A program made the translations under genes and the position numbers. This document shows positions 1 through 64,000 of a stretch of 64,000 nt of DNA, one piece after another. How positions within the stretch are numbered: the first letter of the stretch is position 1; each line of letters opens with the position of its first letter. Source of the stretch: an uncultured Phycisphaerales bacterium. GTDB taxonomy: Bacteria > Planctomycetota > Phycisphaerae > Phycisphaerales > UBA1924. The stretch is from assembly GCA_937995595.1 (NCBI GenBank), contig CALKJW010000011.1, forward strand, positions 62,001 through 126,000, in the 5' to 3' direction. The notes under the pieces were generated by a model, which worked only from the letters and a program-made list of their open reading frames with translations, made no database searches and was not told where the DNA came from.

Positions 1-267
1 ATGAACGAGGCCCAGTTCCGCACGCAGACCGTCCACAGCAACCGCCGGCACGACAAGGACTCGGGTTCGCCCGAGGTCCAGGTGGCGTTGCTGACCAACG
101 ACATCAACGCGCTCTCGCGGCACCTGCAGACGCACCGCAAGGACAACAGTTCCCGCCGCGGTCTGACGTTGAAGGTCGCGCGTCGCAACCGACTCCTGAA
201 GTACCTGGCGCGGACGGACCGCGACGGCTACTCGGCCCTGATCCAGCGTCTGGGCCTGCGCAAGTAA
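1..267 (+). CDS. rpsO: 30S ribosomal protein S15
   Basis: Primary 16S rRNA-binding protein of the small subunit platform. The 88-residue product has the usual length and the S15 signature: a [11 protein letters not shown] stretch at the start of helix 1, then the [18 protein letters not shown] loop that contacts rRNA, and a C-terminal [13 protein letters not shown] helix. The ATG is the first base of the window, so upstream signals are not visible. An intrinsic terminator follows directly and pnp lies about 300 bp downstream, the classic rpsO-pnp order, but the terminator suggests partly separate transcription here. Identity is certain; only the promoter is missing. Confidence 0.97.
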
Positions 268-273
268 CAACCG

Positions 274-305
274 AGCCCCTCGCGAAAGCGGGGGGCTTGT
301 CGTTT
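274..305 (+). terminator. Intrinsic terminator after rpsO
   Basis: A 10-bp stem (274-283 with 288-297, one G-T pair) closes a GAAA tetraloop and is followed by TGTCGTTTCGG. The tail motif GTCGTTTYGGC recurs after the pnp and post-prfA hairpins. The rest of the gap to pnp (306-565) has a GC-rich imperfect palindrome around 330-352 and a G-rich tract near 371-397; I see no gene in it. Confidence 0.85.
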
Positions 306-565
306 CGGCCCACCTCGGGCCAGGCGGGTCGTGCCTGCAAGCCCTCTCGCAGGCAGCCGCCAAACCAGACGGGGAGAGGGCGTGGGGATGGGGAACCGGC
401 CACGGCCCGGGTGGCAGTGGGCACGGGACAGTCGCCGACTGTCTCCTGCCTTCTGCCTCCTCTGCGGTGTCGGGTCGGTGAGACATGCCCGGCGGCCGCG
501 CCCAATGCCCGTTCCCGGGCTGCCCGCGCGCGGACCCCGGGCCAGCGACGCCGGGAGGCAGAATC

Positions 566-2713
566 ATGCAGTACGTCAGAGTCGAACGCGAGATCGCCGG
601 TCGGAAACTCGTCCTCGAGACCGGCAAGGTCGCCAAACTTTGCGACGCGGCGGTCATGGCCCACTACGCGGGCAGCACCGTCCTCGCGACCGTTGTCCGC
701 GCCAAACCGCGCGAGGGGCTGGACTTCTTCCCCCTCACGGTCGATTACCGCGAGAAGACCGCCGCGGCGGGCAAGTTCCCCGGCGGCTTCCGCAAGCGCG
801 AGGGCGCGCCCAACGAGAAGGAAATCCTGACCATGCGGATGATCGACCGCCCGATCCGTCCGCTCTTCCCCGACGGTTTCATCGACGAGATCCAGATCCA
901 GGTCTGGGTGATGTCGCACGACGGCGAGAACGACACCGACGTGCTCGCGGGCACCGCCGCGTCGGCGGCGCTGGCGATCTCCAACGCGCCGTTCGAGGGC
1001 CCGACGGCGACAGTGCGTGTCGGCCGCGTCGTGACCGACGACGGCCTGCGCTACGTCCTGAACCCCACCGTCACGCAACTGGAGTACTCCGATCTGGACA
1101 TGGTCCTCGCCGGCCACAAGGACGGCGTGAACATGATCGAGGTCGGCGCGGCCGAGGTCGACGAGAAGGGCGTGCTGGGCGCGATCGAGTTCGGCATCGA
1201 GGAAGGCATCAAGCCCATCCTGTCGCTGATCGACGAACTGGTGAAGAAGGTCGGCAAGGACAAGGTGGTGGGCGACCTGGCTCTCCCGCCGGGCGACGTG
1301 GTCGAGCAGGTCCGCAACGCGGTCGAGGGCCAGTTGACCGAGGCCCGGCGCATCCCCGGCAAGCAGGACCGCGCCGAGCGCGTCGACGCGATCCGCAAGG
1401 CGATGCTCGACGAGCACTTCCCGCTCAAGACCAACGGCACGTACGAGGACTTCCTCGCCAGCCAGAAGCGCCACAACGCCGCGAAGGAGGCCTTCCGCCG
1501 GCTGGAAGAGAAGATCACCCGCCGCCTGATCATCGAGAACGGCGTGCGGGCCGACGGCCGCAAGCCCACGCAGATCCGCCCCATCACGGCCGAGGTCGGG
1601 GTGTTCGCGCGGACCCACGGCTCGGCGCTCTTCCAGCGCGGCGAGACGCAGTCGCTCTGCTCCTGCACGCTCGGCACGGGCAAGGACGAGCAGATCATCG
1701 ACGGCCTGCTGCCCGAGTACTCCAAGAAGTTCACGCTGCACTACAACTTCCCCCCGTTCTCGACGGGCGAGGCCAAGCGCATCACCGGCCCCGGCCGGCG
1801 CGAGATCGGGCACGGCGCGCTCGCCGAACGCTCGCTGCTGGGCGTGCTGCCCTCGCCCGAGGAGTTCCCGTACACCATCCGCGTGGTGTCCGACATCACC
1901 GAGTCCAACGGCAGTTCGTCGATGGCCTCGGTCTGCGGCGGGTGCCTGGCGCTGATGGACGCCGGCGTGCCGATCAAGGCCCCGGTCGCGGGCATCTCCA
2001 TCGGGCGCTTCGCCGACGACTCGGACGCCAACGAACTCTTCGTCACCGACATCATCGGCGAGGAGGACTTCTTCGGCGACATGGACTTCAAGGTCGCCGG
2101 CACCCGCGAGGGCATTACCGGCATCCAACTCGACCTCAAGACCCGCGGCCTGGTGCTCTCGCAGATCGAGCGCATCTTCGAGCAGGCCCGCGTCGGCCGC
2201 CTCCAGATCCTCGAGATCATGGAGCAGACGATCGCCAAGCCCCGACCCGAGATCAGCCCTCTGGCCCCGCGACTGGTCACGCTGCAGATCAACCCCGACA
2301 AGATCGGCAAACTCATCGGCCCGGGCGGCAAGACCATCCGCTCGCTGCAGGACAAGTACGGCGTCACCGTCGACGTCGAGGACGACGGCACGGTCTTCGT
2401 CGCCGCGCCCAACGGCGACGCCATCGACCTGGCCCGCTCCGAGATCGAGGCCCTGTGCGAGGAGATCAAGGTCGGGACGATCTACACCGGCCGCGTGGTC
2501 TCGACCAAGGACTTCGGCGCGTTCGTCGAACTCGCCCCCGGCACCGACGGCATGTGCCACATCTCCGAACTGGCCGAGGGCTACGTCAAGAACGTCAACG
2601 ACGTGGTCAAGGTGGGCGACGTGATCAAGGTCAAGGTGATCCTCGTCGACGATCAGGGCCGCATCAAACTCAGCCGCAAGGCGGCCCTCGCGGCCGAGGC
2701 GGCGTCGAGCTGA
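566..2713 (+). CDS. pnp: Polyribonucleotide nucleotidyltransferase (PNPase)
   Basis: Phosphorolytic 3'-5' exoribonuclease and core enzyme of RNA decay. The 715-residue product has the family order: a first RNase PH domain (about 1-215), an all-alpha linker, a second RNase PH domain (about 310-540) with the [20 protein letters not shown] segment, a KH domain with the GXXG loop GPGG near residue 584, and an S1 domain from about 635 ([20 protein letters not shown]). The frame opens upstream at 485, but the ATG at 566 is preferred because GGGAGG sits 8-9 nt before it and homology starts at MQYVRVE. A strong intrinsic terminator follows. Confidence 0.97.
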
Positions 2714-2742
2714 CCGGCGGCCGACACACCAGCAAAACCGCG

Positions 2743-2778
2743 CGCAAGTCCATGCCAAGCATGGACTTGCGTCGTTTT
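2743..2778 (+). terminator. Intrinsic terminator after pnp
   Basis: Perfect 13-bp stem (2743-2755 with 2759-2771), 3-nt loop CAA, then TCGTTTT. The tail GTCGTTTTGGCC matches those after rpsO and downstream of prfA. Confidence 0.9.
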
Positions 2779-2858
2779 GGCCCTGCCGGAGCCCCGTGCC
2801 GGGCATGGGCAAAGCCCGGCGGCGCACGAAGTTATGCACATCTTTTTCGCCCCGCCCT

Positions 2859-2886
2859 TTGCGGATTCACGGACTCTTGGTATTCT
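2859..2886 (+). promoter_or_regulatory. Candidate distal promoter for the cold-shock gene
   Basis: TTGCGG, 16-nt spacer, TATTCT. Predicted start is about 240 nt before the ATG at 3132. Pattern match only. Confidence 0.35.
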
Positions 2887-2993
2887 CGGGCTGCTTGTAG
2901 GTTTTCACTGTCGCGGGGCCTGCCCCGCAGAAACATCTTCCGAGGGCATCGTGTCAGTGCAAATGCGGGTGCTGGAGCGGCGGCGCCAACGTG

Positions 2994-3023
2994 TTGCAAT
3001 CGTGCACGCGATGGTTGTAGTCT
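2994..3023 (+). promoter_or_regulatory. Candidate proximal promoter for the cold-shock gene
   Basis: TTGCAA, 18-nt spacer, TAGTCT. The same -10 hexamer with the same spacer length precedes the dockerin gene at 3471-3500, which supports a shared sigma preference. Confidence 0.4.
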
Positions 3024-3131
3024 GTTGCCGGGGAGCGCGTCACGCGGTCCCGTTCTCCATGCCCCCTTGCGCCGATGCATCCGCGGCGGGGCCCGTTCGG
3101 GCCAGCCCGGACAGGGCAAGCGGGTTCTCCC

Positions 3132-3422
3132 ATGTCTGACGGTGGACAAAAGCAGATCACGGACGCTCAGGGCGTTGTCAAGTGGTTTGATCCGAAAAAG
3201 GGCTACGGGTTTGTGGTCGGGCCCGAGGGGCAGGACATCTTCGTCCACTACTCGAAGATCCAGGGCGAGGGCTTCCGTGTGCTCAAGGACGGCTCCGCCG
3301 TCGTCTACGACGCCGAACTGACCGAGCGGGGCTGGCACGCCACGCGGGTCGTCCGCACCGAGGGCACGCTGGAGGTCACCATCCCCCAGCGCAAGACCTA
3401 CACACGCTCGCCGCGGCGGTGA
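3132..3422 (+). CDS. Cold-shock domain protein
   Basis: Single cold-shock domain (OB fold) RNA/ssDNA-binding protein, probably an RNA chaperone. The 96-residue product has GVVKWFDPKKGYGFV with RNP1 KGYGFV at 23-28 and RNP2 DIFVHY at 35-40, then a C-terminal extension of about 25 residues ending in a basic Arg/Ser tail (RSPRR). This is longer than the roughly 70-residue CspA type. The frame is open from 3075, but the conserved domain and the MSDGGQ start favour 3132. It lies alone behind a long leader with two candidate promoters. Confidence 0.92.
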   Translation: MSDGGQKQITDAQGVVKWFDPKKGYGFVVGPEGQDIFVHYSKIQGEGFRVLKDGSAVVYDAELTERGWHATRVVRTEGTLEVTIPQRKTYTRSPRR

Positions 3423-3470
3423 GTCGGCCGCCGTCAATCTCGAAAACCCGCATCGGTTCCCGTTCGGTTG

Positions 3471-3500
3471 TTGGCAACGGGGCCGGTCGGGTGGTAGTCT
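3471..3500 (+). promoter_or_regulatory. Candidate promoter of the dockerin gene
   Basis: TTGGCA, 18-nt spacer, TAGTCT. Predicted transcription starts near 3507, leaving a leader of about 60 nt with a GGAAGG Shine-Dalgarno site just before the ATG at 3567. Confidence 0.45.
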
Positions 3501-3566
3501 GAATCATCGTCTTCTTCTGTGCGGGGTGGTCCCGGTCAACCCACTTTCCCTCGAAAGGAAGGCACG

Positions 3567-5708
3567 ATGCGGTATCGTTCTCACACGCGACCGGTTTCGA
3601 TTCTCGCCTGCGCGCTGGCCTTGGGCGCGGCGGGCGCGGCCCTCGCCCAGCCCGCCAACAACAACTGCGCCAACGCGGTCGTCATCGGCAACGGCACGTT
3701 CTCCGGCACCACCGTCGGCGCGACCAACGACGGCTCGGCGTCGTGCGGCAGTTCCGCGTCCAACGCGGACGTGTGGTACCGCTACGTCGCCCCGGCGACC
3801 GGGACCATCACCGTCACCACCTGCAACCCCGGCACCGGGTACGACACCGTGCTCTCGGTCCACTCGGCCGCCTGCCCGGGCACGAGCGGCACGCAGATCG
3901 CCTGCAACGACGACGCGTCGTGCGCGTTCGCCAGCCTCCGATCGACGCTGACGTTCTCGGCGGTCGCGGGCACCGAGTACCTCATCCGCGTCTCCGGCTT
4001 CTCGTCGGCCGTCGGCGCGTTTGAACTTTCCGTTGGCCCCGGCGGCGGCGGGCAGCCCCCGGTCAACGACGCCTGCGCGAGCGCGACGGCCATCGGCAAC
4101 GGCACCTTCAACGGCACGACCACCAACGCCGCGGCGGACGGGACGACCTCCTGCGTCGGCTCGGCCTCGCCCGACGTGTACTACCGCTACACCGCGCCCG
4201 CGACGGGGACGGTCGTGGCCAGCACCTGCACCGCGGCGTCGTTCGACACGACCATCTCCGTGCACGCGGCCTGCCCGGCCACCAGCGCCAACGAGATCGC
4301 CTGCAACAACGACTTCTGCGGCACGCGCTCGCAGGTTTCGTTCCAGGCCGTCCAGGGCCAGCAGTACATCGTCCGCGTCGCGGGCGTGAGCGGCTCCGGC
4401 ACGTTCACGCTCACGCTCGGCGACCCGCCCCCGCCCGGGCCCAGCGGGCCGGACGTCACGCACCACCACATCAACGGCATCGCCAACTTCGGCGCCGTCG
4501 GCGGCATCCGTGGCTACGCGCTCGGCTCAGACACGTGCAACATCGGCACGCAGGGCCTCGCGTGGGTCAACAGCGGCACGCCCGCGCTGGGCATGAACGC
4601 CTACCGACTGCACAACGGCCGCCTCCTGCAGATCGGCCTCGGCTTTGCCAAGACGGCCTGCTGCGTCAGCAACGGCCCGGGGTGCGGCACGACGTGCTCC
4701 AGCAGCGGCACGGGCCTGCGGCCGGGGTGCATGGACGTTTACGGCGCGTCCTACAACGGCGGCCAGACCCGCCTTGCCCCGCGCTCGGTCATCAACGCCT
4801 ACACCGGCGTGATCGGCTCGTTCCCCGCCACCACCGGCGACGCGGCCTTCCGCCGCCTGCAGGTCGCGCAGACCGACCTGAACACGACGACCTTCGCCGG
4901 CGCGCGGTACTTCGTCGAGGGCGCGTACATCGCCACCGACGACGCGCAGGCCGGCAACGCCATGAACAACAACTCCTACATGATCGTCAACGTCAACCAG
5001 TCGTCGTTCGACCTGACGCCCGCGTCGGGCACCTTCACCGGCCACCCGGCCATCTGGGCCTGGCGCGACCACGGTCTGGGCATCAACACGCCCGACCCGT
5101 CGGTCAGCGTCTTCAGCGTCGACGTGCCGCAGGAGGGCCGGTTCTGGGTCGCGACCAAGGTCACGCAACTGCCCGGCGGCCGATACCTCTACGACTACGC
5201 CGTCTACAACCTCAACTCCGACCGCTCGGGCTATTCGCTTTCGGTGCCCAAGGGCGCGGGCGTGAGCGTCAGCAACGCCGGCTTCAACGACGTGTCGTAC
5301 CACTCCGGCGAGCCGTACTCGGGCACGGACTGGGCGATTGATTCCTCGGGCAGCGCCGTTTCGTGGACCTGCACCCAGACCTTCGCCCAGAACGCCAACG
5401 CCAACGCGCTGCGCTGGGGCACCATGTACAACTTCTGGTTCGAGTCCGAGTCGGCGCCGACGACCGGGCAGGTCACGCTCGGCCTCTTCAAGCCCGGCAC
5501 GCCCGACTCGGTGTCGTTCGACGCGCCGGTCCCGTCCTCGACCTGCACCGCCGACTACGACGGCAACGGCACCGTCGAGGTGGCCGACATCTTTACCTTC
5601 CTCTCGGCGTGGTTCGCCGGCGACCCCGCGGCCTACGAGTTCGGCGGTACGCCCGGCGTCCCGGCCATCTTCGCCTTCCTGAGCGCGTGGTTCGCCGGCT
5701 GCAACTGA
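3567..5708 (+). CDS. Secreted protein with two PPC-like domains and a GC-type dockerin
   Basis: Exported protein of 713 residues, function unknown. A Sec signal peptide (residues 1-27, cut after ALA) precedes two homologous repeats of about 120 residues. Each begins NNxCxxA...IGNGTF and contains a (W/Y)YRY...PATGT core and IACNxD, resembling bacterial pre-peptidase C-terminal-like beta domains. A unique middle section of about 350 residues follows (THHHINGIANFG start, Cys-rich near CCVSNGPGCG). The last 54 residues form a dockerin-like module: DYDGNGTVEVADIF, then two FLSAWFAG helices and terminal GCN. Start chosen by GGAAGG 7-8 nt upstream. The module predicts cell-surface or complex anchoring. 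The partner is not visible here. Confidence 0.88.
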   Translation: MRYRSHTRPVSILACALALGAAGAALAQPANNNCANAVVIGNGTFSGTTVGATNDGSASCGSSASNADVWYRYVAPATGTITVTTCNPGTGYDTVLSVHSAACPGTSGTQIACNDDASCAFASLRSTLTFSAVAGTEYLIRVSGFSSAVGAFELSVGPGGGGQPPVNDACASATAIGNGTFNGTTTNAAADGTTSCVGSASPDVYYRYTAPATGTVVASTCTAASFDTTISVHAACPATSANEIACNNDFCGTRSQVSFQAVQGQQYIVRVAGVSGSGTFTLTLGDPPPPGPSGPDVTHHHINGIANFGAVGGIRGYALGSDTCNIGTQGLAWVNSGTPALGMNAYRLHNGRLLQIGLGFAKTACCVSNGPGCGTTCSSSGTGLRPGCMDVYGASYNGGQTRLAPRSVINAYTGVIGSFPATTGDAAFRRLQVAQTDLNTTTFAGARYFVEGAYIATDDAQAGNAMNNNSYMIVNVNQSSFDLTPASGTFTGHPAIWAWRDHGLGINTPDPSVSVFSVDVPQEGRFWVATKVTQLPGGRYLYDYAVYNLNSDRSGYSLSVPKGAGVSVSNAGFNDVSYHSGEPYSGTDWAIDSSGSAVSWTCTQTFAQNANANALRWGTMYNFWFESESAPTTGQVTLGLFKPGTPDSVSFDAPVPSSTCTADYDGNGTVEVADIFTFLSAWFAGDPAAYEFGGTPGVPAIFAFLSAWFAGCN

Positions 5709-5741
5709 ACGCGCTCAGGTCTCCCACACACCGCGACTCCG

Positions 5742-5779
5742 CCGGGGCTGGTCCCATCGGGCCGGCCCCGGTTTCGTTT
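5742..5779 (+). terminator. Intrinsic terminator after the dockerin gene
   Basis: A 10-bp stem (5742-5751 with 5762-5771, one G-T pair) with a 10-nt loop, followed by TTTCGTTT. It lies between convergent genes and may also serve the fumarylacetoacetase transcript. Confidence 0.7.
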
Positions 5780-5801
5780 CACACAGCGCGGCCTTCGTTT
5801 C

Positions 5802-7172
5802 TCACACCACGACCGGCGCGGGCTCGATCACGCCGCGGCACTCCCCGAAGCCGATCCGCCGGAAGCCCTCGCGCTCGCAGTACGCCGTCATGATCACCTC
5901 GTCGCCGTCGGCCAAGAACGTCCGGGTCTCGCCGGTCGGCAACTCCACGGCCTTGCGCGGCAACGGCTTGCCGTCCGGGCCCGTGCCCTGCCAGGTCAGT
6001 TCCAGCAGGCACCCGCGCGAGTCCGGCGTGCGCCCCGAGATCGTGCCCGAACCCAGCAGGTCCCCCGGCTGCATGTTGCACCCGTTGCTCGCGTGGTGCG
6101 CCAGCAACTGGTCCACCGTCCAGTACATGTCGCGGAACGAGCCGCGCGACAGGCGCACCGGGCTCATCCCGCGGCGGCGCATCTGCTCGCTCAGCAGGTA
6201 CACCTCGACGGTGATGTCGATGGCCCAGTCGCCGCTGCCGCGAAGGTACGGCAGGGGCTGCGGGTCGCCGGCCTCGCGCTCGGGCCCGGCGGTGCGGAAG
6301 GGGGCCAGCGCGTCCATCGTGACGACAAACGGCGACAGCGACGAGGCGAAGTTCTTGGCCAGGAACGGCCCCAGCGGCTGGTACTCCCACTTCTGCAGGT
6401 CGCGTGCCGACCAGTCGTTCAGGATGCCCATGCCGAACAGGCTCTCGGCCGCGCGCAAGATCGGGATCGGCTCCCCCAGCCGGTTCCCCGCGCCGACGTA
6501 CACGCCCAGTTCCATCTCGTAGTCCAGCAGTTTGCAAGGGCCGAACGACGGCCCCGCGCCGGGCTCACCCTCGGGCGGCGACTGCTGGCCCAGCGGCCGG
6601 CGAACCGGCGTGCCCGACACCACCAGCGACGAGGCCCGACCGTGGTAGCCGATCGGCACGTGCCTGTAGTTCGGCAGCAGGGGGTTGTCGGGCCGGAACA
6701 TCGAGCCCACGTTCGTCGCGTGGTGCTTGGAGGCGTAGAAGTCGGTGTAGTCGAAGACCGTCATCGGCAGCGTGAACTTCGTCTCCGAGATCGGCGTCAG
6801 CGCCTTGTCGCGCAGCCGGCGCACGCGCTGCCCGCCCGCCGCGTCGGCGCGGAGGAACTCCTGCAGCCGCGCCCGCAGGTCGCCCCACACCTGCGGCGTC
6901 GCCGCGACGTAGTTCCACGCCGGCGCGTGCAGCATGTACGCCAGGTCGCCCTCGGGGTCGCCCAGCGCGCCCGACGTCGCCAGCATCGACACGTCGAGCA
7001 CCTGATCGCCGATCGCCACGCCCAGATGGCCGTGGCTGTGCCCGTCGTGCTCGGCGACGAACGCGCACAGCGCGAGATTCTGGATCGGGAAATCCGTCGC
7101 CGGGTCGTTGGCCGATTCGACCCACGACTTCATCGACGGGTCGTGCGTGGCGTTGACGTGTGTGCTGGTCAT
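5802..7172 (-). CDS. fahA: Fumarylacetoacetase
   Basis: Hydrolyses fumarylacetoacetate to fumarate and acetoacetate, the last step of tyrosine/homogentisate catabolism. The 456-residue product has the N-terminal FAH domain start (SWVESANDPATDFPIQNL), the YTDFYASKHHATNVGSMFRP metal/substrate segment, EMELGVYVG, and the C-terminal GSGTISG and CLLELTWQG blocks. The ATG at 7133 (MKSWVES) would match the usual family start better; neither has a clear ribosome site. It is read in the same direction as the unknown gene at 7271-8290, 98 nt upstream, so the two may be co-transcribed. Homogentisate dioxygenase is not in the window. Confidence 0.95.
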   Translation of the reverse strand: MTSTHVNATHDPSMKSWVESANDPATDFPIQNLALCAFVAEHDGHSHGHLGVAIGDQVLDVSMLATSGALGDPEGDLAYMLHAPAWNYVAATPQVWGDLRARLQEFLRADAAGGQRVRRLRDKALTPISETKFTLPMTVFDYTDFYASKHHATNVGSMFRPDNPLLPNYRHVPIGYHGRASSLVVSGTPVRRPLGQQSPPEGEPGAGPSFGPCKLLDYEMELGVYVGAGNRLGEPIPILRAAESLFGMGILNDWSARDLQKWEYQPLGPFLAKNFASSLSPFVVTMDALAPFRTAGPEREAGDPQPLPYLRGSGDWAIDITVEVYLLSEQMRRRGMSPVRLSRGSFRDMYWTVDQLLAHHASNGCNMQPGDLLGSGTISGRTPDSRGCLLELTWQGTGPDGKPLPRKAVELPTGETRTFLADGDEVIMTAYCEREGFRRIGFGECRGVIEPAPVVV

Positions 7173-7270
7173 GTGTGCGGAGTTGGGGTGCGGCGTGAAG
7201 GGGAAGGTGGGAGTGTGCGGCGCGACCGAAACCGACCGCGCTCGGCGAGGCGCCGATCAATACCGCGCGG

Positions 7271-8290
7271 CTAGATCAGCCCCAGCGCGCGGAGTTCCTG
7301 CACCGGCTCCTCGAACGAGCAGGAACCGTACGACAGCGCGAACGTCTCGCGCGTGTGGGCCAGTTGCAGCGTGTCCAGCCCGTACGCGCCCCACGTCACC
7401 AGTTCACGCCCGAACTGGAACGCCGCGCCGTCCGATTCCTCGAGCACCTCACGCAGCGCGTCGGCGTCGAGCCGGCGCGTCTGCACCAGCGCGGCCCCCA
7501 CGAACACGTTGAGGAAACCGTGCATCACCGCCTGCTCGCTGCCCGGCTCGTACGTCAGCGGATGCCGCCCGCGGCAGGCGTGGTGCAGGCCCGCGGTCGC
7601 CTTGAAGGGCACCTCAGCGTGCCCGCAGGCGACGACGAACTCCGCCAGCGCGGCGACCGGAGGGATCGACGCGGGCGTCACGCCGCCCGTGCGCACCTTG
7701 GCACCCGCGTCGGCCCCGGCCAGCGCGGCGATCATGCCGCGAAAATCCGGCGGCGCGGCCCCGGGGCCCGACGGCGTGATGGGGATCTCGAAGAACGGGT
7801 ACAACTCCTCGGGGATCAGTTCCAGCGCATCGTCGATCCACGCCGCGCCCGTCGGGCCGCTCGCCCCCGGCGCGGCGACCGGCGGCGGCTTGAGTTCCAC
7901 CGCGTCGATGACCGCCAGCCCGTTGGCGGGCTTCTCGTGCTCGTGGTTGAAGGCGAAGATCGAGTCGAGGTTCTCGTCGATGTCCCCGTCGATGATCGCC
8001 GAGATCGGCCACGGCTCGCCCCCGCCCGGCTGCGCGGGGTCGGCCGACTTGGGCAGCAGGGGCAGCGCGGCGTTGCGGAACTCCTCGAGCTTCGACACCG
8101 GCAGCACGAACCGCCCCAGCATCCACGCCTCGGGCGAGGCGAGGTAGCGCGCGTAGTTCTGCACCGCCGGCCCCATCGCCAGTTTCGCCGGCGGGAACAG
8201 CCCCGCGTAGTCGATCAGCCCGGACATCAGCGCGTGGATCGCGGCGGGCTCGCCGTCGCCGGGCCGGGATCGGTGGTTGAGGCTCGACAT
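7271..8290 (-). CDS. Conserved hypothetical protein, partner of fumarylacetoacetase
   Basis: I do not recognise a named family. The 339-residue protein is soluble with no signal peptide or membrane segment. It has an N-terminal GLIDYAGLFPPAKL motif, a middle RGMIAALAGADAGAKVRTGG stretch and a PFKATAGLHHACRG motif that looks like a phosphate- or acid-binding barrel loop. Its position directly upstream of fahA suggests a role in aromatic amino acid breakdown. That is an inference from context. A TATCCT hexamer lies 6 nt before the ATG with no Shine-Dalgarno site, so a leaderless start is likely. An alternative start at residue 22 (MSGLIDYAG) is possible. Confidence 0.75.
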   Translation of the reverse strand: MSSLNHRSRPGDGEPAAIHALMSGLIDYAGLFPPAKLAMGPAVQNYARYLASPEAWMLGRFVLPVSKLEEFRNAALPLLPKSADPAQPGGGEPWPISAIIDGDIDENLDSIFAFNHEHEKPANGLAVIDAVELKPPPVAAPGASGPTGAAWIDDALELIPEELYPFFEIPITPSGPGAAPPDFRGMIAALAGADAGAKVRTGGVTPASIPPVAALAEFVVACGHAEVPFKATAGLHHACRGRHPLTYEPGSEQAVMHGFLNVFVGAALVQTRRLDADALREVLEESDGAAFQFGRELVTWGAYGLDTLQLAHTRETFALSYGSCSFEEPVQELRALGLI

Positions 8291-8296
8291 GTCGGG

Positions 8297-8302
8297 AGGA
8301 TA
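8297..8302 (-). promoter_or_regulatory. -10-like box 6 nt before the 7271-8290 gene
   Basis: TATCCT on the minus strand, 6 nt before the ATG; predicts a leaderless mRNA. Confidence 0.5.
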
Positions 8303-8342
8303 CGCGATCGAACGGCCCCGAACGCCCGCGACGAGGCGAGGC

Positions 8343-8909
8343 TCAGCCGACCAGCCCCTTGATCGCGCCCGTGCGGCGGGCCTTGGCGTAGCGCGCCAGC
8401 GAATCCTCGACCACCGCGTGCGCGGCCTCGGCGGGCAGGATGTCCTCGACCGCCACGCCCTTGCCCTCCAGCATCTTGTAGTCCTCGAAGAACTGCTTGA
8501 GCATCTTGAAGATGTGCTTGGGGAAGTGGCTGGCCAGCGTGAACTCCGAGTAGATCGGGTCCGAGTCCAGCACCGCGACGATCTTGTGGTCCGGGTCGCC
8601 GCGGTCGATCATCGACATCATGCCCACCGCCCGCGCGTGGCAGATGCACAGCGGCGGGATCGGTTCGGTGCAGTACACCAGCACGTCCAGCGGGTCGTTG
8701 TCCTCGGCCAGCGTCTGCGGGATGAACCCGTAGTTGGCCGGGTAGTAGACCGCGCTGGACAGCACCCGGTCGAGCTTGAGCATGCCCGAGCCCTTGTCGA
8801 GTTCGAACTTCAGGTTCGAGCCGCGCGGGATCTCGATGATCGCCTTGAAGTGCGCGGGCAGTTCGCCCTTGTCCACTCCCGGCGTGACGTCGTGCCACGG
8901 ATGAATCAT
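8343..8909 (-). CDS. ppa: Inorganic pyrophosphatase (family I)
   Basis: Soluble Mg-dependent enzyme that hydrolyses pyrophosphate to phosphate and so pulls biosynthetic reactions forward. The 188-residue product has the family I blocks: IEIPRGSNLKFELDK with the substrate Lys/Arg/Glu set, YPANYGFIPQT, and the acidic EDNDPLDVLVY signature that holds the metal ions. The frame stays open far upstream, but homology begins at MIHPWHDV. TACCCT lies 5 nt before that ATG, predicting a leaderless mRNA. Length matches the bacterial hexameric type. Confidence 0.96.
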   Translation of the reverse strand: MIHPWHDVTPGVDKGELPAHFKAIIEIPRGSNLKFELDKGSGMLKLDRVLSSAVYYPANYGFIPQTLAEDNDPLDVLVYCTEPIPPLCICHARAVGMMSMIDRGDPDHKIVAVLDSDPIYSEFTLASHFPKHIFKMLKQFFEDYKMLEGKGVAVEDILPAEAAHAVVEDSLARYAKARRTGAIKGLVG

Positions 8910-8914
8910 GGCGG

Positions 8915-8920
8915 AGGGTA
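8915..8920 (-). promoter_or_regulatory. -10-like box 5 nt before ppa
   Basis: TACCCT on the minus strand, 5 nt before the ppa ATG; leaderless start predicted. Confidence 0.5.
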
Positions 8921-8963
8921 GGGAGGCGAAACTCGGATATCGGAGAATCGTACCATCTGGTTC

Positions 8964-8984
8964 ACTTCCCACTTCCCACTTCCC
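8964..8984. repeat. Three tandem copies of ACTTCCC
   Basis: Three uninterrupted 7-bp units in the ppa-pgi divergent intergenic region, just upstream of the pgi -10 box. Could be a binding-site array or a slippage-prone repeat. Confidence 0.6.
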
Positions 8985-8990
8985 TCTCGG

Positions 8991-8996
8991 TATCCT
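8991..8996 (+). promoter_or_regulatory. -10-like box 6 nt before pgi
   Basis: TATCCT followed by six C residues and the ATG at 9003; leaderless start predicted. Confidence 0.5.
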
Positions 8997-9002
8997 CCCC
9001 CC

Positions 9003-10439
9003 ATGCTCACACTCGACTACGCCAACTGTCTGGCCGACCGCGTCGGCGCACACGGCCTCGACGCCGACGTCCTGCACCCCGCGGGCGAAGCGGCCAGCGC
9101 CATCGCCGCCGCGACCAGAAAACTTGCCTCCACCCGCGGCACCGGCTGGGAACGCTGGCGCGACCTGCACAGGGACCCCATGCGCGCCGAGCACACACGC
9201 GACGTGCTCGCGCTGGTCGAGCGCTTCAAGGGCGTGGGCGGCGGGTGCGAGAACCTCGTCGTCCTGGGCATCGGCGGCTCGGCGCTGGGCAACATCGCGC
9301 TGCAGGCCGCGCTCAACCCGCCGACGCACAACCTGCTCCCGGCCGGCAGGCGCAGGGGCCCGCGGCTGTTCGTCGTCGACAACGTCGACCCCGCCAACTT
9401 CGGCGCGGTCATCGACTGCTGTTTGGCGAGCGACCCGAAACTCGAACGCACCGTCTTCAACGTCGTCAGCAAGAGCGGCGAAACCGCCGAGACCGCCGCC
9501 CAGTTCATGTTCATCCGCGACCTGCTGAACAGGCACGGGCGCAGGGGGCCCGATCACGTCGTGGCCGTCACCGACCCCGCACGCGGCACGATGCGGAAGA
9601 TCTGCGACGCCGAGGGCTACGCCACCCTGCCCGTGCCCGACGGCGTCGGCGGGCGCTTCAGTGTCCTCTCGCCCGTCGGCCTGTTCTCCGCCGCGATGTG
9701 CGGGATCGACGTCCGCGGCCTGCTCGACGGCGCGGCGAGCATGGACGAGCCGACGTGCCGCGAGCAACTCGACAAGAACCCCGCCGCGATGCTCGCCTTC
9801 CTGCTGGTCGAGCTCGGCACGCGCAAGGGCAAGACCAACCACGTGATGATGCCCTACGCCAACGGCCTCTACCTCATGGCGGACTGGTACCGGCAGTTGT
9901 GGGCCGAGTCGCTGGGCAAGAAGACCGACCGAGACGGCGACACGGTCTTCGCGGGGTTCACGCCGATCAAGGCCCTTGGCACCACCGACCAGCACTCGCA
10001 GGTGCAACTCTACCGCGAGGGGCCAAACGACAAGGTGATCATGTTCCTCGAAGTCGCGGACTTCGGCCCGCACCAAGGCCTGACGATCCCGCGCGGCCTG
10101 GGCGTCGAGGCGCTCACGTACCTCGAGGGCCGCACAATGGCCGAACTGCTCACCGCCGAGAAGCGAGCGACCGAGTACGCGCTGCTCGAGAGCCAGCGCC
10201 CCAACCTCACCATCCGCTTCCCGAAGGTCGACGCCTTCCATGTCGGACAGTTCATCTACCTGTGGGAGATGGTCACGGCCTACGCCGGGCTGCTGCTCAA
10301 CATCGACGCCTACGACCAGCCGGCCGTCGAACTCGGCAAGCAGGCGACCTTCGGCCTGATGGGGCGCGCGGGCTTCGAGAAGCACCTCAGGGCCGTGAAC
10401 GCCGCGCTCGCCCCGCACACGCGCGTGATCGAATCCTGA
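9003..10439 (+). CDS. pgi: Glucose-6-phosphate isomerase
   Basis: Interconverts glucose-6-phosphate and fructose-6-phosphate in glycolysis and gluconeogenesis. The 478-residue product is the shorter bacterial form. It has two SIS folds with VVLGIGGSALG (sugar-phosphate loop), VVSKSGETAETAAQ, the GGRFSVLSPVGLF signature segment, and a conserved TTDQHSQVQLYREGPNDK region with the catalytic-loop histidine. The C-terminal signature region around residues 435-455 reads LLNIDAYDQPAVELGK. It diverges from ppa across about 90 bp and is followed 25 nt later by prfA. Confidence 0.96.
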   Translation: MLTLDYANCLADRVGAHGLDADVLHPAGEAASAIAAATRKLASTRGTGWERWRDLHRDPMRAEHTRDVLALVERFKGVGGGCENLVVLGIGGSALGNIALQAALNPPTHNLLPAGRRRGPRLFVVDNVDPANFGAVIDCCLASDPKLERTVFNVVSKSGETAETAAQFMFIRDLLNRHGRRGPDHVVAVTDPARGTMRKICDAEGYATLPVPDGVGGRFSVLSPVGLFSAAMCGIDVRGLLDGAASMDEPTCREQLDKNPAAMLAFLLVELGTRKGKTNHVMMPYANGLYLMADWYRQLWAESLGKKTDRDGDTVFAGFTPIKALGTTDQHSQVQLYREGPNDKVIMFLEVADFGPHQGLTIPRGLGVEALTYLEGRTMAELLTAEKRATEYALLESQRPNLTIRFPKVDAFHVGQFIYLWEMVTAYAGLLLNIDAYDQPAVELGKQATFGLMGRAGFEKHLRAVNAALAPHTRVIES

Positions 10440-10452
10440 GCCCCGCGCTCTC

Positions 10453-10458
10453 TACCAT
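10453..10458 (+). promoter_or_regulatory. -10-like box 6 nt before prfA
   Basis: TACCAT, 6 nt before the ATG at 10465, in the 25-bp gap after pgi; suggests prfA has its own leaderless transcript. Confidence 0.5.
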
Positions 10459-10464
10459 CCGTTC

Positions 10465-11559
10465 ATGCCCGCGACCGCGCTGCCCCCGGCCCTGTTTGCC
10501 CGGCTCGACGAACTCTCCAAGCAGTTCGACGAGATGGAGGCGCGGCTGGCCGACCCCGACTTCGTCACCGACCACAGGGCGGTGCGCGAACTGTCCATCC
10601 GCAAGGCCGCCATCCAGCAACTCGTCGAGGACTACCGCGCGTACAACTCGCTGCTGGCCGAGGCCGCGTCGCTCCGCGCGGCGATCGACGCCGCGGCGGA
10701 CCGGGACTTTGTCGAACTGGCACGGGCCGAACTGCCCGAGGTCGAATCTCGCGCCGAGTCGCTTATCGACCGGATCAAGTCCGCGCTGGTCAACGCCGAG
10801 GACCGCGCCGTCGGCTCGGTGATGATCGAGATCCGCGCCGGAACCGGCGGCGACGAGGCCTGCCTGTGGGCACGCGACCTGCTCGAGATGTACCAGAAGT
10901 ACGCCGCGAAAAAGGGCTGGGCCTTCGAGGTGCTCGAACTCACCCCCGAGCCGGGCGTAGGGGGCGTGCGCTCGGCGGTGGTCAACGTCCGCGGCGAGGG
11001 CGTGTGGAGCGAACTGGCCTTCGAGGCGGGCGTGCACTCGGTCAAGCGCGTGCCCGCGACCGAGGCGCAGGGCCGCATCCACACCTCGACCGCGACCGTC
11101 GCCGCCCTGCCCGAGCCCGAGGAGGTGCAGGTGAAGATCGACTGGGCCAACGACGTCTTCGAGGACGTCACGACCTCGCAGGGCCCGGGCGGCCAGAACG
11201 TCAACAAGGTCGCCACCGCCGTGAAACTCGTGCACAAGCCCACCGGCATCGAGGTGAAGATGCAGGAGAGCAAGAGCCAGCAGCAGAACCGCGCCGCGGC
11301 ACGCCGACTGCTCATGGCCCGCGTGTACGAACTGGAGCGCCGCAAGGCCCACGAGGCGCGGGCCAGCGCTCGGCGCGAGCAGATCGGCGGCGGCGAACGC
11401 AGCGAGAAGATCCGCACCTACCGCTACAAGGACGGGATCGTGGCCGACGAACGCCTCCCCGGCGAGTACCCGCTGCGCGAGATCGTCGCCGGCGACATGG
11501 ACCGCCTGATGCGCGACCTGATCGAGCAGGAGACCACCCGCCGCCTCGGCGAACTCTGA
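10465..11559 (+). CDS. prfA: Peptide chain release factor 1
   Basis: Recognises UAA/UAG stop codons and triggers peptidyl-tRNA hydrolysis. The 364-residue product has the N-terminal coiled coil, the RF1-type codon-reading motif PAT within VKRVPATEAQGRIHTS, and the catalytic GGQ in QGPGGQNVNK. The last third is unusual: IRTYRYKDGIVADERL replaces the widely conserved IRTYNFPQ...TDHRI, and the GGQ flank (NVNKVATAVKLVHKPTG) differs from the Escherichia-type GGQHVNKTDSA. The PAT motif still argues for RF1 rather than RF2 or a stand-alone hydrolase. Confidence 0.93.
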   Translation: MPATALPPALFARLDELSKQFDEMEARLADPDFVTDHRAVRELSIRKAAIQQLVEDYRAYNSLLAEAASLRAAIDAAADRDFVELARAELPEVESRAESLIDRIKSALVNAEDRAVGSVMIEIRAGTGGDEACLWARDLLEMYQKYAAKKGWAFEVLELTPEPGVGGVRSAVVNVRGEGVWSELAFEAGVHSVKRVPATEAQGRIHTSTATVAALPEPEEVQVKIDWANDVFEDVTTSQGPGGQNVNKVATAVKLVHKPTGIEVKMQESKSQQQNRAAARRLLMARVYELERRKAHEARASARREQIGGGERSEKIRTYRYKDGIVADERLPGEYPLREIVAGDMDRLMRDLIEQETTRRLGEL

Positions 11560-11569
11560 CCGCGGGGAC

Positions 11570-11588
11570 CTCGCCGCTCCGCGGCGAG
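11570..11588. repeat. Perfect palindrome after prfA
   Basis: 8-bp stem with a 3-nt loop (CTCGCCGC TCC GCGGCGAG). No T-tract follows. It resembles the CTCGCCAC-GCC-GTGGCGAG hairpin inside rlmN (35714-35732), so it may be a mobile palindrome rather than a terminator. Confidence 0.55.
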
Positions 11589-11632
11589 CGCGCGGCGTGT
11601 ACACTCCGATCAAGTTTGGGTCATAGGCGTGC

Positions 11633-11663
11633 GCCCCGCTGCCAGGCGGGGCCGCGTCGTTTT
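11633..11663 (+). terminator. Intrinsic terminator between prfA and metF
   Basis: 7-bp GC stem (11633-11639 with 11646-11652), 6-nt loop, then CGCGTCGTTTT. The tail again carries GTCGTTTTGGC. Confidence 0.75.
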
Positions 11664-11733
11664 GGCAACGACAAGAGCGTCCGACCGACGCCGTCGCGCC
11701 CGCCATCCGCCCCTCTGCTCATCGGTCAACTGC

Positions 11734-12669
11734 TCACCGCGCGCCCGCACGGAACGTCGTCAGCGCGTGGCTGTCCTTCACGCCAAGGTTCAGGAACACC
11801 TCGCGCGTCGCCGTCGAGCGGTTGAGCGTGTAGAAGTGGATCCCGCGCACCTGGTGGTCGAGCAGGTCGCGGCACTGCTCGGTCGCCCAGTGGATGCCCA
11901 CGCGCCGAACGCCCTCGGCGTCGCCCTGCGCCCGGTTCACCGCGCGCACCAGCGGCGCGGGGAAGCGCGTGCCCAGCGCCAGATCCGCCATGCGCATCAT
12001 GCCCTGCACCGACGTCACGGGCATGATGCCCGCGATGATCGGCACCGTGATGCCCGCCAGCCCGCAGCGGTCGCGGAAGTCGTAGAAGTCGCGGTTGTCG
12101 AAGAACAACTGCGTGCAGATCCAGTCCGCGCCCGCGTCGACCTTGGCCTTGAGGTAGTCCATCTCCTTCACGCGGTTGGGCGTGCCCGGGTGGCCCTCGG
12201 GGTACCCGGCCACGCAGATGCCGAAGCCCCGCGGGTCCGGGTGCCCGCCGCGCTCGTTGAACTTCTTGATGAACCGCACCAGGTCCGCCGCGTGCCGGAA
12301 CGCGTCGCGCGAGCGGTCGTGGCTCTCCATGCCCTTGGGCAGGTCGCCGCCGAGCGCGACAATGTTCGAGATCCCCGACGCGGCGTACCGCTCGAGAATC
12401 GCGCCGATTTCCGCCTCGCTGTGACCGACGCACGTGAGGTGCGGCACCGGCAACAGCGACGTCTGGTTCTTCAGCCGCAACACCAGGTCGTGCGTCAGTT
12501 CGCGCGTCGAGCCGCCCGCCCCGTACGTGATCGAGACAAACGTCGGCTTGAGCGCCTCAAGGTCCGTGATCGCCGCGTACAGCTGCTCGGCCGCGTCCGG
12601 CGTCCGCGGCGGGAAGAACTCGAACGAGAACGTCGTCCGCTGACGGTCGAAGAGTTCCTGTGCGTGCAT
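11734..12669 (-). CDS. metF: Methylenetetrahydrofolate reductase
   Basis: FAD enzyme that reduces 5,10-methylene-THF to 5-methyl-THF for methionine synthesis. The 311-residue TIM-barrel product has the expected motifs: FSFEFFPPRTPDA with the catalytic Glu, TYGAGGSTRE, HLTCVGHS, NIVALGGDLP, GADWICTQLFFD and GIMPVTS. Length matches bacterial MetF without the eukaryotic regulatory domain. The upstream 200 bp (12670-12877) contain a TACACT box on this strand (12806-12811) and a C-rich leader with a 12-nt homopolymer. I found no convincing SAM or SAH riboswitch. Confidence 0.96.
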   Translation of the reverse strand: MHAQELFDRQRTTFSFEFFPPRTPDAAEQLYAAITDLEALKPTFVSITYGAGGSTRELTHDLVLRLKNQTSLLPVPHLTCVGHSEAEIGAILERYAASGISNIVALGGDLPKGMESHDRSRDAFRHAADLVRFIKKFNERGGHPDPRGFGICVAGYPEGHPGTPNRVKEMDYLKAKVDAGADWICTQLFFDNRDFYDFRDRCGLAGITVPIIAGIMPVTSVQGMMRMADLALGTRFPAPLVRAVNRAQGDAEGVRRVGIHWATEQCRDLLDHQVRGIHFYTLNRSTATREVFLNLGVKDSHALTTFRAGAR

Positions 12670-12704
12670 GGAACGGTCCGGAAGCCGCGTTGCCCTGAGG
12701 GGGT

Positions 12705-12755
12705 GGGTGGTGGTGGGTGGGGGGTGCGGGGGGGGGGGGTGAATCGGGCGGGGGT
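12705..12755. repeat. G-rich tract with a 12-nt G homopolymer
   Basis: Plus-strand G runs of 3-6 nt lead into twelve consecutive G at 12728-12739. On the minus strand this is the C-rich leader of metF. It could form a G-quadruplex on the plus strand, and its length may vary by slippage. Confidence 0.6.
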
Positions 12756-12864
12756 GGACTCTCTATCGGCCGGACGCGGCCCCGGCGCAAGCCCCGCGTC
12801 CCGCGAGTGTAGCCGTTTATCCGGATGAATGGATGGATGAGACTCCCGGTCCGCGGCTTCCCAA

Positions 12865-12870
12865 TACACT
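12865..12870 (+). promoter_or_regulatory. -10-like box 7 nt before pqiA
   Basis: TACACT, 7 nt before the ATG at 12878; supports this start over the ATG at 12833. Confidence 0.5.
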
Positions 12871-12877
12871 TCTTGCC

Positions 12878-13480
12878 ATGGTGCCTCACACGGCCGTGCG
12901 GGCCTGCCCCTGCTGTGGCCTGGAACAGTCTGTTCCGACGATCCCGGTGGGGTGTCGGGCGCTCTGCCCCCGCTGCCGGAGTGTCGTCGGTCGCGCCCAC
13001 GACCCCAGGGCCCGCAGCCGCGTGGTCGCGCTGGCCTCGGCCGCGCTGGTGCTGTACCCCGCGGCGATGGTCCTTCCGGTGCTGGAGATCGAGCGCCTCG
13101 GCCACCGCAGCGCGGCGACGATCTGGTCGGGCGCGCTGGAGTTGCTGCGCGAAGGTTCGGTCGCCGTCGGCGTGATCGTGCTCGTGTGCTCGATCATCAT
13201 CCCCGCCTTCAAACTCATCGGCATCCTGCTCTTGTGCACAAGGCTGGAGTGGTTCGAGCGGCGCCACCGGGCCGCGACCTACCACGCCGTCGAGTGGCTC
13301 GGCCGCTGGGGCATGGTCGACGTGCTGCTCGTCGCCGTGCTGGTCGCCGCGGTCAAACTCGGCTCGTGGGTGCAGGTGTCGCCGGGCCCCGGCGCGGCGG
13401 CGTTCGCGGCGGTGGTCGTGCTCAGCATGCTCGCCTCCGCTGTCTTTGATCCCGCGCAGATCTGGGAGGAACACACATGA
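12878..13480 (+). CDS. pqiA: Single-domain PqiA-like membrane protein
   Basis: Inner-membrane partner of an MCE lipid-transport protein. The 200-residue product begins with a double CxxC zinc site (CPCCG...CPRCR), then one PqiA domain with four hydrophobic segments and the ALVLYPAAMVLPVLEIER signature. Escherichia PqiA has two such domains and about 417 residues, so this is a half-size form. The frame is open from 12833, but the ATG at 12878 sits 7 nt behind a TACACT box. It overlaps the next gene by 4 nt (ATGA), so the two are translationally coupled. Confidence 0.85.
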   Translation: MVPHTAVRACPCCGLEQSVPTIPVGCRALCPRCRSVVGRAHDPRARSRVVALASAALVLYPAAMVLPVLEIERLGHRSAATIWSGALELLREGSVAVGVIVLVCSIIIPAFKLIGILLLCTRLEWFERRHRAATYHAVEWLGRWGMVDVLLVAVLVAAVKLGSWVQVSPGPGAAAFAAVVVLSMLASAVFDPAQIWEEHT

Positions 13481-14379
13481 GCGGCGTGCCGCGGGCCGAG
13501 ATCGTACAAGGCGGGCCGGCCGCTCGAGCCGGCGGGCACGCTGTCTCGGTTCTGTGGTTCGTGCCCGTGCTGGCCGTCGGGCTGGTCGGCGTGCTGTTCT
13601 TTCAGGCCTACGCCCAGCGCGGGCCGCTGGTCTCGATCGCCTTCAGCAACGGCGAAGGCCTGCGCGCCGGCGACCCGCTGATGTTCCGCGGCGTGCAGGT
13701 CGGCAAGGTGCGCGATGTCGCGCTCGCACCCGATCTGTCGGGCGTTCGCGCGCAGGTCGAACTCAAGCGCGATGCGGCGGGCCTTGCCGTCGAGGGCACG
13801 CGGTTCTGGGTCGTGCGCCCGGAACTGAGCCTCACGCGCGTCTCGGGTCTGGAGACCCTGCTGGGGCCGCGCTACATCGAGGCCGAGCCGGGGCCCGCAG
13901 GCTCGCCCGCCGCGAGAAGTTTTCAGGGCCTGCAAACACCGCCCCGCGGCGCGGGGCGCGGCCTGCCGGGGGCCGAGGGCGGTCTGCAACTCACGCTCAG
14001 CGGTACGCGGCTTGGCTCGGTGACGCCCGGCTCGCCGGTGGTCTATCGCGAGGTGCGCGTCGGCTCGGTGCTCGCGGCGGACCTGTCGGCAGATGCGCGC
14101 ACTGTCGATGTGCAGGTGCGCATCGACCCTGCTTATGTTCACCTGGTCCGCGACAACTCGCGATTCTGGAACGTCTCGGGCATCGGTCTCGATCTCGGCC
14201 TGGGCGGTCTGAAACTGCGTGCAGGCTCGCTCGAGAGCGTGCTGGCCGGGGGCATCGCCTTTGCAACGCCGACCAGGCCGGGCGCGCAGGTCGAGGCCGG
14301 GCACCGATTCGAACTGGCCGAGAGCGCGGACGACTCCTGGCTCAAGTGGACGCCGGACCTGTCGCCCGGAACGCCGTGA
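13477..14379 (+). CDS. pqiB: PqiB-like MCE-domain protein
   Basis: Periplasmic lipid-transport protein anchored by one N-terminal transmembrane helix (about 23-46). The 300-residue product has two MCE domains. The first holds GDPLMFRGVQVGKVRDVAL, the second GSPVVYREVRVGSVLAADL. A Pro/Gly-rich linker (about 140-170) separates them. Escherichia PqiB has three MCE domains and about 546 residues. No pqiC lipoprotein gene follows; pyrC starts 32 nt later with its own promoter box. With pqiA this forms a minimal envelope lipid-transport pair. The exact substrate is unknown. Confidence 0.85.
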   Translation: MSGVPRAEIVQGGPAARAGGHAVSVLWFVPVLAVGLVGVLFFQAYAQRGPLVSIAFSNGEGLRAGDPLMFRGVQVGKVRDVALAPDLSGVRAQVELKRDAAGLAVEGTRFWVVRPELSLTRVSGLETLLGPRYIEAEPGPAGSPAARSFQGLQTPPRGAGRGLPGAEGGLQLTLSGTRLGSVTPGSPVVYREVRVGSVLAADLSADARTVDVQVRIDPAYVHLVRDNSRFWNVSGIGLDLGLGGLKLRAGSLESVLAGGIAFATPTRPGAQVEAGHRFELAESADDSWLKWTPDLSPGTP

Positions 14380-14399
14380 CGGGCCGGAGACAGGCCGGT

Positions 14400-14405
14400 T
14401 ACCCT
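14400..14405 (+). promoter_or_regulatory. -10-like box 6 nt before pyrC
   Basis: TACCCT, 6 nt before the ATG at 14412; leaderless start predicted. Confidence 0.45.
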
Positions 14406-14411
14406 TGCCGC

Positions 14412-15827
14412 ATGAGCAGCCTCCTCATCACCAACGCCCGCATCATCGATCCCGTCTCCGGCACCGACGCCGTGGGCGATGTCGCCATCGCCGATGGCCT
14501 CATCGCCGCCGTCGCGCCGCGTCGCGGCAGCAACGCCGCGGGCCTCTCTCGCTCCGGGGCCGAGCGTGTCATCGACGCCGAAGGGCTCATCCTCACGCCG
14601 GGACTCATCGACCCGCACGTGCACCTGCGCGAGCCCGGCGGCGAAGATGCCGAGACCATCGCCACCGGCACCGCCGCGGCGGTCAGCGGCGGGTTCACCA
14701 GCGTCTGCTGCATGCCCAACACCAACCCGCCGCTCGACGACGACTCGATGATCGAGTTCGTCTATCGACAGGCCGAACGCACCGCGCACTGCCGCGTCTT
14801 CCCCGTCGGCGCGGTCAGCATCGGCCGCAAGGGGGAGGAACTCGCCGAGTTGATGCTCATGGCCGCGGCGGGCGCGGTGGGCTTTTCCGATGACGGCGAC
14901 TGCGTCGCCAGCGCGGGCCTGATGGCCAAGGCGCTGACGTACATCCGACCCACCGGCCTTGCGCTCATGCAGCACTGTCAGGAACCCTCGCTCACGCGCG
15001 GCGCATCGATGCACGCCGGGAGCGTCGCCACGCGCCTGGGCCTCACCGGCTGGCCGCGCGTCGCCGAAGAGGTCATCATCGAGCGCGATGTGCGGCTGAA
15101 CCGCGCCATCGGCTGCCGCTACCACGTGCAGCACCTCTCCAGCGGCGGCTCGGTCGAGATCGTCCGTCGCGCCCGACGCGAAGGGCAGCCCGTCAGCGCG
15201 GAGGCCTCGCCGCACCACCTGCTGCTCACGCACGACGAAGTTGAGAACAACGGCGGCTACTGGACCGCCGCGAAGATGAACCCGCCGCTCCGCGAACGCG
15301 CCGACATCGACGCGATCCTCGAAGGCGTGGCGGATGGCACGATCACGGTCCTCGCGACCGACCACGCGCCGCACACGCCCGAGCGCAAGGCGATGGACTT
15401 CGACTCCGCGCCCTTCGGGATCATCGGCCTCGAGACCGCGCTGGCGCTCTACATCGAGGCGCTGGTCGCGCCGGGCGTGATCGACTGGCCGCGGCTGGTG
15501 GCCATGATGACCATCGAGCCGGCGCGCCTCTGCCGGCTGGACCGTCTCGACTCGGCGGGCGGAACCGTCCCGAGCGCGGCGCTGGGACTGGGGCAGTTGC
15601 ACGTCGGCGGCGCGGGCGACGTGACGCTCATCGACCCCGCGATGGAATGGACGGTGACCCCCGACACGCTGGCGGGCAGGTCGCGGAACACGCCGTTCCT
15701 CGGCCGGCGCGTCAGGGGCCGCGCGGTGGCGACGATCGTCGGCGGCGAGGTGCGCATGGACAGGCTGGCCGAGCGTTCGCTGCCCGTGCGTGCCGCGCCG
15801 GCTCCGCGGCCCGCCGCGAGCGTGTGA
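14412..15827 (+). CDS. pyrC: Dihydroorotase (class I)
   Basis: Zinc amidohydrolase that closes carbamoyl-aspartate to dihydroorotate in pyrimidine synthesis. The 471-residue product has the metal motif DPHVHLREPG (His69, His71), CCMPNTNPP, FSDDGDCV, HVQHLSSGGS, and ATDHAPHT (Asp317, His318). Because HxH and the TDH aspartate are kept, it is likely the active enzyme, not the inactive pyrX-type partner of aspartate transcarbamoylase. The frame is open from 13446, but homology and the TACCCT box support 14412. pyrG, a later pathway enzyme, is elsewhere in the window. Confidence 0.94.
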   Translation: MSSLLITNARIIDPVSGTDAVGDVAIADGLIAAVAPRRGSNAAGLSRSGAERVIDAEGLILTPGLIDPHVHLREPGGEDAETIATGTAAAVSGGFTSVCCMPNTNPPLDDDSMIEFVYRQAERTAHCRVFPVGAVSIGRKGEELAELMLMAAAGAVGFSDDGDCVASAGLMAKALTYIRPTGLALMQHCQEPSLTRGASMHAGSVATRLGLTGWPRVAEEVIIERDVRLNRAIGCRYHVQHLSSGGSVEIVRRARREGQPVSAEASPHHLLLTHDEVENNGGYWTAAKMNPPLRERADIDAILEGVADGTITVLATDHAPHTPERKAMDFDSAPFGIIGLETALALYIEALVAPGVIDWPRLVAMMTIEPARLCRLDRLDSAGGTVPSAALGLGQLHVGGAGDVTLIDPAMEWTVTPDTLAGRSRNTPFLGRRVRGRAVATIVGGEVRMDRLAERSLPVRAAPAPRPAASV

Positions 15828-15894
15828 AACCCCGAAGCCCGCCGCATCCCGGCCGCTGCTTTGCCGGTTCGCGCACGTCGCGCCGCGGCACCGC

Positions 15895-15900
15895 TAAACT
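15895..15900 (+). promoter_or_regulatory. -10-like box 7 nt before the cystathionine beta-synthase gene
   Basis: TAAACT, 7 nt before the ATG at 15908; leaderless start predicted. Confidence 0.5.
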
Positions 15901-15907
15901 AGGCCCT

Positions 15908-17332
15908 ATGCCGCAGATGCCGCTGACACCGCCGTTTACGAGCGTCCTCCAGATGATCGGCCGCACGCCGATCCTCGAGTTCACAAAGATGAACGCCGGG
16001 CCGTGCCGCCTGTTCGGCAAGATGGAACTGGCCAACCCCGCGGGGTCGATCAAAGACCGCATCGGCCATTCGATGATCGAGGCGGCGGAGCGGGACGGGC
16101 GGCTCAAGCCCGGCGGCGACCCGAGGCCGACGATCGTCGAAGCGACGGCGGGCAACACGGGTCTGGGCCTCGCGCTGGTCGCGGGCCAGAAGGGCTACGC
16201 GCTCAAGGTCGTGATGCCCGACAAGATGTCGCAGGAGAAGATCCAGCACCTGCGGGCGATGGGCGCGGAGGTGATCCTCACGCGCAGCGACGTCGAGAAG
16301 GGCCACCCGGAGTACTACCAGGACCTCGCCGCGCGGCTGGCCAGGAAGATCCCCAACTCGCTGTACGTCGACCAGTTCAACAACCCCGACAACCCGCGGG
16401 CGCACTACGAGACCACCGGGCCGGAGATCGCCGAGCAGATGGCGAGCGTGGGGGGCGTCGACGCGGTGGTGGTCGGCGTCGGCTCGGCGGGCACGCTCGC
16501 GGGACTCGGGCAGTACTTCAACGAGCGCGCGGCCAAGGGCGCAAAGCCCGTGAAGATCGTCCTGGCCGACCCCGCGGGCTCGATCCTCGCGCCGCTCAAG
16601 AACGAGGGCAGGAAGATCACGCCCGGTTCGTGGCTGGTCGAGGGCATGGGCGAGGACTTCGTGCCGCGGTTCTGCGACCTCGGCCTGGTGAGCGAGGCCA
16701 TCAGCGTGACCGACGGCGAGGCGTTCCACGCCGCGCGCGACCTGCTGCGGATGGAGGGCGTGCTCGCGGGATCGAGCACCGGGTGCCTGGTCTCCGCGGC
16801 GCTGACGTACTGCCGGCGGCAGTCCGCGCCGATGAACGTGGTGACCTTCGTCTGCGACAGCGGCGCCAAGTACCTGTCCAAGATGTTCAACGACTTCTGG
16901 ATGATCGACAACGGGTTCATCCAGCGCGAGCGCTTCAACGACCTGCGCGACCTGATCGCCCGCCGCCACCAGCAGCGCGAGGACCACACGCTCCGCGCCG
17001 ACGACCCGATCCGCCAGGCGATCAAGCGCATGCAGATGTACGGCGTCTCGCAGATGGTCGTGATGGACGAGGCCGACCGCGTCGCGGGCATCATCGACGA
17101 GGGCGACATCCTGCTCGCGGTGACGCACGACCCCAGCGGCTTCGACAAGCCGGTGTCGGACTTCATGACCCGCCGACTCGAGACGATCGTGCCCGAGGCG
17201 CCCGTGAGCGCGCTGGTGCCGATCTTCCGCGCCGACCGCGTCGCGATCGTCGTCGGCCGCGACGGCACGTACTACGGCCTGATCACCAAGATCGACATGA
17301 TCAACTATCTGCGCGCGCAGCTTGTTCGATGA
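15908..17332 (+). CDS. cbs: Cystathionine beta-synthase with C-terminal CBS pair
   Basis: PLP enzyme condensing serine and homocysteine to cystathionine. The 474-residue product has a fold-type II core with the PLP lysine in NPAGSIKDRIG (Lys49), EATAGNTGLGLAL, the GVGSAGTLAG phosphate loop and a GSSTGCLVSAAL block. Two CBS domains follow from about residue 365 (IRQAIKRMQMYGVSQMVV and later DFMTRRLETIVPEAPVSAL). This C-terminal pair separates it from plain cysteine synthase. No heme-binding N-terminus is present. The gene at 17392 encodes the next transsulfuration enzyme, 59 nt downstream. Confidence 0.92.
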   Translation: MPQMPLTPPFTSVLQMIGRTPILEFTKMNAGPCRLFGKMELANPAGSIKDRIGHSMIEAAERDGRLKPGGDPRPTIVEATAGNTGLGLALVAGQKGYALKVVMPDKMSQEKIQHLRAMGAEVILTRSDVEKGHPEYYQDLAARLARKIPNSLYVDQFNNPDNPRAHYETTGPEIAEQMASVGGVDAVVVGVGSAGTLAGLGQYFNERAAKGAKPVKIVLADPAGSILAPLKNEGRKITPGSWLVEGMGEDFVPRFCDLGLVSEAISVTDGEAFHAARDLLRMEGVLAGSSTGCLVSAALTYCRRQSAPMNVVTFVCDSGAKYLSKMFNDFWMIDNGFIQRERFNDLRDLIARRHQQREDHTLRADDPIRQAIKRMQMYGVSQMVVMDEADRVAGIIDEGDILLAVTHDPSGFDKPVSDFMTRRLETIVPEAPVSALVPIFRADRVAIVVGRDGTYYGLITKIDMINYLRAQLVR

Positions 17333-17391
17333 ATCTGGAACAGGTCCTGTGGGACCTATGAGACCCGTACGACCCATTGCGGCACTTATCC

Positions 17392-18585
17392 ATGCACCAC
17401 TCCGACAACTTCGACACCCAGGTCGTCCACGCCGGCCAGCGCCCCGACCCCGTCACCGGGGCCGTCATGCCGCCGATCTCCGTCGCCTCGACCTACGCCC
17501 AGCGCTCCCCGGGCGAGCACGCGGGGTTCGAGTACTCGCGCTCGCACAACCCGACGCGCTACGCGCTGGAGCGGATGATCGCCCAACTCGAAGGATCGAA
17601 GATCGATGAGAAGGACGACCCGTCCTGCGGCGGCTTCGCCTTCGCCTCCGGCCTCGCCGCGACGACGACCGTGCTCGAACTGCTCGACGCCGGCGACGAA
17701 GTGGTTTGCATGGACGATGTCTACGGCGGGACCAACCGCCTGCTCTCGCGCGTCGCCGCGCGCTCGCAGGGGCTGAGGATCAGGTACGTCGACATGACGG
17801 ACCCGAACAGACTCGCCGAGGCGTTGACGGCCTCGACCAGACTGGTGTGGATCGAGACGCCGACCAACCCGACGCTGAAGATCGTGGACCTCTCCGGCGC
17901 GGCGAAGATCGTGCGGGAGAGGTCGCCGCGCGCGATGCTCGTGTGCGACAACACCTTCGCCTCGCCGTACAACCAGCGGCCGCTCGAGCACGGGTTCGAC
18001 ATGGTGATGCACTCGGCGACCAAGTACCTCGGCGGGCACTCCGACGCCGTCGCGGGCCTGCTGGTGTGCCGCGACCTCGCGCTGGCGCAGAAGGTCCGGT
18101 TCCATCAGAACGCCGTCGGCGCGGTGCTCGGCCCGTTCGAGTCGTACATGGTGCTGCGCGGCATCAAGACGCTCGCGCTGCGCATGGAGCGGCACAACGC
18201 CACCGGCCAGCGCGTGGCCGAGTGGCTCGCCAAACACCCGATGGTCGAGCGCGTCGTGTACCCCGGCCTCCCGAGCCACCCGCAGCACGCGCTGGCGAAA
18301 AAGCAGATGAAGGGCTTCACGGGGATGATCACGTTCTTCATCAGGGGCGGGCTGCCCGAAGCGCGCAGGTTCCTCGAGAACGTGCGCGTCTTCGCGCTGG
18401 CCGAGAGCCTCGGCGGCGTCGAGTCGCTCGTCGATCACCCGGCGATCATGACGCACGCCAGCGTCCCCGCCGACCAGCGCAAGGCGCTGGGCATCAGCGA
18501 CACGCTGATCCGCCTGAGTTGCGGGATCGAGAACAGCGACGACCTGCTCGCGGACCTTGAGCACGCGCTCAGGGCGGCTCGCTGA
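17392..18585 (+). CDS. Cystathionine gamma-lyase / gamma-synthase family enzyme
   Basis: PLP enzyme of the Cys/Met metabolism family, 397 residues. Motifs: TQVVHAGQRPD at the N-terminus, SVASTYAQ, YSRSHNPTR, FASGLAATTTVL, the PLP lysine in SATKYLGGHSD (Lys211), and the GGVESLVDHPAIMTH block near the end. Directly behind cbs, it most likely cleaves cystathionine to cysteine (gamma-lyase), completing homocysteine-to-cysteine transsulfuration. Gamma-synthase activity cannot be excluded from sequence. The frame allows a TTG at 17377. The ATG at 17392 fits homology better. Confidence 0.9.
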   Translation: MHHSDNFDTQVVHAGQRPDPVTGAVMPPISVASTYAQRSPGEHAGFEYSRSHNPTRYALERMIAQLEGSKIDEKDDPSCGGFAFASGLAATTTVLELLDAGDEVVCMDDVYGGTNRLLSRVAARSQGLRIRYVDMTDPNRLAEALTASTRLVWIETPTNPTLKIVDLSGAAKIVRERSPRAMLVCDNTFASPYNQRPLEHGFDMVMHSATKYLGGHSDAVAGLLVCRDLALAQKVRFHQNAVGAVLGPFESYMVLRGIKTLALRMERHNATGQRVAEWLAKHPMVERVVYPGLPSHPQHALAKKQMKGFTGMITFFIRGGLPEARRFLENVRVFALAESLGGVESLVDHPAIMTHASVPADQRKALGISDTLIRLSCGIENSDDLLADLEHALRAAR

Positions 18586-18595
18586 GCGGGCACGC

Positions 18596-19351
18596 TCACG
18601 GCGACAGCGGCCGCGCGGCCCAGTTGGCGTAGCGGCACCTCTGCACGCCGATGTAGACCAGCGTCTCGAACGCGAGCATGCCGATGACAAAGCCCGCGAG
18701 CGGGAGCGACACCGCCGCGCCCTCGGCCCACGCCCGCCACGGCGCGGGGATGTCGCGCACCACACGCGTCGCGACCGGCATCAGAAACAGCCCGGCGTTG
18801 AGCAGGACCGCCGCGGCGATCCACCCCGGCGCGGCGTGGGCGCAGATGGTCCGCGCGACCGGCGGCGGCACGCGCCACCCGCGCCGCGTCGCGAAGAACG
18901 TGACGCCGATGCGCTCGACCGCGGTGAGCGAGAGCAGCACGACATGCACACACACCCACGACAGCCCGGCGACGAGCACGCCGATCAGGATCTCGTGCTC
19001 GCGGACATCGCGCCACGCCGCGGCGAAGAGCAGAGCGCACGAGGGCGCAACCGCCGCAAACGACGCCGCGGCGGTGGAACGCAGGAGCATGGACGTGTCG
19101 GCGGTGTGCCTGATGCGTACGCGCGCAAAGAGCGTGCCGGGCTCGCGCGCCAGCATCGCGCACTGGCGCAGAAAGCCGCGCCACGTCGGATCGTTCTGGA
19201 ACGGCGTGCCCGTTCGCGCGGAGGGCAGAGAGTCGGCGATGGGCCGGCCGCACTCGGGGCAGTTGGCCGAGGCGTCGAGGCCTTCGAGCGTGTAGCCGCA
19301 CCGCTCGCACAGGAGCGTCGCGCTCGTGATATCGCTCGGGAGCCGCGCCAA
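18596..19351 (-). CDS. Zinc-ribbon membrane protein
   Basis: Unknown function. The N-terminus carries a four-cysteine ribbon, LCERCGYTLEGL...CPECGRPI, followed by a soluble linker and four hydrophobic segments of about 20-25 residues. Three other proteins in this window share the ribbon (39847, 46613, 49177). The start is uncertain: the TTG at 19351 is chosen because coding sense begins there and TACGAT lies 8 nt upstream. The frame remains open to 19708, but that part has no protein-like character. It diverges from the GNAT gene across a region holding a perfect 13-bp palindrome. Confidence 0.65.
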   Translation of the reverse strand: MARLPSDITSATLLCERCGYTLEGLDASANCPECGRPIADSLPSARTGTPFQNDPTWRGFLRQCAMLAREPGTLFARVRIRHTADTSMLLRSTAAASFAAVAPSCALLFAAAWRDVREHEILIGVLVAGLSWVCVHVVLLSLTAVERIGVTFFATRRGWRVPPPVARTICAHAAPGWIAAAVLLNAGLFLMPVATRVVRDIPAPWRAWAEGAAVSLPLAGFVIGMLAFETLVYIGVQRCRYANWAARPLSP

Positions 19352-19390
19352 GATGCCGGATCGTACATGCGGAAGCCGCCGGAGGGAGTT

Positions 19391-19420
19391 GCAGAGGGAA
19401 CCCGCAGGGGTTCCCTCTGC
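19391..19420. repeat. Perfect 13-bp inverted repeat with 4-nt loop
   Basis: GCAGAGGGAACCC, loop GCAG, GGGTTCCCTCTGC. It sits in the 157-bp divergent gap between the zinc-ribbon gene and the GNAT gene. No T-tract on either strand, so not a standard terminator; could be an operator or a mobile palindrome. Confidence 0.7.
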
Positions 19421-19508
19421 ATCGGCATTGACCTTGGCGCCGGCCGACAGGTCAGGCCCCGGGGGGCCATTTGCTCCGGACGACCAAACCTGCTTTACTT
19501 CGGCCCGC

Positions 19509-20015
19509 ATGGTGACCGTCCGCCGCATCACGCTCGACGACCCGCTGTACCCGCAGGAGTGCGCCCTCCGCGAGGCGGTGCTGCTGGGTCCCATCGGGCT
19601 CAACGTCCCGAAGTTCAAGGCGATGTTCCCCGGCGTCGAGGAGCGGTTCGAGCACTTCGTGGCCGTGTTCGCGCACCCGTCCGGTCCGCGGGTCGTCGGC
19701 TGCGCCACGCTGCTGCCCGACTACCCCGAGCCGGGAATCGGCAAACTCATGCAGATGGCCGTGGACCTGCAGCGGCAGGGCGAGGGCATCGGCACGCGGC
19801 TGGTGGTCGCGGTCGAGCAGCGGGCCTTCGGCGAACTGGGCCTGCGCGAACTGTTCTGCCACGCGCGCGACACGGCCTACGGCTTCTACGGCTCGCTGGG
19901 ATGGACGTTCGACTCGGACGTGTTCGAAGAGGCGGGCGTGCCGCACCGGCGCATGGTCTTCCGCCCCGGCCCCGTCGAGTCCGAGGACGACGCGCCGCCG
20001 GTGCCGCAGGACTGA
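19509..20015 (+). CDS. GNAT family N-acetyltransferase
   Basis: Probable acetyl-CoA-dependent acetyltransferase of 168 residues, substrate unknown. It has beta-4 (GKLMQMAVDLQRQGEG), the acetyl-CoA loop in the form QRQGEGIGTRLV (Q/RxxGxG/A motif) and the C-terminal AYGFYGSLGWTFD segment. The nearest relatives are probably the ElaA-like or generic GNAT class. The frame is open from 19326, but the conserved fold begins at MVTVRRITLDD. A TTACTT hexamer lies 8 nt upstream of the ATG. It stands alone between divergent and convergent neighbours. Confidence 0.85.
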   Translation: MVTVRRITLDDPLYPQECALREAVLLGPIGLNVPKFKAMFPGVEERFEHFVAVFAHPSGPRVVGCATLLPDYPEPGIGKLMQMAVDLQRQGEGIGTRLVVAVEQRAFGELGLRELFCHARDTAYGFYGSLGWTFDSDVFEEAGVPHRRMVFRPGPVESEDDAPPVPQD

Positions 20016-20117
20016 TTCAGTTCTCGATTGTGGAGGTTGCATTCGGATGGAAGGCCCGGCCCGGCGGCCCGCCTGTTTGCAAATCCGCAATCCAAGGTCC
20101 ACAGTCCAAAATCCCCC

Positions 20118-20849
20118 TCACCACCGCATGTGCACGTCCTTGTGGTAGAACCCGCCGGTGGGGCCGGTCTCCGGGAGCGTCGCGAGGTAGACACTCGTCC
20201 ACGCGCCCTGCGTGACGTCCAGCGGCGCGCCCTCGCCGCCCATGTCGGTCCTGACCCAGCCAGGGTGCGCGGCGTTCACCTTGATCTTCGTCTCCCGGAG
20301 TTCGTGCGCGAGGTTCACGGTGAACATGTTCACCGCCGCCTTGCTGGCGTTGTACGCCGTGCACAACATGCCGTGGATCGGCGAGTTCGGGTCGCGGTGC
20401 TCGCTCAGCGAGCCGAGGATGCTCGTCAGGTTCACGATCCGTCCCGCCGCGCTCTTCTTCAGCAGCGGCAGCATCGCCTGCGTCACGGCGACAAGGCCGA
20501 AGAAGTTCACCTCGAACGTGTCGCGCACGCTCTTCATCGAAACCGTGCCGGGCTTGGCGTCCCACCCCTCCACGGCCACGCCCGCATTGTTCACCAGCAC
20601 GTCGAGGCGGCCGAACTCGCGCCCGATCGTCTCCGCCGCGGCGTGGATGCTCGCCTCATCCGTCACGTCCAGCCGCATGAACCGAACATCGAGCCCCTCC
20701 TTGCGGAGCGGGTCGGCGGCCTGTCTGCCTCGGCCTTCGTCGCGCGAGCCCATCAGCACAGTCATGCCCGCGCGGGCCAGTTGGCGGCTGGTCTCCAGAC
20801 CGATGCCCTTGTTCGCGCCCGTGACGAGGGCGATCTGCCGGCTGCTCAT
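20118..20849 (-). CDS. Short-chain dehydrogenase/reductase
   Basis: Rossmann-fold NAD(P)H oxidoreductase of 243 residues. It has the cofactor loop TGANKGIG, an Arg-containing SRDEGRG segment suggesting NADPH, the NNAG motif, the catalytic Ser in LTSILGSLS, and the Tyr/Lys pair in YNASKAAV (YxxxK). The LEGL-like spacing and PGWVRTDMGG loop resemble carbonyl reductase-type SDRs. The ATG at 20849 is preferred to the TTG at 20867 on homology. The 100-bp gap to the GNAT stop holds a degenerate AATCC-rich repeat. The M1 peptidase gene lies upstream, also on this strand. Confidence 0.9.
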   Translation of the reverse strand: MSSRQIALVTGANKGIGLETSRQLARAGMTVLMGSRDEGRGRQAADPLRKEGLDVRFMRLDVTDEASIHAAAETIGREFGRLDVLVNNAGVAVEGWDAKPGTVSMKSVRDTFEVNFFGLVAVTQAMLPLLKKSAAGRIVNLTSILGSLSEHRDPNSPIHGMLCTAYNASKAAVNMFTVNLAHELRETKIKVNAAHPGWVRTDMGGEGAPLDVTQGAWTSVYLATLPETGPTGGFYHKDVHMRW

Positions 20850-20894
20850 GGCGGAACTCACTTTCAATCTTGAAGTGCGAGCGATGGGCGCCGC

Positions 20895-22904
20895 TCACGG
20901 TACCGTCACGGCGGCGGTCGGTTGCCCGCCCAGCGCGGCGCCCGCCGCGGCGACGACCGCGGGGTCCTCGTCGAGATCGCCGCAAACGACCGCTTCGAGG
21001 GCGGCGTGGGCGCGGTCGTCGTCGAAGGACGCGAGCGCGCGTGCCGCGGCGGTGCGCGCGGCGACCGACGGCCCGTGCTCGAGTTGGCGCAGCCACGCCG
21101 CGAGATCCTGCCGGATGGTGGTGTCGGCCAGCACCGTCATGCCGGGATCAACGCTGACGCTGTCGGGCTTGCGCGGCAGCGCAAACTCGGCGGTGGTGAC
21201 GCGGGAATCGCACACGATGTGCACGGTGCGGCCGGTCCGCCCGCCCTCGGGCATGTCGAGCCAGACCGGCAGCACGAACGCGTAGGCGGGGTTGAACTCG
21301 TCGATCGGCTGCGTCTGCTCGACGCGGACGCGCAGCGTGCCGGAGGACTCGCCGTTGCGCCCCTCGTTGTCCGCCCACTCCAGATCGACGGCCAGTTGCG
21401 GATGGCCCGGCCGGAGCACCCACTGGTCGAAGAAGCGTTCGAGCGATTCGCCGCTGGCGTCCTCGAGCGCGACGCGGAAGTCGTCGGTCTCGACCTGGTT
21501 GAAGCGGTGCCGCGACAGGTACAGCCGCACGCCCTTCCAGAACACGTCGTCGCCGAGCCGGCGTCGAAGCATGTGCAGCACGATCGCGCCGCGGTCGTAG
21601 GGGTTCTCGGCCGCGTAGAAGCGCTGGTCCGGGTTGCGGTAGAGGTTGCTGACCAGCGCGGCGTCGCGCGGGGCGGTGCGCCCCCCGGTGCGCGAGACGG
21701 TGGCCGAGAACTTCTCCCAGATCACGCCGTCGTACCGGCGCCGGCCGCGCTGCTGCTCGGCCCAGAGCGCCTCGCCGAAGGTCGCCCAGCCCTCGTTGAG
21801 CCACAGGTGCTCCCACGAGCGGCAGGTGACCAGGTCGCCGAACCACTGGTGCACGAGTTCGTGCGCGACGATGCCGTCGGCAAAGCCGCTGGCGCCCCGA
21901 CGGCCGAACATCGCCGCGAACGTCGAGGCCGAGGTGTTCTCCATCGCGCCGGCGGCGAAGTCGCGGCAGATGATCTGGGCGTACTTGTCCCATGGGAAGG
22001 GCGTGCCGAAGAGTTGCTCGAAGTGCGCGATCATCGCCGGAGTGTTGGCGAAGTTGAGTTCCAGCGCGCCCGCGGAGCCCAGCGCGCCGTACGCCGGCAT
22101 CCACAGGCCCGGCCGCGCGGATCGCGGCCCGCCGAGGTTCACCACGTCGAACTTCGAGACCACGAGCGTGACCAAGTAGAACGGGTGCTCGGCGTCCTGC
22201 ACCCAGTGGTACGTCACGCGGCGGGGCCGATCGCCGCCCGCGGGGTGATGCGTGATCGAACGGATGTGCCCGTTGGAAACGGCTTCGTACGGGTACGGCA
22301 CGGTGACGACGATCTCGCTGGCGAGCCGGTCGTTCGGGAAGTCGTGACACGGGAACCACAGGTGGTTGCTCTGCGGCTGGCCCTGCGCGTGGCACATGAA
22401 GTCCTCTTCCGGCGTGCGCCGGTCATCGCCCGAGAACGTCAGCCCAGCGCCGCGTCCGCCGGGGTTCTTCGCGTTGTAGGCGATGCGGAGCCGGCCCTCG
22501 GCGCCGACGCGCAGCGGCTCGGGAAAGACGATGGCGAGTCTGTTCGTCGCGGGCCGCGAGAACTCGCACGGCCGGACGCCGCCGGTCGCGCCGACGAAAT
22601 GCACGGACTCGACACTCAGGCCGGGCCCGCAGTCGAGCGTCAGGCCCGACCGCGGCGCGCCGACGCCCGTGAACCACAGTTCCTGCACGCCGCGGAACGC
22701 CGCGACGCTCATGTCGGCGATCTCCATCGTCAGCCGCATGCGCGTGTAGTCAACGAGCACATCGGGCGGCCAGACACGCTTGTCGCGCCCGGTCTCGGCG
22801 TCGATGCGCGGATCGGCGTTCTGTGCCGCGGTGGGGGCGACGGCGGCAGCGCCGATCAGAACGGCCAGGAGAACACCAACGCTCGATGTGCGGCGCGTGA
22901 GCAT
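20895..22904 (-). CDS. Secreted M1 family metallopeptidase
   Basis: Zinc aminopeptidase of 669 residues with a Sec signal peptide (1-27, cut near TAA-Q). The exopeptidase motif appears as GAMEN, and the zinc site is HELVH at 348-352 with the third ligand Glu371 in LWLNEGWATF, exactly 18 residues on. N-terminal beta domain (about 40-240), catalytic domain to about 490, then a linker and a short C-terminal helical part ending in HEAT-like DDRAHAALEAVV repeats. Export predicts periplasmic peptide degradation. TACCAT lies 6 nt before the ATG. Confidence 0.93.
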   Translation of the reverse strand: MLTRRTSSVGVLLAVLIGAAAVAPTAAQNADPRIDAETGRDKRVWPPDVLVDYTRMRLTMEIADMSVAAFRGVQELWFTGVGAPRSGLTLDCGPGLSVESVHFVGATGGVRPCEFSRPATNRLAIVFPEPLRVGAEGRLRIAYNAKNPGGRGAGLTFSGDDRRTPEEDFMCHAQGQPQSNHLWFPCHDFPNDRLASEIVVTVPYPYEAVSNGHIRSITHHPAGGDRPRRVTYHWVQDAEHPFYLVTLVVSKFDVVNLGGPRSARPGLWMPAYGALGSAGALELNFANTPAMIAHFEQLFGTPFPWDKYAQIICRDFAAGAMENTSASTFAAMFGRRGASGFADGIVAHELVHQWFGDLVTCRSWEHLWLNEGWATFGEALWAEQQRGRRRYDGVIWEKFSATVSRTGGRTAPRDAALVSNLYRNPDQRFYAAENPYDRGAIVLHMLRRRLGDDVFWKGVRLYLSRHRFNQVETDDFRVALEDASGESLERFFDQWVLRPGHPQLAVDLEWADNEGRNGESSGTLRVRVEQTQPIDEFNPAYAFVLPVWLDMPEGGRTGRTVHIVCDSRVTTAEFALPRKPDSVSVDPGMTVLADTTIRQDLAAWLRQLEHGPSVAARTAAARALASFDDDRAHAALEAVVCGDLDEDPAVVAAAGAALGGQPTAAVTVP

Positions 22905-22910
22905 GCGGGC

Positions 22911-22916
22911 ATGGTA
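22911..22916 (-). promoter_or_regulatory. -10-like box 6 nt before the M1 peptidase gene
   Basis: TACCAT on the minus strand, 6 nt before the ATG at 22904. Confidence 0.5.
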
Positions 22917-22959
22917 CCGGCGCGCCGCGTCGCGTGTCGCAGCCGTCAGCGGACCCTGC

Positions 22960-28113
<5,154 letters not shown>

Positions 28114-28232
28114 CTCGTTTAGGGGATGTCGTGCGGCCGACTATCGCAAGGTTCCTGAACACCCATGCATCGTACTGCGTACCGAAATGGGATCCGACGC
28201 GGCTTCTGCGTCCACTCGTGGAGGGTACGACT

Positions 28233-28820
28233 GTGGTTCAACACCTACGCGTTGCTATCAACCTGTCTCTGTGCATCGTGGCCGTTGCGATCGCCGCGGC
28301 GGTGGTGGGCTGCGCCGAAACAACCAAGGCCCCCAACCAACGGGGAGCCGACCGGGGTGCACAGGGAGGGGCACGCGCCGCGGTGGTCCAGCCCGATCGG
28401 CACATGGCGGACGCTGTGCCGATCAGTGTGAGCGTCGTCGAAGAGAACGTGACCGTTCGACAACTGAAGATAACCGTGGAATGGGGTGCCGAGCCCGCCG
28501 CGGGTGAGACGCTGTACCTGTCGTACGACGTCTACAGGGATAAGGCGGACCCGCCGTACACGCACCTGAAGCCGCAGGAAGTCGTCAAGTTCCAGAACGA
28601 GTCGAAGAACTGGCAGCGCGTCGTCGGCGATGTCACACAGGACCGAAGCGAGGCCGGCAACCGAACTTGGATCTTCGAAGTTCCGCTGGAGCAGAACTGG
28701 GACGTGCTGGTTCCGTGGAACGGCCACGTCCGCCTGCGAGTGACGGCATTCGTGAAATCTGGCGCCTTGTGGCGCGGTGCGACCGGCTCGCCGACGGGCG
28801 TGCTGGCCCCGATCTGGTAG
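28233..28820 (+). CDS. Lipoprotein A downstream of the kinase
   Basis: Unrecognised lipoprotein of 195 residues. The signal peptide ends in the lipobox VVGC (Cys27). A Gly/Ala-rich linker follows, then ADAVPISVSV and a beta-rich domain with LYLSYDVYRDKADPPYTHLK. Lipoprotein B (28942) shares the ADAVPISV motif and a similar (L)xxxYD(V/I)xxRD pattern, so the two are probably distant paralogs. The GTG at 28233 is chosen because GGAGGG lies 7-8 nt upstream and the hydrophobic segment starts there; the frame is open from 28131. Base composition looks less GC-rich here than in neighbours. It is 119 nt after the kinase stop. Confidence 0.75.
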   Translation: MVQHLRVAINLSLCIVAVAIAAAVVGCAETTKAPNQRGADRGAQGGARAAVVQPDRHMADAVPISVSVVEENVTVRQLKITVEWGAEPAAGETLYLSYDVYRDKADPPYTHLKPQEVVKFQNESKNWQRVVGDVTQDRSEAGNRTWIFEVPLEQNWDVLVPWNGHVRLRVTAFVKSGALWRGATGSPTGVLAPIW

Positions 28821-28881
28821 CGCTTCTGCCCGTACGGAACGCGAAACACCGCTCCAATGGACGCTGCTGCCGCGAGCCATG

Positions 28882-28910
28882 TTGTGCTTCGCGACGGTGA
28901 TCGGTACACT
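28882..28910 (+). promoter_or_regulatory. Candidate promoter of lipoprotein B
   Basis: TTGTGC, 17-nt spacer, TACACT. Gives a leader of about 25 nt with a GAAGGGG Shine-Dalgarno site before the ATG at 28942. Confidence 0.5.
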
Positions 28911-28941
28911 GCCGTCGGGGTGCACTCTCGAAGGGGAACAC

Positions 28942-29403
28942 ATGCACCGATTCTGGGTCGCCAGCGCGGCAACAGTTCTTGTTGCGGCGGTCGTCCTCCT
29001 GTCCGGTTGCGCGTCGTCGGCCAGCCCCTCCAAGGCCGCCGACGCCGTGCCCATCAGCGTGAACGTCACGCCGATCCTTGCCGACCCTCTCAAGCCGCTG
29101 CTGCAGGTCGAGACGACGCTGAGCGAAGCGGGCGCGACGGACTGCGTGCTGCTGTTCTTCTACGACATCCGCGACGAGGCCGGCGTCGATCCGAACGTGC
29201 ACCTCGACGCCGACGACTTCCTGAAACTCGACGCCGACGCGCGCCAGCGACGCTTCAGCACCAACGATAACACCTACACGATGCTCGTCGAGGTCAAGGC
29301 GCTGCGAACCGTCGCCACCCGGGTCAACGTGGTGGCGATGAGCGAGAAGGCCCAGAAGGGCGCGTACGGTCATGGCACGCTCCCCGCCGCGGCACAGCCC
29401 TGA
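28942..29403 (+). CDS. Lipoprotein B downstream of the kinase
   Basis: Unrecognised lipoprotein of 153 residues with a clean lipobox LLSGC (Cys23) and a short Ser/Ala linker. After it comes ADAVPISVNVTPILADPLKP and a segment VLLFFYDIRDEAGVDPNVHL. Both echo lipoprotein A, which suggests a duplication followed by divergence. Start supported by GAAGGGG 6-7 nt upstream and a good promoter at 28882-28910. It has its own promoter, so expression can differ from that of the kinase. Mature domain is probably all-beta. It ends 12 nt before the stop of the convergent cysteine desulfurase gene. Confidence 0.78.
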   Translation: MHRFWVASAATVLVAAVVLLSGCASSASPSKAADAVPISVNVTPILADPLKPLLQVETTLSEAGATDCVLLFFYDIRDEAGVDPNVHLDADDFLKLDADARQRRFSTNDNTYTMLVEVKALRTVATRVNVVAMSEKAQKGAYGHGTLPAAAQP

Positions 29404-29415
29404 ATCGCCTGCGTT

Positions 29416-30660
29416 TCACGCCGCCGCGCCGCGCGCGCAGGCCGCGCTCACGGCGTGAACCGCCGCGTCGACATCCTCGCGCTGCAGGAACGGCCCGAGG
29501 CTGAGGCGCACCGCGCCCTGACCGGGCGGCGAGCAGTCGGGGGATGTGCCGAGCATGCGGTGCACCAGCGGCGCGCAGTGCAAACCTGCACGGGTGAGGA
29601 TGCCGAACTCGCTCTCCAGGATCGATGCAAGTTCCGCGGGCGCGTAGTCCGCGTGCGTGAAACTCACCACGCCCACGCGCCGGTCGATCGGCGCGCGGCC
29701 CAGCACGCGCACGCCGTCGGCCCGCATCGACTCCAGCGCACCGAGCAGCGGAGTCATCAACGCGACCTCGTGCTCGCGCACCGCGTCGATGCCGCGCTCC
29801 AGCAGCCACGCGACGCCCTCGGACAGCCCCGCGATGCCGACGACGTTGTGCGAGCCCGCCTCGTACTTCTCCGGCAGCATCGCCGGGTGCGTGTCCTGCT
29901 CCGACACGCTGCCGGTGCCGCCCTCGCGCACGGTGGCGAGCCGGCTCTCGACGCCGCGGACGATCGCCAGCGCGCCGGTGCCCGTCGGACCGAGCAGGCC
30001 CTTGTGACCCGGGAAGGCGAGCAGGTCGATGTGCGCCTCGCGCACGTTCACGCGCACGTGACCCAGCGACTGCGAGGCGTCGACGACAAACAGCGGCCGG
30101 TCGTCATCCTCGCCGAGCGCGCGCAGGCCCGCGCCGATCGCGGCGATGTCCTGCAGCGTCCCGGTCACGTTGCTCGCGTGGTTGATCGCGACAAACGCCG
30201 TGCGGCCGGGCGCTGCCGCGCCGATCACGTCCGCCGGATCGACCTCGCCCGTCGCGGGGTCCGCTGGAATCGTCGTCAGTTCGAGCAACCCGTCGCGTGC
30301 CAGTTCGTTGCACGGCCGCAGCACCGAGTTGTGCTCCATCTCGGTGATGACCGCGTGCGGGCGCCTGCCCGTGCGCTGCGCGAACGCGCGCGCTGCGCCC
30401 TTGATCGCCAGGTTCAGCGCATCGGTCGCGTTGTGCGTGAAGACGACCCGTTCCGGCGAGTCGCTCCCCACGAGCCGCGCGACCCGCTCGCGGCACCGCT
30501 GCACGACCGCCGCGCCCTGTCGCGCCTCGGCGTACGCCCCGCGCCCCGCCGCGCCGACTTCGTTCATGTAGCGCACCATCGCCGCGCCGACCGCCGGCGG
30601 CTTGGGAAAACTCGTCGCGGCGTTGTCGAAGTAGCGGCGTGGTTGACCCTGCGAACTCAT
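29416..30660 (-). CDS. Cysteine desulfurase family aminotransferase (class V)
   Basis: PLP enzyme that probably removes sulfur from cysteine. The 414-residue product has YFDNAATSFPKP, THNATDALNLAI, EMEHNSVLRP, the PLP lysine in FPGHKGLLGPTG (Lys220) and the C-terminal RAGLHCAPLVHRMLGT with the candidate persulfide Cys362. This combination matches the stand-alone class V group sometimes annotated as a cysteine desulfurase family protein rather than IscS or SufS proper. No isc or suf gene is nearby. TACGAT lies 5 nt before the ATG. Confidence 0.88.
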   Translation of the reverse strand: MSSQGQPRRYFDNAATSFPKPPAVGAAMVRYMNEVGAAGRGAYAEARQGAAVVQRCRERVARLVGSDSPERVVFTHNATDALNLAIKGAARAFAQRTGRRPHAVITEMEHNSVLRPCNELARDGLLELTTIPADPATGEVDPADVIGAAAPGRTAFVAINHASNVTGTLQDIAAIGAGLRALGEDDDRPLFVVDASQSLGHVRVNVREAHIDLLAFPGHKGLLGPTGTGALAIVRGVESRLATVREGGTGSVSEQDTHPAMLPEKYEAGSHNVVGIAGLSEGVAWLLERGIDAVREHEVALMTPLLGALESMRADGVRVLGRAPIDRRVGVVSFTHADYAPAELASILESEFGILTRAGLHCAPLVHRMLGTSPDCSPPGQGAVRLSLGPFLQREDVDAAVHAVSAACARGAAA

Positions 30661-30665
30661 GAACG

Positions 30666-30671
30666 ATCGTA
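30666..30671 (-). promoter_or_regulatory. -10-like box 5 nt before the desulfurase gene
   Basis: TACGAT on the minus strand, 5 nt before the ATG at 30660. Confidence 0.45.
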
Positions 30672-30767
30672 GGGAGGCGGATTGGGGACCGGTTCTTCTT
30701 CCCGGCAGCGTCGCCGTGGCGACCGCGGGACTCGGCGCTCAGGACCGGAGGGCTCAGGGCCGTTCTC

Positions 30768-31919
30768 TCACTTCCCGCGCGTCGGGTTGTAGAACGGCAA
30801 CTTCGCGACCCTGCCGACCAGCACCGCGTCCTTCCCGGTGTCGACCTCGATCGCGGTGCCCTCGGCGGTCATGTCCTTGTCGACAAACGCCATCGCGATG
30901 GGGTAGCCGAGCGTCGGGCTGAGGCACGCGCTGGAGACGACGCCGACCTCGCGCCCGCCACCGGCCAACTTCACCTTCATGCCCTGGCGCGCGGTGCGCT
31001 TGCCCTCCAGCGCAAGCCCCACGACCTTCCGCGCCGGACCGCCCGCGTCGCGCGTGCGGAGCAGAGCCTCCTGCCCGATGAACGGCTCGCCGAGTTCGGC
31101 CTTGTCCTTGTCGAGCGCGATCGCGAAATCGACGCCGCAGGACAGCGCGTTGATGTCCTCGCCAAGTTCGTGCCCGTACAGCGGCATGCCGGCCTCGAGC
31201 CGCAGCGAGTCGCGCGCGCCAAGGCCGCACGGGCGGATCAGGCCGCCCTCCTTGTCCAGCCCGGCGTCCTTGAGGATCATGCCCAGCGCCATGCCGACCA
31301 TGTTGGCCGGCAGGATGACCTCGACCCCGTCCTCACCGGTGTAGCCGGTGCGGCTCACGATGATCTTCAGGAACACCAGGTTCTTGACGGCGAAGCGGTA
31401 GCGCTTCAGCGTCGGGATCTCGCGGCTCATCTTCGAGATCAGGTCCATGACCTTGGGACCCTGGATGGCGACCATCGCCGTCGATTCGGTGCGGTCCTCG
31501 ATCTTGCAGACCAGATCGCCGGACGTGCGGACCTTCTCGAAGTGCGCGAGCATCTTGGCGCGGTTCGACGCGTTCACCACGACCAGAAAGTCGTCGTCGT
31601 CCATGCGGTAGACGATGATGTCGTCGTGCACGCCGCCCTGCTCGTTGCACGCCAGCGAGTACCGGCACTGACCGGTCTGCATGTCCGAGATCCGGCGCGA
31701 GCAGACGCGCTCCAGCAGGCGCCGCGCGTGCCGGCCCTTGATGGCGACGCGGCCCATGTGCGAGACGTCGAACAGCCCGCCGCTGGCGCGGCACTGGTTG
31801 TGCTCGGCGATGATGCCCCCGCCCGGCCCGGTGTACATGATGGGCATCTCCCACCCGGCGAAATCCACCATCTTCCCGCCGTGCTCGAGATGGAACTTGT
31901 GCAGGGGCGTTCGGAGCAA
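30768..31919 (-). CDS. gcvT: Aminomethyltransferase (glycine cleavage T protein)
   Basis: Transfers the aminomethyl carbon of glycine from lipoyl-H protein to tetrahydrofolate. The 383-residue product has LRTPLHKFHLEHGGKMVDFAGW at its start (given in part), SHMGRVAIKGRHA, the folate-binding YTGEDGVEV region, GLGARDSLRLEAGMPLYGHE and the C-terminal barrel. The TTG at 31919 is chosen: homology begins there and AAAGGA sits 6-7 nt upstream. The upstream ATG at 31982 would lie ahead of the promoter box. gcvH and gcvP are absent. Confidence 0.94.
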   Translation of the reverse strand: MLRTPLHKFHLEHGGKMVDFAGWEMPIMYTGPGGGIIAEHNQCRASGGLFDVSHMGRVAIKGRHARRLLERVCSRRISDMQTGQCRYSLACNEQGGVHDDIIVYRMDDDDFLVVVNASNRAKMLAHFEKVRTSGDLVCKIEDRTESTAMVAIQGPKVMDLISKMSREIPTLKRYRFAVKNLVFLKIIVSRTGYTGEDGVEVILPANMVGMALGMILKDAGLDKEGGLIRPCGLGARDSLRLEAGMPLYGHELGEDINALSCGVDFAIALDKDKAELGEPFIGQEALLRTRDAGGPARKVVGLALEGKRTARQGMKVKLAGGGREVGVVSSACLSPTLGYPIAMAFVDKDMTAEGTAIEVDTGKDAVLVGRVAKLPFYNPTRGK

Positions 31920-31946
31920 TTTCGTCCTTTCCGTGAATGTCCGGCC

Positions 31947-31952
31947 ATGGTA
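31947..31952 (-). promoter_or_regulatory. Candidate -10 box of gcvT
   Basis: TACCAT on the minus strand, giving a leader of about 20 nt with an AAAGGA ribosome site before the TTG start. Confidence 0.4.
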
Positions 31953-32033
31953 GCAGCGACGCCCGCGGTCCTGTGTGCCCATGTCCCGGGCCTCGGGCCG
32001 GGGCGCATGCCCAAAGCCTCGGCGCTGGGCATC

Positions 32034-32882
32034 TCAGCACGCTGGACCCTGCGCCCACGGCGCGTTGTCGATCAGACGGACCGTTCCCGTCCCCGAACGC
32101 GTGCGCGCCGCGACCAGCGCCCGGCCCTGCCGCGCGGCCGCGGCAAGCGGCATGAGCGTCGCCGGGTCGCGCACGACCGCGTACTCGACCTCCAGCCCCG
32201 CCGCGGCGAGCATCTCGCGCATGCGCGTTTCCGCCGCGTCCACGGACGCCGTGGCGCACGCCTCGCAGAGCGCCCGCGGGATCGCCGCGGCACGAGACCT
32301 CGCATCGGCGGTCAGGAACACGTTGCGGCTGCTCATCGCCAGGCCGTCGGCCTCGCGCACGGTCGGTACAGGCACGATCTCGACGCCGAGCCTCTCGCGC
32401 TCGGTCATGGCGCAAACGACCTGCAACTGCTGCCAGTCCTTCTCGCCAAACACCGCCGCGCGGGGCCGGACCAGTTCGAACAGCCGCCGCACGACCTGGC
32501 ACACGCCCGCGAAGTGCCCCGGCCGGTGCGCATCCTCAAGCCCCGGTCGGGTCGCGACCTCGGGGAGTTCCCCCGGGCCGACCGCCGCGCCGGGCGGATA
32601 CACAGCCCCGACCCCCGGCGCAAAGACCACGTCCGCCCCCGCGCGACGGCAAACCTCGACATCCGCTTCAAGCGTGCGCGGGTAGCGGGCAAGGTCGGCC
32701 GGGTCGTTGAACTGCGTCGGGTTGACGAACACCGAGACCACCACCGCCCCGCCGCGGCGGTCCGCCAGGCCGCGCGCGACTTCGACCAGCCGTGCATGCC
32801 CGGCGTGCAGCGCGCCCATGGTCGGGACAAACACCCCGCCCACGTGAAACCCAAGCGCGGCTGGATCGGTGATCACCTGCAC
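32034..32882 (-). CDS. panC: Pantothenate synthetase
   Basis: ATP-dependent ligase joining pantoate and beta-alanine in coenzyme A synthesis. The 282-residue product has the PTMGALHAGH nucleotide-binding motif, VSVFVNPTQFN, the GEKDWQQ motif (a variant of the usual GxKDxQQ), and MSSRNVFL. Length is normal. The GTG start at 32882 has TAGCCT 7 nt upstream and no Shine-Dalgarno site. Other pan genes are not in the window. It diverges from pyrG across 93 bp. Confidence 0.95.
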   Translation of the reverse strand: MQVITDPAALGFHVGGVFVPTMGALHAGHARLVEVARGLADRRGGAVVVSVFVNPTQFNDPADLARYPRTLEADVEVCRRAGADVVFAPGVGAVYPPGAAVGPGELPEVATRPGLEDAHRPGHFAGVCQVVRRLFELVRPRAAVFGEKDWQQLQVVCAMTERERLGVEIVPVPTVREADGLAMSSRNVFLTADARSRAAAIPRALCEACATASVDAAETRMREMLAAAGLEVEYAVVRDPATLMPLAAAARQGRALVAARTRSGTGTVRLIDNAPWAQGPAC

Positions 32883-32889
32883 GGCTCAA

Positions 32890-32895
32890 AGGCTA
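32890..32895 (-). promoter_or_regulatory. -10-like box 7 nt before panC
   Basis: TAGCCT on the minus strand, 7 nt before the GTG at 32882. Confidence 0.4.
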
Positions 32896-32963
32896 CCGGA
32901 CCGGCGCGTTGTGGACAAAGCCCGCGACGCGCTCCCGCTTGCCCGCCGCGCCGGTCGGGCCGC

Positions 32964-32969
32964 TACCAT
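32964..32969 (+). promoter_or_regulatory. -10-like box 6 nt before pyrG
   Basis: TACCAT, 6 nt before the ATG at 32976. This supports translation of the long N-terminal extension. Confidence 0.55.
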
Positions 32970-32975
32970 GTGTCC

Positions 32976-35078
32976 ATGCCGCCGCAAAGCCCGTCGTCCC
33001 CGCATGCGTCCCCGGACACCCGACGCGGCGGCGCCGCCGCGGTGTGGAGCGCGGCCGAAGACGTGCCGACGGTCTCGACGCACGCGCGGCACCGCCGACG
33101 CATCCGGCGGGCCGACGCGATGCTCGACGCGTACACGCCCGAGCCGCGGGCCGACGCGGGCACCGACAGCGAGCACGAGAGCGACCGCGAGTTCGACCAG
33201 GCCGCGCGCGGCGCCGAATCGCTCCTTGCGCGACAGGCCGATCGTTCGACCGACACCGAGTTCTTCTCGCCCATGCCCGAGGGCTACCGGCGCGGCAGGC
33301 ACAAGTACGTCGCGGTGTTCGGCACCGTGATGAGCGGTCTGGGCAAGGGCATCTTCGCTTCCAGCGTGGCGAAGTTGCTCAAGGACAAGGGGCTGGTCGT
33401 CGCGCCGATCAAACTCGAGGGCTACCTGAACATCGACGCGGGCACGCTCAACCCCTTCCGGCACGGCGAGGTGTTCGTGCTCGACGACGGGACCGAGTGC
33501 GACATGGACCTCGGCACCTACGAGCGCCTGCTCGACCAGGACCTGTCGCGGATGAACTTCATGACCTCGGGGCAGGTCTTCTCGACGATCGTCGACCGCG
33601 AGCGGCACGGGGCGTACCTCGGGCGCGACGTGCAGTGGATCCCGCACGTGACCGGCGAGGTCAAGCGGCGACTGCGCGAACTGGCGATGTACGGCGACGG
33701 CGAGCGCCCGGCGGACGTGGTGTTCGTCGAGGTGGGCGGCACGGTCGGCGACTACGAGAACGGGTTCTACATCGAGGCGCTGCGCGAACTGGCGTTCGAG
33801 GAGGGCGAGGACTCGGTCTGCTTCGTCGCGCTGACGTACATCATCAAGCCGCAGACGCTGGGCGAGCAGAAGTCCAAGGCCGCGCAACTGGGCATCAAGC
33901 GGCTGATGGAGGCCGGCATCCAGCCGCACATGATCGCCTGCCGCGCGACGGACCCGATCACCGAGCCGGTGCGGCAGAAGATCGCGATGTTCAGCAACGT
34001 GCCGCTGCGGCGCGTGTTCAGCATGCACGACCGGTCGAGCGTGTACACGATCCCCGACGACATGCGCCTCGCCGGGCTCGACCGCGAGATCCTCTCGACC
34101 CTCGACCTGCACGACCGCGTGGACACGAGCATCGAGGACCGGCGGCGGCGCGAGTGGGCGGTGTTCTACGACGGGCTGGTGCGGCCCAAGAAGCGCCGCG
34201 TCACTATCGGCCTGACGGGCAAGTACGTCGCCATGCGCGACGCCTACGCGTCGATCGACAAGGCGATCGAGCACTGCTCGGCGCACCTCGGCGTCGACGT
34301 CGACCTGCGCTGGATCGAGACCACCGACATCTCGCCGGCCAACGTCGGGGCGCGGCTCGAAGGGCTCGACGGGGTGATCGTGCCCGGCGGCTTCGGCAGC
34401 CGCGGCGTGGAGGGCAAGATCGCGTGCGTGCGCCACTGCCGCGAGCGCGGCGTGCCCTACCTGGGCATCTGCCTGGGGTTCCAGGTCGCGGTCATCGAAT
34501 ACGCGCGGAACGTGCTCGGCCTGAAGGGCGCGGGCTCGACCGAGTTCGACCGCCGCTGCCCCGAGCCGGTCATCAGCGAACTGCCGGAACAGAAGAAGAT
34601 CGAGGGCCTCGGCGGCACCATGCGGCTGGGCGGGCAGGAGGTCGTGATCTCGCCGGGCACGCTCGCGGAGTTCCTCTACAGCCTGCCGATGCCGGGCAAC
34701 CACGCGGGCCTTGCCGCGCCCGCGCCCGACGGCACGCTGCACGCGCGCGAGCGATTCCGCCACCGCTACGAGGTCGACCCCGAGTACGTCGCGCGTCTGG
34801 AAGCGGCCGGGCTGGTCTTCTCGGGCCGACACCCGACGCAGCCCATCATGCAGGTGCTGGAACTGCCGCAGGCGGCGGAAGGCGCGAGCGGCACCGGGCA
34901 CCCGTTCTTCATCGCGGCCCAGTTCCACCCCGAACTGACCAGCCGCCCCGCGCGGCCGCAGCCGCTGTTCATGGGTCTGGTCGCGGCGACGGCGGTGCGC
35001 AAGCACGGGCCCGCCGAGACCCACAGCGCGCTGGCGCAGTGGTCGCGCATCCGCAACGGGCAGGTGCAGGCGGTGTGA
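32976..35078 (+). CDS. pyrG: CTP synthase with N-terminal extension
   Basis: Converts UTP, ATP and glutamine to CTP. The 700-residue product is about 150 longer than usual. Residues 1-108 are a low-complexity acidic/basic extension without known fold. The amidoligase domain follows with a divergent P-loop (FGTVMSGLGKGIFASS instead of the common VTGGVVSSLGKG), the metal segment ECDMDLGTYER and EVGGTVGDYENGF. The glutaminase domain has YLGICLGFQ with catalytic Cys499 and AQFHPE (His651, Glu653). All catalytic residues I can check are present. TACCAT 6 nt before the first ATG supports the long form. A second ATG near the domain border is not obvious. Confidence 0.92.
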   Translation: MPPQSPSSPHASPDTRRGGAAAVWSAAEDVPTVSTHARHRRRIRRADAMLDAYTPEPRADAGTDSEHESDREFDQAARGAESLLARQADRSTDTEFFSPMPEGYRRGRHKYVAVFGTVMSGLGKGIFASSVAKLLKDKGLVVAPIKLEGYLNIDAGTLNPFRHGEVFVLDDGTECDMDLGTYERLLDQDLSRMNFMTSGQVFSTIVDRERHGAYLGRDVQWIPHVTGEVKRRLRELAMYGDGERPADVVFVEVGGTVGDYENGFYIEALRELAFEEGEDSVCFVALTYIIKPQTLGEQKSKAAQLGIKRLMEAGIQPHMIACRATDPITEPVRQKIAMFSNVPLRRVFSMHDRSSVYTIPDDMRLAGLDREILSTLDLHDRVDTSIEDRRRREWAVFYDGLVRPKKRRVTIGLTGKYVAMRDAYASIDKAIEHCSAHLGVDVDLRWIETTDISPANVGARLEGLDGVIVPGGFGSRGVEGKIACVRHCRERGVPYLGICLGFQVAVIEYARNVLGLKGAGSTEFDRRCPEPVISELPEQKKIEGLGGTMRLGGQEVVISPGTLAEFLYSLPMPGNHAGLAAPAPDGTLHARERFRHRYEVDPEYVARLEAAGLVFSGRHPTQPIMQVLELPQAAEGASGTGHPFFIAAQFHPELTSRPARPQPLFMGLVAATAVRKHGPAETHSALAQWSRIRNGQVQAV

Positions 35079-35106
35079 CGAAACGCGGCTCGGCACGCGG
35101 CCTCTC

Positions 35107-35112
35107 TACCAT
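35107..35112 (+). promoter_or_regulatory. -10-like box 5 nt before rlmN
   Basis: TACCAT overlaps the possible TTG at 35112, so the GTG at 35118 is the better start. Confidence 0.5.
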
Positions 35113-35117
35113 TGCGC

Positions 35118-36413
35118 GTGCGTCACCCAGAGTCCCACATCTTCGAGTGCACGCCCGACTCGCTCGCCGAGTGGTGCGAGCAGCGGCGGATGCCCGCGTT
35201 CCGCGGCAGGCAGTTGCTCGAGTGGGTGTACGCCAAGGGCGTGGTCGATCCGGAGGCGATGACGAACCTCTCGAAACGCGACCGCGAGGTGATCGCCGCG
35301 GAGATGACGTTCCTGTCGGGCGACACGGTGGCCGATCGCAAGGCGAGCGACGGGACGCGGAAGTTGTTGATCGAGTGGTGGGATGGTGGTAGGCCCCCTC
35401 TGTCGGCTTTGCCGACATCTCCCCCGTCGGCCCCCCCGGCCAAGGAGGTGGGGCTTCGGGTGCTTGGTTCGGGCGGCGACAGTTCGCGGCAGACCGAGTG
35501 CGTGATGATCCCGGCGGGGGAGGTCGACGAGCGCGACGGCGCCACCGACCGCGGCGTCGGGAGCACCTACCGCCGGCGGACGGCGTGCATCTCGTCGCAG
35601 GTGGGCTGCCCGGTGGGGTGCAGGTTCTGTGCCTCGGGCATCGGCGGGCTCGACGGCAACCTGTCGGCGGGCCGGATCGTCGAGCAGGTGTGGCGATTGG
35701 GGCAACTGGTTTCCTCGCCACGCCGTGGCGAGAATGCTCGTCGAGCGCCGTCACGGAGTGACGGCTCCACCCAGAGCGGCTCCACCCCGAACCGCATCAC
35801 CAACGTCGTGTTCATGGGCATGGGCGAGCCGCTGGCGAACTTCGCAAACGTGACGCGCGCGGTGCGAACCATCGCCTCGCCTTGGGGCTTGGGCATCTCG
35901 GCCCGGAAGATCACGATCTCGACCGTGGGGCTGCCCAGGGCGATCGAGCGACTGGCCGAGGAACTCGACCTGCCCGTGACGCTCGCGCTGTCGCTGCACG
36001 CGCCCAACGACGAGGTGCGCCGGCAACTCATCCCCTGGGCCGAGTACACGACGATCAACGATCTGCTCGCGGCGTGCAGCAGGTGGTTCGAGAAGACCGG
36101 CCGCGAGATCACGCTGGAGTACATCCTGCTCCGCGGCGTGAACGACGGGCCGCGGGACGCGCGGCAACTGGCGGACCTGGCGCGCACGCTGCGGGCCAAC
36201 GTGAACCTGATCCGCTACAACGAGGTGAAGGGGATCGAGTTCGGTCGGCCGCGCGACGAGGACGTGCTGGAGTTTCAGCGGATCCTGCGTGATGCGCGGG
36301 TGAACACGCACATCCGGGCGTCGCGCGGGCGGGACATCGCCGCGGCGTGCGGGCAGTTGCGGCACGAGAAGCGCGAGAACAGCGGAGCGGCGAATCTGCA
36401 GAGCAGCAAATGA
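35118..36413 (+). CDS. rlmN: 23S rRNA (adenine-C2)-methyltransferase RlmN with two inserts
   Basis: Radical SAM enzyme methylating A2503 of 23S rRNA and A37 of some tRNAs. The 431-residue product has the 4Fe-4S motif CPVGCRFC (Cys164, 168, 171), GMGEPLANF, the LALSLHAPNDE segment, and the C-terminal AACGQLRH with the methyl-carrying cysteine. Two segments do not belong to the fold: residues about 92-116 (PPLSALPTSPPSAPP) and about 199-217 (SPRRGENARRAPSRSDG). Both are encoded by palindromic DNA resembling intergenic repeats. They sit at predicted loops and keep the frame, so the enzyme is probably still active. GTG start chosen from the TACCAT position. Confidence 0.92.
   Translation: MRHPESHIFECTPDSLAEWCEQRRMPAFRGRQLLEWVYAKGVVDPEAMTNLSKRDREVIAAEMTFLSGDTVADRKASDGTRKLLIEWWDGGRPPLSALPTSPPSAPPAKEVGLRVLGSGGDSSRQTECVMIPAGEVDERDGATDRGVGSTYRRRTACISSQVGCPVGCRFCASGIGGLDGNLSAGRIVEQVWRLGQLVSSPRRGENARRAPSRSDGSTQSGSTPNRITNVVFMGMGEPLANFANVTRAVRTIASPWGLGISARKITISTVGLPRAIERLAEELDLPVTLALSLHAPNDEVRRQLIPWAEYTTINDLLAACSRWFEKTGREITLEYILLRGVNDGPRDARQLADLARTLRANVNLIRYNEVKGIEFGRPRDEDVLEFQRILRDARVNTHIRASRGRDIAAACGQLRHEKRENSGAANLQSSK
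35394..35430. repeat. REP-like palindrome, copy 1 (inside rlmN)
   Basis: CCCCCTC, then a 7-bp stem TGTCGGC-TTT-GCCGACA, then TCTCCCC and GTCGG. Differs at 3 of 37 positions from copy 2 at 36452; two of the three changes lie in the hairpin loop. Translated in frame as PPLSALPTSPPSA. Confidence 0.75.
35714..35764. repeat. Paired palindromes inside rlmN
   Basis: Two perfect hairpins: CTCGCCAC-GCC-GTGGCGAG (35714-35732) and CCGTCAC-GGA-GTGACGG (35748-35764). The first resembles the palindrome after prfA (11570-11588). Translated in frame into a basic Ser/Arg-rich loop. Confidence 0.65.
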
Positions 36414-36451
36414 AGACGCGGGTCGGGACTTGTGCGAGCAGGAACTGAATG

Positions 36452-36497
36452 CCCCCTCTGTCGGCCTGGCCGACATCTCCCCTGTCGGGGACAGGGG
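36452..36497. repeat. REP-like palindrome, copy 2 (rlmN to hydratase gap)
   Basis: Same element as 35394-35430 with stem TGTCGGC-CTG-GCCGACA, plus a second 8-bp hairpin CCCCTGTC-GGG-GACAGGGG. It ends 22 bp before the next start codon, just ahead of its Shine-Dalgarno site. Confidence 0.75.
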
Positions 36498-36518
36498 ATG
36501 GGGGCGCGAGGAGCAGTC

Positions 36519-37283
36519 ATGTCGCTGGCGCTACTGAACATCAACGGTGCGGTTGCCACGCTGTCGATGAACCGCGCCGAATCGCGCAACGCGTTGTCGA
36601 TCGACCTGCTCGCGTCGCTCCACCACCGGATGAACGAACTGGAGGCGGCGGTGCGCACCGGCGGGCCGCAGGCGCCGCGGGCGTGCGTCGTCACCGGCGA
36701 GGGCAAGGCGTTCTGCGCGGGGATGGACCTCAAGCAGGTGCTGGGCGACCCCGATGCGCCGCTCAGACTGCTGTCGAGCCTGGCGGACCTGTGCCTGCGC
36801 ATCCGCGCCCTGCCGATCCCGACCATCGCCGCGGTGAACGGCGCGGCGATCGGCGGCGGGTGCGGACTCTCGACCGTCGCGGACTTCTCGATCACGCACG
36901 CGGACTCGAAGATGGGTTTCCCGGAGGTCGATCTGGGCGTGTGCCCGGCGGTCGTGGCGCCGTGGCTGGTACGGAAGATCGGCGCGGGCCGCGCCCGCGC
37001 GGTGCTGCTCCGCGGCGGCGTGATGAGCGGGAGCGAAGCGCACGCGCTGGGCATCGTCAACGAGTGCGTGCCCACGCGCGACGACCTGCTGCCCGCCGCC
37101 GGCGCGCTGGCCGAGCGGCTCTGCGCCGGCGGGCCGGTCGCGCTCGCCGCGACCAAGGGCCTGCTCAACGAGTTGGACGGCTCGCTCGACGCGGCGCTTT
37201 CTCGGCGCGGCGCGGAACTCTCGGCGCGGGTGCTGGCGACGCCCGAGGCGCAGGCCACGCTGCGGGCCAGACTCGGAACGTAA
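36519..37283 (+). CDS. Enoyl-CoA hydratase/isomerase family protein
   Basis: Crotonase-fold enzyme of 254 residues, acting on an acyl-CoA. It has the N-terminal AVATLSMNRAESRNALS strand, the oxyanion-hole motif CAGMDLKQVL, the second oxyanion Gly in IPTIAAVNGAAIGGGCGL, and the catalytic-loop region FPEVDLGVCPAVV. A Glu sits at the usual hydratase position in the last motif; the exact substrate cannot be inferred. The frame is open from 36432, but AGGAG at 36508-36512 precedes the ATG at 36519. The upstream leader includes REP copy 2. Confidence 0.88.
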   Translation: MSLALLNINGAVATLSMNRAESRNALSIDLLASLHHRMNELEAAVRTGGPQAPRACVVTGEGKAFCAGMDLKQVLGDPDAPLRLLSSLADLCLRIRALPIPTIAAVNGAAIGGGCGLSTVADFSITHADSKMGFPEVDLGVCPAVVAPWLVRKIGAGRARAVLLRGGVMSGSEAHALGIVNECVPTRDDLLPAAGALAERLCAGGPVALAATKGLLNELDGSLDAALSRRGAELSARVLATPEAQATLRARLGT

Positions 37284-37516
37284 TACGGACGCTCGCTCGA
37301 TCTCGGGCGTGATGGATCGAAGACAGGACCCGCCGCTGAGCCGCTGAGGACGCCGGGGATGCGGGAGGAACGGAAGATCGACTCCGACTCCCGAAGCGTA
37401 TCAAATCCCTTCTGACTCCGGGTTCTCTGCGCCTCTGCGGTGACGTTCGTTCGAACCCCTTTCCCGGGCCTTGGTGCGGTCGGTGGTGATGTGCCGCAGC
37501 CGGGCGCGGCGGGTTC
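37284..37516. other. Intergenic region with degenerate GCAGAG-type repeats
   Basis: Between convergent genes. It contains CCGCTGAGCCGCTGAGGACGC near 37333 and, in opposite orientation, TTCTCTGCGCCTCTGCGGTG near 37424-37443. Such GCAGAGGCGCAGAG strings are dispersed non-coding repeats in many genomes. No terminator with a clear T-tract was seen. Confidence 0.4.
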
Positions 37517-39562
37517 TTACGGGCACCCGGCGAACCAGCACGCCAGGAAGGCGAAGATCGCCGGCACGCCGGGCGTGCCGCCGAAGTTCTGCGCCGCGGG
37601 CACGTCGGCGAACCAGTCGCCCAGGAACGCGAAGATGTCGGCGACCTGCAGTTCGCCGTTGCCGTCCCAGTCGCACGCGCACGGCGGGGGAACGTTGGCC
37701 GTCAGGACGCGGAACACGTCCAGCCCCGCCTCGACGATGTTGCCCGGGTCGATGTCCGCCGCGCGGAAGCGGACGCGCATGTTGTTGGTGTTGGTCACGC
37801 CCGCGGCGGTCAACTGCGCCTGCGAGATCGCGTGCGGGTGCCAGCGCGTCGAGTTGTCGGTGGTGTGCGAGACGACCGTGATCCACGGGCCCGCGGCACC
37901 GTTGCTCGACACGTCGACGAACAGGCCGTCGCCCGCGCTGGGGTTGGTCATCTCGAGGAAGTAACTGTAGCAGATGGTGATCTGGCCCGCGGAGAAGTCC
38001 AGTTGCGGCGAGGTGAGGATCGTCGTGCCGCCGTCGACGTCGCTGTTGTTGTCGCGGTTGGCGGTGACGAACGCCCAGCCGTTGCCGTCGAAATCGCCGG
38101 GCGGCGCGTACTGCCAGTTGATCACGTTCCGCAGGACCTGCACACGTTCCCACGCGCCGTCGGAGAGCGCGCCGGAACTTGAGACCGTCCAGCCCTGGTT
38201 GGTCTGGAACGAATCGAAGAACAGTTCCTGCTGCGGGCCGGTCGCCACGCACGGGCAGCCGCACGGGAGCGGGAACGGGACGATGCGGTACACGTTGCCG
38301 TTGGCCGGGTTGCTGCTGGGCGTCGAGCAGATGTACAACTCGCCCGCGCCGTCCTCGCCGAACGAAACGACGTTGATCAGGTTCGCGTTGTTGAACCGTA
38401 ACTGGTCGTGGATCTGCACGTGCTGGGTGATCTGCCCGTTCTCGTAGCGGAGGATGCGCGTGAACGCGTTGTTGCAGTAGTCGGTGTAGAAGTACGCCCC
38501 CTGCAGATTGGGAATCGCCGACCCGCGGTACACGTAGCCGCCCGTGACCGAGCACTGCCCGCCCGATCGACCATAATCGAGGATCGGGTTGGTGTACACG
38601 CCCGTTGCCGACGCGTCGCAGCCGTGACCCGCGGGGTTCGACGGCGCGGCGATCAACCCTTCGCGGCAGTCCCAGCCGTAGTTCAGCGCGACCGTCTGCG
38701 CGGGATTCAGGATCGTGCTGTTGCCGTTGTTGGGGTCCTGCAGCACCAGCGCGGGCTGGAAGTTGACCTCCTCGCGCGAGTCCTGCCCCACGTCCGCCAT
38801 CCAGATGTCGCCCGTCAGGCGGTCGAACGTCGAGCGCCACGGGTTGCGAAGACCCTTGGCCCAGATTTTGTCGCGCGGGTCGCCCAGATCTCGGAACGGG
38901 TTGTTGTCGGGGATGTAGAGCCCGTCGCCATCGGTGTTGGAGGTGTCGTTCACGTCGAGCCGCAGTATCTTGCCCAGCAGCGAGTTGTCGTTCTGGGCGC
39001 GGTTGTTGGGGTCGTTGGCGCTGCCGCCATCGCCCATGAAGATGTACAGCATCCCGTCGGGGCCGAAGTGAATGGACCCGCCGTTGTGGTTGCTGTAATC
39101 CTGCGTGACCGTCAGCAGCGTCAGACCGCTGGACGTGTTCGCCGAGGTCGAAGTCGCGAAGGGCGCGTTGGCCGTGTACCGGCGGATGATCGTCGCGCCG
39201 TTGGTGCGGCTGGTGTAGTTCAGGTAGAACCGCCCGTTGGTCGCGAAGTTCGGATCAAACGCCATGCCCAGCAGGCCGCGCTCGTTGTCCTTGACCGTCA
39301 GGTTCAGGCCGTTGGGGCCAAGGTCCAGATACGTGCCGACCAGCGAGTTGGTCACGAGGCTGTACAGCAGCACCTCGCCCGTTTGCCGCAGGATGAAGAT
39401 CCGGCTGGTGTCACCCGGCGGCGCATACACGCCGATCGGCGAGTCCACCGGGCCAAGGACCAGTTCCGTCTGGATCGCGATGTTCTGACCGTGCGAAACG
39501 CCCGCAAGGCCGGCGCCCACCGCGGCGACCGCCCCCAACACCGTCGTTCTGCTCAGACGCAT
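37517..39562 (-). CDS. Secreted glucose/sorbosone dehydrogenase-like protein with GC-type dockerin
   Basis: Exported protein of 681 residues. Signal peptide 1-25 (cut after SHG). A six-bladed beta-propeller of the soluble aldose sugar dehydrogenase type follows (about 28-420): RGLLGMAFDPNF, NHNGGSIHFGPDGMLYIFMG, KGLRNPWRSTFDRLTG and GGYVYRG. Next is a beta-sandwich (about 430-620, FDSFQTNQGWTVSS to VEAGLDVFRV). The C-terminus is a dockerin: CDWDGNGELQVADIFAFL, FGGTPGVPAIFAFL and WFAGCP. It may oxidise sugars with PQQ. The ATG at 39562 has GGAGG 7 nt upstream; the frame opens at 39637. Same anchor as the protein at 3567. Confidence 0.88.
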   Translation of the reverse strand: MRLSRTTVLGAVAAVGAGLAGVSHGQNIAIQTELVLGPVDSPIGVYAPPGDTSRIFILRQTGEVLLYSLVTNSLVGTYLDLGPNGLNLTVKDNERGLLGMAFDPNFATNGRFYLNYTSRTNGATIIRRYTANAPFATSTSANTSSGLTLLTVTQDYSNHNGGSIHFGPDGMLYIFMGDGGSANDPNNRAQNDNSLLGKILRLDVNDTSNTDGDGLYIPDNNPFRDLGDPRDKIWAKGLRNPWRSTFDRLTGDIWMADVGQDSREEVNFQPALVLQDPNNGNSTILNPAQTVALNYGWDCREGLIAAPSNPAGHGCDASATGVYTNPILDYGRSGGQCSVTGGYVYRGSAIPNLQGAYFYTDYCNNAFTRILRYENGQITQHVQIHDQLRFNNANLINVVSFGEDGAGELYICSTPSSNPANGNVYRIVPFPLPCGCPCVATGPQQELFFDSFQTNQGWTVSSSGALSDGAWERVQVLRNVINWQYAPPGDFDGNGWAFVTANRDNNSDVDGGTTILTSPQLDFSAGQITICYSYFLEMTNPSAGDGLFVDVSSNGAAGPWITVVSHTTDNSTRWHPHAISQAQLTAAGVTNTNNMRVRFRAADIDPGNIVEAGLDVFRVLTANVPPPCACDWDGNGELQVADIFAFLGDWFADVPAAQNFGGTPGVPAIFAFLACWFAGCP

Positions 39563-39649
39563 CACTGCCTCCACACCGTTTCGAGGAAAACACTCTGGGT
39601 TGCCGGCGACGAGCCCGCCGCGACCGATGCCATACATAAACCAAACTTA

Positions 39650-39677
39650 TCGAAACGCCGGGTCGTAGAAGTTTCGA
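39650..39677. promoter_or_regulatory. Inverted repeat upstream of the dockerin dehydrogenase gene
   Basis: TCGAAAC (39650-39656) and GTTTCGA (39671-39677) separated by 14 nt, in an AT-richer patch about 90 nt before the start. Possible operator. The rest of 39563-39846 holds no recognisable gene. Confidence 0.35.
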
Positions 39678-39846
39678 GCATGCAAGCCTGCCACCTCGCA
39701 ACGCGGAGGCAAGGTCATCGGCCCGAAAACCGCCGGGAATGCGTGCGATCACCCCATGAATCGCCCGGACCATCGCCCATTCGCAACAGGAACCCCGCGG
39801 GTTGCGATCCGGCGTTGATGGATCGACCGATTCCGATAAATCGTGC

Positions 39847-40188
39847 TTATGCGGCGTCTTCGTCGCCGCGTGCATCCGGGTCGGCCCTGCCCCGCAGTTC
39901 GAGCAGACCGGCCGATCTGATCGACCCGCAGGCCGGGCAGGCGATTCCCTGATCGCTGGCCGGTTCGTTCGACAGGTCGTGCCCGCAACTCAGGCAGACC
40001 GGGCCGGCAAGACGCAGCGTGAGTTTCGAGACCGAGACCGCCGCCGCGGCAATCGCGACGCCGACCACCGGCACCCACGGCATGCCCGCGATGGCGATGG
40101 TCGTGATGCTGGCCAGAACGATCGCCGCGAGCCACGCGACGGCCTTGAGTTTGAGACCCTGAATCCACTCGATGCGACGGCGAATCAT
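39847..40188 (-). CDS. Small zinc-ribbon membrane protein
   Basis: Unknown function, 113 residues. Two hydrophobic segments (about 16-35 and 38-60) precede a four-cysteine ribbon, CLSCGHDL...CPACG, and a charged C-terminal tail. The ribbon matches those at 18596, 46613 and 49177, but here it lies behind the membrane part. Start is well supported by the best promoter of the set (TTGAGT, 16 nt, TATACT) with the -10 box 6 nt before the ATG. It is 51 nt after the PH-domain gene on the same strand. Confidence 0.78.
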   Translation of the reverse strand: MIRRRIEWIQGLKLKAVAWLAAIVLASITTIAIAGMPWVPVVGVAIAAAAVSVSKLTLRLAGPVCLSCGHDLSNEPASDQGIACPACGSIRSAGLLELRGRADPDARGDEDAA

Positions 40189-40194
40189 GGCCGG

Positions 40195-40222
40195 AGTATA
40201 CAGAGTGTCGGAGCGGACTCAA
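40195..40222 (-). promoter_or_regulatory. Leaderless promoter of the 113-residue membrane protein
   Basis: Minus strand TTGAGT, 16-nt spacer, TATACT, then 6 nt to the ATG at 40188. Confidence 0.65.
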
Positions 40223-40239
40223 GCGGAATCGCGCGTCGA

Positions 40240-40896
40240 TCACACGTCGCGGTACGCGTCGATCACATCGCGCACGCGGAGGACGTCGGGCACGTCGGTC
40301 ATGACGATCTCGAAGCCTTCATCGGATGAAGATGACAGGCTGAGCGTTCCGACGCCGAGCACCCGCTGAAGGAACGACTGCTCGACCTTCACGTCCTGCA
40401 CGCGGTCGTGCAGCACTTCGCGCGTGGTGCGGCTGAAGATGCCCAGCCGCAGCGTGGTGCGCTTGGTGGTGATGATCAGACGCGTGGTCATGGCGCGGAC
40501 CTTCCACACGCAGAACCAGACCACGCCCGCCAGCGCGACCGCGCCGAACGCCGCGGCGAGCAGGGACATGGTGGCGATGCTGACGCCCGCGCCGACCAGC
40601 CCGGTGGCGAGCGTGAGCAACAGACCCAGCCCGGCGAGCGGGCGGGCCCGGACCATCGCCGAGTGCACGCGGAGCACAACCTGCTCGGGTCCGTCCTCGC
40701 TGGGCAGGCCCATCGCGACGGGTCGGTCCTGACCGCGGGCGGCGAGTCGGGCCTTGGCCAGCTTGGCCGCGGGTCCCTTGCCGGTGGCAGGAACGACGTT
40801 GACGTCGCCGCAGAAGGGGCATTCCACCTTGGTCCCTGCCGCGGCGTCGTCGGTTTCGAGCAGGCGCTCGCACTTGTCGCAGGGGAAGGTGATCAT
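40240..40896 (-). CDS. Bacterial PH-domain membrane protein with zinc ribbon
   Basis: 218 residues. The N-terminus is a zinc ribbon (FPCDKCERLL...CPFCG). Two transmembrane helices follow (about 88-110 and 113-133), then a bPH2/YdbS-like domain with the TTRLIITTKRTTLRLGIFSR and EVLHDRVQDVKVEQSFLQR blocks, ending in DVPDVLRVRDVIDAY. Function of this family is not established; some members influence membrane or envelope stress. TACCCT lies 6 nt before the ATG. The fusion of a zinc ribbon to bPH2 is a notable arrangement. Confidence 0.85.
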   Translation of the reverse strand: MITFPCDKCERLLETDDAAAGTKVECPFCGDVNVVPATGKGPAAKLAKARLAARGQDRPVAMGLPSEDGPEQVVLRVHSAMVRARPLAGLGLLLTLATGLVGAGVSIATMSLLAAAFGAVALAGVVWFCVWKVRAMTTRLIITTKRTTLRLGIFSRTTREVLHDRVQDVKVEQSFLQRVLGVGTLSLSSSSDEGFEIVMTDVPDVLRVRDVIDAYRDV

Positions 40897-40902
40897 GGCT
40901 GG

Positions 40903-40908
40903 AGGGTA
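40903..40908 (-). promoter_or_regulatory. -10-like box 6 nt before the PH-domain gene
   Basis: TACCCT on the minus strand, 6 nt before the ATG at 40896. Confidence 0.45.
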
Positions 40909-41063
40909 GTTGGGAGAAGGCGGGACGCGGTTGCCCCGCGGACGATCACGGCAACGTACAACAGGCTGGCAAGCCCGTGCACGTGCGGCGCTGCCGATGC
41001 GTGAACGGAGCGTCGCGGCACAACCGGTCGGAGCGCACGGCCCCGATTGACCGGGGTTGGTCC

Positions 41064-41092
41064 TTGTGCCCCACTTGCGGGGCCACTACGCT
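41064..41092 (+). promoter_or_regulatory. Candidate promoter of the glycosyltransferase cluster
   Basis: TTGTGC, 17-nt spacer, TACGCT, then 8 nt to the ATG at 41101. Short or absent leader predicted. Confidence 0.55.
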
Positions 41093-41100
41093 TGACCTTG

Positions 41101-42837
41101 ATGCGCATCGTGCTGGTCAACTGGGCGAGGATCTGGGACGGCGCCGAGCACGGCGGCGGCGTGAACCAGTATTGCCAGGCGCTGGCGCTGGAGCTGGTCC
41201 GTCGCGGGCACGAGGTCGTGTCGCTGTTCGGGGGGATCACGTACGTGCCGGACCGAAAGGACTGCTTCATCCGCCGGCACGACGACTGGATGGGGGTACG
41301 GGTCTTCGAGGTGATCAACTCGCCGGTGATGGCCCCCGCGGCGGTGCAGTTCCGCAGACCGCTGGGCGAGGTGAGCGCGCCGGAACTCGAGGCCCGGGTG
41401 GGGGAGTTGTTCGAGTGGCTCAAGCCCGACGCGGTGCATTTCAACAACATCGAGGGTTTCAGCATCGGGTGTGTCGAGCGGGCAAAGCGGGCTGGGGCGA
41501 GGACAGTCTTCAGTCTGCACAACTACCACACGCTGTGCCCGCAGGTGTACTTCATGAAGGGGCACCGCGAGACGTGCTACGACTTCGACAACGGGCACGC
41601 GTGCGCAACGTGCTTCGACGCGCTGCACCCCGACCAGGAGCGGCGGAAGTTGGAGCAGGAGTTCGCGCGCGGCCGCGGCGGGAAGGAAGTGCAGGACGCG
41701 GTCAGGCAGTTCCGCGAGGCCGCGGGGGGGCCGTGGCGGGCGCTCAAGTCGGGCATCGGACTGGCGCGGGCGTGGTGGAAGACGCGCGGCAGGCTGCCCG
41801 GCGCACCGGTGCAGACCGCGGCCGATGCGACCGGCCCGCGCCCTGCGTCCGAGGGCGATGCGCGCGGACGCACGCCGTACCTGATGGCGGAACTCAACCT
41901 GCCCAAGCCGCGCGAACCGGATGCGCCGGAACTGCGGCCGCTGGACAACTCGATCCGGCCGGAGCCTGCCAGCGACAGGGCGCCGAACGACTACGCCAGA
42001 CGCCGCGCGGCGATGGTGCGGATGCTGTCGTCGTGCGACCGCGTGCTGGCGGTGAGCCGTTTCGTGGGGCGGAAGTTCGCGTCGATGGGTGTTGACGGCG
42101 GGCCGCTGCGCGTGCTGCCGATCGGCTCGCGCATCAACCGCGTGATCGCGCTCAAGCCGGACCTGCTGTTCGACCCGCCCCCGTTCGAGCGGCCGCCGCT
42201 GGAGCCGCGGCCGGTGCGGCTGCTGTTCCTGGGGTACAACCATCACTACAAGGGCCTGCCGATGGTGGCGGAGACTCTGGAGACGATGAGACCCGAGCAT
42301 CTGCGGAAGATCGACCTGTCGGTCTTCGCGCTGGGCGGTCAGACGATCGAGTGGATGTTCCGCCGGCTCGAGCCGCGGCTGGCGAGGTTGAAGTTTGCGT
42401 ACGGCTACACGTTCCACGACATCCCGTGGATGATGGGCGGCAAGGACCTGACGCTGGTGCCCAGCGTGTGGTGGGACAACGCGCCGCAGACGGTGTTCGA
42501 GTCGATGTCGTGCGGCGTGCCGGTGCTGGGCGCAGCGGTGGGGGGGATCCCGGACTTCGTGCACCACGGCGTGAACGGCCTGCTGTTCCGCGGCAACGAC
42601 CGCGAGGACCTCAAGCGGCGGCTGGTGGAAGTGGTCGAGAACCCCTGGCAACTGGAAGAACTGCGGCGCAACGTGCGCCCCTGCAAGTCGATCGAGGAGC
42701 ACACACCCGAAATGGAACGGATCTATCGCGGCGAGGACGTGGGCGAGCGCGTGACGCCTGAGAGCGGCGGCGCGGTGGAGGTGACCGTCACCGCCGCGGC
42801 GGCGAGAGCGACGGGGGCGAAGGAGGGCGCGCGATGA
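41101..42837 (+). CDS. Glycosyltransferase family 4 protein (first)
   Basis: Probable nucleotide-sugar-dependent transferase with a GT-B fold, 578 residues. The N-terminal domain has GGGVNQYCQALALELVRRGHEV, HNYHTLCPQV (from His140) and a cysteine cluster C-x8-C-x2-C (Cys159, 168, 171) that could bind metal. A long variable linker (about 190-310) separates the halves. The C-terminal domain has LFLGYNHHYKGL and the GT4 donor site FESMSCGVPVLGAAVGGIPD. Start by homology; the frame opens at 41047. It overlaps the next gene by 4 nt and is a distant paralog of the gene at 44702. Confidence 0.88.
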   Translation: MRIVLVNWARIWDGAEHGGGVNQYCQALALELVRRGHEVVSLFGGITYVPDRKDCFIRRHDDWMGVRVFEVINSPVMAPAAVQFRRPLGEVSAPELEARVGELFEWLKPDAVHFNNIEGFSIGCVERAKRAGARTVFSLHNYHTLCPQVYFMKGHRETCYDFDNGHACATCFDALHPDQERRKLEQEFARGRGGKEVQDAVRQFREAAGGPWRALKSGIGLARAWWKTRGRLPGAPVQTAADATGPRPASEGDARGRTPYLMAELNLPKPREPDAPELRPLDNSIRPEPASDRAPNDYARRRAAMVRMLSSCDRVLAVSRFVGRKFASMGVDGGPLRVLPIGSRINRVIALKPDLLFDPPPFERPPLEPRPVRLLFLGYNHHYKGLPMVAETLETMRPEHLRKIDLSVFALGGQTIEWMFRRLEPRLARLKFAYGYTFHDIPWMMGGKDLTLVPSVWWDNAPQTVFESMSCGVPVLGAAVGGIPDFVHHGVNGLLFRGNDREDLKRRLVEVVENPWQLEELRRNVRPCKSIEEHTPEMERIYRGEDVGERVTPESGGAVEVTVTAAAARATGAKEGAR

Positions 42838-44576
42838 GCGTGGCGTCCTCAACGGGCCGGTTGCCGGTCGAGGTGGTGATGCCGGCCAACGCGGGCGCGC
42901 CGGCCGGCGCGGCGGATCGGGTCGCGGCGACGGCGCGGGTGTTCGTCATCGTCGTGACGTTCAACCGGCGGGCGCACGCGGTGAACGTGATCGGCGCGAT
43001 CGCGCGGCAGGACTACCCGCGCGAGTTGATGGACGTGGTGATCATCGACAACGCGGGGACCGACGGCACGCTCGAGGCGGTCGTGGAGAGGTGGAGGCCC
43101 GAGCGCGTGATCCGCAACGACACGCCGCGGGCGAGCGAGCCGAACTTTCAGCAGCCCGATCCCGCGTTGTGCCCGGCGCGCAACGCGGCGGGCTTCCGCA
43201 CGCTGACGGTGGTGCGCAACCGGGCGAACCTCGGCGGGTGCGGCGGGTTCAACACGGGCTTTGCGTTCATCGACGCGGTGAGCCGAGGCGAGATCGAACT
43301 TTCCGGCGCGGACGGCGCTTCGCCGTTTGGTGCAGGCCGCGGCCCGGACCGCCTGTGGCTCGTGGACGACGACATCGACCTGCCGAGCGACGCGCTGCCG
43401 CAGTTGCTGCGGGCGATGGCGGGCGACGAGAGGATCGGGATCGTCGGCTCGCGGATGGTGAACCTGAACGACCGCGGGCACACGTACGAGACGACGATCT
43501 ACCTCGACCACACGTCGGGGCAACTCTCGCCGCAGCCGGTGCGCGGGCACCGCTGCTTCGACTCGCACTTCGCGTGGGAGAAGATGGTCGGCGGGGTGCA
43601 CGGCCGGCACACGTACTCGGGCCTGCGCGAGGTGGACATCGTCGCGGCGTGCAGTCTGCTCGCGCGGTGGGAGGCGGTGCAGAGGGTCGGCTTCTGGGAC
43701 GACCGGTTCTTCATCTACTGCGACGACGCCGACTGGTGCCTGCGCATGGCGCAGGCCGGGTACAGGGTGATGCTCAACCTCGACGCGGTGGTGTACCACG
43801 TTCCTTGGCTGCTCAAGAGCACGCCGGAGCGTTCGTACTACGCGCAGCGCAACGCCGCGTGGATGACGCAGAAGAACTTCCGCGGCGTGCGTCTCAAGTG
43901 GGTGATGGCGCGGAAGTTGAAGGGCATCCTGCGCGACAGTTTCCGCGCCATGGTCATGCGGCGCGAGTTCCACGCCGAGATCCTCCGGCGCACGGCGCAC
44001 GACGCGGTCACCAGCCGCGGCGGGAAACTCGACATCGGCAACGGGCCCAAGCCGGTCCCGCTGAGCGATGGCTTTGCGCAGGTCGGCGCGCTGCGGGCCG
44101 ATGCGGACGTGGTGTTCCTGTGCAACCAGCCGGACTCGCTCAAGTGGGCGCGGCAGGTGCGCGACAACCTGCGGGCGCAACTCGCCGGCAGCGGCGCCGG
44201 CGAGCCGCGCTGGACGATCGTGGTGCGCAACACCGTGCCGGGCCACGAGAGCGCGGGCGACGAGGACAACGGCTGGGCGCGACGGGTCGTGTACGGCGGA
44301 CGGCTGCCGTCGCGCCTGAAGAAACAGTGGACGTTCGCCCGCCTGCGGCCCGCGGCGTGCGTGGTGTTCGAGAACACCAACGACATGCCCGTGCTGTTCG
44401 GCGGCGCGGGCGGCAACATCCACGTCGATCTCAAGGACGCGACGGTGTGCCAGCCCGAGCGCGACGGGTGGGGCGTGCGGGCGAGGTTCGTCGGCCGGTG
44501 GCTGGGCACGGCGTGCCGCGCGGCGTGGTTCGCGCTGACGTGCAGGCCGTATGTGACGAAGGGCAAGTTTGGTTGA
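42834..44576 (+). CDS. Glycosyltransferase family 2 protein
   Basis: GT-A fold transferase of 580 residues. The catalytic domain (about 35-340) has VVTFNRRAHAVNVI, IIDNAGTDGT, the metal/donor motif LVDDDIDLP (Asp178-180), GSRMVNLNDRG and WDDRFFIYCDDADWCLRM. It resembles the GlfT2/rhamnosyl-transferase group. The C-terminal 170 residues (from about 415, ADVVFLCNQPDSLKWARQ) form a second unrecognised region with a DLKDATVCQPERDGWG stretch. It overlaps the previous gene (ATGA), so it is translationally coupled and probably acts on the same glycan. No transmembrane helices. Confidence 0.88.
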   Translation: MSVASSTGRLPVEVVMPANAGAPAGAADRVAATARVFVIVVTFNRRAHAVNVIGAIARQDYPRELMDVVIIDNAGTDGTLEAVVERWRPERVIRNDTPRASEPNFQQPDPALCPARNAAGFRTLTVVRNRANLGGCGGFNTGFAFIDAVSRGEIELSGADGASPFGAGRGPDRLWLVDDDIDLPSDALPQLLRAMAGDERIGIVGSRMVNLNDRGHTYETTIYLDHTSGQLSPQPVRGHRCFDSHFAWEKMVGGVHGRHTYSGLREVDIVAACSLLARWEAVQRVGFWDDRFFIYCDDADWCLRMAQAGYRVMLNLDAVVYHVPWLLKSTPERSYYAQRNAAWMTQKNFRGVRLKWVMARKLKGILRDSFRAMVMRREFHAEILRRTAHDAVTSRGGKLDIGNGPKPVPLSDGFAQVGALRADADVVFLCNQPDSLKWARQVRDNLRAQLAGSGAGEPRWTIVVRNTVPGHESAGDEDNGWARRVVYGGRLPSRLKKQWTFARLRPAACVVFENTNDMPVLFGGAGGNIHVDLKDATVCQPERDGWGVRARFVGRWLGTACRAAWFALTCRPYVTKGKFG

Positions 44577-44589
44577 TCGTTGGCGAGCA

Positions 44590-44805
44590 GGAAGGAACTC
44601 AGAGAAGCAGAGTGAGCAGAGGAACGCAGAACGGATTTGGCGAATCTGACCGCGTTCGATCCGGGAGGCGAAGTCGGGTTCCGAGCGATTGATTGGAGCG
44701 TATGGTTTCTCAGAACGGAAAGAACGGCAGTTATCAGGAGTTGGCGGAGCGCTCTACGCAGAGTGCTTCTCTGCTGCCCGCTGTTTGCTCTGCGCCCGCC
44801 GAGTT
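44590..44805. repeat. GCAGAG-type degenerate repeats around the start of the third glycosyltransferase
   Basis: Forward CAGAGAAGCAGAGTGAGCAG near 44596-44615 and reverse TGCTTCTCTGCTGCCC near 44763-44778, with further GCAGAG/CTCTGC units. Together they form a loose long inverted repeat covering the leader and the first 35 codons of the gene. Confidence 0.45.
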
Positions 44806-46606
44806 CTATCCGGAAGGTCTTCCGAAATGGCCGCGGGCGGAGAAACCGCTCACGGTCGCGCTGCTCGGCTGGGCGCGGCTGAGTTCGCAGGTGCGCGAGG
44901 GGAGCGGGTACAACCTGAACTGCTCGGACCTTGCGCGCGGGCTGGTGATGAGCGGGCACAGGGTGGTGTACCTGGCCTCGGGCATGAGTTACCGCCTGTG
45001 GCCGCGGGGGCCGCACCTGGCCTTCCGCGAGAAGTGGGGCGGGGTCGAGTGCTACGAGGTGCGGAACGCCCCGACGGTCGCCCCCAGCGCGGTGAACTTC
45101 GCGCACCCCGAGCGCGAGGTGAGCGCGCCGGAGACGACGCGGCTGGCGCTCGAGTGGCTCGATGACGTCGGCGCGCAGGTGGTGCACGTTCACTCGGCGG
45201 AGGGCTTCGGTCTGGACCTGATCGGGGCGATCCGGTCAACGGGGCGTCCGGTGGTCGTGACGGCGCACAACTACCACTCCGTGTGCCCGCAGGTGGACCT
45301 GCTCTACCGCGAGCGCGAAGTGTGCACCGATTACGAGGGCGGGAACAGGTGCGTCGGGTGCCTCGCCGGGTGGGACGTCGCCAAGACCCGGCGCGCCCGA
45401 GCCGTGGGCCAGAGTTTGGAGTACGCGCTGGGGCTGTACCCGGCGGACGTGGTGCGCAAGGCGGCGTACGGTGCGAAGGGCTTTCTGCGCGCGGTGCTGC
45501 GCGGCAGGCTGCTTCGGCGGTTCACCCCGCCGCAACTCAACGCCGAGCGCATCGTCGAGCCCGAGGTCGCGTGCGGTTTCGAACTGCCGGAATCTCGCAG
45601 CGCGGACCGCGCACGCGCACCGGGACTGATCCGCCACGATCTGACGCGCGAGCCGCTGGAGCAGGACCCCGGGGACTATGCGCGCTCCGCGATCGACACC
45701 AACGAGCGCGTGCTCGCCAACCGCGAGAGGCACCTGGTGGTGCTGAACAGTTACGGCCAGCGCCGCGCGGCGGGTGTCGCCGCGCTCGCCGCGGCGAGCC
45801 TTGTCACGCCGCCGAGCGACTACCTGCGGCGAGTGCTGGTGTCGATGGGCGTGCCGGAAGAGCGGACGCGCTGGGTGAAACTCGGGCAGCCGCACTTCGA
45901 CCAGATCCACCGCGCGACGAAGCGGTCGCCGTTCTATGACGCGCGCCCGTGGGACCCGGCGACCGCGACGCGTCCCCTGCGGTTCGCGTTCCTCGGCACG
46001 ACACGGCCCAACAAGGGGCTGGAAGTGCTGGCCCGCGCCGTCCCGCTGCTTGAGCCCGACGTGCGGCGGCGGTGCCACTTCCTGATCCGGGCCGGCGGCG
46101 GCGGCGACCGCTGGTTCCGCAAGCGGCTGAGCCTGTATCCCGAGGTGAGCGTGTACGGGGAGTACGACAACTTCCTGCTCATCTCGGCGCGGGGCGAGTA
46201 CGACGTCGGCATTCTCTCGCACATCTGGCTGGAGAACTCGCCGCTGGTGCTGCTGGAGAACCTGCACGCGGGCAAGTTCACGATCTGCTCGCGGCTGGGC
46301 GGGCCGGTGGACTTCATCAGCCAGCCCGGCGAGAACGGCGCGAACCCGCTCGGGAACGGCCTGTTCTTCGCGGGCGGCGACGAAGCGGGGTTGGCGTCGG
46401 CGATCACGCGCGTGGTGACGGGCGAGGTCGAACTGCCCTCGGCGCGGGAGGTGCACGCGGCGTCGATGCACGCGCTGCAGAGTTACCCGGCGCACGTGCG
46501 CGAGGTCGAGTCGATCTACCGGCAACTGCTCGGGGAGAAGCCGGAACAACTCCCGCAGGTGCGCGTGGCGCCGCGGCAGGCGGGAGCGGGGGCGCATGCA
46601 GGGTAG
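44702..46606 (+). CDS. Glycosyltransferase family 4 protein (second)
   Basis: GT-B fold transferase of 634 residues and distant paralog of the gene at 41101. It shares EGSGYNLNCSDLARGLVMSG, HNYHSVCPQV (from His189), the same cysteine cluster C-x8-C-x2-C (Cys208, 217, 220), and a C-terminal domain with FLGTTRPNKGLEVLARAV and LENSPLVLLENLHAGKF. Residues 1-45 look unrelated to the fold and are partly encoded by GCAGAG-type repeats, so the true start may be later. The ATG at 44702 is used; a TTG at 44693 is also in frame. 125 nt separate it from the GT2 gene. Confidence 0.85.
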   Translation: MVSQNGKNGSYQELAERSTQSASLLPAVCSAPAEFYPEGLPKWPRAEKPLTVALLGWARLSSQVREGSGYNLNCSDLARGLVMSGHRVVYLASGMSYRLWPRGPHLAFREKWGGVECYEVRNAPTVAPSAVNFAHPEREVSAPETTRLALEWLDDVGAQVVHVHSAEGFGLDLIGAIRSTGRPVVVTAHNYHSVCPQVDLLYREREVCTDYEGGNRCVGCLAGWDVAKTRRARAVGQSLEYALGLYPADVVRKAAYGAKGFLRAVLRGRLLRRFTPPQLNAERIVEPEVACGFELPESRSADRARAPGLIRHDLTREPLEQDPGDYARSAIDTNERVLANRERHLVVLNSYGQRRAAGVAALAAASLVTPPSDYLRRVLVSMGVPEERTRWVKLGQPHFDQIHRATKRSPFYDARPWDPATATRPLRFAFLGTTRPNKGLEVLARAVPLLEPDVRRRCHFLIRAGGGGDRWFRKRLSLYPEVSVYGEYDNFLLISARGEYDVGILSHIWLENSPLVLLENLHAGKFTICSRLGGPVDFISQPGENGANPLGNGLFFAGGDEAGLASAITRVVTGEVELPSAREVHAASMHALQSYPAHVREVESIYRQLLGEKPEQLPQVRVAPRQAGAGAHAG

Positions 46607-46612
46607 GTGTGC

Positions 46613-47778
46613 ATGGCTCAATCAGCCCGCGAGCGAATCGTCCCGCCCTTCCCGCCGCGCGGCCTGTGGCCGGCCATGACGCTCGCCGGGGTGTGCTACG
46701 GCTGCGCGCTGGGGGTGTTCGTCGATGACGTTGGCGACTGGCTGGCGGTGAACTGGCCGGTGGCCGGGCCGATCGTGCTGGCGCACGTCGTTGGGCTGCC
46801 TCTGGTGTTGCTCGGGTTCGCGCTGGGTCGCCAGCCGCTGCGCGTGCGTCACGTTGCCCTTGCGGCCGCGGCGTTCGTGCCGGGGCTCATGCTCGCCGCG
46901 ATGGCGGTGAGTCTCACGGGGTCGCTCGGCTTCGGCATCGACACCGGCCTGCAGGGCCTTTCTGTGCAGATCCTGATCGTCGTGGCCGTGTACTGGCTCC
47001 TCGGGTCGCTGCTGATGCTGCTGGGGTGGTGGCTGTCGCGGCGGTTTTTCGGCGTGCCCGTGGCGCAGACGGACCCGCCGCGCTACTGCTGGGTCTGCGC
47101 GTACGAGCGGGGCGCGACCGACCCGTGCCCTGAGTGCGGGACGGGGGCCGAAGAGGCGTCGGCGCGGCCGCAGAGGGAGGCCGCCGCGTGGCGCATCGTC
47201 CGGCGCGCGGCGCTGCCGGCGCTGGGCGCGTTGGCGGTGGGGTTCGGCGCCTACACGGCGTGGCGAGTGCGGGTGGACACGCTGCCGACGCTCGGGTCGT
47301 GCGGGCGTTCGGCGCCGAGCGTGGCTGGACGCCGGCCTACGCGTACATCGATCACCTTTCGGGCGCAGATTCGCGGGGACTCGGCGGGCGGTACCTCAAC
47401 TCGATGGGATTCACGCACGAACTCGGCGACGGTTCGGGCCGCATGATCCTGGTTTCGTACCGGGCGCTCGCGCCAAGGGGCCTGCCCGTCATGCAGGTGC
47501 GCATCTGCGCGGAGGCGACGCTCCCGCCGGGCTGGCCGGCCGGCGTGCAGCGCATGACCGACCGGGGCGCGCCGGGGACGATCGTGGCGGATCTGAATCG
47601 CGAGCAGGCCGAGCACGTGGTGCGGCACGGGGTGCCGCGATCGCTGATCGACGCGATCGTCGCCAAGGCGGACGAGACGGGCTGGAAGCCGTGGGGCGGC
47701 ATGCAGAGCGGCGGGGCGCGGATCGAGATCGACCCTGCGCCGCACTTCGCGGGCGCGTCATCGGCGGGGCCGAAGTGA
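46613..47778 (+). pseudogene. Frameshifted zinc-ribbon membrane protein
   Basis: One gene appears split over two frames. From 46613 the first frame encodes four hydrophobic segments and a zinc ribbon, CWVCAYERG...CPECG, then a fifth segment ending near VRVDTLPTL. Sense then continues in the -1 frame from about 47291, with VVRAFGAERGWTPAYAYIDH, and runs to the stop at 47778. Restoring one G in the GGG at 47294-47296 joins them as TLPTLGVVRAF. This may be a real mutation, a sequencing error or, less likely, programmed frameshifting. The ribbon family recurs at 18596, 39847 and 49177. It follows the glycosyltransferase cluster by 6 nt. Confidence 0.65.
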
Positions 47779-47896
47779 ACGACCGACCGGGGGGCCGGCC
47801 GGTGTTGGGGGAGCGATGAACGCTCGCATGGTTCTCGCGGCGGCGCGGCGAACGCCCTCGCTCACGCTCGGGCTGCCTTTCGCGTTGGCGGCGTTG

Positions 47897-49090
47897 TTAC
47901 TTCCACTTCTTGAGCGCGGGGCCGACGTACTGCGCGATCGGGCGGATCAGCCGGTTGTCGGCGTGCTGCTCCATGATGTGGGCGCACCAGCCGGTGATGC
48001 GCGAGGCGACGAAGATCGGCGTGTACTGCGGCACGGGGATGCCCATGGTGAAGTACGTCAGGCCGCATGGGAAGTCGACGTTGGGGTGGATGTTCTTCTT
48101 CTCGAGCATGATCTTCTGGACCTGCTCGCCGAGGTCGAACCACTTCGTCGCCGCGTGCCCGCCGGGGTTGGCGGTGTTCTTCGCGGCAATCTGGCGGCCG
48201 AGTTTGTGGAGGATCGGCGCGCGGTGGTCGCCGTTCTTGTAGACGCGGTGGCCGAAGCCCATGAGTTTGCGCTTGCTGGCGAAGGCGTTGTCCATCCACT
48301 GGTCCACCTTGGATGTGCCGATGCCGGACTCGCCGACGTCGCGCATGATCTCCTTGAGCATCTCCATCGCGGCCTCGTTCGCGCCCCCGTGCAGCGGGCC
48401 CTTGAGCGCGGCGATGCCGCCGCACACCGCGCCGTGCATGTCGCTGAGCGTGCCGGCGATCACGCGCGTCGTGAACGTGCTGGCGTTGTAGTCGTGCTCG
48501 GCGTAGAGGATCAGCGAGACGTCGATCACCCGCGCGAACTCGTCGCTGGGCTTCTGGCCCGTCATGAGGTACATCAGGTTCGCGGCGTGCGAGAGCGACG
48601 GGTCGCCGCCGGTCTCGGCCGCGACGATGGGCCGGCCGTCGATGATGTTCTGCATGTGCCCGATGATCGTGGGGATCTTGGCCAGCAGGCGCTTGCTCTT
48701 GCGGAGGTTCGCATCCGCCGCGACGGACTGGCTCTCGGGGTCCATGTTGCCCAGGATGCTGACCGCGGTGCGAAGCACGTCCATCGGGACGGCCGAGCCG
48801 GACTTGAGCATGGGGCCGGCGGTGCGGAGGAAGTCGATCACCGCGCCGGGGATCGCGCGCTCCTTGATCACCTCGCCCTTGAAGCGCGACAGTTCGTGCG
48901 GCTCTGGCTTGCGGCCCTCGAGCAGCAGGAACGCGACCTCCTCGAAGGTGGCGTTCTGGGCCAGGTCGTGGATCTCGTACCCGCGGTAGATGAGCGCGCC
49001 CTGCTCGACGGAGCAGATGGCGGTCTGACCGGCGATGACGCCTTCGAGGCCTTTGGCGAAGTTGGCGGGGGCTGCGGCGGTGGTGGACAT
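47897..49090 (-). CDS. gltA: Citrate synthase
   Basis: Condenses oxaloacetate and acetyl-CoA. The 397-residue product is the shorter bacterial/archaeal type, also used by 2-methylcitrate synthases. Motifs: CSVEQGALIYRGYEIHDLA, the catalytic His in LKGPLHGGANEAAM, the second His in GFGHRVYKNGDHRAP, and the aspartate in NVDFPCGLTYFTMGIP. The ATG at 49090 has CAGGAG about 10 nt upstream and a TATAGT box at 49127-49132. No prpB or prpD is nearby, so citrate synthase is favoured over methylcitrate synthase. Confidence 0.93.
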   Translation of the reverse strand: MSTTAAAPANFAKGLEGVIAGQTAICSVEQGALIYRGYEIHDLAQNATFEEVAFLLLEGRKPEPHELSRFKGEVIKERAIPGAVIDFLRTAGPMLKSGSAVPMDVLRTAVSILGNMDPESQSVAADANLRKSKRLLAKIPTIIGHMQNIIDGRPIVAAETGGDPSLSHAANLMYLMTGQKPSDEFARVIDVSLILYAEHDYNASTFTTRVIAGTLSDMHGAVCGGIAALKGPLHGGANEAAMEMLKEIMRDVGESGIGTSKVDQWMDNAFASKRKLMGFGHRVYKNGDHRAPILHKLGRQIAAKNTANPGGHAATKWFDLGEQVQKIMLEKKNIHPNVDFPCGLTYFTMGIPVPQYTPIFVASRITGWCAHIMEQHADNRLIRPIAQYVGPALKKWK

Positions 49091-49126
49091 GGGTGCGGCT
49101 CCTGCTCGGGGTTGTGTGGAGTCCGC

Positions 49127-49132
49127 ACTATA
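49127..49132 (-). promoter_or_regulatory. Candidate -10 box of the citrate synthase gene
   Basis: TATAGT on the minus strand, with a leader of about 30 nt containing CAGGAG. Confidence 0.5.
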
Positions 49133-49176
49133 GATGGGCCGGGCGGTGCGGAGAAATCGCCGACGGCAGAAGGGAA

Positions 49177-49929
49177 TCAGTTTGCCGGAGCGGCGAGGTT
49201 GCCGGTCGCCGTCGGCCCAGCGGCGCCGCATTCCGGGCACCTGTCGGCGCCGGCGGGCAGGCCGGCGAGCGGGTACGCGCACGCCGGGCACAGGCCGCGC
49301 TCGATGCGACGGCGACGACGCAGCGGCCGCCAGAACAGGACCGCCCAGAACGCCGCGCCGAAGAGGAGCGTGTTCGCGTAGAAGCCGGGGAAGAGCGGCT
49401 TGAGGGGCAGGTGCACGAGATCCACGTCCCACTCTGGAGGCCGTCCGGGGCGGTAGTCGAACCCGTACACCGTCCGCCGTCCGTCGCCGCCGGGTTCAAA
49501 GCGGATGGTTGTCGCGCACCCGAGCGCGAGCATCGGCCAGCCGCGGCAGTGCTCGATGAGTTGGCCGCAAAGCGGGCCCTCGACGGGCACTACGGCCATG
49601 CGGATCACGCGCGGTCGTGCGGGCGACACCACGACGCCGGGCGCGGTGGCGGTCTGGCGTGTGCGGGCGTCGAACTCGGCGGTTCGCTCGCCGGTGCGAC
49701 CGGCCCAGTCGATGGGCGACCAGACCTCGGAGCACACCCCGGCGCGGGCAAACTCCTGCACGCTCCACTGCGCGCCGGGCGACTGACGGAAGGTCAGGGC
49801 CTTCGGGTGCATGACGGTGTTGACGCTCAGGGCGAGCGCCCACGCGACGGCCACGGTCGTGAGCGTTCCCAGGACGAGCGACGCCGCGACCGACCGCGCG
49901 ACGCCGGGTGATCGGGGTTGCGTGCCCAT
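49177..49929 (-). CDS. Zinc-ribbon membrane protein
   Basis: Unknown function, about 250 residues. One hydrophobic segment near the N-terminus (about 15-38), a soluble domain of about 130 residues, a second hydrophobic segment (about 193-215), a basic RRRRR stretch and a C-terminal ribbon, LCPACAYPLAGL...CPECGAAG. The layout fits a periplasmic domain between two helices with the ribbon in the cytoplasm. The start at 49929 avoids overlap with the GldG-like gene; the frame is open to 50016. It is the fourth ribbon protein in the window. Confidence 0.72.
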   Translation of the reverse strand: MGTQPRSPGVARSVAASLVLGTLTTVAVAWALALSVNTVMHPKALTFRQSPGAQWSVQEFARAGVCSEVWSPIDWAGRTGERTAEFDARTRQTATAPGVVVSPARPRVIRMAVVPVEGPLCGQLIEHCRGWPMLALGCATTIRFEPGGDGRRTVYGFDYRPGRPPEWDVDLVHLPLKPLFPGFYANTLLFGAAFWAVLFWRPLRRRRRIERGLCPACAYPLAGLPAGADRCPECGAAGPTATGNLAAPAN

Positions 49930-49984
49930 CGCCACCGGTGTACCGCCGACGAGCATCGCGGCGGCGGCAGTGCGGGAGAGGCCG

Positions 49985-52159
49985 TCAGCCGCGCAGCAGC
50001 CGCCACGCGCCGCCAACGAGCAGGACCAGCAGCGGCAGGCCCGCGATCAGGCCCCAGCGAATCGCGTTGAGCCGCGCGGGCTCGATCGCGGGGATCACGG
50101 CCAGCGCCTGCGCCTCCGGGCTGCGCGAGATCATCGAATCCTGACCGGCCAGCCAGTAGACGGCGGCTTCGAGCAGTTCGAGATTGCCGGGGCACGCCGG
50201 GATGCTCTGCGCCCCGGCCTGCACGCGCTGCAGCGCGAGTTCGTCGAGGAACCAGCCCGTCGATCCGACCACGACCACGCGCTGCCGGCGCAGGTCGGGC
50301 AGCGCCCGTTCCACCGCCGCGGCGACGATCCACGGGCCGTCGCCGTCGTCGCGCGCCGAGTCCTCCTGCGGCGGGTTGACAAGCAGGGGCCGCTGCGCGG
50401 CGGGGGTCTGGCGGAATCGCAGCCACTCGCTCTCGGCCCAGATGCGGTTGTCGTCCTGCGCGACGATCACCGGCACTACGCGGCGCACGCCGGGTTCGAC
50501 GCGGATGGGCAGACACCACGGCAGGTGCGTGCGGAGCGACTCGATCGCGCCGGAGATCGGGTGCTCGGCGCCGGTCGAGGTGAAGAGCAGGTCCGCCGTC
50601 ACGACCGGCCCGCCGGGCGTCTGCGTCTGCCGGAGCAGCGGGCGCGCCGAGTCGACCTTCATGCCCAGTTGGTCGAGCATCTCGACCTGCGGGTCGCGCT
50701 GGCCGATGCTCGGCAGCGTCGAGGGCGTGGCCGACACGAGCACGGGCCGGCCCGCCTCGATCAGCGCGCGCAGGGCGTTGCCGAGTTTGACCATCCGCGC
50801 AGCGCCCTCGGGCGTCATGCCCGACGTGGGCAGCACGACGAACACCACGGGCCGCCTGCCCGACGGGTCGAGCGCGGCGATCGAGGGCGGCTCGGGGTCG
50901 AGCGCGGCGGCCCACTCGACGACCGACATGCCGCGCAGCCGCAGTCGCGCCACCGCGCCGGACATGGGCGCAAAGTCGGGCGTCAGCCGTTCGGCCTCGC
51001 CCGCGCCGTGCGTCAGGATGACGATGGGCGCGTCTTCGGCGTTCACCGAGGCGATCGCGCCGGCGAAGAGTTCCTCCGCCCGCGCGCGGACGTCCGGCGC
51101 GGGCGCGCGGTCCGACACGCCGGGGATGCGGCGCGGGAAGACGGCTTCGATCTCGACGGCCGCGAGACGCGGCGGCGCGTCCTTCTCGGCGCGCGGCGGG
51201 CCGATCACCAGCGCGGCGCTGGTCTCGCCGACGGCGCGCGCGGCGTTGGCGAGCGGGAAGGCGGGCGCGTCGTCGAGCGCGGAGATCGCGCGGGCGGCGC
51301 GGTCGCGCAGCCGCACCGCGGCCTGCGCCAGCGGGCGGGTCTCCTCGCGCGCGCCGGCCGGGGCAAGGTCGTCTCCGGCGCGGGCCAGCGTGTCGAGGCT
51401 CGCGCTCAGTTGGCCGATCTGCCCGTGCAGCGCGCCGAGCGTGCGGCGTGACTGGGAGACGGCCGTGTCCAGCGCGGGCACGGGCGTGCGGCCGATCGCG
51501 CCCTGTGCGCTGGCCGCGGCGGACTGTGCGCCGGCGACCGCGTCGCTCGCGGCGATGCGGCACATCGACGCCGCGTCGGCGAAGAACCGCTTGACGCCCG
51601 GCGCGTTGGGGTGATCGTCGCCGACGCGCGACCCGACGGCGGCGAGTTGCTCGCCGAGTTGCTCCAGCGCGCCGGCGATCTCGCCGACGGTTGCGGCCGC
51701 CTGATCGACCGCGGCGCGCCCGCGGTCGATGGTCGGCTGGTACGTGCGCACGAGCCGTTCGAACGCCGAATCGAGCGTGCGCAGGCCGTCGGGCGAGTTG
51801 ACCGGGACGATGCTGACGCGGAGGTTCTCGGAACGGCGCGACATCGCGTCGAGCACGTCCCGGGTCCGCTGGGCCGCGCGCGGGTCGACGCCGTCGAGGT
51901 TGGCCACGACCAGCACCTCGTGCGGCGACCGCAGCGAGCGGAGCAGCGAGAGCGTGCGCTCCGACAGGCGGTGCTCGCGGCCGGAGGTCGCGTCGAGCAC
52001 GACGGCGTAGCGGTCGGACAGCACGCCCAAGAAGCCGACGACCGCGGAGACCGCCAGCAACAGCGCGAGCGTCTGCGCGCCGTAGCGGACACGGCGCACG
52101 ACGGACCGCGCGCCGCCCGGCGGGCCGCTCTCTCGCTGCTTCGCGGGCCTGTTCTTCAT
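49985..52159 (-). CDS. GldG-like ABC auxiliary protein
   Basis: Membrane-anchored partner of an ABC-2 exporter, 724 residues. One transmembrane helix near each end (about 30-50 and 702-720) with a large periplasmic domain between. The start (VLSDRYAVVLDATSGREHRL) and the middle region (PRRPVVFVVLP-like strands) match the ABC-type auxiliary GldG family. Residues about 140-300 are unusually rich in Ala and predicted helical/coiled coil, an insert compared with typical GldG. It overlaps the permease gene by 4 nt (ATGA). The frame is open to 52810 by chance. Confidence 0.82.
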   Translation of the reverse strand: MKNRPAKQRESGPPGGARSVVRRVRYGAQTLALLLAVSAVVGFLGVLSDRYAVVLDATSGREHRLSERTLSLLRSLRSPHEVLVVANLDGVDPRAAQRTRDVLDAMSRRSENLRVSIVPVNSPDGLRTLDSAFERLVRTYQPTIDRGRAAVDQAAATVGEIAGALEQLGEQLAAVGSRVGDDHPNAPGVKRFFADAASMCRIAASDAVAGAQSAAASAQGAIGRTPVPALDTAVSQSRRTLGALHGQIGQLSASLDTLARAGDDLAPAGAREETRPLAQAAVRLRDRAARAISALDDAPAFPLANAARAVGETSAALVIGPPRAEKDAPPRLAAVEIEAVFPRRIPGVSDRAPAPDVRARAEELFAGAIASVNAEDAPIVILTHGAGEAERLTPDFAPMSGAVARLRLRGMSVVEWAAALDPEPPSIAALDPSGRRPVVFVVLPTSGMTPEGAARMVKLGNALRALIEAGRPVLVSATPSTLPSIGQRDPQVEMLDQLGMKVDSARPLLRQTQTPGGPVVTADLLFTSTGAEHPISGAIESLRTHLPWCLPIRVEPGVRRVVPVIVAQDDNRIWAESEWLRFRQTPAAQRPLLVNPPQEDSARDDGDGPWIVAAAVERALPDLRRQRVVVVGSTGWFLDELALQRVQAGAQSIPACPGNLELLEAAVYWLAGQDSMISRSPEAQALAVIPAIEPARLNAIRWGLIAGLPLLVLLVGGAWRLLRG

Positions 52160-52868
52160 CGCCACCTCCGCGACTGCAGGACGATCGCCGCGAGCGCGAC
52201 GAACCAGAACGACGCGAGCAGGAAGTACGCGACCGAGGCGGTGTCGATCAGGCCGCGGGCAAAGTCGGCGACGCGGAAACTCGGGCTGAGTTTGAACAGC
52301 AGGCCCGACCACGGCTCGGGCGTCTGCGCGGCCAGCCGCGACGGCGCGAGGTCGAGCAGCAACAGGCCGAACAGCGTGCCGAGGAACGCGAGCGTCTGGC
52401 TGCTGGTGAGCGTCGAGGCGAGCGTGCCGACGGCCAGGTAGAGCATCCCGAGCAGCAGCAGGCCGAGGTAGCCCGCGCCGATCGCGCCGTAGTCCGGGCG
52501 CGCCAGGTACTCCAGCACGCCGACAAACGCGAGGCTGGGCAGGAGCATCGCGGCCAGGAAGGCGACCGCGGCGAAGTACTTGCCGAAGACGATGGTCCAC
52601 TCCGACAGCGGCGCGGTGAGCAGGGGCTCGATCGTTCCGGCGCGCAGTTCCTCGCTGACCAGCCGCATCGAGACGGCCGGCGTGACAAAGAGCATCAGGA
52701 ACCACCACACGCCGAAGAAGGTGCGCATCTCCGCGGGCTCGCCGGGGACGAGCGTGCGCTGCGCGAAGAAGACCGCCGACAGGCACAGGAACAGCGCGAC
52801 CACCACCCACCCCAGCGGGATGCGGAAGAACGAGGCGAACTCGCGCGTCGTGATGGCGAAGACGCGGC

Positions 52869-52872
<4 letters not shown>
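52156..52872 (-). CDS. ABC-2 type permease (GldF-like)
   Basis: Membrane subunit of 238 residues with six hydrophobic segments. It begins MSRVFAITTREFASFFRIP, a typical start for GldF-like permeases, and holds the cytoplasmic loop VSEELRAGTIEPLLTAPLSEW that contacts the ATPase. It overlaps the ATPase gene by 4 nt and the GldG-like gene by 4 nt. The three therefore form one coupled operon. The substrate is unknown; gliding, polysaccharide export and copper systems have all been linked to relatives. Confidence 0.88.
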
Positions 52873-53924
<1,052 letters not shown>

Positions 53925-54062
53925 GCTTCGCGGCCGTGCGAACGCCCAACCGACCCAGAAAGCCCGAAACGAATCCTTGCCGTCTGCTTCCGCGCGGTTA
54001 GTTTAGGCTAAGCAAATCCGTCCGCCGATGGAGATTGCAGCACCAATCCGGGCATTTGGCCG

Positions 54063-54068
54063 TAGAAT
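54063..54068 (+). promoter_or_regulatory. Candidate -10 box of the PAS-GAF-receiver gene
   Basis: TAGAAT, about 22 nt before the ATG at 54090, with AGAAGGAAG as ribosome site in between. Confidence 0.45.
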
Positions 54069-54089
54069 GGTTAGAAGGAAGTTCGGAAA

Positions 54090-58126
<4,037 letters not shown>

Positions 58127-58199
58127 CAGGGCCGAGTTCGCCCGCACGGGCATGGGTCTCAGGCGGATTCGTGAGTCTGATAACCGCGACGCCGACGAC

Positions 58200-58733
58200 A
58201 TGCAGAACGTCGAGTACAAGTCCGAGTTGCGCGACGCCGGACTGGCGCGCACGATCCTCAAGGCCATCGGCGCGGGCTGGGTCGCGACGTTCCGGCAGAC
58301 CGACACCTACTACCGCGTGCCCGACGCGCGACTGAAGAAGCGCGAGACCGAGGGGCATCCCACCGAGTGGGTCTTCTACCAGCGCGCCACGCGGGCACGC
58401 CCGAAACTCAGCACGTTCACCATCTACCCCGAGGCGATGGCGCGGGAGCGCTTCGGCACAACGCCGCTGCCGGTGTGGTGCACCGTCCGCAAGACGCGCG
58501 AACTCCACCTCAGCCGCGAGGGTGTCCGCGTTCACGTCGACACCGTCGACGGGCTCGGCACGTTCATCGAGTTCGAGGCGCTCATCTGCCCGGAGCGCAA
58601 CCTCGCCCGCTGCCACGAGGCGATCGACCTGCTCCGCCGCGCCCTTGCGCCCGCGATGGGCGAGCCCATCGCCTGCGGGTATGCCGACCTGATCGCGGCG
58701 GAGATCGCCGACGAAACCTGCGACACGGCATGA
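58200..58733 (+). CDS. CYTH domain protein (class IV adenylate cyclase-like)
   Basis: Triphosphate tunnel-type protein of 177 residues. The N-terminal NVEYKSELRD carries the acidic/basic ExxK-like signature. Paired Arg/Lys strands (RVPDARLKKRET, TRARPKLSTFTIY) and acidic FIEFEALI fit binding of a triphosphate. Members hydrolyse thiamine triphosphate or polyphosphate or cyclise ATP; the substrate cannot be told here. An ATG at 58119 overlaps the end of ligA; the one at 58200 fits the fold better. No good promoter box lies nearby, so it may be read through from ligA. Confidence 0.82.
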   Translation: MQNVEYKSELRDAGLARTILKAIGAGWVATFRQTDTYYRVPDARLKKRETEGHPTEWVFYQRATRARPKLSTFTIYPEAMARERFGTTPLPVWCTVRKTRELHLSREGVRVHVDTVDGLGTFIEFEALICPERNLARCHEAIDLLRRALAPAMGEPIACGYADLIAAEIADETCDTA

Positions 58734-58765
58734 GTGTGTCTCGGATCGTTCCTTCTCCCCGCCGC

Positions 58766-58818
58766 TGCGGGCAGACGTGCCTGAGCGCAGCGAGGGCGAT
58801 GAGGGGAGCCTGCCCGCA
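58766..58818. repeat. Inverted repeat in the gap before the topoisomerase gene
   Basis: TGCGGGCAG (58766-58774) and CTGCCCGCA (58810-58818), 35 nt apart, with a G-rich GGGCGATGAGGGGAG core. Resembles common intergenic palindromes; no T-tract. Confidence 0.45.
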
Positions 58819-58832
58819 CGCCCGGCTCTCGG

Positions 58833-58860
58833 TTGACGCCCCCGGCCGAACCACTATGCT
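58833..58860 (+). promoter_or_regulatory. Promoter of the topoisomerase VI B gene
   Basis: TTGACG, 16-nt spacer, TATGCT. Leader of about 25 nt with AAGGAGG before the GTG at 58893. One of the best promoter matches in the window. Confidence 0.65.
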
Positions 58861-58892
58861 CTGTGCGCACGCCACCAGCCAAGGAGGGCCGC

Positions 58893-61223
58893 GTGAGCAC
58901 CGCCGCACTACTGGAAGCCCCCGCAGAAATGGCCGCAAAGCCCCGCCGTTCCGACCGCCCCGCGCGTGCCACCGCCGAGACGATGGCGGCCAGGCAGCGG
59001 GACATCGCGGTCTCCGAGTTCTTCGCCAAGAACCGTCACCTGCTCGGGTTTGACAACCCGCGCAAGGCCCTGCTGACCACGGTGAAGGAGGCCGTGGACA
59101 ACAGCCTCGACGCGTGCGAGGAAGCCGGGATCCTGCCCGACGTCACCGTGGTGATCGAGGACCTGCAGCCCGATCGGCCCGCGTCGGCGAAGAGTTCCCG
59201 CTACCGCGTGACGGTGGTCGACAACGGGCCGGGCATCGTGCGCGCGCAGGTCGAGAACGTCTTCGGGCGCCTGCTGTTTGGCTCGAAGTTCCACCGGCTG
59301 AAGATGTCGCGCGGCCAACAGGGCATCGGCATCTCCGCCGCGGGCATGTACGGCCTGATCACCACCGGCAAGCCGATGCTGATCCAGACGCGGCCCAAGG
59401 CGCACAAGCCGGCGCACCACATCGAACTGGCGATGAACACCAAGACCAACCGGGCCGAGGTGACCATCGACGAGGAGACCGACGACTTCCCGCTCGCGCG
59501 GCTGCGCGACCTCTCGCGCGACGTGCGCGAGATGGCCGAGCGCGGGGAGTTTCTCAGCGCCGCGGCGTATCCGACCGGCACGAGCGTCACGATCGAACTC
59601 GAGGGCAAGTATCAGCGCGGGCGCGGCAGCGTCGACGAGTTCCTCGAACTCACCGCCATCGCCAACCCGCACGCGCGGATCACGCTCGTCCGCCCCACGC
59701 GGACGACCGAGGACGACGCCGACGATGCGCCGCTGCTGAAGGGCAGGCCCAAGTCGCCCTCCGTCAAGACCGCGGATGCGGAGAACGAAGGCGTGCCGTT
59801 TGACAAGTCGTCTGCCGCTCAACCCGCGACCCAGGGTCCCCAATCCAGAGTCGAAGTCACGCAGGACCTCGGCTCGGTCGTCGTCTTCCCGCGAGCGGTG
59901 AACGAACTGCCGCCGGAGACCAGGGAGATCCAGCCCCACCCGCGCGGCGTGGAACTGGGCACGCTGCTGCAGATGCTCAAGGACTACGAGGTCTCGCACC
60001 GCGGCGAGTCGCTCTACAACTTTTTGCAGGACCAGTTCTGCCGCGTGTCGGCCGCGACGGCGGGGAGTTTCTGCGAGCAGATCGGCGCCACCAGCCGGAC
60101 CAAGGTGTCGCAGATCGAATCGGAGCAGGCCGAGAAGTTGTACAAGGTCTTTCAGGAGGCCCGGCTCGCGCCGCCGCCGACGGACTGTCTGGCGCCGATC
60201 GGCGTGCGGCAACTGCTCGCGGGCATGCTCAAGGGCGTGCGGGCCGAGTTCTACGCCGCGAGTTCGCGCGAGGCGGCGGTGTACCGCGGGCGGCCGTTCC
60301 TGATCGAGGCGGCGATCGCCTACGGCGGCGACCTGCCGGCCGACGACCCGGCGCGGGTCATCCGCTTTGCCAACCGCGTGCCGCTGCTCTACCAGCAGTC
60401 GGCGTGTTCGAGTTTCAAGGCCGTCGCCGAGACGAACTGGCGGAACTACGACCTGCAGCAGCCGCGCGGCAGCGTCCCGATCGGTCCGCTGGTGATCATG
60501 ATCCACATGGCCAGCGTGTGGGTGCCGTTCACCAGCGAGAGCAAGGAGGCGATCGCCGACTACGACGAGATCCGCAAGGAGATGAAACTCGCGCTCATGG
60601 AGTGCGGGCGCAAACTCGGGACGTACCTCCGCAAGCGATTGAGGATGCGGCGCGAGAGCGAGCGACGCGACATCTTCGAGCGCTACATCGGCGAGATCTC
60701 GCAGGCGATCAGCGCCATCAACGGCGTGGATGCGAAGAAACTCTACGAGACGCTGCTCGCGCAGGCCAAGAAGCGCACCGCCATCGCCGACGTCGAACTC
60801 GACGAGGAGGGCAAGGTCAAGAAGGGCCGCGCCGAGGACGATGCCGACGAGGAGGGCGTGATCATCGTAACGCCGTCGGGCGGGGCGGGCGTCCCGCCCG
60901 CACAAGACACGGGCGTGACCCCGGCCGGCAGGCCCTCCAAGTCGGAGGCGGCGGTGCTCAAGGTCGCTTCGATGCGCGGCGATGACGACCAGCCCGCGCT
61001 CATCGACACCGCCGAGGTGAAGCGGCTCAGCCCGAAGGGCAAGCCGCCCAGGCCGACAGTTGCCGCAACGAACGCCAAGGGTGCGAAGATCGAGAAGGCG
61101 AAGGGTCCGGCAAAGCCCGCCGCGCCCACCGCCGCGGCGAAGACGGCGCCAAAGGACAAGCCCAAACTGCGAGTGGTCAACGGGAAGTTGGTGCCGGTGG
61201 ATGCGGGGCCGGGGTTGTTCTGA
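58893..61223 (+). CDS. top6B: DNA topoisomerase VI subunit B
   Basis: ATPase subunit of a type IIB topoisomerase, 776 residues. The GHKL domain has KEAVDNSLDACEEAG (Glu66, Asn70), VVDNGPGIV (Asp110) and GQQGIGISAAGMYG. A helix-two-turn-helix region follows (about 360-430, IGATSRTKVSQIES), then the transducer domain. The C-terminal 110 residues are an Ala/Lys/Pro-rich tail (KAKGPAKPAAPTAAAKTAP) typical of DNA-binding extensions. The GTG at 58893 has AAGGAGG 5 nt upstream; the frame opens at 58833. No A subunit (Spo11-like) lies in the window. Topoisomerase VI is archaeal and plant-like, uncommon in bacteria. Confidence 0.9.
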   Translation: MSTAALLEAPAEMAAKPRRSDRPARATAETMAARQRDIAVSEFFAKNRHLLGFDNPRKALLTTVKEAVDNSLDACEEAGILPDVTVVIEDLQPDRPASAKSSRYRVTVVDNGPGIVRAQVENVFGRLLFGSKFHRLKMSRGQQGIGISAAGMYGLITTGKPMLIQTRPKAHKPAHHIELAMNTKTNRAEVTIDEETDDFPLARLRDLSRDVREMAERGEFLSAAAYPTGTSVTIELEGKYQRGRGSVDEFLELTAIANPHARITLVRPTRTTEDDADDAPLLKGRPKSPSVKTADAENEGVPFDKSSAAQPATQGPQSRVEVTQDLGSVVVFPRAVNELPPETREIQPHPRGVELGTLLQMLKDYEVSHRGESLYNFLQDQFCRVSAATAGSFCEQIGATSRTKVSQIESEQAEKLYKVFQEARLAPPPTDCLAPIGVRQLLAGMLKGVRAEFYAASSREAAVYRGRPFLIEAAIAYGGDLPADDPARVIRFANRVPLLYQQSACSSFKAVAETNWRNYDLQQPRGSVPIGPLVIMIHMASVWVPFTSESKEAIADYDEIRKEMKLALMECGRKLGTYLRKRLRMRRESERRDIFERYIGEISQAISAINGVDAKKLYETLLAQAKKRTAIADVELDEEGKVKKGRAEDDADEEGVIIVTPSGGAGVPPAQDTGVTPAGRPSKSEAAVLKVASMRGDDDQPALIDTAEVKRLSPKGKPPRPTVAATNAKGAKIEKAKGPAKPAAPTAAAKTAPKDKPKLRVVNGKLVPVDAGPGLF

Positions 61224-61304
61224 ACATTCTGGACGAGGTGGCCTTGCCGCTGCTAGAGGTCTGCACCGATCGGGGTATGGTCGAAGATCATTGACCTGAA
61301 CGTG

Positions 61305-61408
61305 CCACCGACCGCGGCCTTGCGCGGTCGGTGGTCGCGCACGTGCAGCACCGCACGAGAGTCCTACTTCAGTGCACCGACCGGTCCTTCGGACTCGGTC
61401 GGTGGCAC
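61305..61408. repeat. Two related palindromes between top6B and catalase
   Basis: First: perfect 12-bp stem CCACCGACCGCG / CGCGGTCGGTGG with loop GCCTTG (61305-61334). Second: a 16-bp stem with two bulges and loop TTCG (61372-61408). Both share the core CACCGACCG and its complement. They lie between convergent genes. No T-tract follows, so a paired REP-type element or a bidirectional stabiliser is more likely than a standard terminator. Confidence 0.7.
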
Positions 61409-61411
61409 GGG

Positions 61412-62944
61412 TCACACCTTCAACGCCGCGGCGGCCTTGGCCTCGACGGTCGGGCCGTGCTGCGAAGCGGCCTGCATCATCGCCGCGGCGTCGATGCCGA
61501 GGTGCTTGGCGACGCGCGTGCCGTAGTCGGGGTCGGCGCGGAAGAAGTGGCAGAGTTGCCGCAACTGCACTTCCTTGCGTGCCTGACCGAGGCCGCCGGC
61601 GATGCGCCGTGTGAGGCGGTCCTTCTGACCGTCATCGAAGAGGCGGTAGAGGTTGCCCGGCTGGGTGTAGTCGTCGTGGTCGACGGTGGAGTCGAAGCGG
61701 TCGACGATGGTCTCGCCGAGTTTCCACGCCGGGTCGGCGTAGGCGGGGTCGGGCTTGGGCGCGCCGGGGATGCTGTTGGGCCAGTAGTTGGGCGCCGAAC
61801 CGTACTCGCCGAGGGTGGACTGCCCGTCGCGGATGTAGTTCATCACCGGGCAGCGCGGCTTGTTCACCGGCACCTGGTGGTGGTTGACCCCGAGGCGGTG
61901 CAGGTGGGTATCGGCGTAGGACATCAGCCGCGCCTGCAGCATCTTGTCGGGCGAGGGGCCGATGCCGGGGACGAGCGCGCTGGGCTTGAAGGCGGCCTGC
62001 TCGACCTCGGCGAAGTAGTTCTCGGGGTTGCGGTTGAGTTCCATCTCGCCGACCTCGATGAGCGGGAACTCCTTGTGCGGCCAGACCTTCGTCAGGTCGA
62101 ACGGGTTCCAGCGGAAGGCGTCGGCCTGCTGCTGGGTCATGATCTGCACGCAGACGCGCCACCTTGGGAACTCGCCGCGCCTGATCGCCTCGAACAGGTC
62201 GCGCTGGTGGCTTTCGCGGTCGGCGCCGATGACCTTCGCGGCCTCGTCGTCGGTCATGTTCCGGATGCCCTGCCTGCACTTGAAGTGGAACTTGCACCAG
62301 ACGCGTTCGCCTTTGGCGTTGACGAGCGAGTAGGTGTGGCTGCCGAAGCCGTGCATGTGGCGGTACGAGGCGGGGATGCCGCGGTCGGAGAACAGGATCG
62401 TGACCTGGTGCAGGCTCTCGGGGCAGAGCGACCAGAAGTCCCACTGCATGTCCATGTCGCGGAGGTTGGTCTGCGGGTGGCGCTTCTGGGTGTGGATGAA
62501 CATCTGGAACTTGTACGGATCGCGCACGAAGAACACGGGCGTGTTGTTGCCGACCATGTCCCAGTTGCCCCCGTCGGTGTAGAACTTGACGGCGAAGCCG
62601 CGGACGTCGCGCTCGGCGTCGGCCGCGCCGCGCTCGCCGGCGACGGTGGAGAAGCGCAGGAACAGGTCGGTCTTCTTGCCGACCTTGCTGAAGATCGAGG
62701 CGCGCGTGTACTTCGTGATGTCGTTGGTGACGGTGAAGGTGCCGTAGGCGCCGCTGCCCTTGGCGTGGACGACGCGTTCGGGGATGCGCTCGCGGTTGAA
62801 GTGCTGCATCTGCTCGAGCAGCGCGACGTCCTGCATCAGGACCGGGCCGCGCGGCCCGGCGGTGAGCGCCTGCTGCACGCCGATGGGCGCGCCGTTGGCG
62901 GTGGTGAGGACGGGGCACTTCTCGCCGTTGCTGCCGGTGTTCAT
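61412..62944 (-). CDS. katA: Catalase (heme, small-subunit clade)
   Basis: Decomposes hydrogen peroxide. The 510-residue product has [19 protein letters not shown] with the distal His, [35 protein letters not shown] with the distal Asn region, and the proximal heme ligand Tyr in [14 protein letters not shown]. It matches the clade-3 type in length. It diverges from an OxyR-type regulator across about 90 bp. The promoter is strong (TTGACG, 17 nt, TATCGT) and AAAGGAG lies 6 nt before the ATG. Confidence 0.96.
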
Positions 62945-62968
62945 GGTGACTCCTTTCGATGTTTGGGC

Positions 62969-62997
62969 ACGATACCGAGTCGGCCCATACGCGTCAA
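62969..62997 (-). promoter_or_regulatory. Promoter of the catalase gene
   Basis: Minus strand TTGACG, 17-nt spacer, TATCGT; leader of about 20 nt with AAAGGAG. Its -35 box lies 24 bp from the oxyR -10 box. Confidence 0.65.
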
Positions 62998-63017
62998 AGA
63001 CGTTTGAACACGGTCAG

Positions 63018-63036
63018 CCATAGGATGTGTCTATGG
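63018..63036. promoter_or_regulatory. OxyR-type operator on the oxyR start
   Basis: Perfect inverted repeat CCATAG-N7-CTATGG, containing ATAG-N7-CTAT, the half-operator form known for OxyR. It covers the -10 box (63021-63026) and the ATG (63033) of the regulator gene, so bound OxyR would block its own transcription. Confidence 0.65.
63021..63026 (+). promoter_or_regulatory. -10-like box 6 nt before oxyR
   Basis: TAGGAT, 6 nt before the ATG at 63033; inside the palindrome at 63018-63036. Confidence 0.45.
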
Positions 63037-63926
63037 AACTGCACCAACTGCGGTACTTCGTCGCCGCGGCCGAGACGCTGAGCGTGACCCGCGCCGCGGA
63101 ACGCTGCCGTGTGGCCCAGCCCTCGCTGAGCCAGCAGATCGCCCGGCTGGAGCGGTCGATCGGCGCGAGGTTGTTCGACCGGCTGGGGCGCGGCATCGCG
63201 CTGACCGACGCGGGGCGCGCGCTCCTGCCGCGGGCCAGACGCATCCTCGCCGAGGTGCGCGACGCCGAGGCCAACGTGCAGCGCGAGGCGGAAGAGGGCT
63301 CGGGCGGCGCGGCGGCGGTGGCGGTGGGCGCGATCCCGACGGTCGCGCCGTACGTCCTGCCCGCGGCGATCAAGGCGCTCCGCGCCGATCACCCCGAGTG
63401 CGAGCCGACGATCCGCGAGGCGTTGACGCGGGACCTCGTCGAACTGGTGCTGGAGAACCAACTCGACTGCGCGATCACGAGCACGCCGATCGACGACGAC
63501 CGGCTCAACGTGCAGGTGCTGGCGCACGAGGAACTGGTCGTGGCGATGCCCGCCTCGCACGCGCTGGCTGGGCGCGCGCAGATCGGCTGGGCCGATCTGC
63601 GCACCGAGCCGGTGGTCACGCTCGACGAGATGCACTGTCTGGGCAGGCAGATTCAGGGGTTCTGCTCCGTGCGTTCCTCCGCGTCGCGGGTCGTGTGCCG
63701 CACCACGCAACTGGCGACGATCTTCGAACTGGTCGCGCTGGGGCTGGGCGTGTCGATCGTGCCGGAGATGGCCGCGCGTCACCACGGCACGCGGCGGTGG
63801 CGCTACGCGCACCTGAGCCAGCACAAGCCGATCAGGCAGATCGCGATGGTGTGGCGGGGCGACCGGCAGCGACCGCGGCTGTCGCTCGCGCTCGCGGAGA
63901 TCGTGGCGCGCGGCCTGGCGAAGTGA
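63033..63926 (+). CDS. oxyR: OxyR-type LysR regulator
   Basis: Peroxide-responsive transcription factor of 297 residues. N-terminal winged helix-turn-helix (LHQLRYFVAAAETLSVTRAAERC), then a periplasmic-binding-type effector domain. The redox motif HCLGRQIQGFC has Cys202 and Cys211, spaced like Cys199/Cys208 of Escherichia OxyR, so a disulfide switch is expected. Divergent from catalase, its probable target. An ATAG-N7-CTAT palindrome lies on its own -10 box and start codon. The GTG at 63027 is an alternative start; the ATG at 63033 fits the box spacing. Confidence 0.92.
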   Translation: MELHQLRYFVAAAETLSVTRAAERCRVAQPSLSQQIARLERSIGARLFDRLGRGIALTDAGRALLPRARRILAEVRDAEANVQREAEEGSGGAAAVAVGAIPTVAPYVLPAAIKALRADHPECEPTIREALTRDLVELVLENQLDCAITSTPIDDDRLNVQVLAHEELVVAMPASHALAGRAQIGWADLRTEPVVTLDEMHCLGRQIQGFCSVRSSASRVVCRTTQLATIFELVALGLGVSIVPEMAARHHGTRRWRYAHLSQHKPIRQIAMVWRGDRQRPRLSLALAEIVARGLAK

Positions 63927-64000
63927 TCGCGGCCGCGGCGACGGGTGCGCTTGTCAGGAGTCTGCGTGCGGGCGCGGCGGCGCGGGGGCGCAGCCGGGGC
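63927..64000. other. GC-rich end of the window
   Basis: 74 bases after the oxyR stop. No terminator or gene start is visible. Confidence 0.6.

Follow-up and report, generated by a model that had tools for sequence, protein, structure and literature searches.

The window, the whole stretch of 64,000 nucleotides that was analyzed from an uncultured Phycisphaerales bacterium, holds two copies of a short palindromic element, here termed family A, at the rlmN locus. One lies in frame within rlmN, and the other in the spacer that precedes a gene for an enoyl-CoA hydratase; rlmN also bears a second in-frame insert, which belongs to a further palindrome family (family 2). The features are as follows:

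35112..36413, + strand: rlmN, 23S rRNA/tRNA adenine-C2 methyltransferase (NCBIfam TIGR00048; Pfam RlmN_N and Radical_SAM), host of copy 1 and of the site-2 insert
35393..35454, + strand: family A palindromic element copy 1, in frame in rlmN, with GCCCCC...GGGGC ends and a degenerate second hairpin
35401..35417, + strand: hairpin 1 of copy 1, TGTCGGC-TTT-GCCGACA, from its fold and the covariation of the stem across phyla
35711..35790, + strand: second in-frame insert in rlmN (residues about 201-227), two hairpins of family 2 with the CACTCCGTG core
36451..36505, + strand: family A palindromic element copy 2, full-length and intergenic, with an outer stem GCCCCC/GGGGGC and two inner hairpins
36459..36475, + strand: hairpin 1 of copy 2, TGTCGGC-CTG-GCCGACA, from its fold
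36478..36498, + strand: hairpin 2 of copy 2 (the added hairpin), TCCCCTGTC-GGG-GACAGGGGA, from its fold
36519..37283, + strand: enoyl-CoA hydratase/isomerase gene downstream of copy 2 (Pfam ECH_1, 4e-40)

The rlmN product matches the RlmN equivalog model TIGR00048 with 322 bits (cut-off 290), and a recount bears out what the earlier note had read from the letters: the segments 35394-35430 and 36452-36488 are identical at 34 of 37 positions (mismatches at positions 15, 17 and 32), with two of the three changes, those at 15 and 17, falling within the 3-nt hairpin loop; copy 1 is translated as part of the rlmN frame; and copy 2 is intergenic, within the 105-bp spacer between rlmN and the enoyl-CoA hydratase gene, and has an added hairpin. 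As single-stranded DNA, copy 2 is predicted to fold into a three-way junction that includes this extra hairpin (-20.1 kcal/mol, z -4.5), and its GCCCCC/GGGGGC ends were looked at as a possible MITE-like terminal inverted repeat. Copy 1, the ends of which were set by comparison with copy 2, retains hairpin 1 and the outer ends, the second hairpin having decayed, and codes for residues R94-G114 of RlmN (RPPLSALPTSPPSAPPAKEVG).

Our genome-wide statements are based on pattern searches of the source genome (3.1 Mb in 55 contigs), which recovered four copies of family A at ≤3 mismatches, as against none for a reversed control. Besides rlmN and the spacer, these lie in truA and thiC, the hosts being identified as the tRNA pseudouridine synthase TruA and ThiC; the element is in frame in all three genes, and in truA a full copy adjoins a partial one. 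In RlmN and TruA the element is translated from one and the same strand and in the same frame (giving PPLSALPTSPP and PPLSAAPTSPP, respectively), and in ThiC it is translated from the other strand. None of the four copies has a stop codon in any of the six frames, and hence compatibility with the host frame is intrinsic to the sequence. The proposal that a small mobile palindrome can enter coding DNA without breaking the frame thus stands as regards the repetition of the motif and its in-frame position in three genes; its mobility is read from patterns of presence and absence, and we consider family A to be a repeated palindrome that is probably mobile. Judged from the sequences, contamination is unlikely at these sites because the copies sit in genes that align with those of relatives of this genome.

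A different picture emerged for the further claim that the element adds a peptide to RlmN. Alignment of relatives indicates that KLLIEW and QTECV bound a linker which, in this group, varies greatly in both length and sequence, and a linker is present at the site of copy 1 in every full-length RlmN relative examined. None of the other RlmN sequences examined contains the segment encoded by family A, as the earlier note had expected of an inserted element. The genus-mate has a linker of exactly the same length as that of the window (48 aa, KLLIEW to RQTECV), the DNA of which is unrelated over the element; hence, family A occupies a pre-existing linker and does not simply add a peptide to the protein. 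In TruA and ThiC too, the element lies in a linker whose length varies among relatives, and an AlphaFold model of RlmN (26 sequences) has pLDDT < 50 at residues 98-120 and 216-223, which form loops outside the core. Family A makes up most of an RlmN linker that varies in all relatives, and it is therefore probably neutral filler rather than a new peptide with a function of its own. One could conversely imagine that the peptide PPLSALPTSPP is useful to RlmN and that the element is kept for it, given the frame that RlmN shares with TruA and the intactness of the genes. However, ThiC reads the opposite strand, the linkers of relatives are unrelated and the model is disordered there, and we hold such a role to be highly improbable.

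Copy 2 is absent from the syntenic rlmN-ECH spacer of the genus-mate, where another palindrome, resembling those of family 2, lies at its place. For copy 1, with the genus-mate linker being equally long, no clean pre-insertion site was seen; a target-site duplication, of which none was found, could not be defined because no such empty site came to light. Other relatives from the order have different low-complexity inserts (e.g., TPHSTLRTPHF and VPGSQFPV) at the same RlmN linker sites, and the RlmN linkers of the order look as if they collect repeats of many kinds.

Family A is rare among the relatives of the source genome. Within the same family it is present in 2 of 163 genomes, namely this genome and the genus-mate, which amounts to one of 74 genera, and of a further 391 genomes sampled from the phylum, one has a single imperfect copy. 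An exact 23-base scan over 84,980 species recovered, among the matches listed, Mesorhizobium, Rhizobium and their relatives (Rhizobiales), many MAGs of gut Clostridia, and MAGs labelled Actinomycetota, Betaproteobacteria and Margulisbacteria (Margulisiibacteriota). In all, about six bacterial phyla have the element in closely similar form, a count that is partly MAG-based, with several of the phyla represented by one MAG each; in 20 motif-bearing genomes its copy number ranges from 1 to 45 at ≤2 mismatches. This distribution, patchy in one genus and abundant elsewhere, suggests that family A arrived in this genome horizontally. Chance, or a local expansion of GC-rich repeats in a variable linker, would instead yield copies without a common origin, and the linkers of this lineage are indeed generally of low complexity and variable in length. 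However, the core pattern, which occurs twice in the window, was not recovered in any of 100 dinucleotide-preserving shuffles, the other 161 genomes of the family have no copy, and identical fixed bases reappear in other phyla; such an origin is accordingly very improbable.

On annotated rhizobial plasmids, the matches to family A fall where no gene is listed, and in low-GC Clostridia the element is depleted from long ORFs; an 833-aa clostridial frame spanning two copies, which we considered as a gene, looks like an artefact of the repeats. In an Actinomycetota MAG, family A forms head-to-tail arrays with a spacing of roughly 55-60 bp. A copy in an Arenimonas MAG has the same flanks as a rhizobial contig and probably represents contamination. 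A plasmid or phage carrier was considered and set aside, GenBank phages giving no match to family A; 46 stretches in IMG/VR contain the exact motif; many of the latter look like proviral calls on isolate genomes and might reflect either host flank or real phage carriage.

Structurally, family A spans about 50-62 bp and comprises two adjacent hairpins, with fixed CCCCTCTG and CATCTCCCC arms around a variable stem that changes in a compensating fashion (CCCCTCTG-hairpin-CATCTCCCC). In a sample of 158 copies, the two stem pairs left free by the search pattern are Watson-Crick in 157 and 151 copies (the first being CG in 77, GC in 72, AT in 7 and TA in 1), and the invariance of the flanks is overstated in this sample because the pattern itself partly fixed them. 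The combination of fixed flanks and a covarying stem indicates that the structure itself is the conserved object. It is conceivable that such an object is a functional nucleic-acid element, e.g., a terminator, an mRNA stabilizer or a triplex-forming switch, that is selected in place, also inside genes: the strong covariation and fixed flanks, the very stable fold of copy 2, the matches outside listed genes on rhizobial plasmids and the depletion from long ORFs in low-GC Clostridia would all fit with this. However, it matches no Rfam family, no T run follows the hairpins, congeneric species already differ in where it lies, and its copies lie in unrelated genes; hence, we regard selection in place as improbable and prefer a tolerated, probably mobile repeat.

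The arms of this putatively mobile repeat display a further symmetry. CCCCTCT and TCTCCCC mirror each other across hairpin 1, and the CCCCTCT that precedes this hairpin has precisely the sequence of a parallel third strand to the TCTCCCC:GGGGAGA duplex that hairpin 2 forms. In a sister class from Clostridia the two arms have changed in concert (CCCCCTT/TTCCCCC, with a mirror match of 7/7), and the mirror match over all arm classes has a mean of 2.74 against 2.23 +/- 0.20 in permutations, a value dominated by two classes; we see these statistics as suggestive. A palindrome with no detectable transposase might have crossed at least six phyla intact in sequence, with its arms being kept as an intramolecular triplex that could serve as the substrate of a single-strand enzyme or of replication, a speculative scenario to which we assign a low likelihood.

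RAYTs are the known movers of REPs, and the earlier note had suggested looking for a REP-associated transposase (TnpA-REP). If family A were a classical REP moved by the RAYT of this genome, its hairpin would be recognized as single-stranded DNA. This would sit well with the two Y1_Tnp genes that score above the Pfam cut-off in the source genome and with the fixed unpaired bases that flank the hairpin, as such enzymes need. However, the clearer of the two Y1 genes (at G000:C8:90468) has GCAGCCC-GGGCTGC hairpins on its flanks rather than family A, no copy of which was found near either of the Y1 genes of this genome. Likewise, of 12 motif-bearing genomes, six gave no Y1_Tnp match, and the other six have 12 Y1 loci between them, all lacking a copy within about 1.5 kb; moreover, family A has neither a GTAG nor a CGTC tag. 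As no Y1 locus examined bears the motif nearby, no transposase is assignable to family A, and mobilization by a resident RAYT appears unlikely. The Y1 (IS200-like) gene with GCAGCCC-TTC-GGGCTGC hairpins on both sides is in its own right a candidate RAYT with its own REP family.

We propose, with a probability of about 0.72, that family A is a short non-autonomous palindromic repeat of the REP/RPE type, which was horizontally acquired and is tolerated in a spacer and in pre-existing disordered linkers. The genome most likely received it from outside and has few copies; the element would land, or survive selection, where the DNA tolerates it, namely the spacer and the disordered linkers of RlmN, TruA and ThiC. 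Its movement most likely occurs by some single-strand process, with selection against damage leaving copies in spacers and tolerant linkers. Since none of its six frames has a stop, the protein would keep working after an insertion or replacement as long as the length stays divisible by three. Several observations speak against this account: copy 1 has no clean pre-insertion site, neither a target-site duplication nor a transposase was found, just four copies are present, few for an active REP family, and the cross-phylum distribution is partly MAG-based.

Several known systems parallel family A in part. The RPEs are palindromic repeats that are found in frame in unrelated conserved genes as well as between genes, with no known transposase (PMC2229807, PMC10969869), and their insertions are tolerated, as illustrated by a guanylate kinase that stays active with an RPE (PMC2229807). 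Family A is alike in being an intergenic palindrome that also lies in frame in several unrelated conserved genes (rlmN, truA and thiC), but, as far as a comparison by description goes, the RPEs are 100-150 bp long, have another sequence and come from Rickettsia, unlike the 50-62 bp, two-hairpin family A from about six phyla. The CGTC REPs are short hairpins found in several phyla, mainly in Alphaproteobacteria, without a dedicated transposase (Di Nocera et al. 2013, PMC3733652), and none could be assigned to family A either. They are characterized by a CGTC (or TGTC/CCTC) tag, an 8-9 bp stem that opens with AT, and a CCA tail, and their intragenic copies, including those in genes for tRNA pseudouridine synthases and tRNA synthetases, were suggested to be neutral in flexible linkers (PMC3733652). 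Hairpin 2 of family A is also preceded by GAC and opens with AT in its rhizobial form; however, its context is GACATCTCC, with an NGAC tag in place of CGTC/TGTC/CCTC and a tail other than CCA, and family A has two hairpins and invariant CCCCTCTG and CATCTCCCC arms that are not described in PMC3733652.

The GTAG-tagged REPs and REPINs with a RAYT are non-autonomous palindromes that are possibly moved as single strands (PMC2817692, PMC3116915, PMC8266576). Family A is similarly a short imperfect palindrome present in several to many copies (4 here, up to 45 elsewhere), but it lacks GTAG, hairpin 1 being flanked by CCCCTC and TCTCCCC in the aligned copies, and no genome tested has a motif-flanked RAYT. 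Such REPs are mainly extragenic; for family A the picture is mixed, as three of the four copies here are genic, the rhizobial plasmid matches have no listed gene under them, and in low-GC Clostridia the element is depleted from ORFs. The Brucella repeats Bru-RS1 and Bru-RS2 are cited in PMC2267715 as palindromic repeats of the Rhizobiales, the group richest in family A matches, a likeness of description rather than of compared sequence. A literature search with the motif as a string gave only unrelated papers among the matches listed. Intragenic REPs and their suggested neutrality in flexible linkers (PMC3733652) and the in-frame position of RPEs (PMC2229807, PMC10969869) are already published; what is new is the identity of the element, its absence of a GTAG or CGTC tag, its cross-phylum reach and the presence of two families in the linkers of one genome.

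The second of these families has a CACTCCGTG-core palindrome with 29 occurrences in the genome, as against 6 for a reversed control; the majority are perfect palindromes, palindromic copies number about two dozen, and they are often preceded by TGGTGG. At its site in RlmN (site 2), several relatives have just a few residues. It is also found in frame between the domains of an MqnC/CofH-like radical SAM protein, valyl-tRNA synthetase (ValRS) and a dihydrolipoamide acyltransferase, and further copies lie near gene starts, where they may or may not be coding. Work on in-frame palindromes has chiefly concerned Rickettsia and a small number of REP-rich genomes. The present genome has two such families, unrelated to each other, in frame in linkers of six or more housekeeping proteins, and one of the two recurs in distant phyla. 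It thereby becomes testable how such elements spread when no transposase is evident, and whether mobile DNA that reshapes essential enzymes lands in disordered linkers. The window also has other long perfect hairpins, at 2743-2771, 19390-19421, 61305-61334 and 63576-63602, with stems of 12-14 bp that are unrelated to both families.
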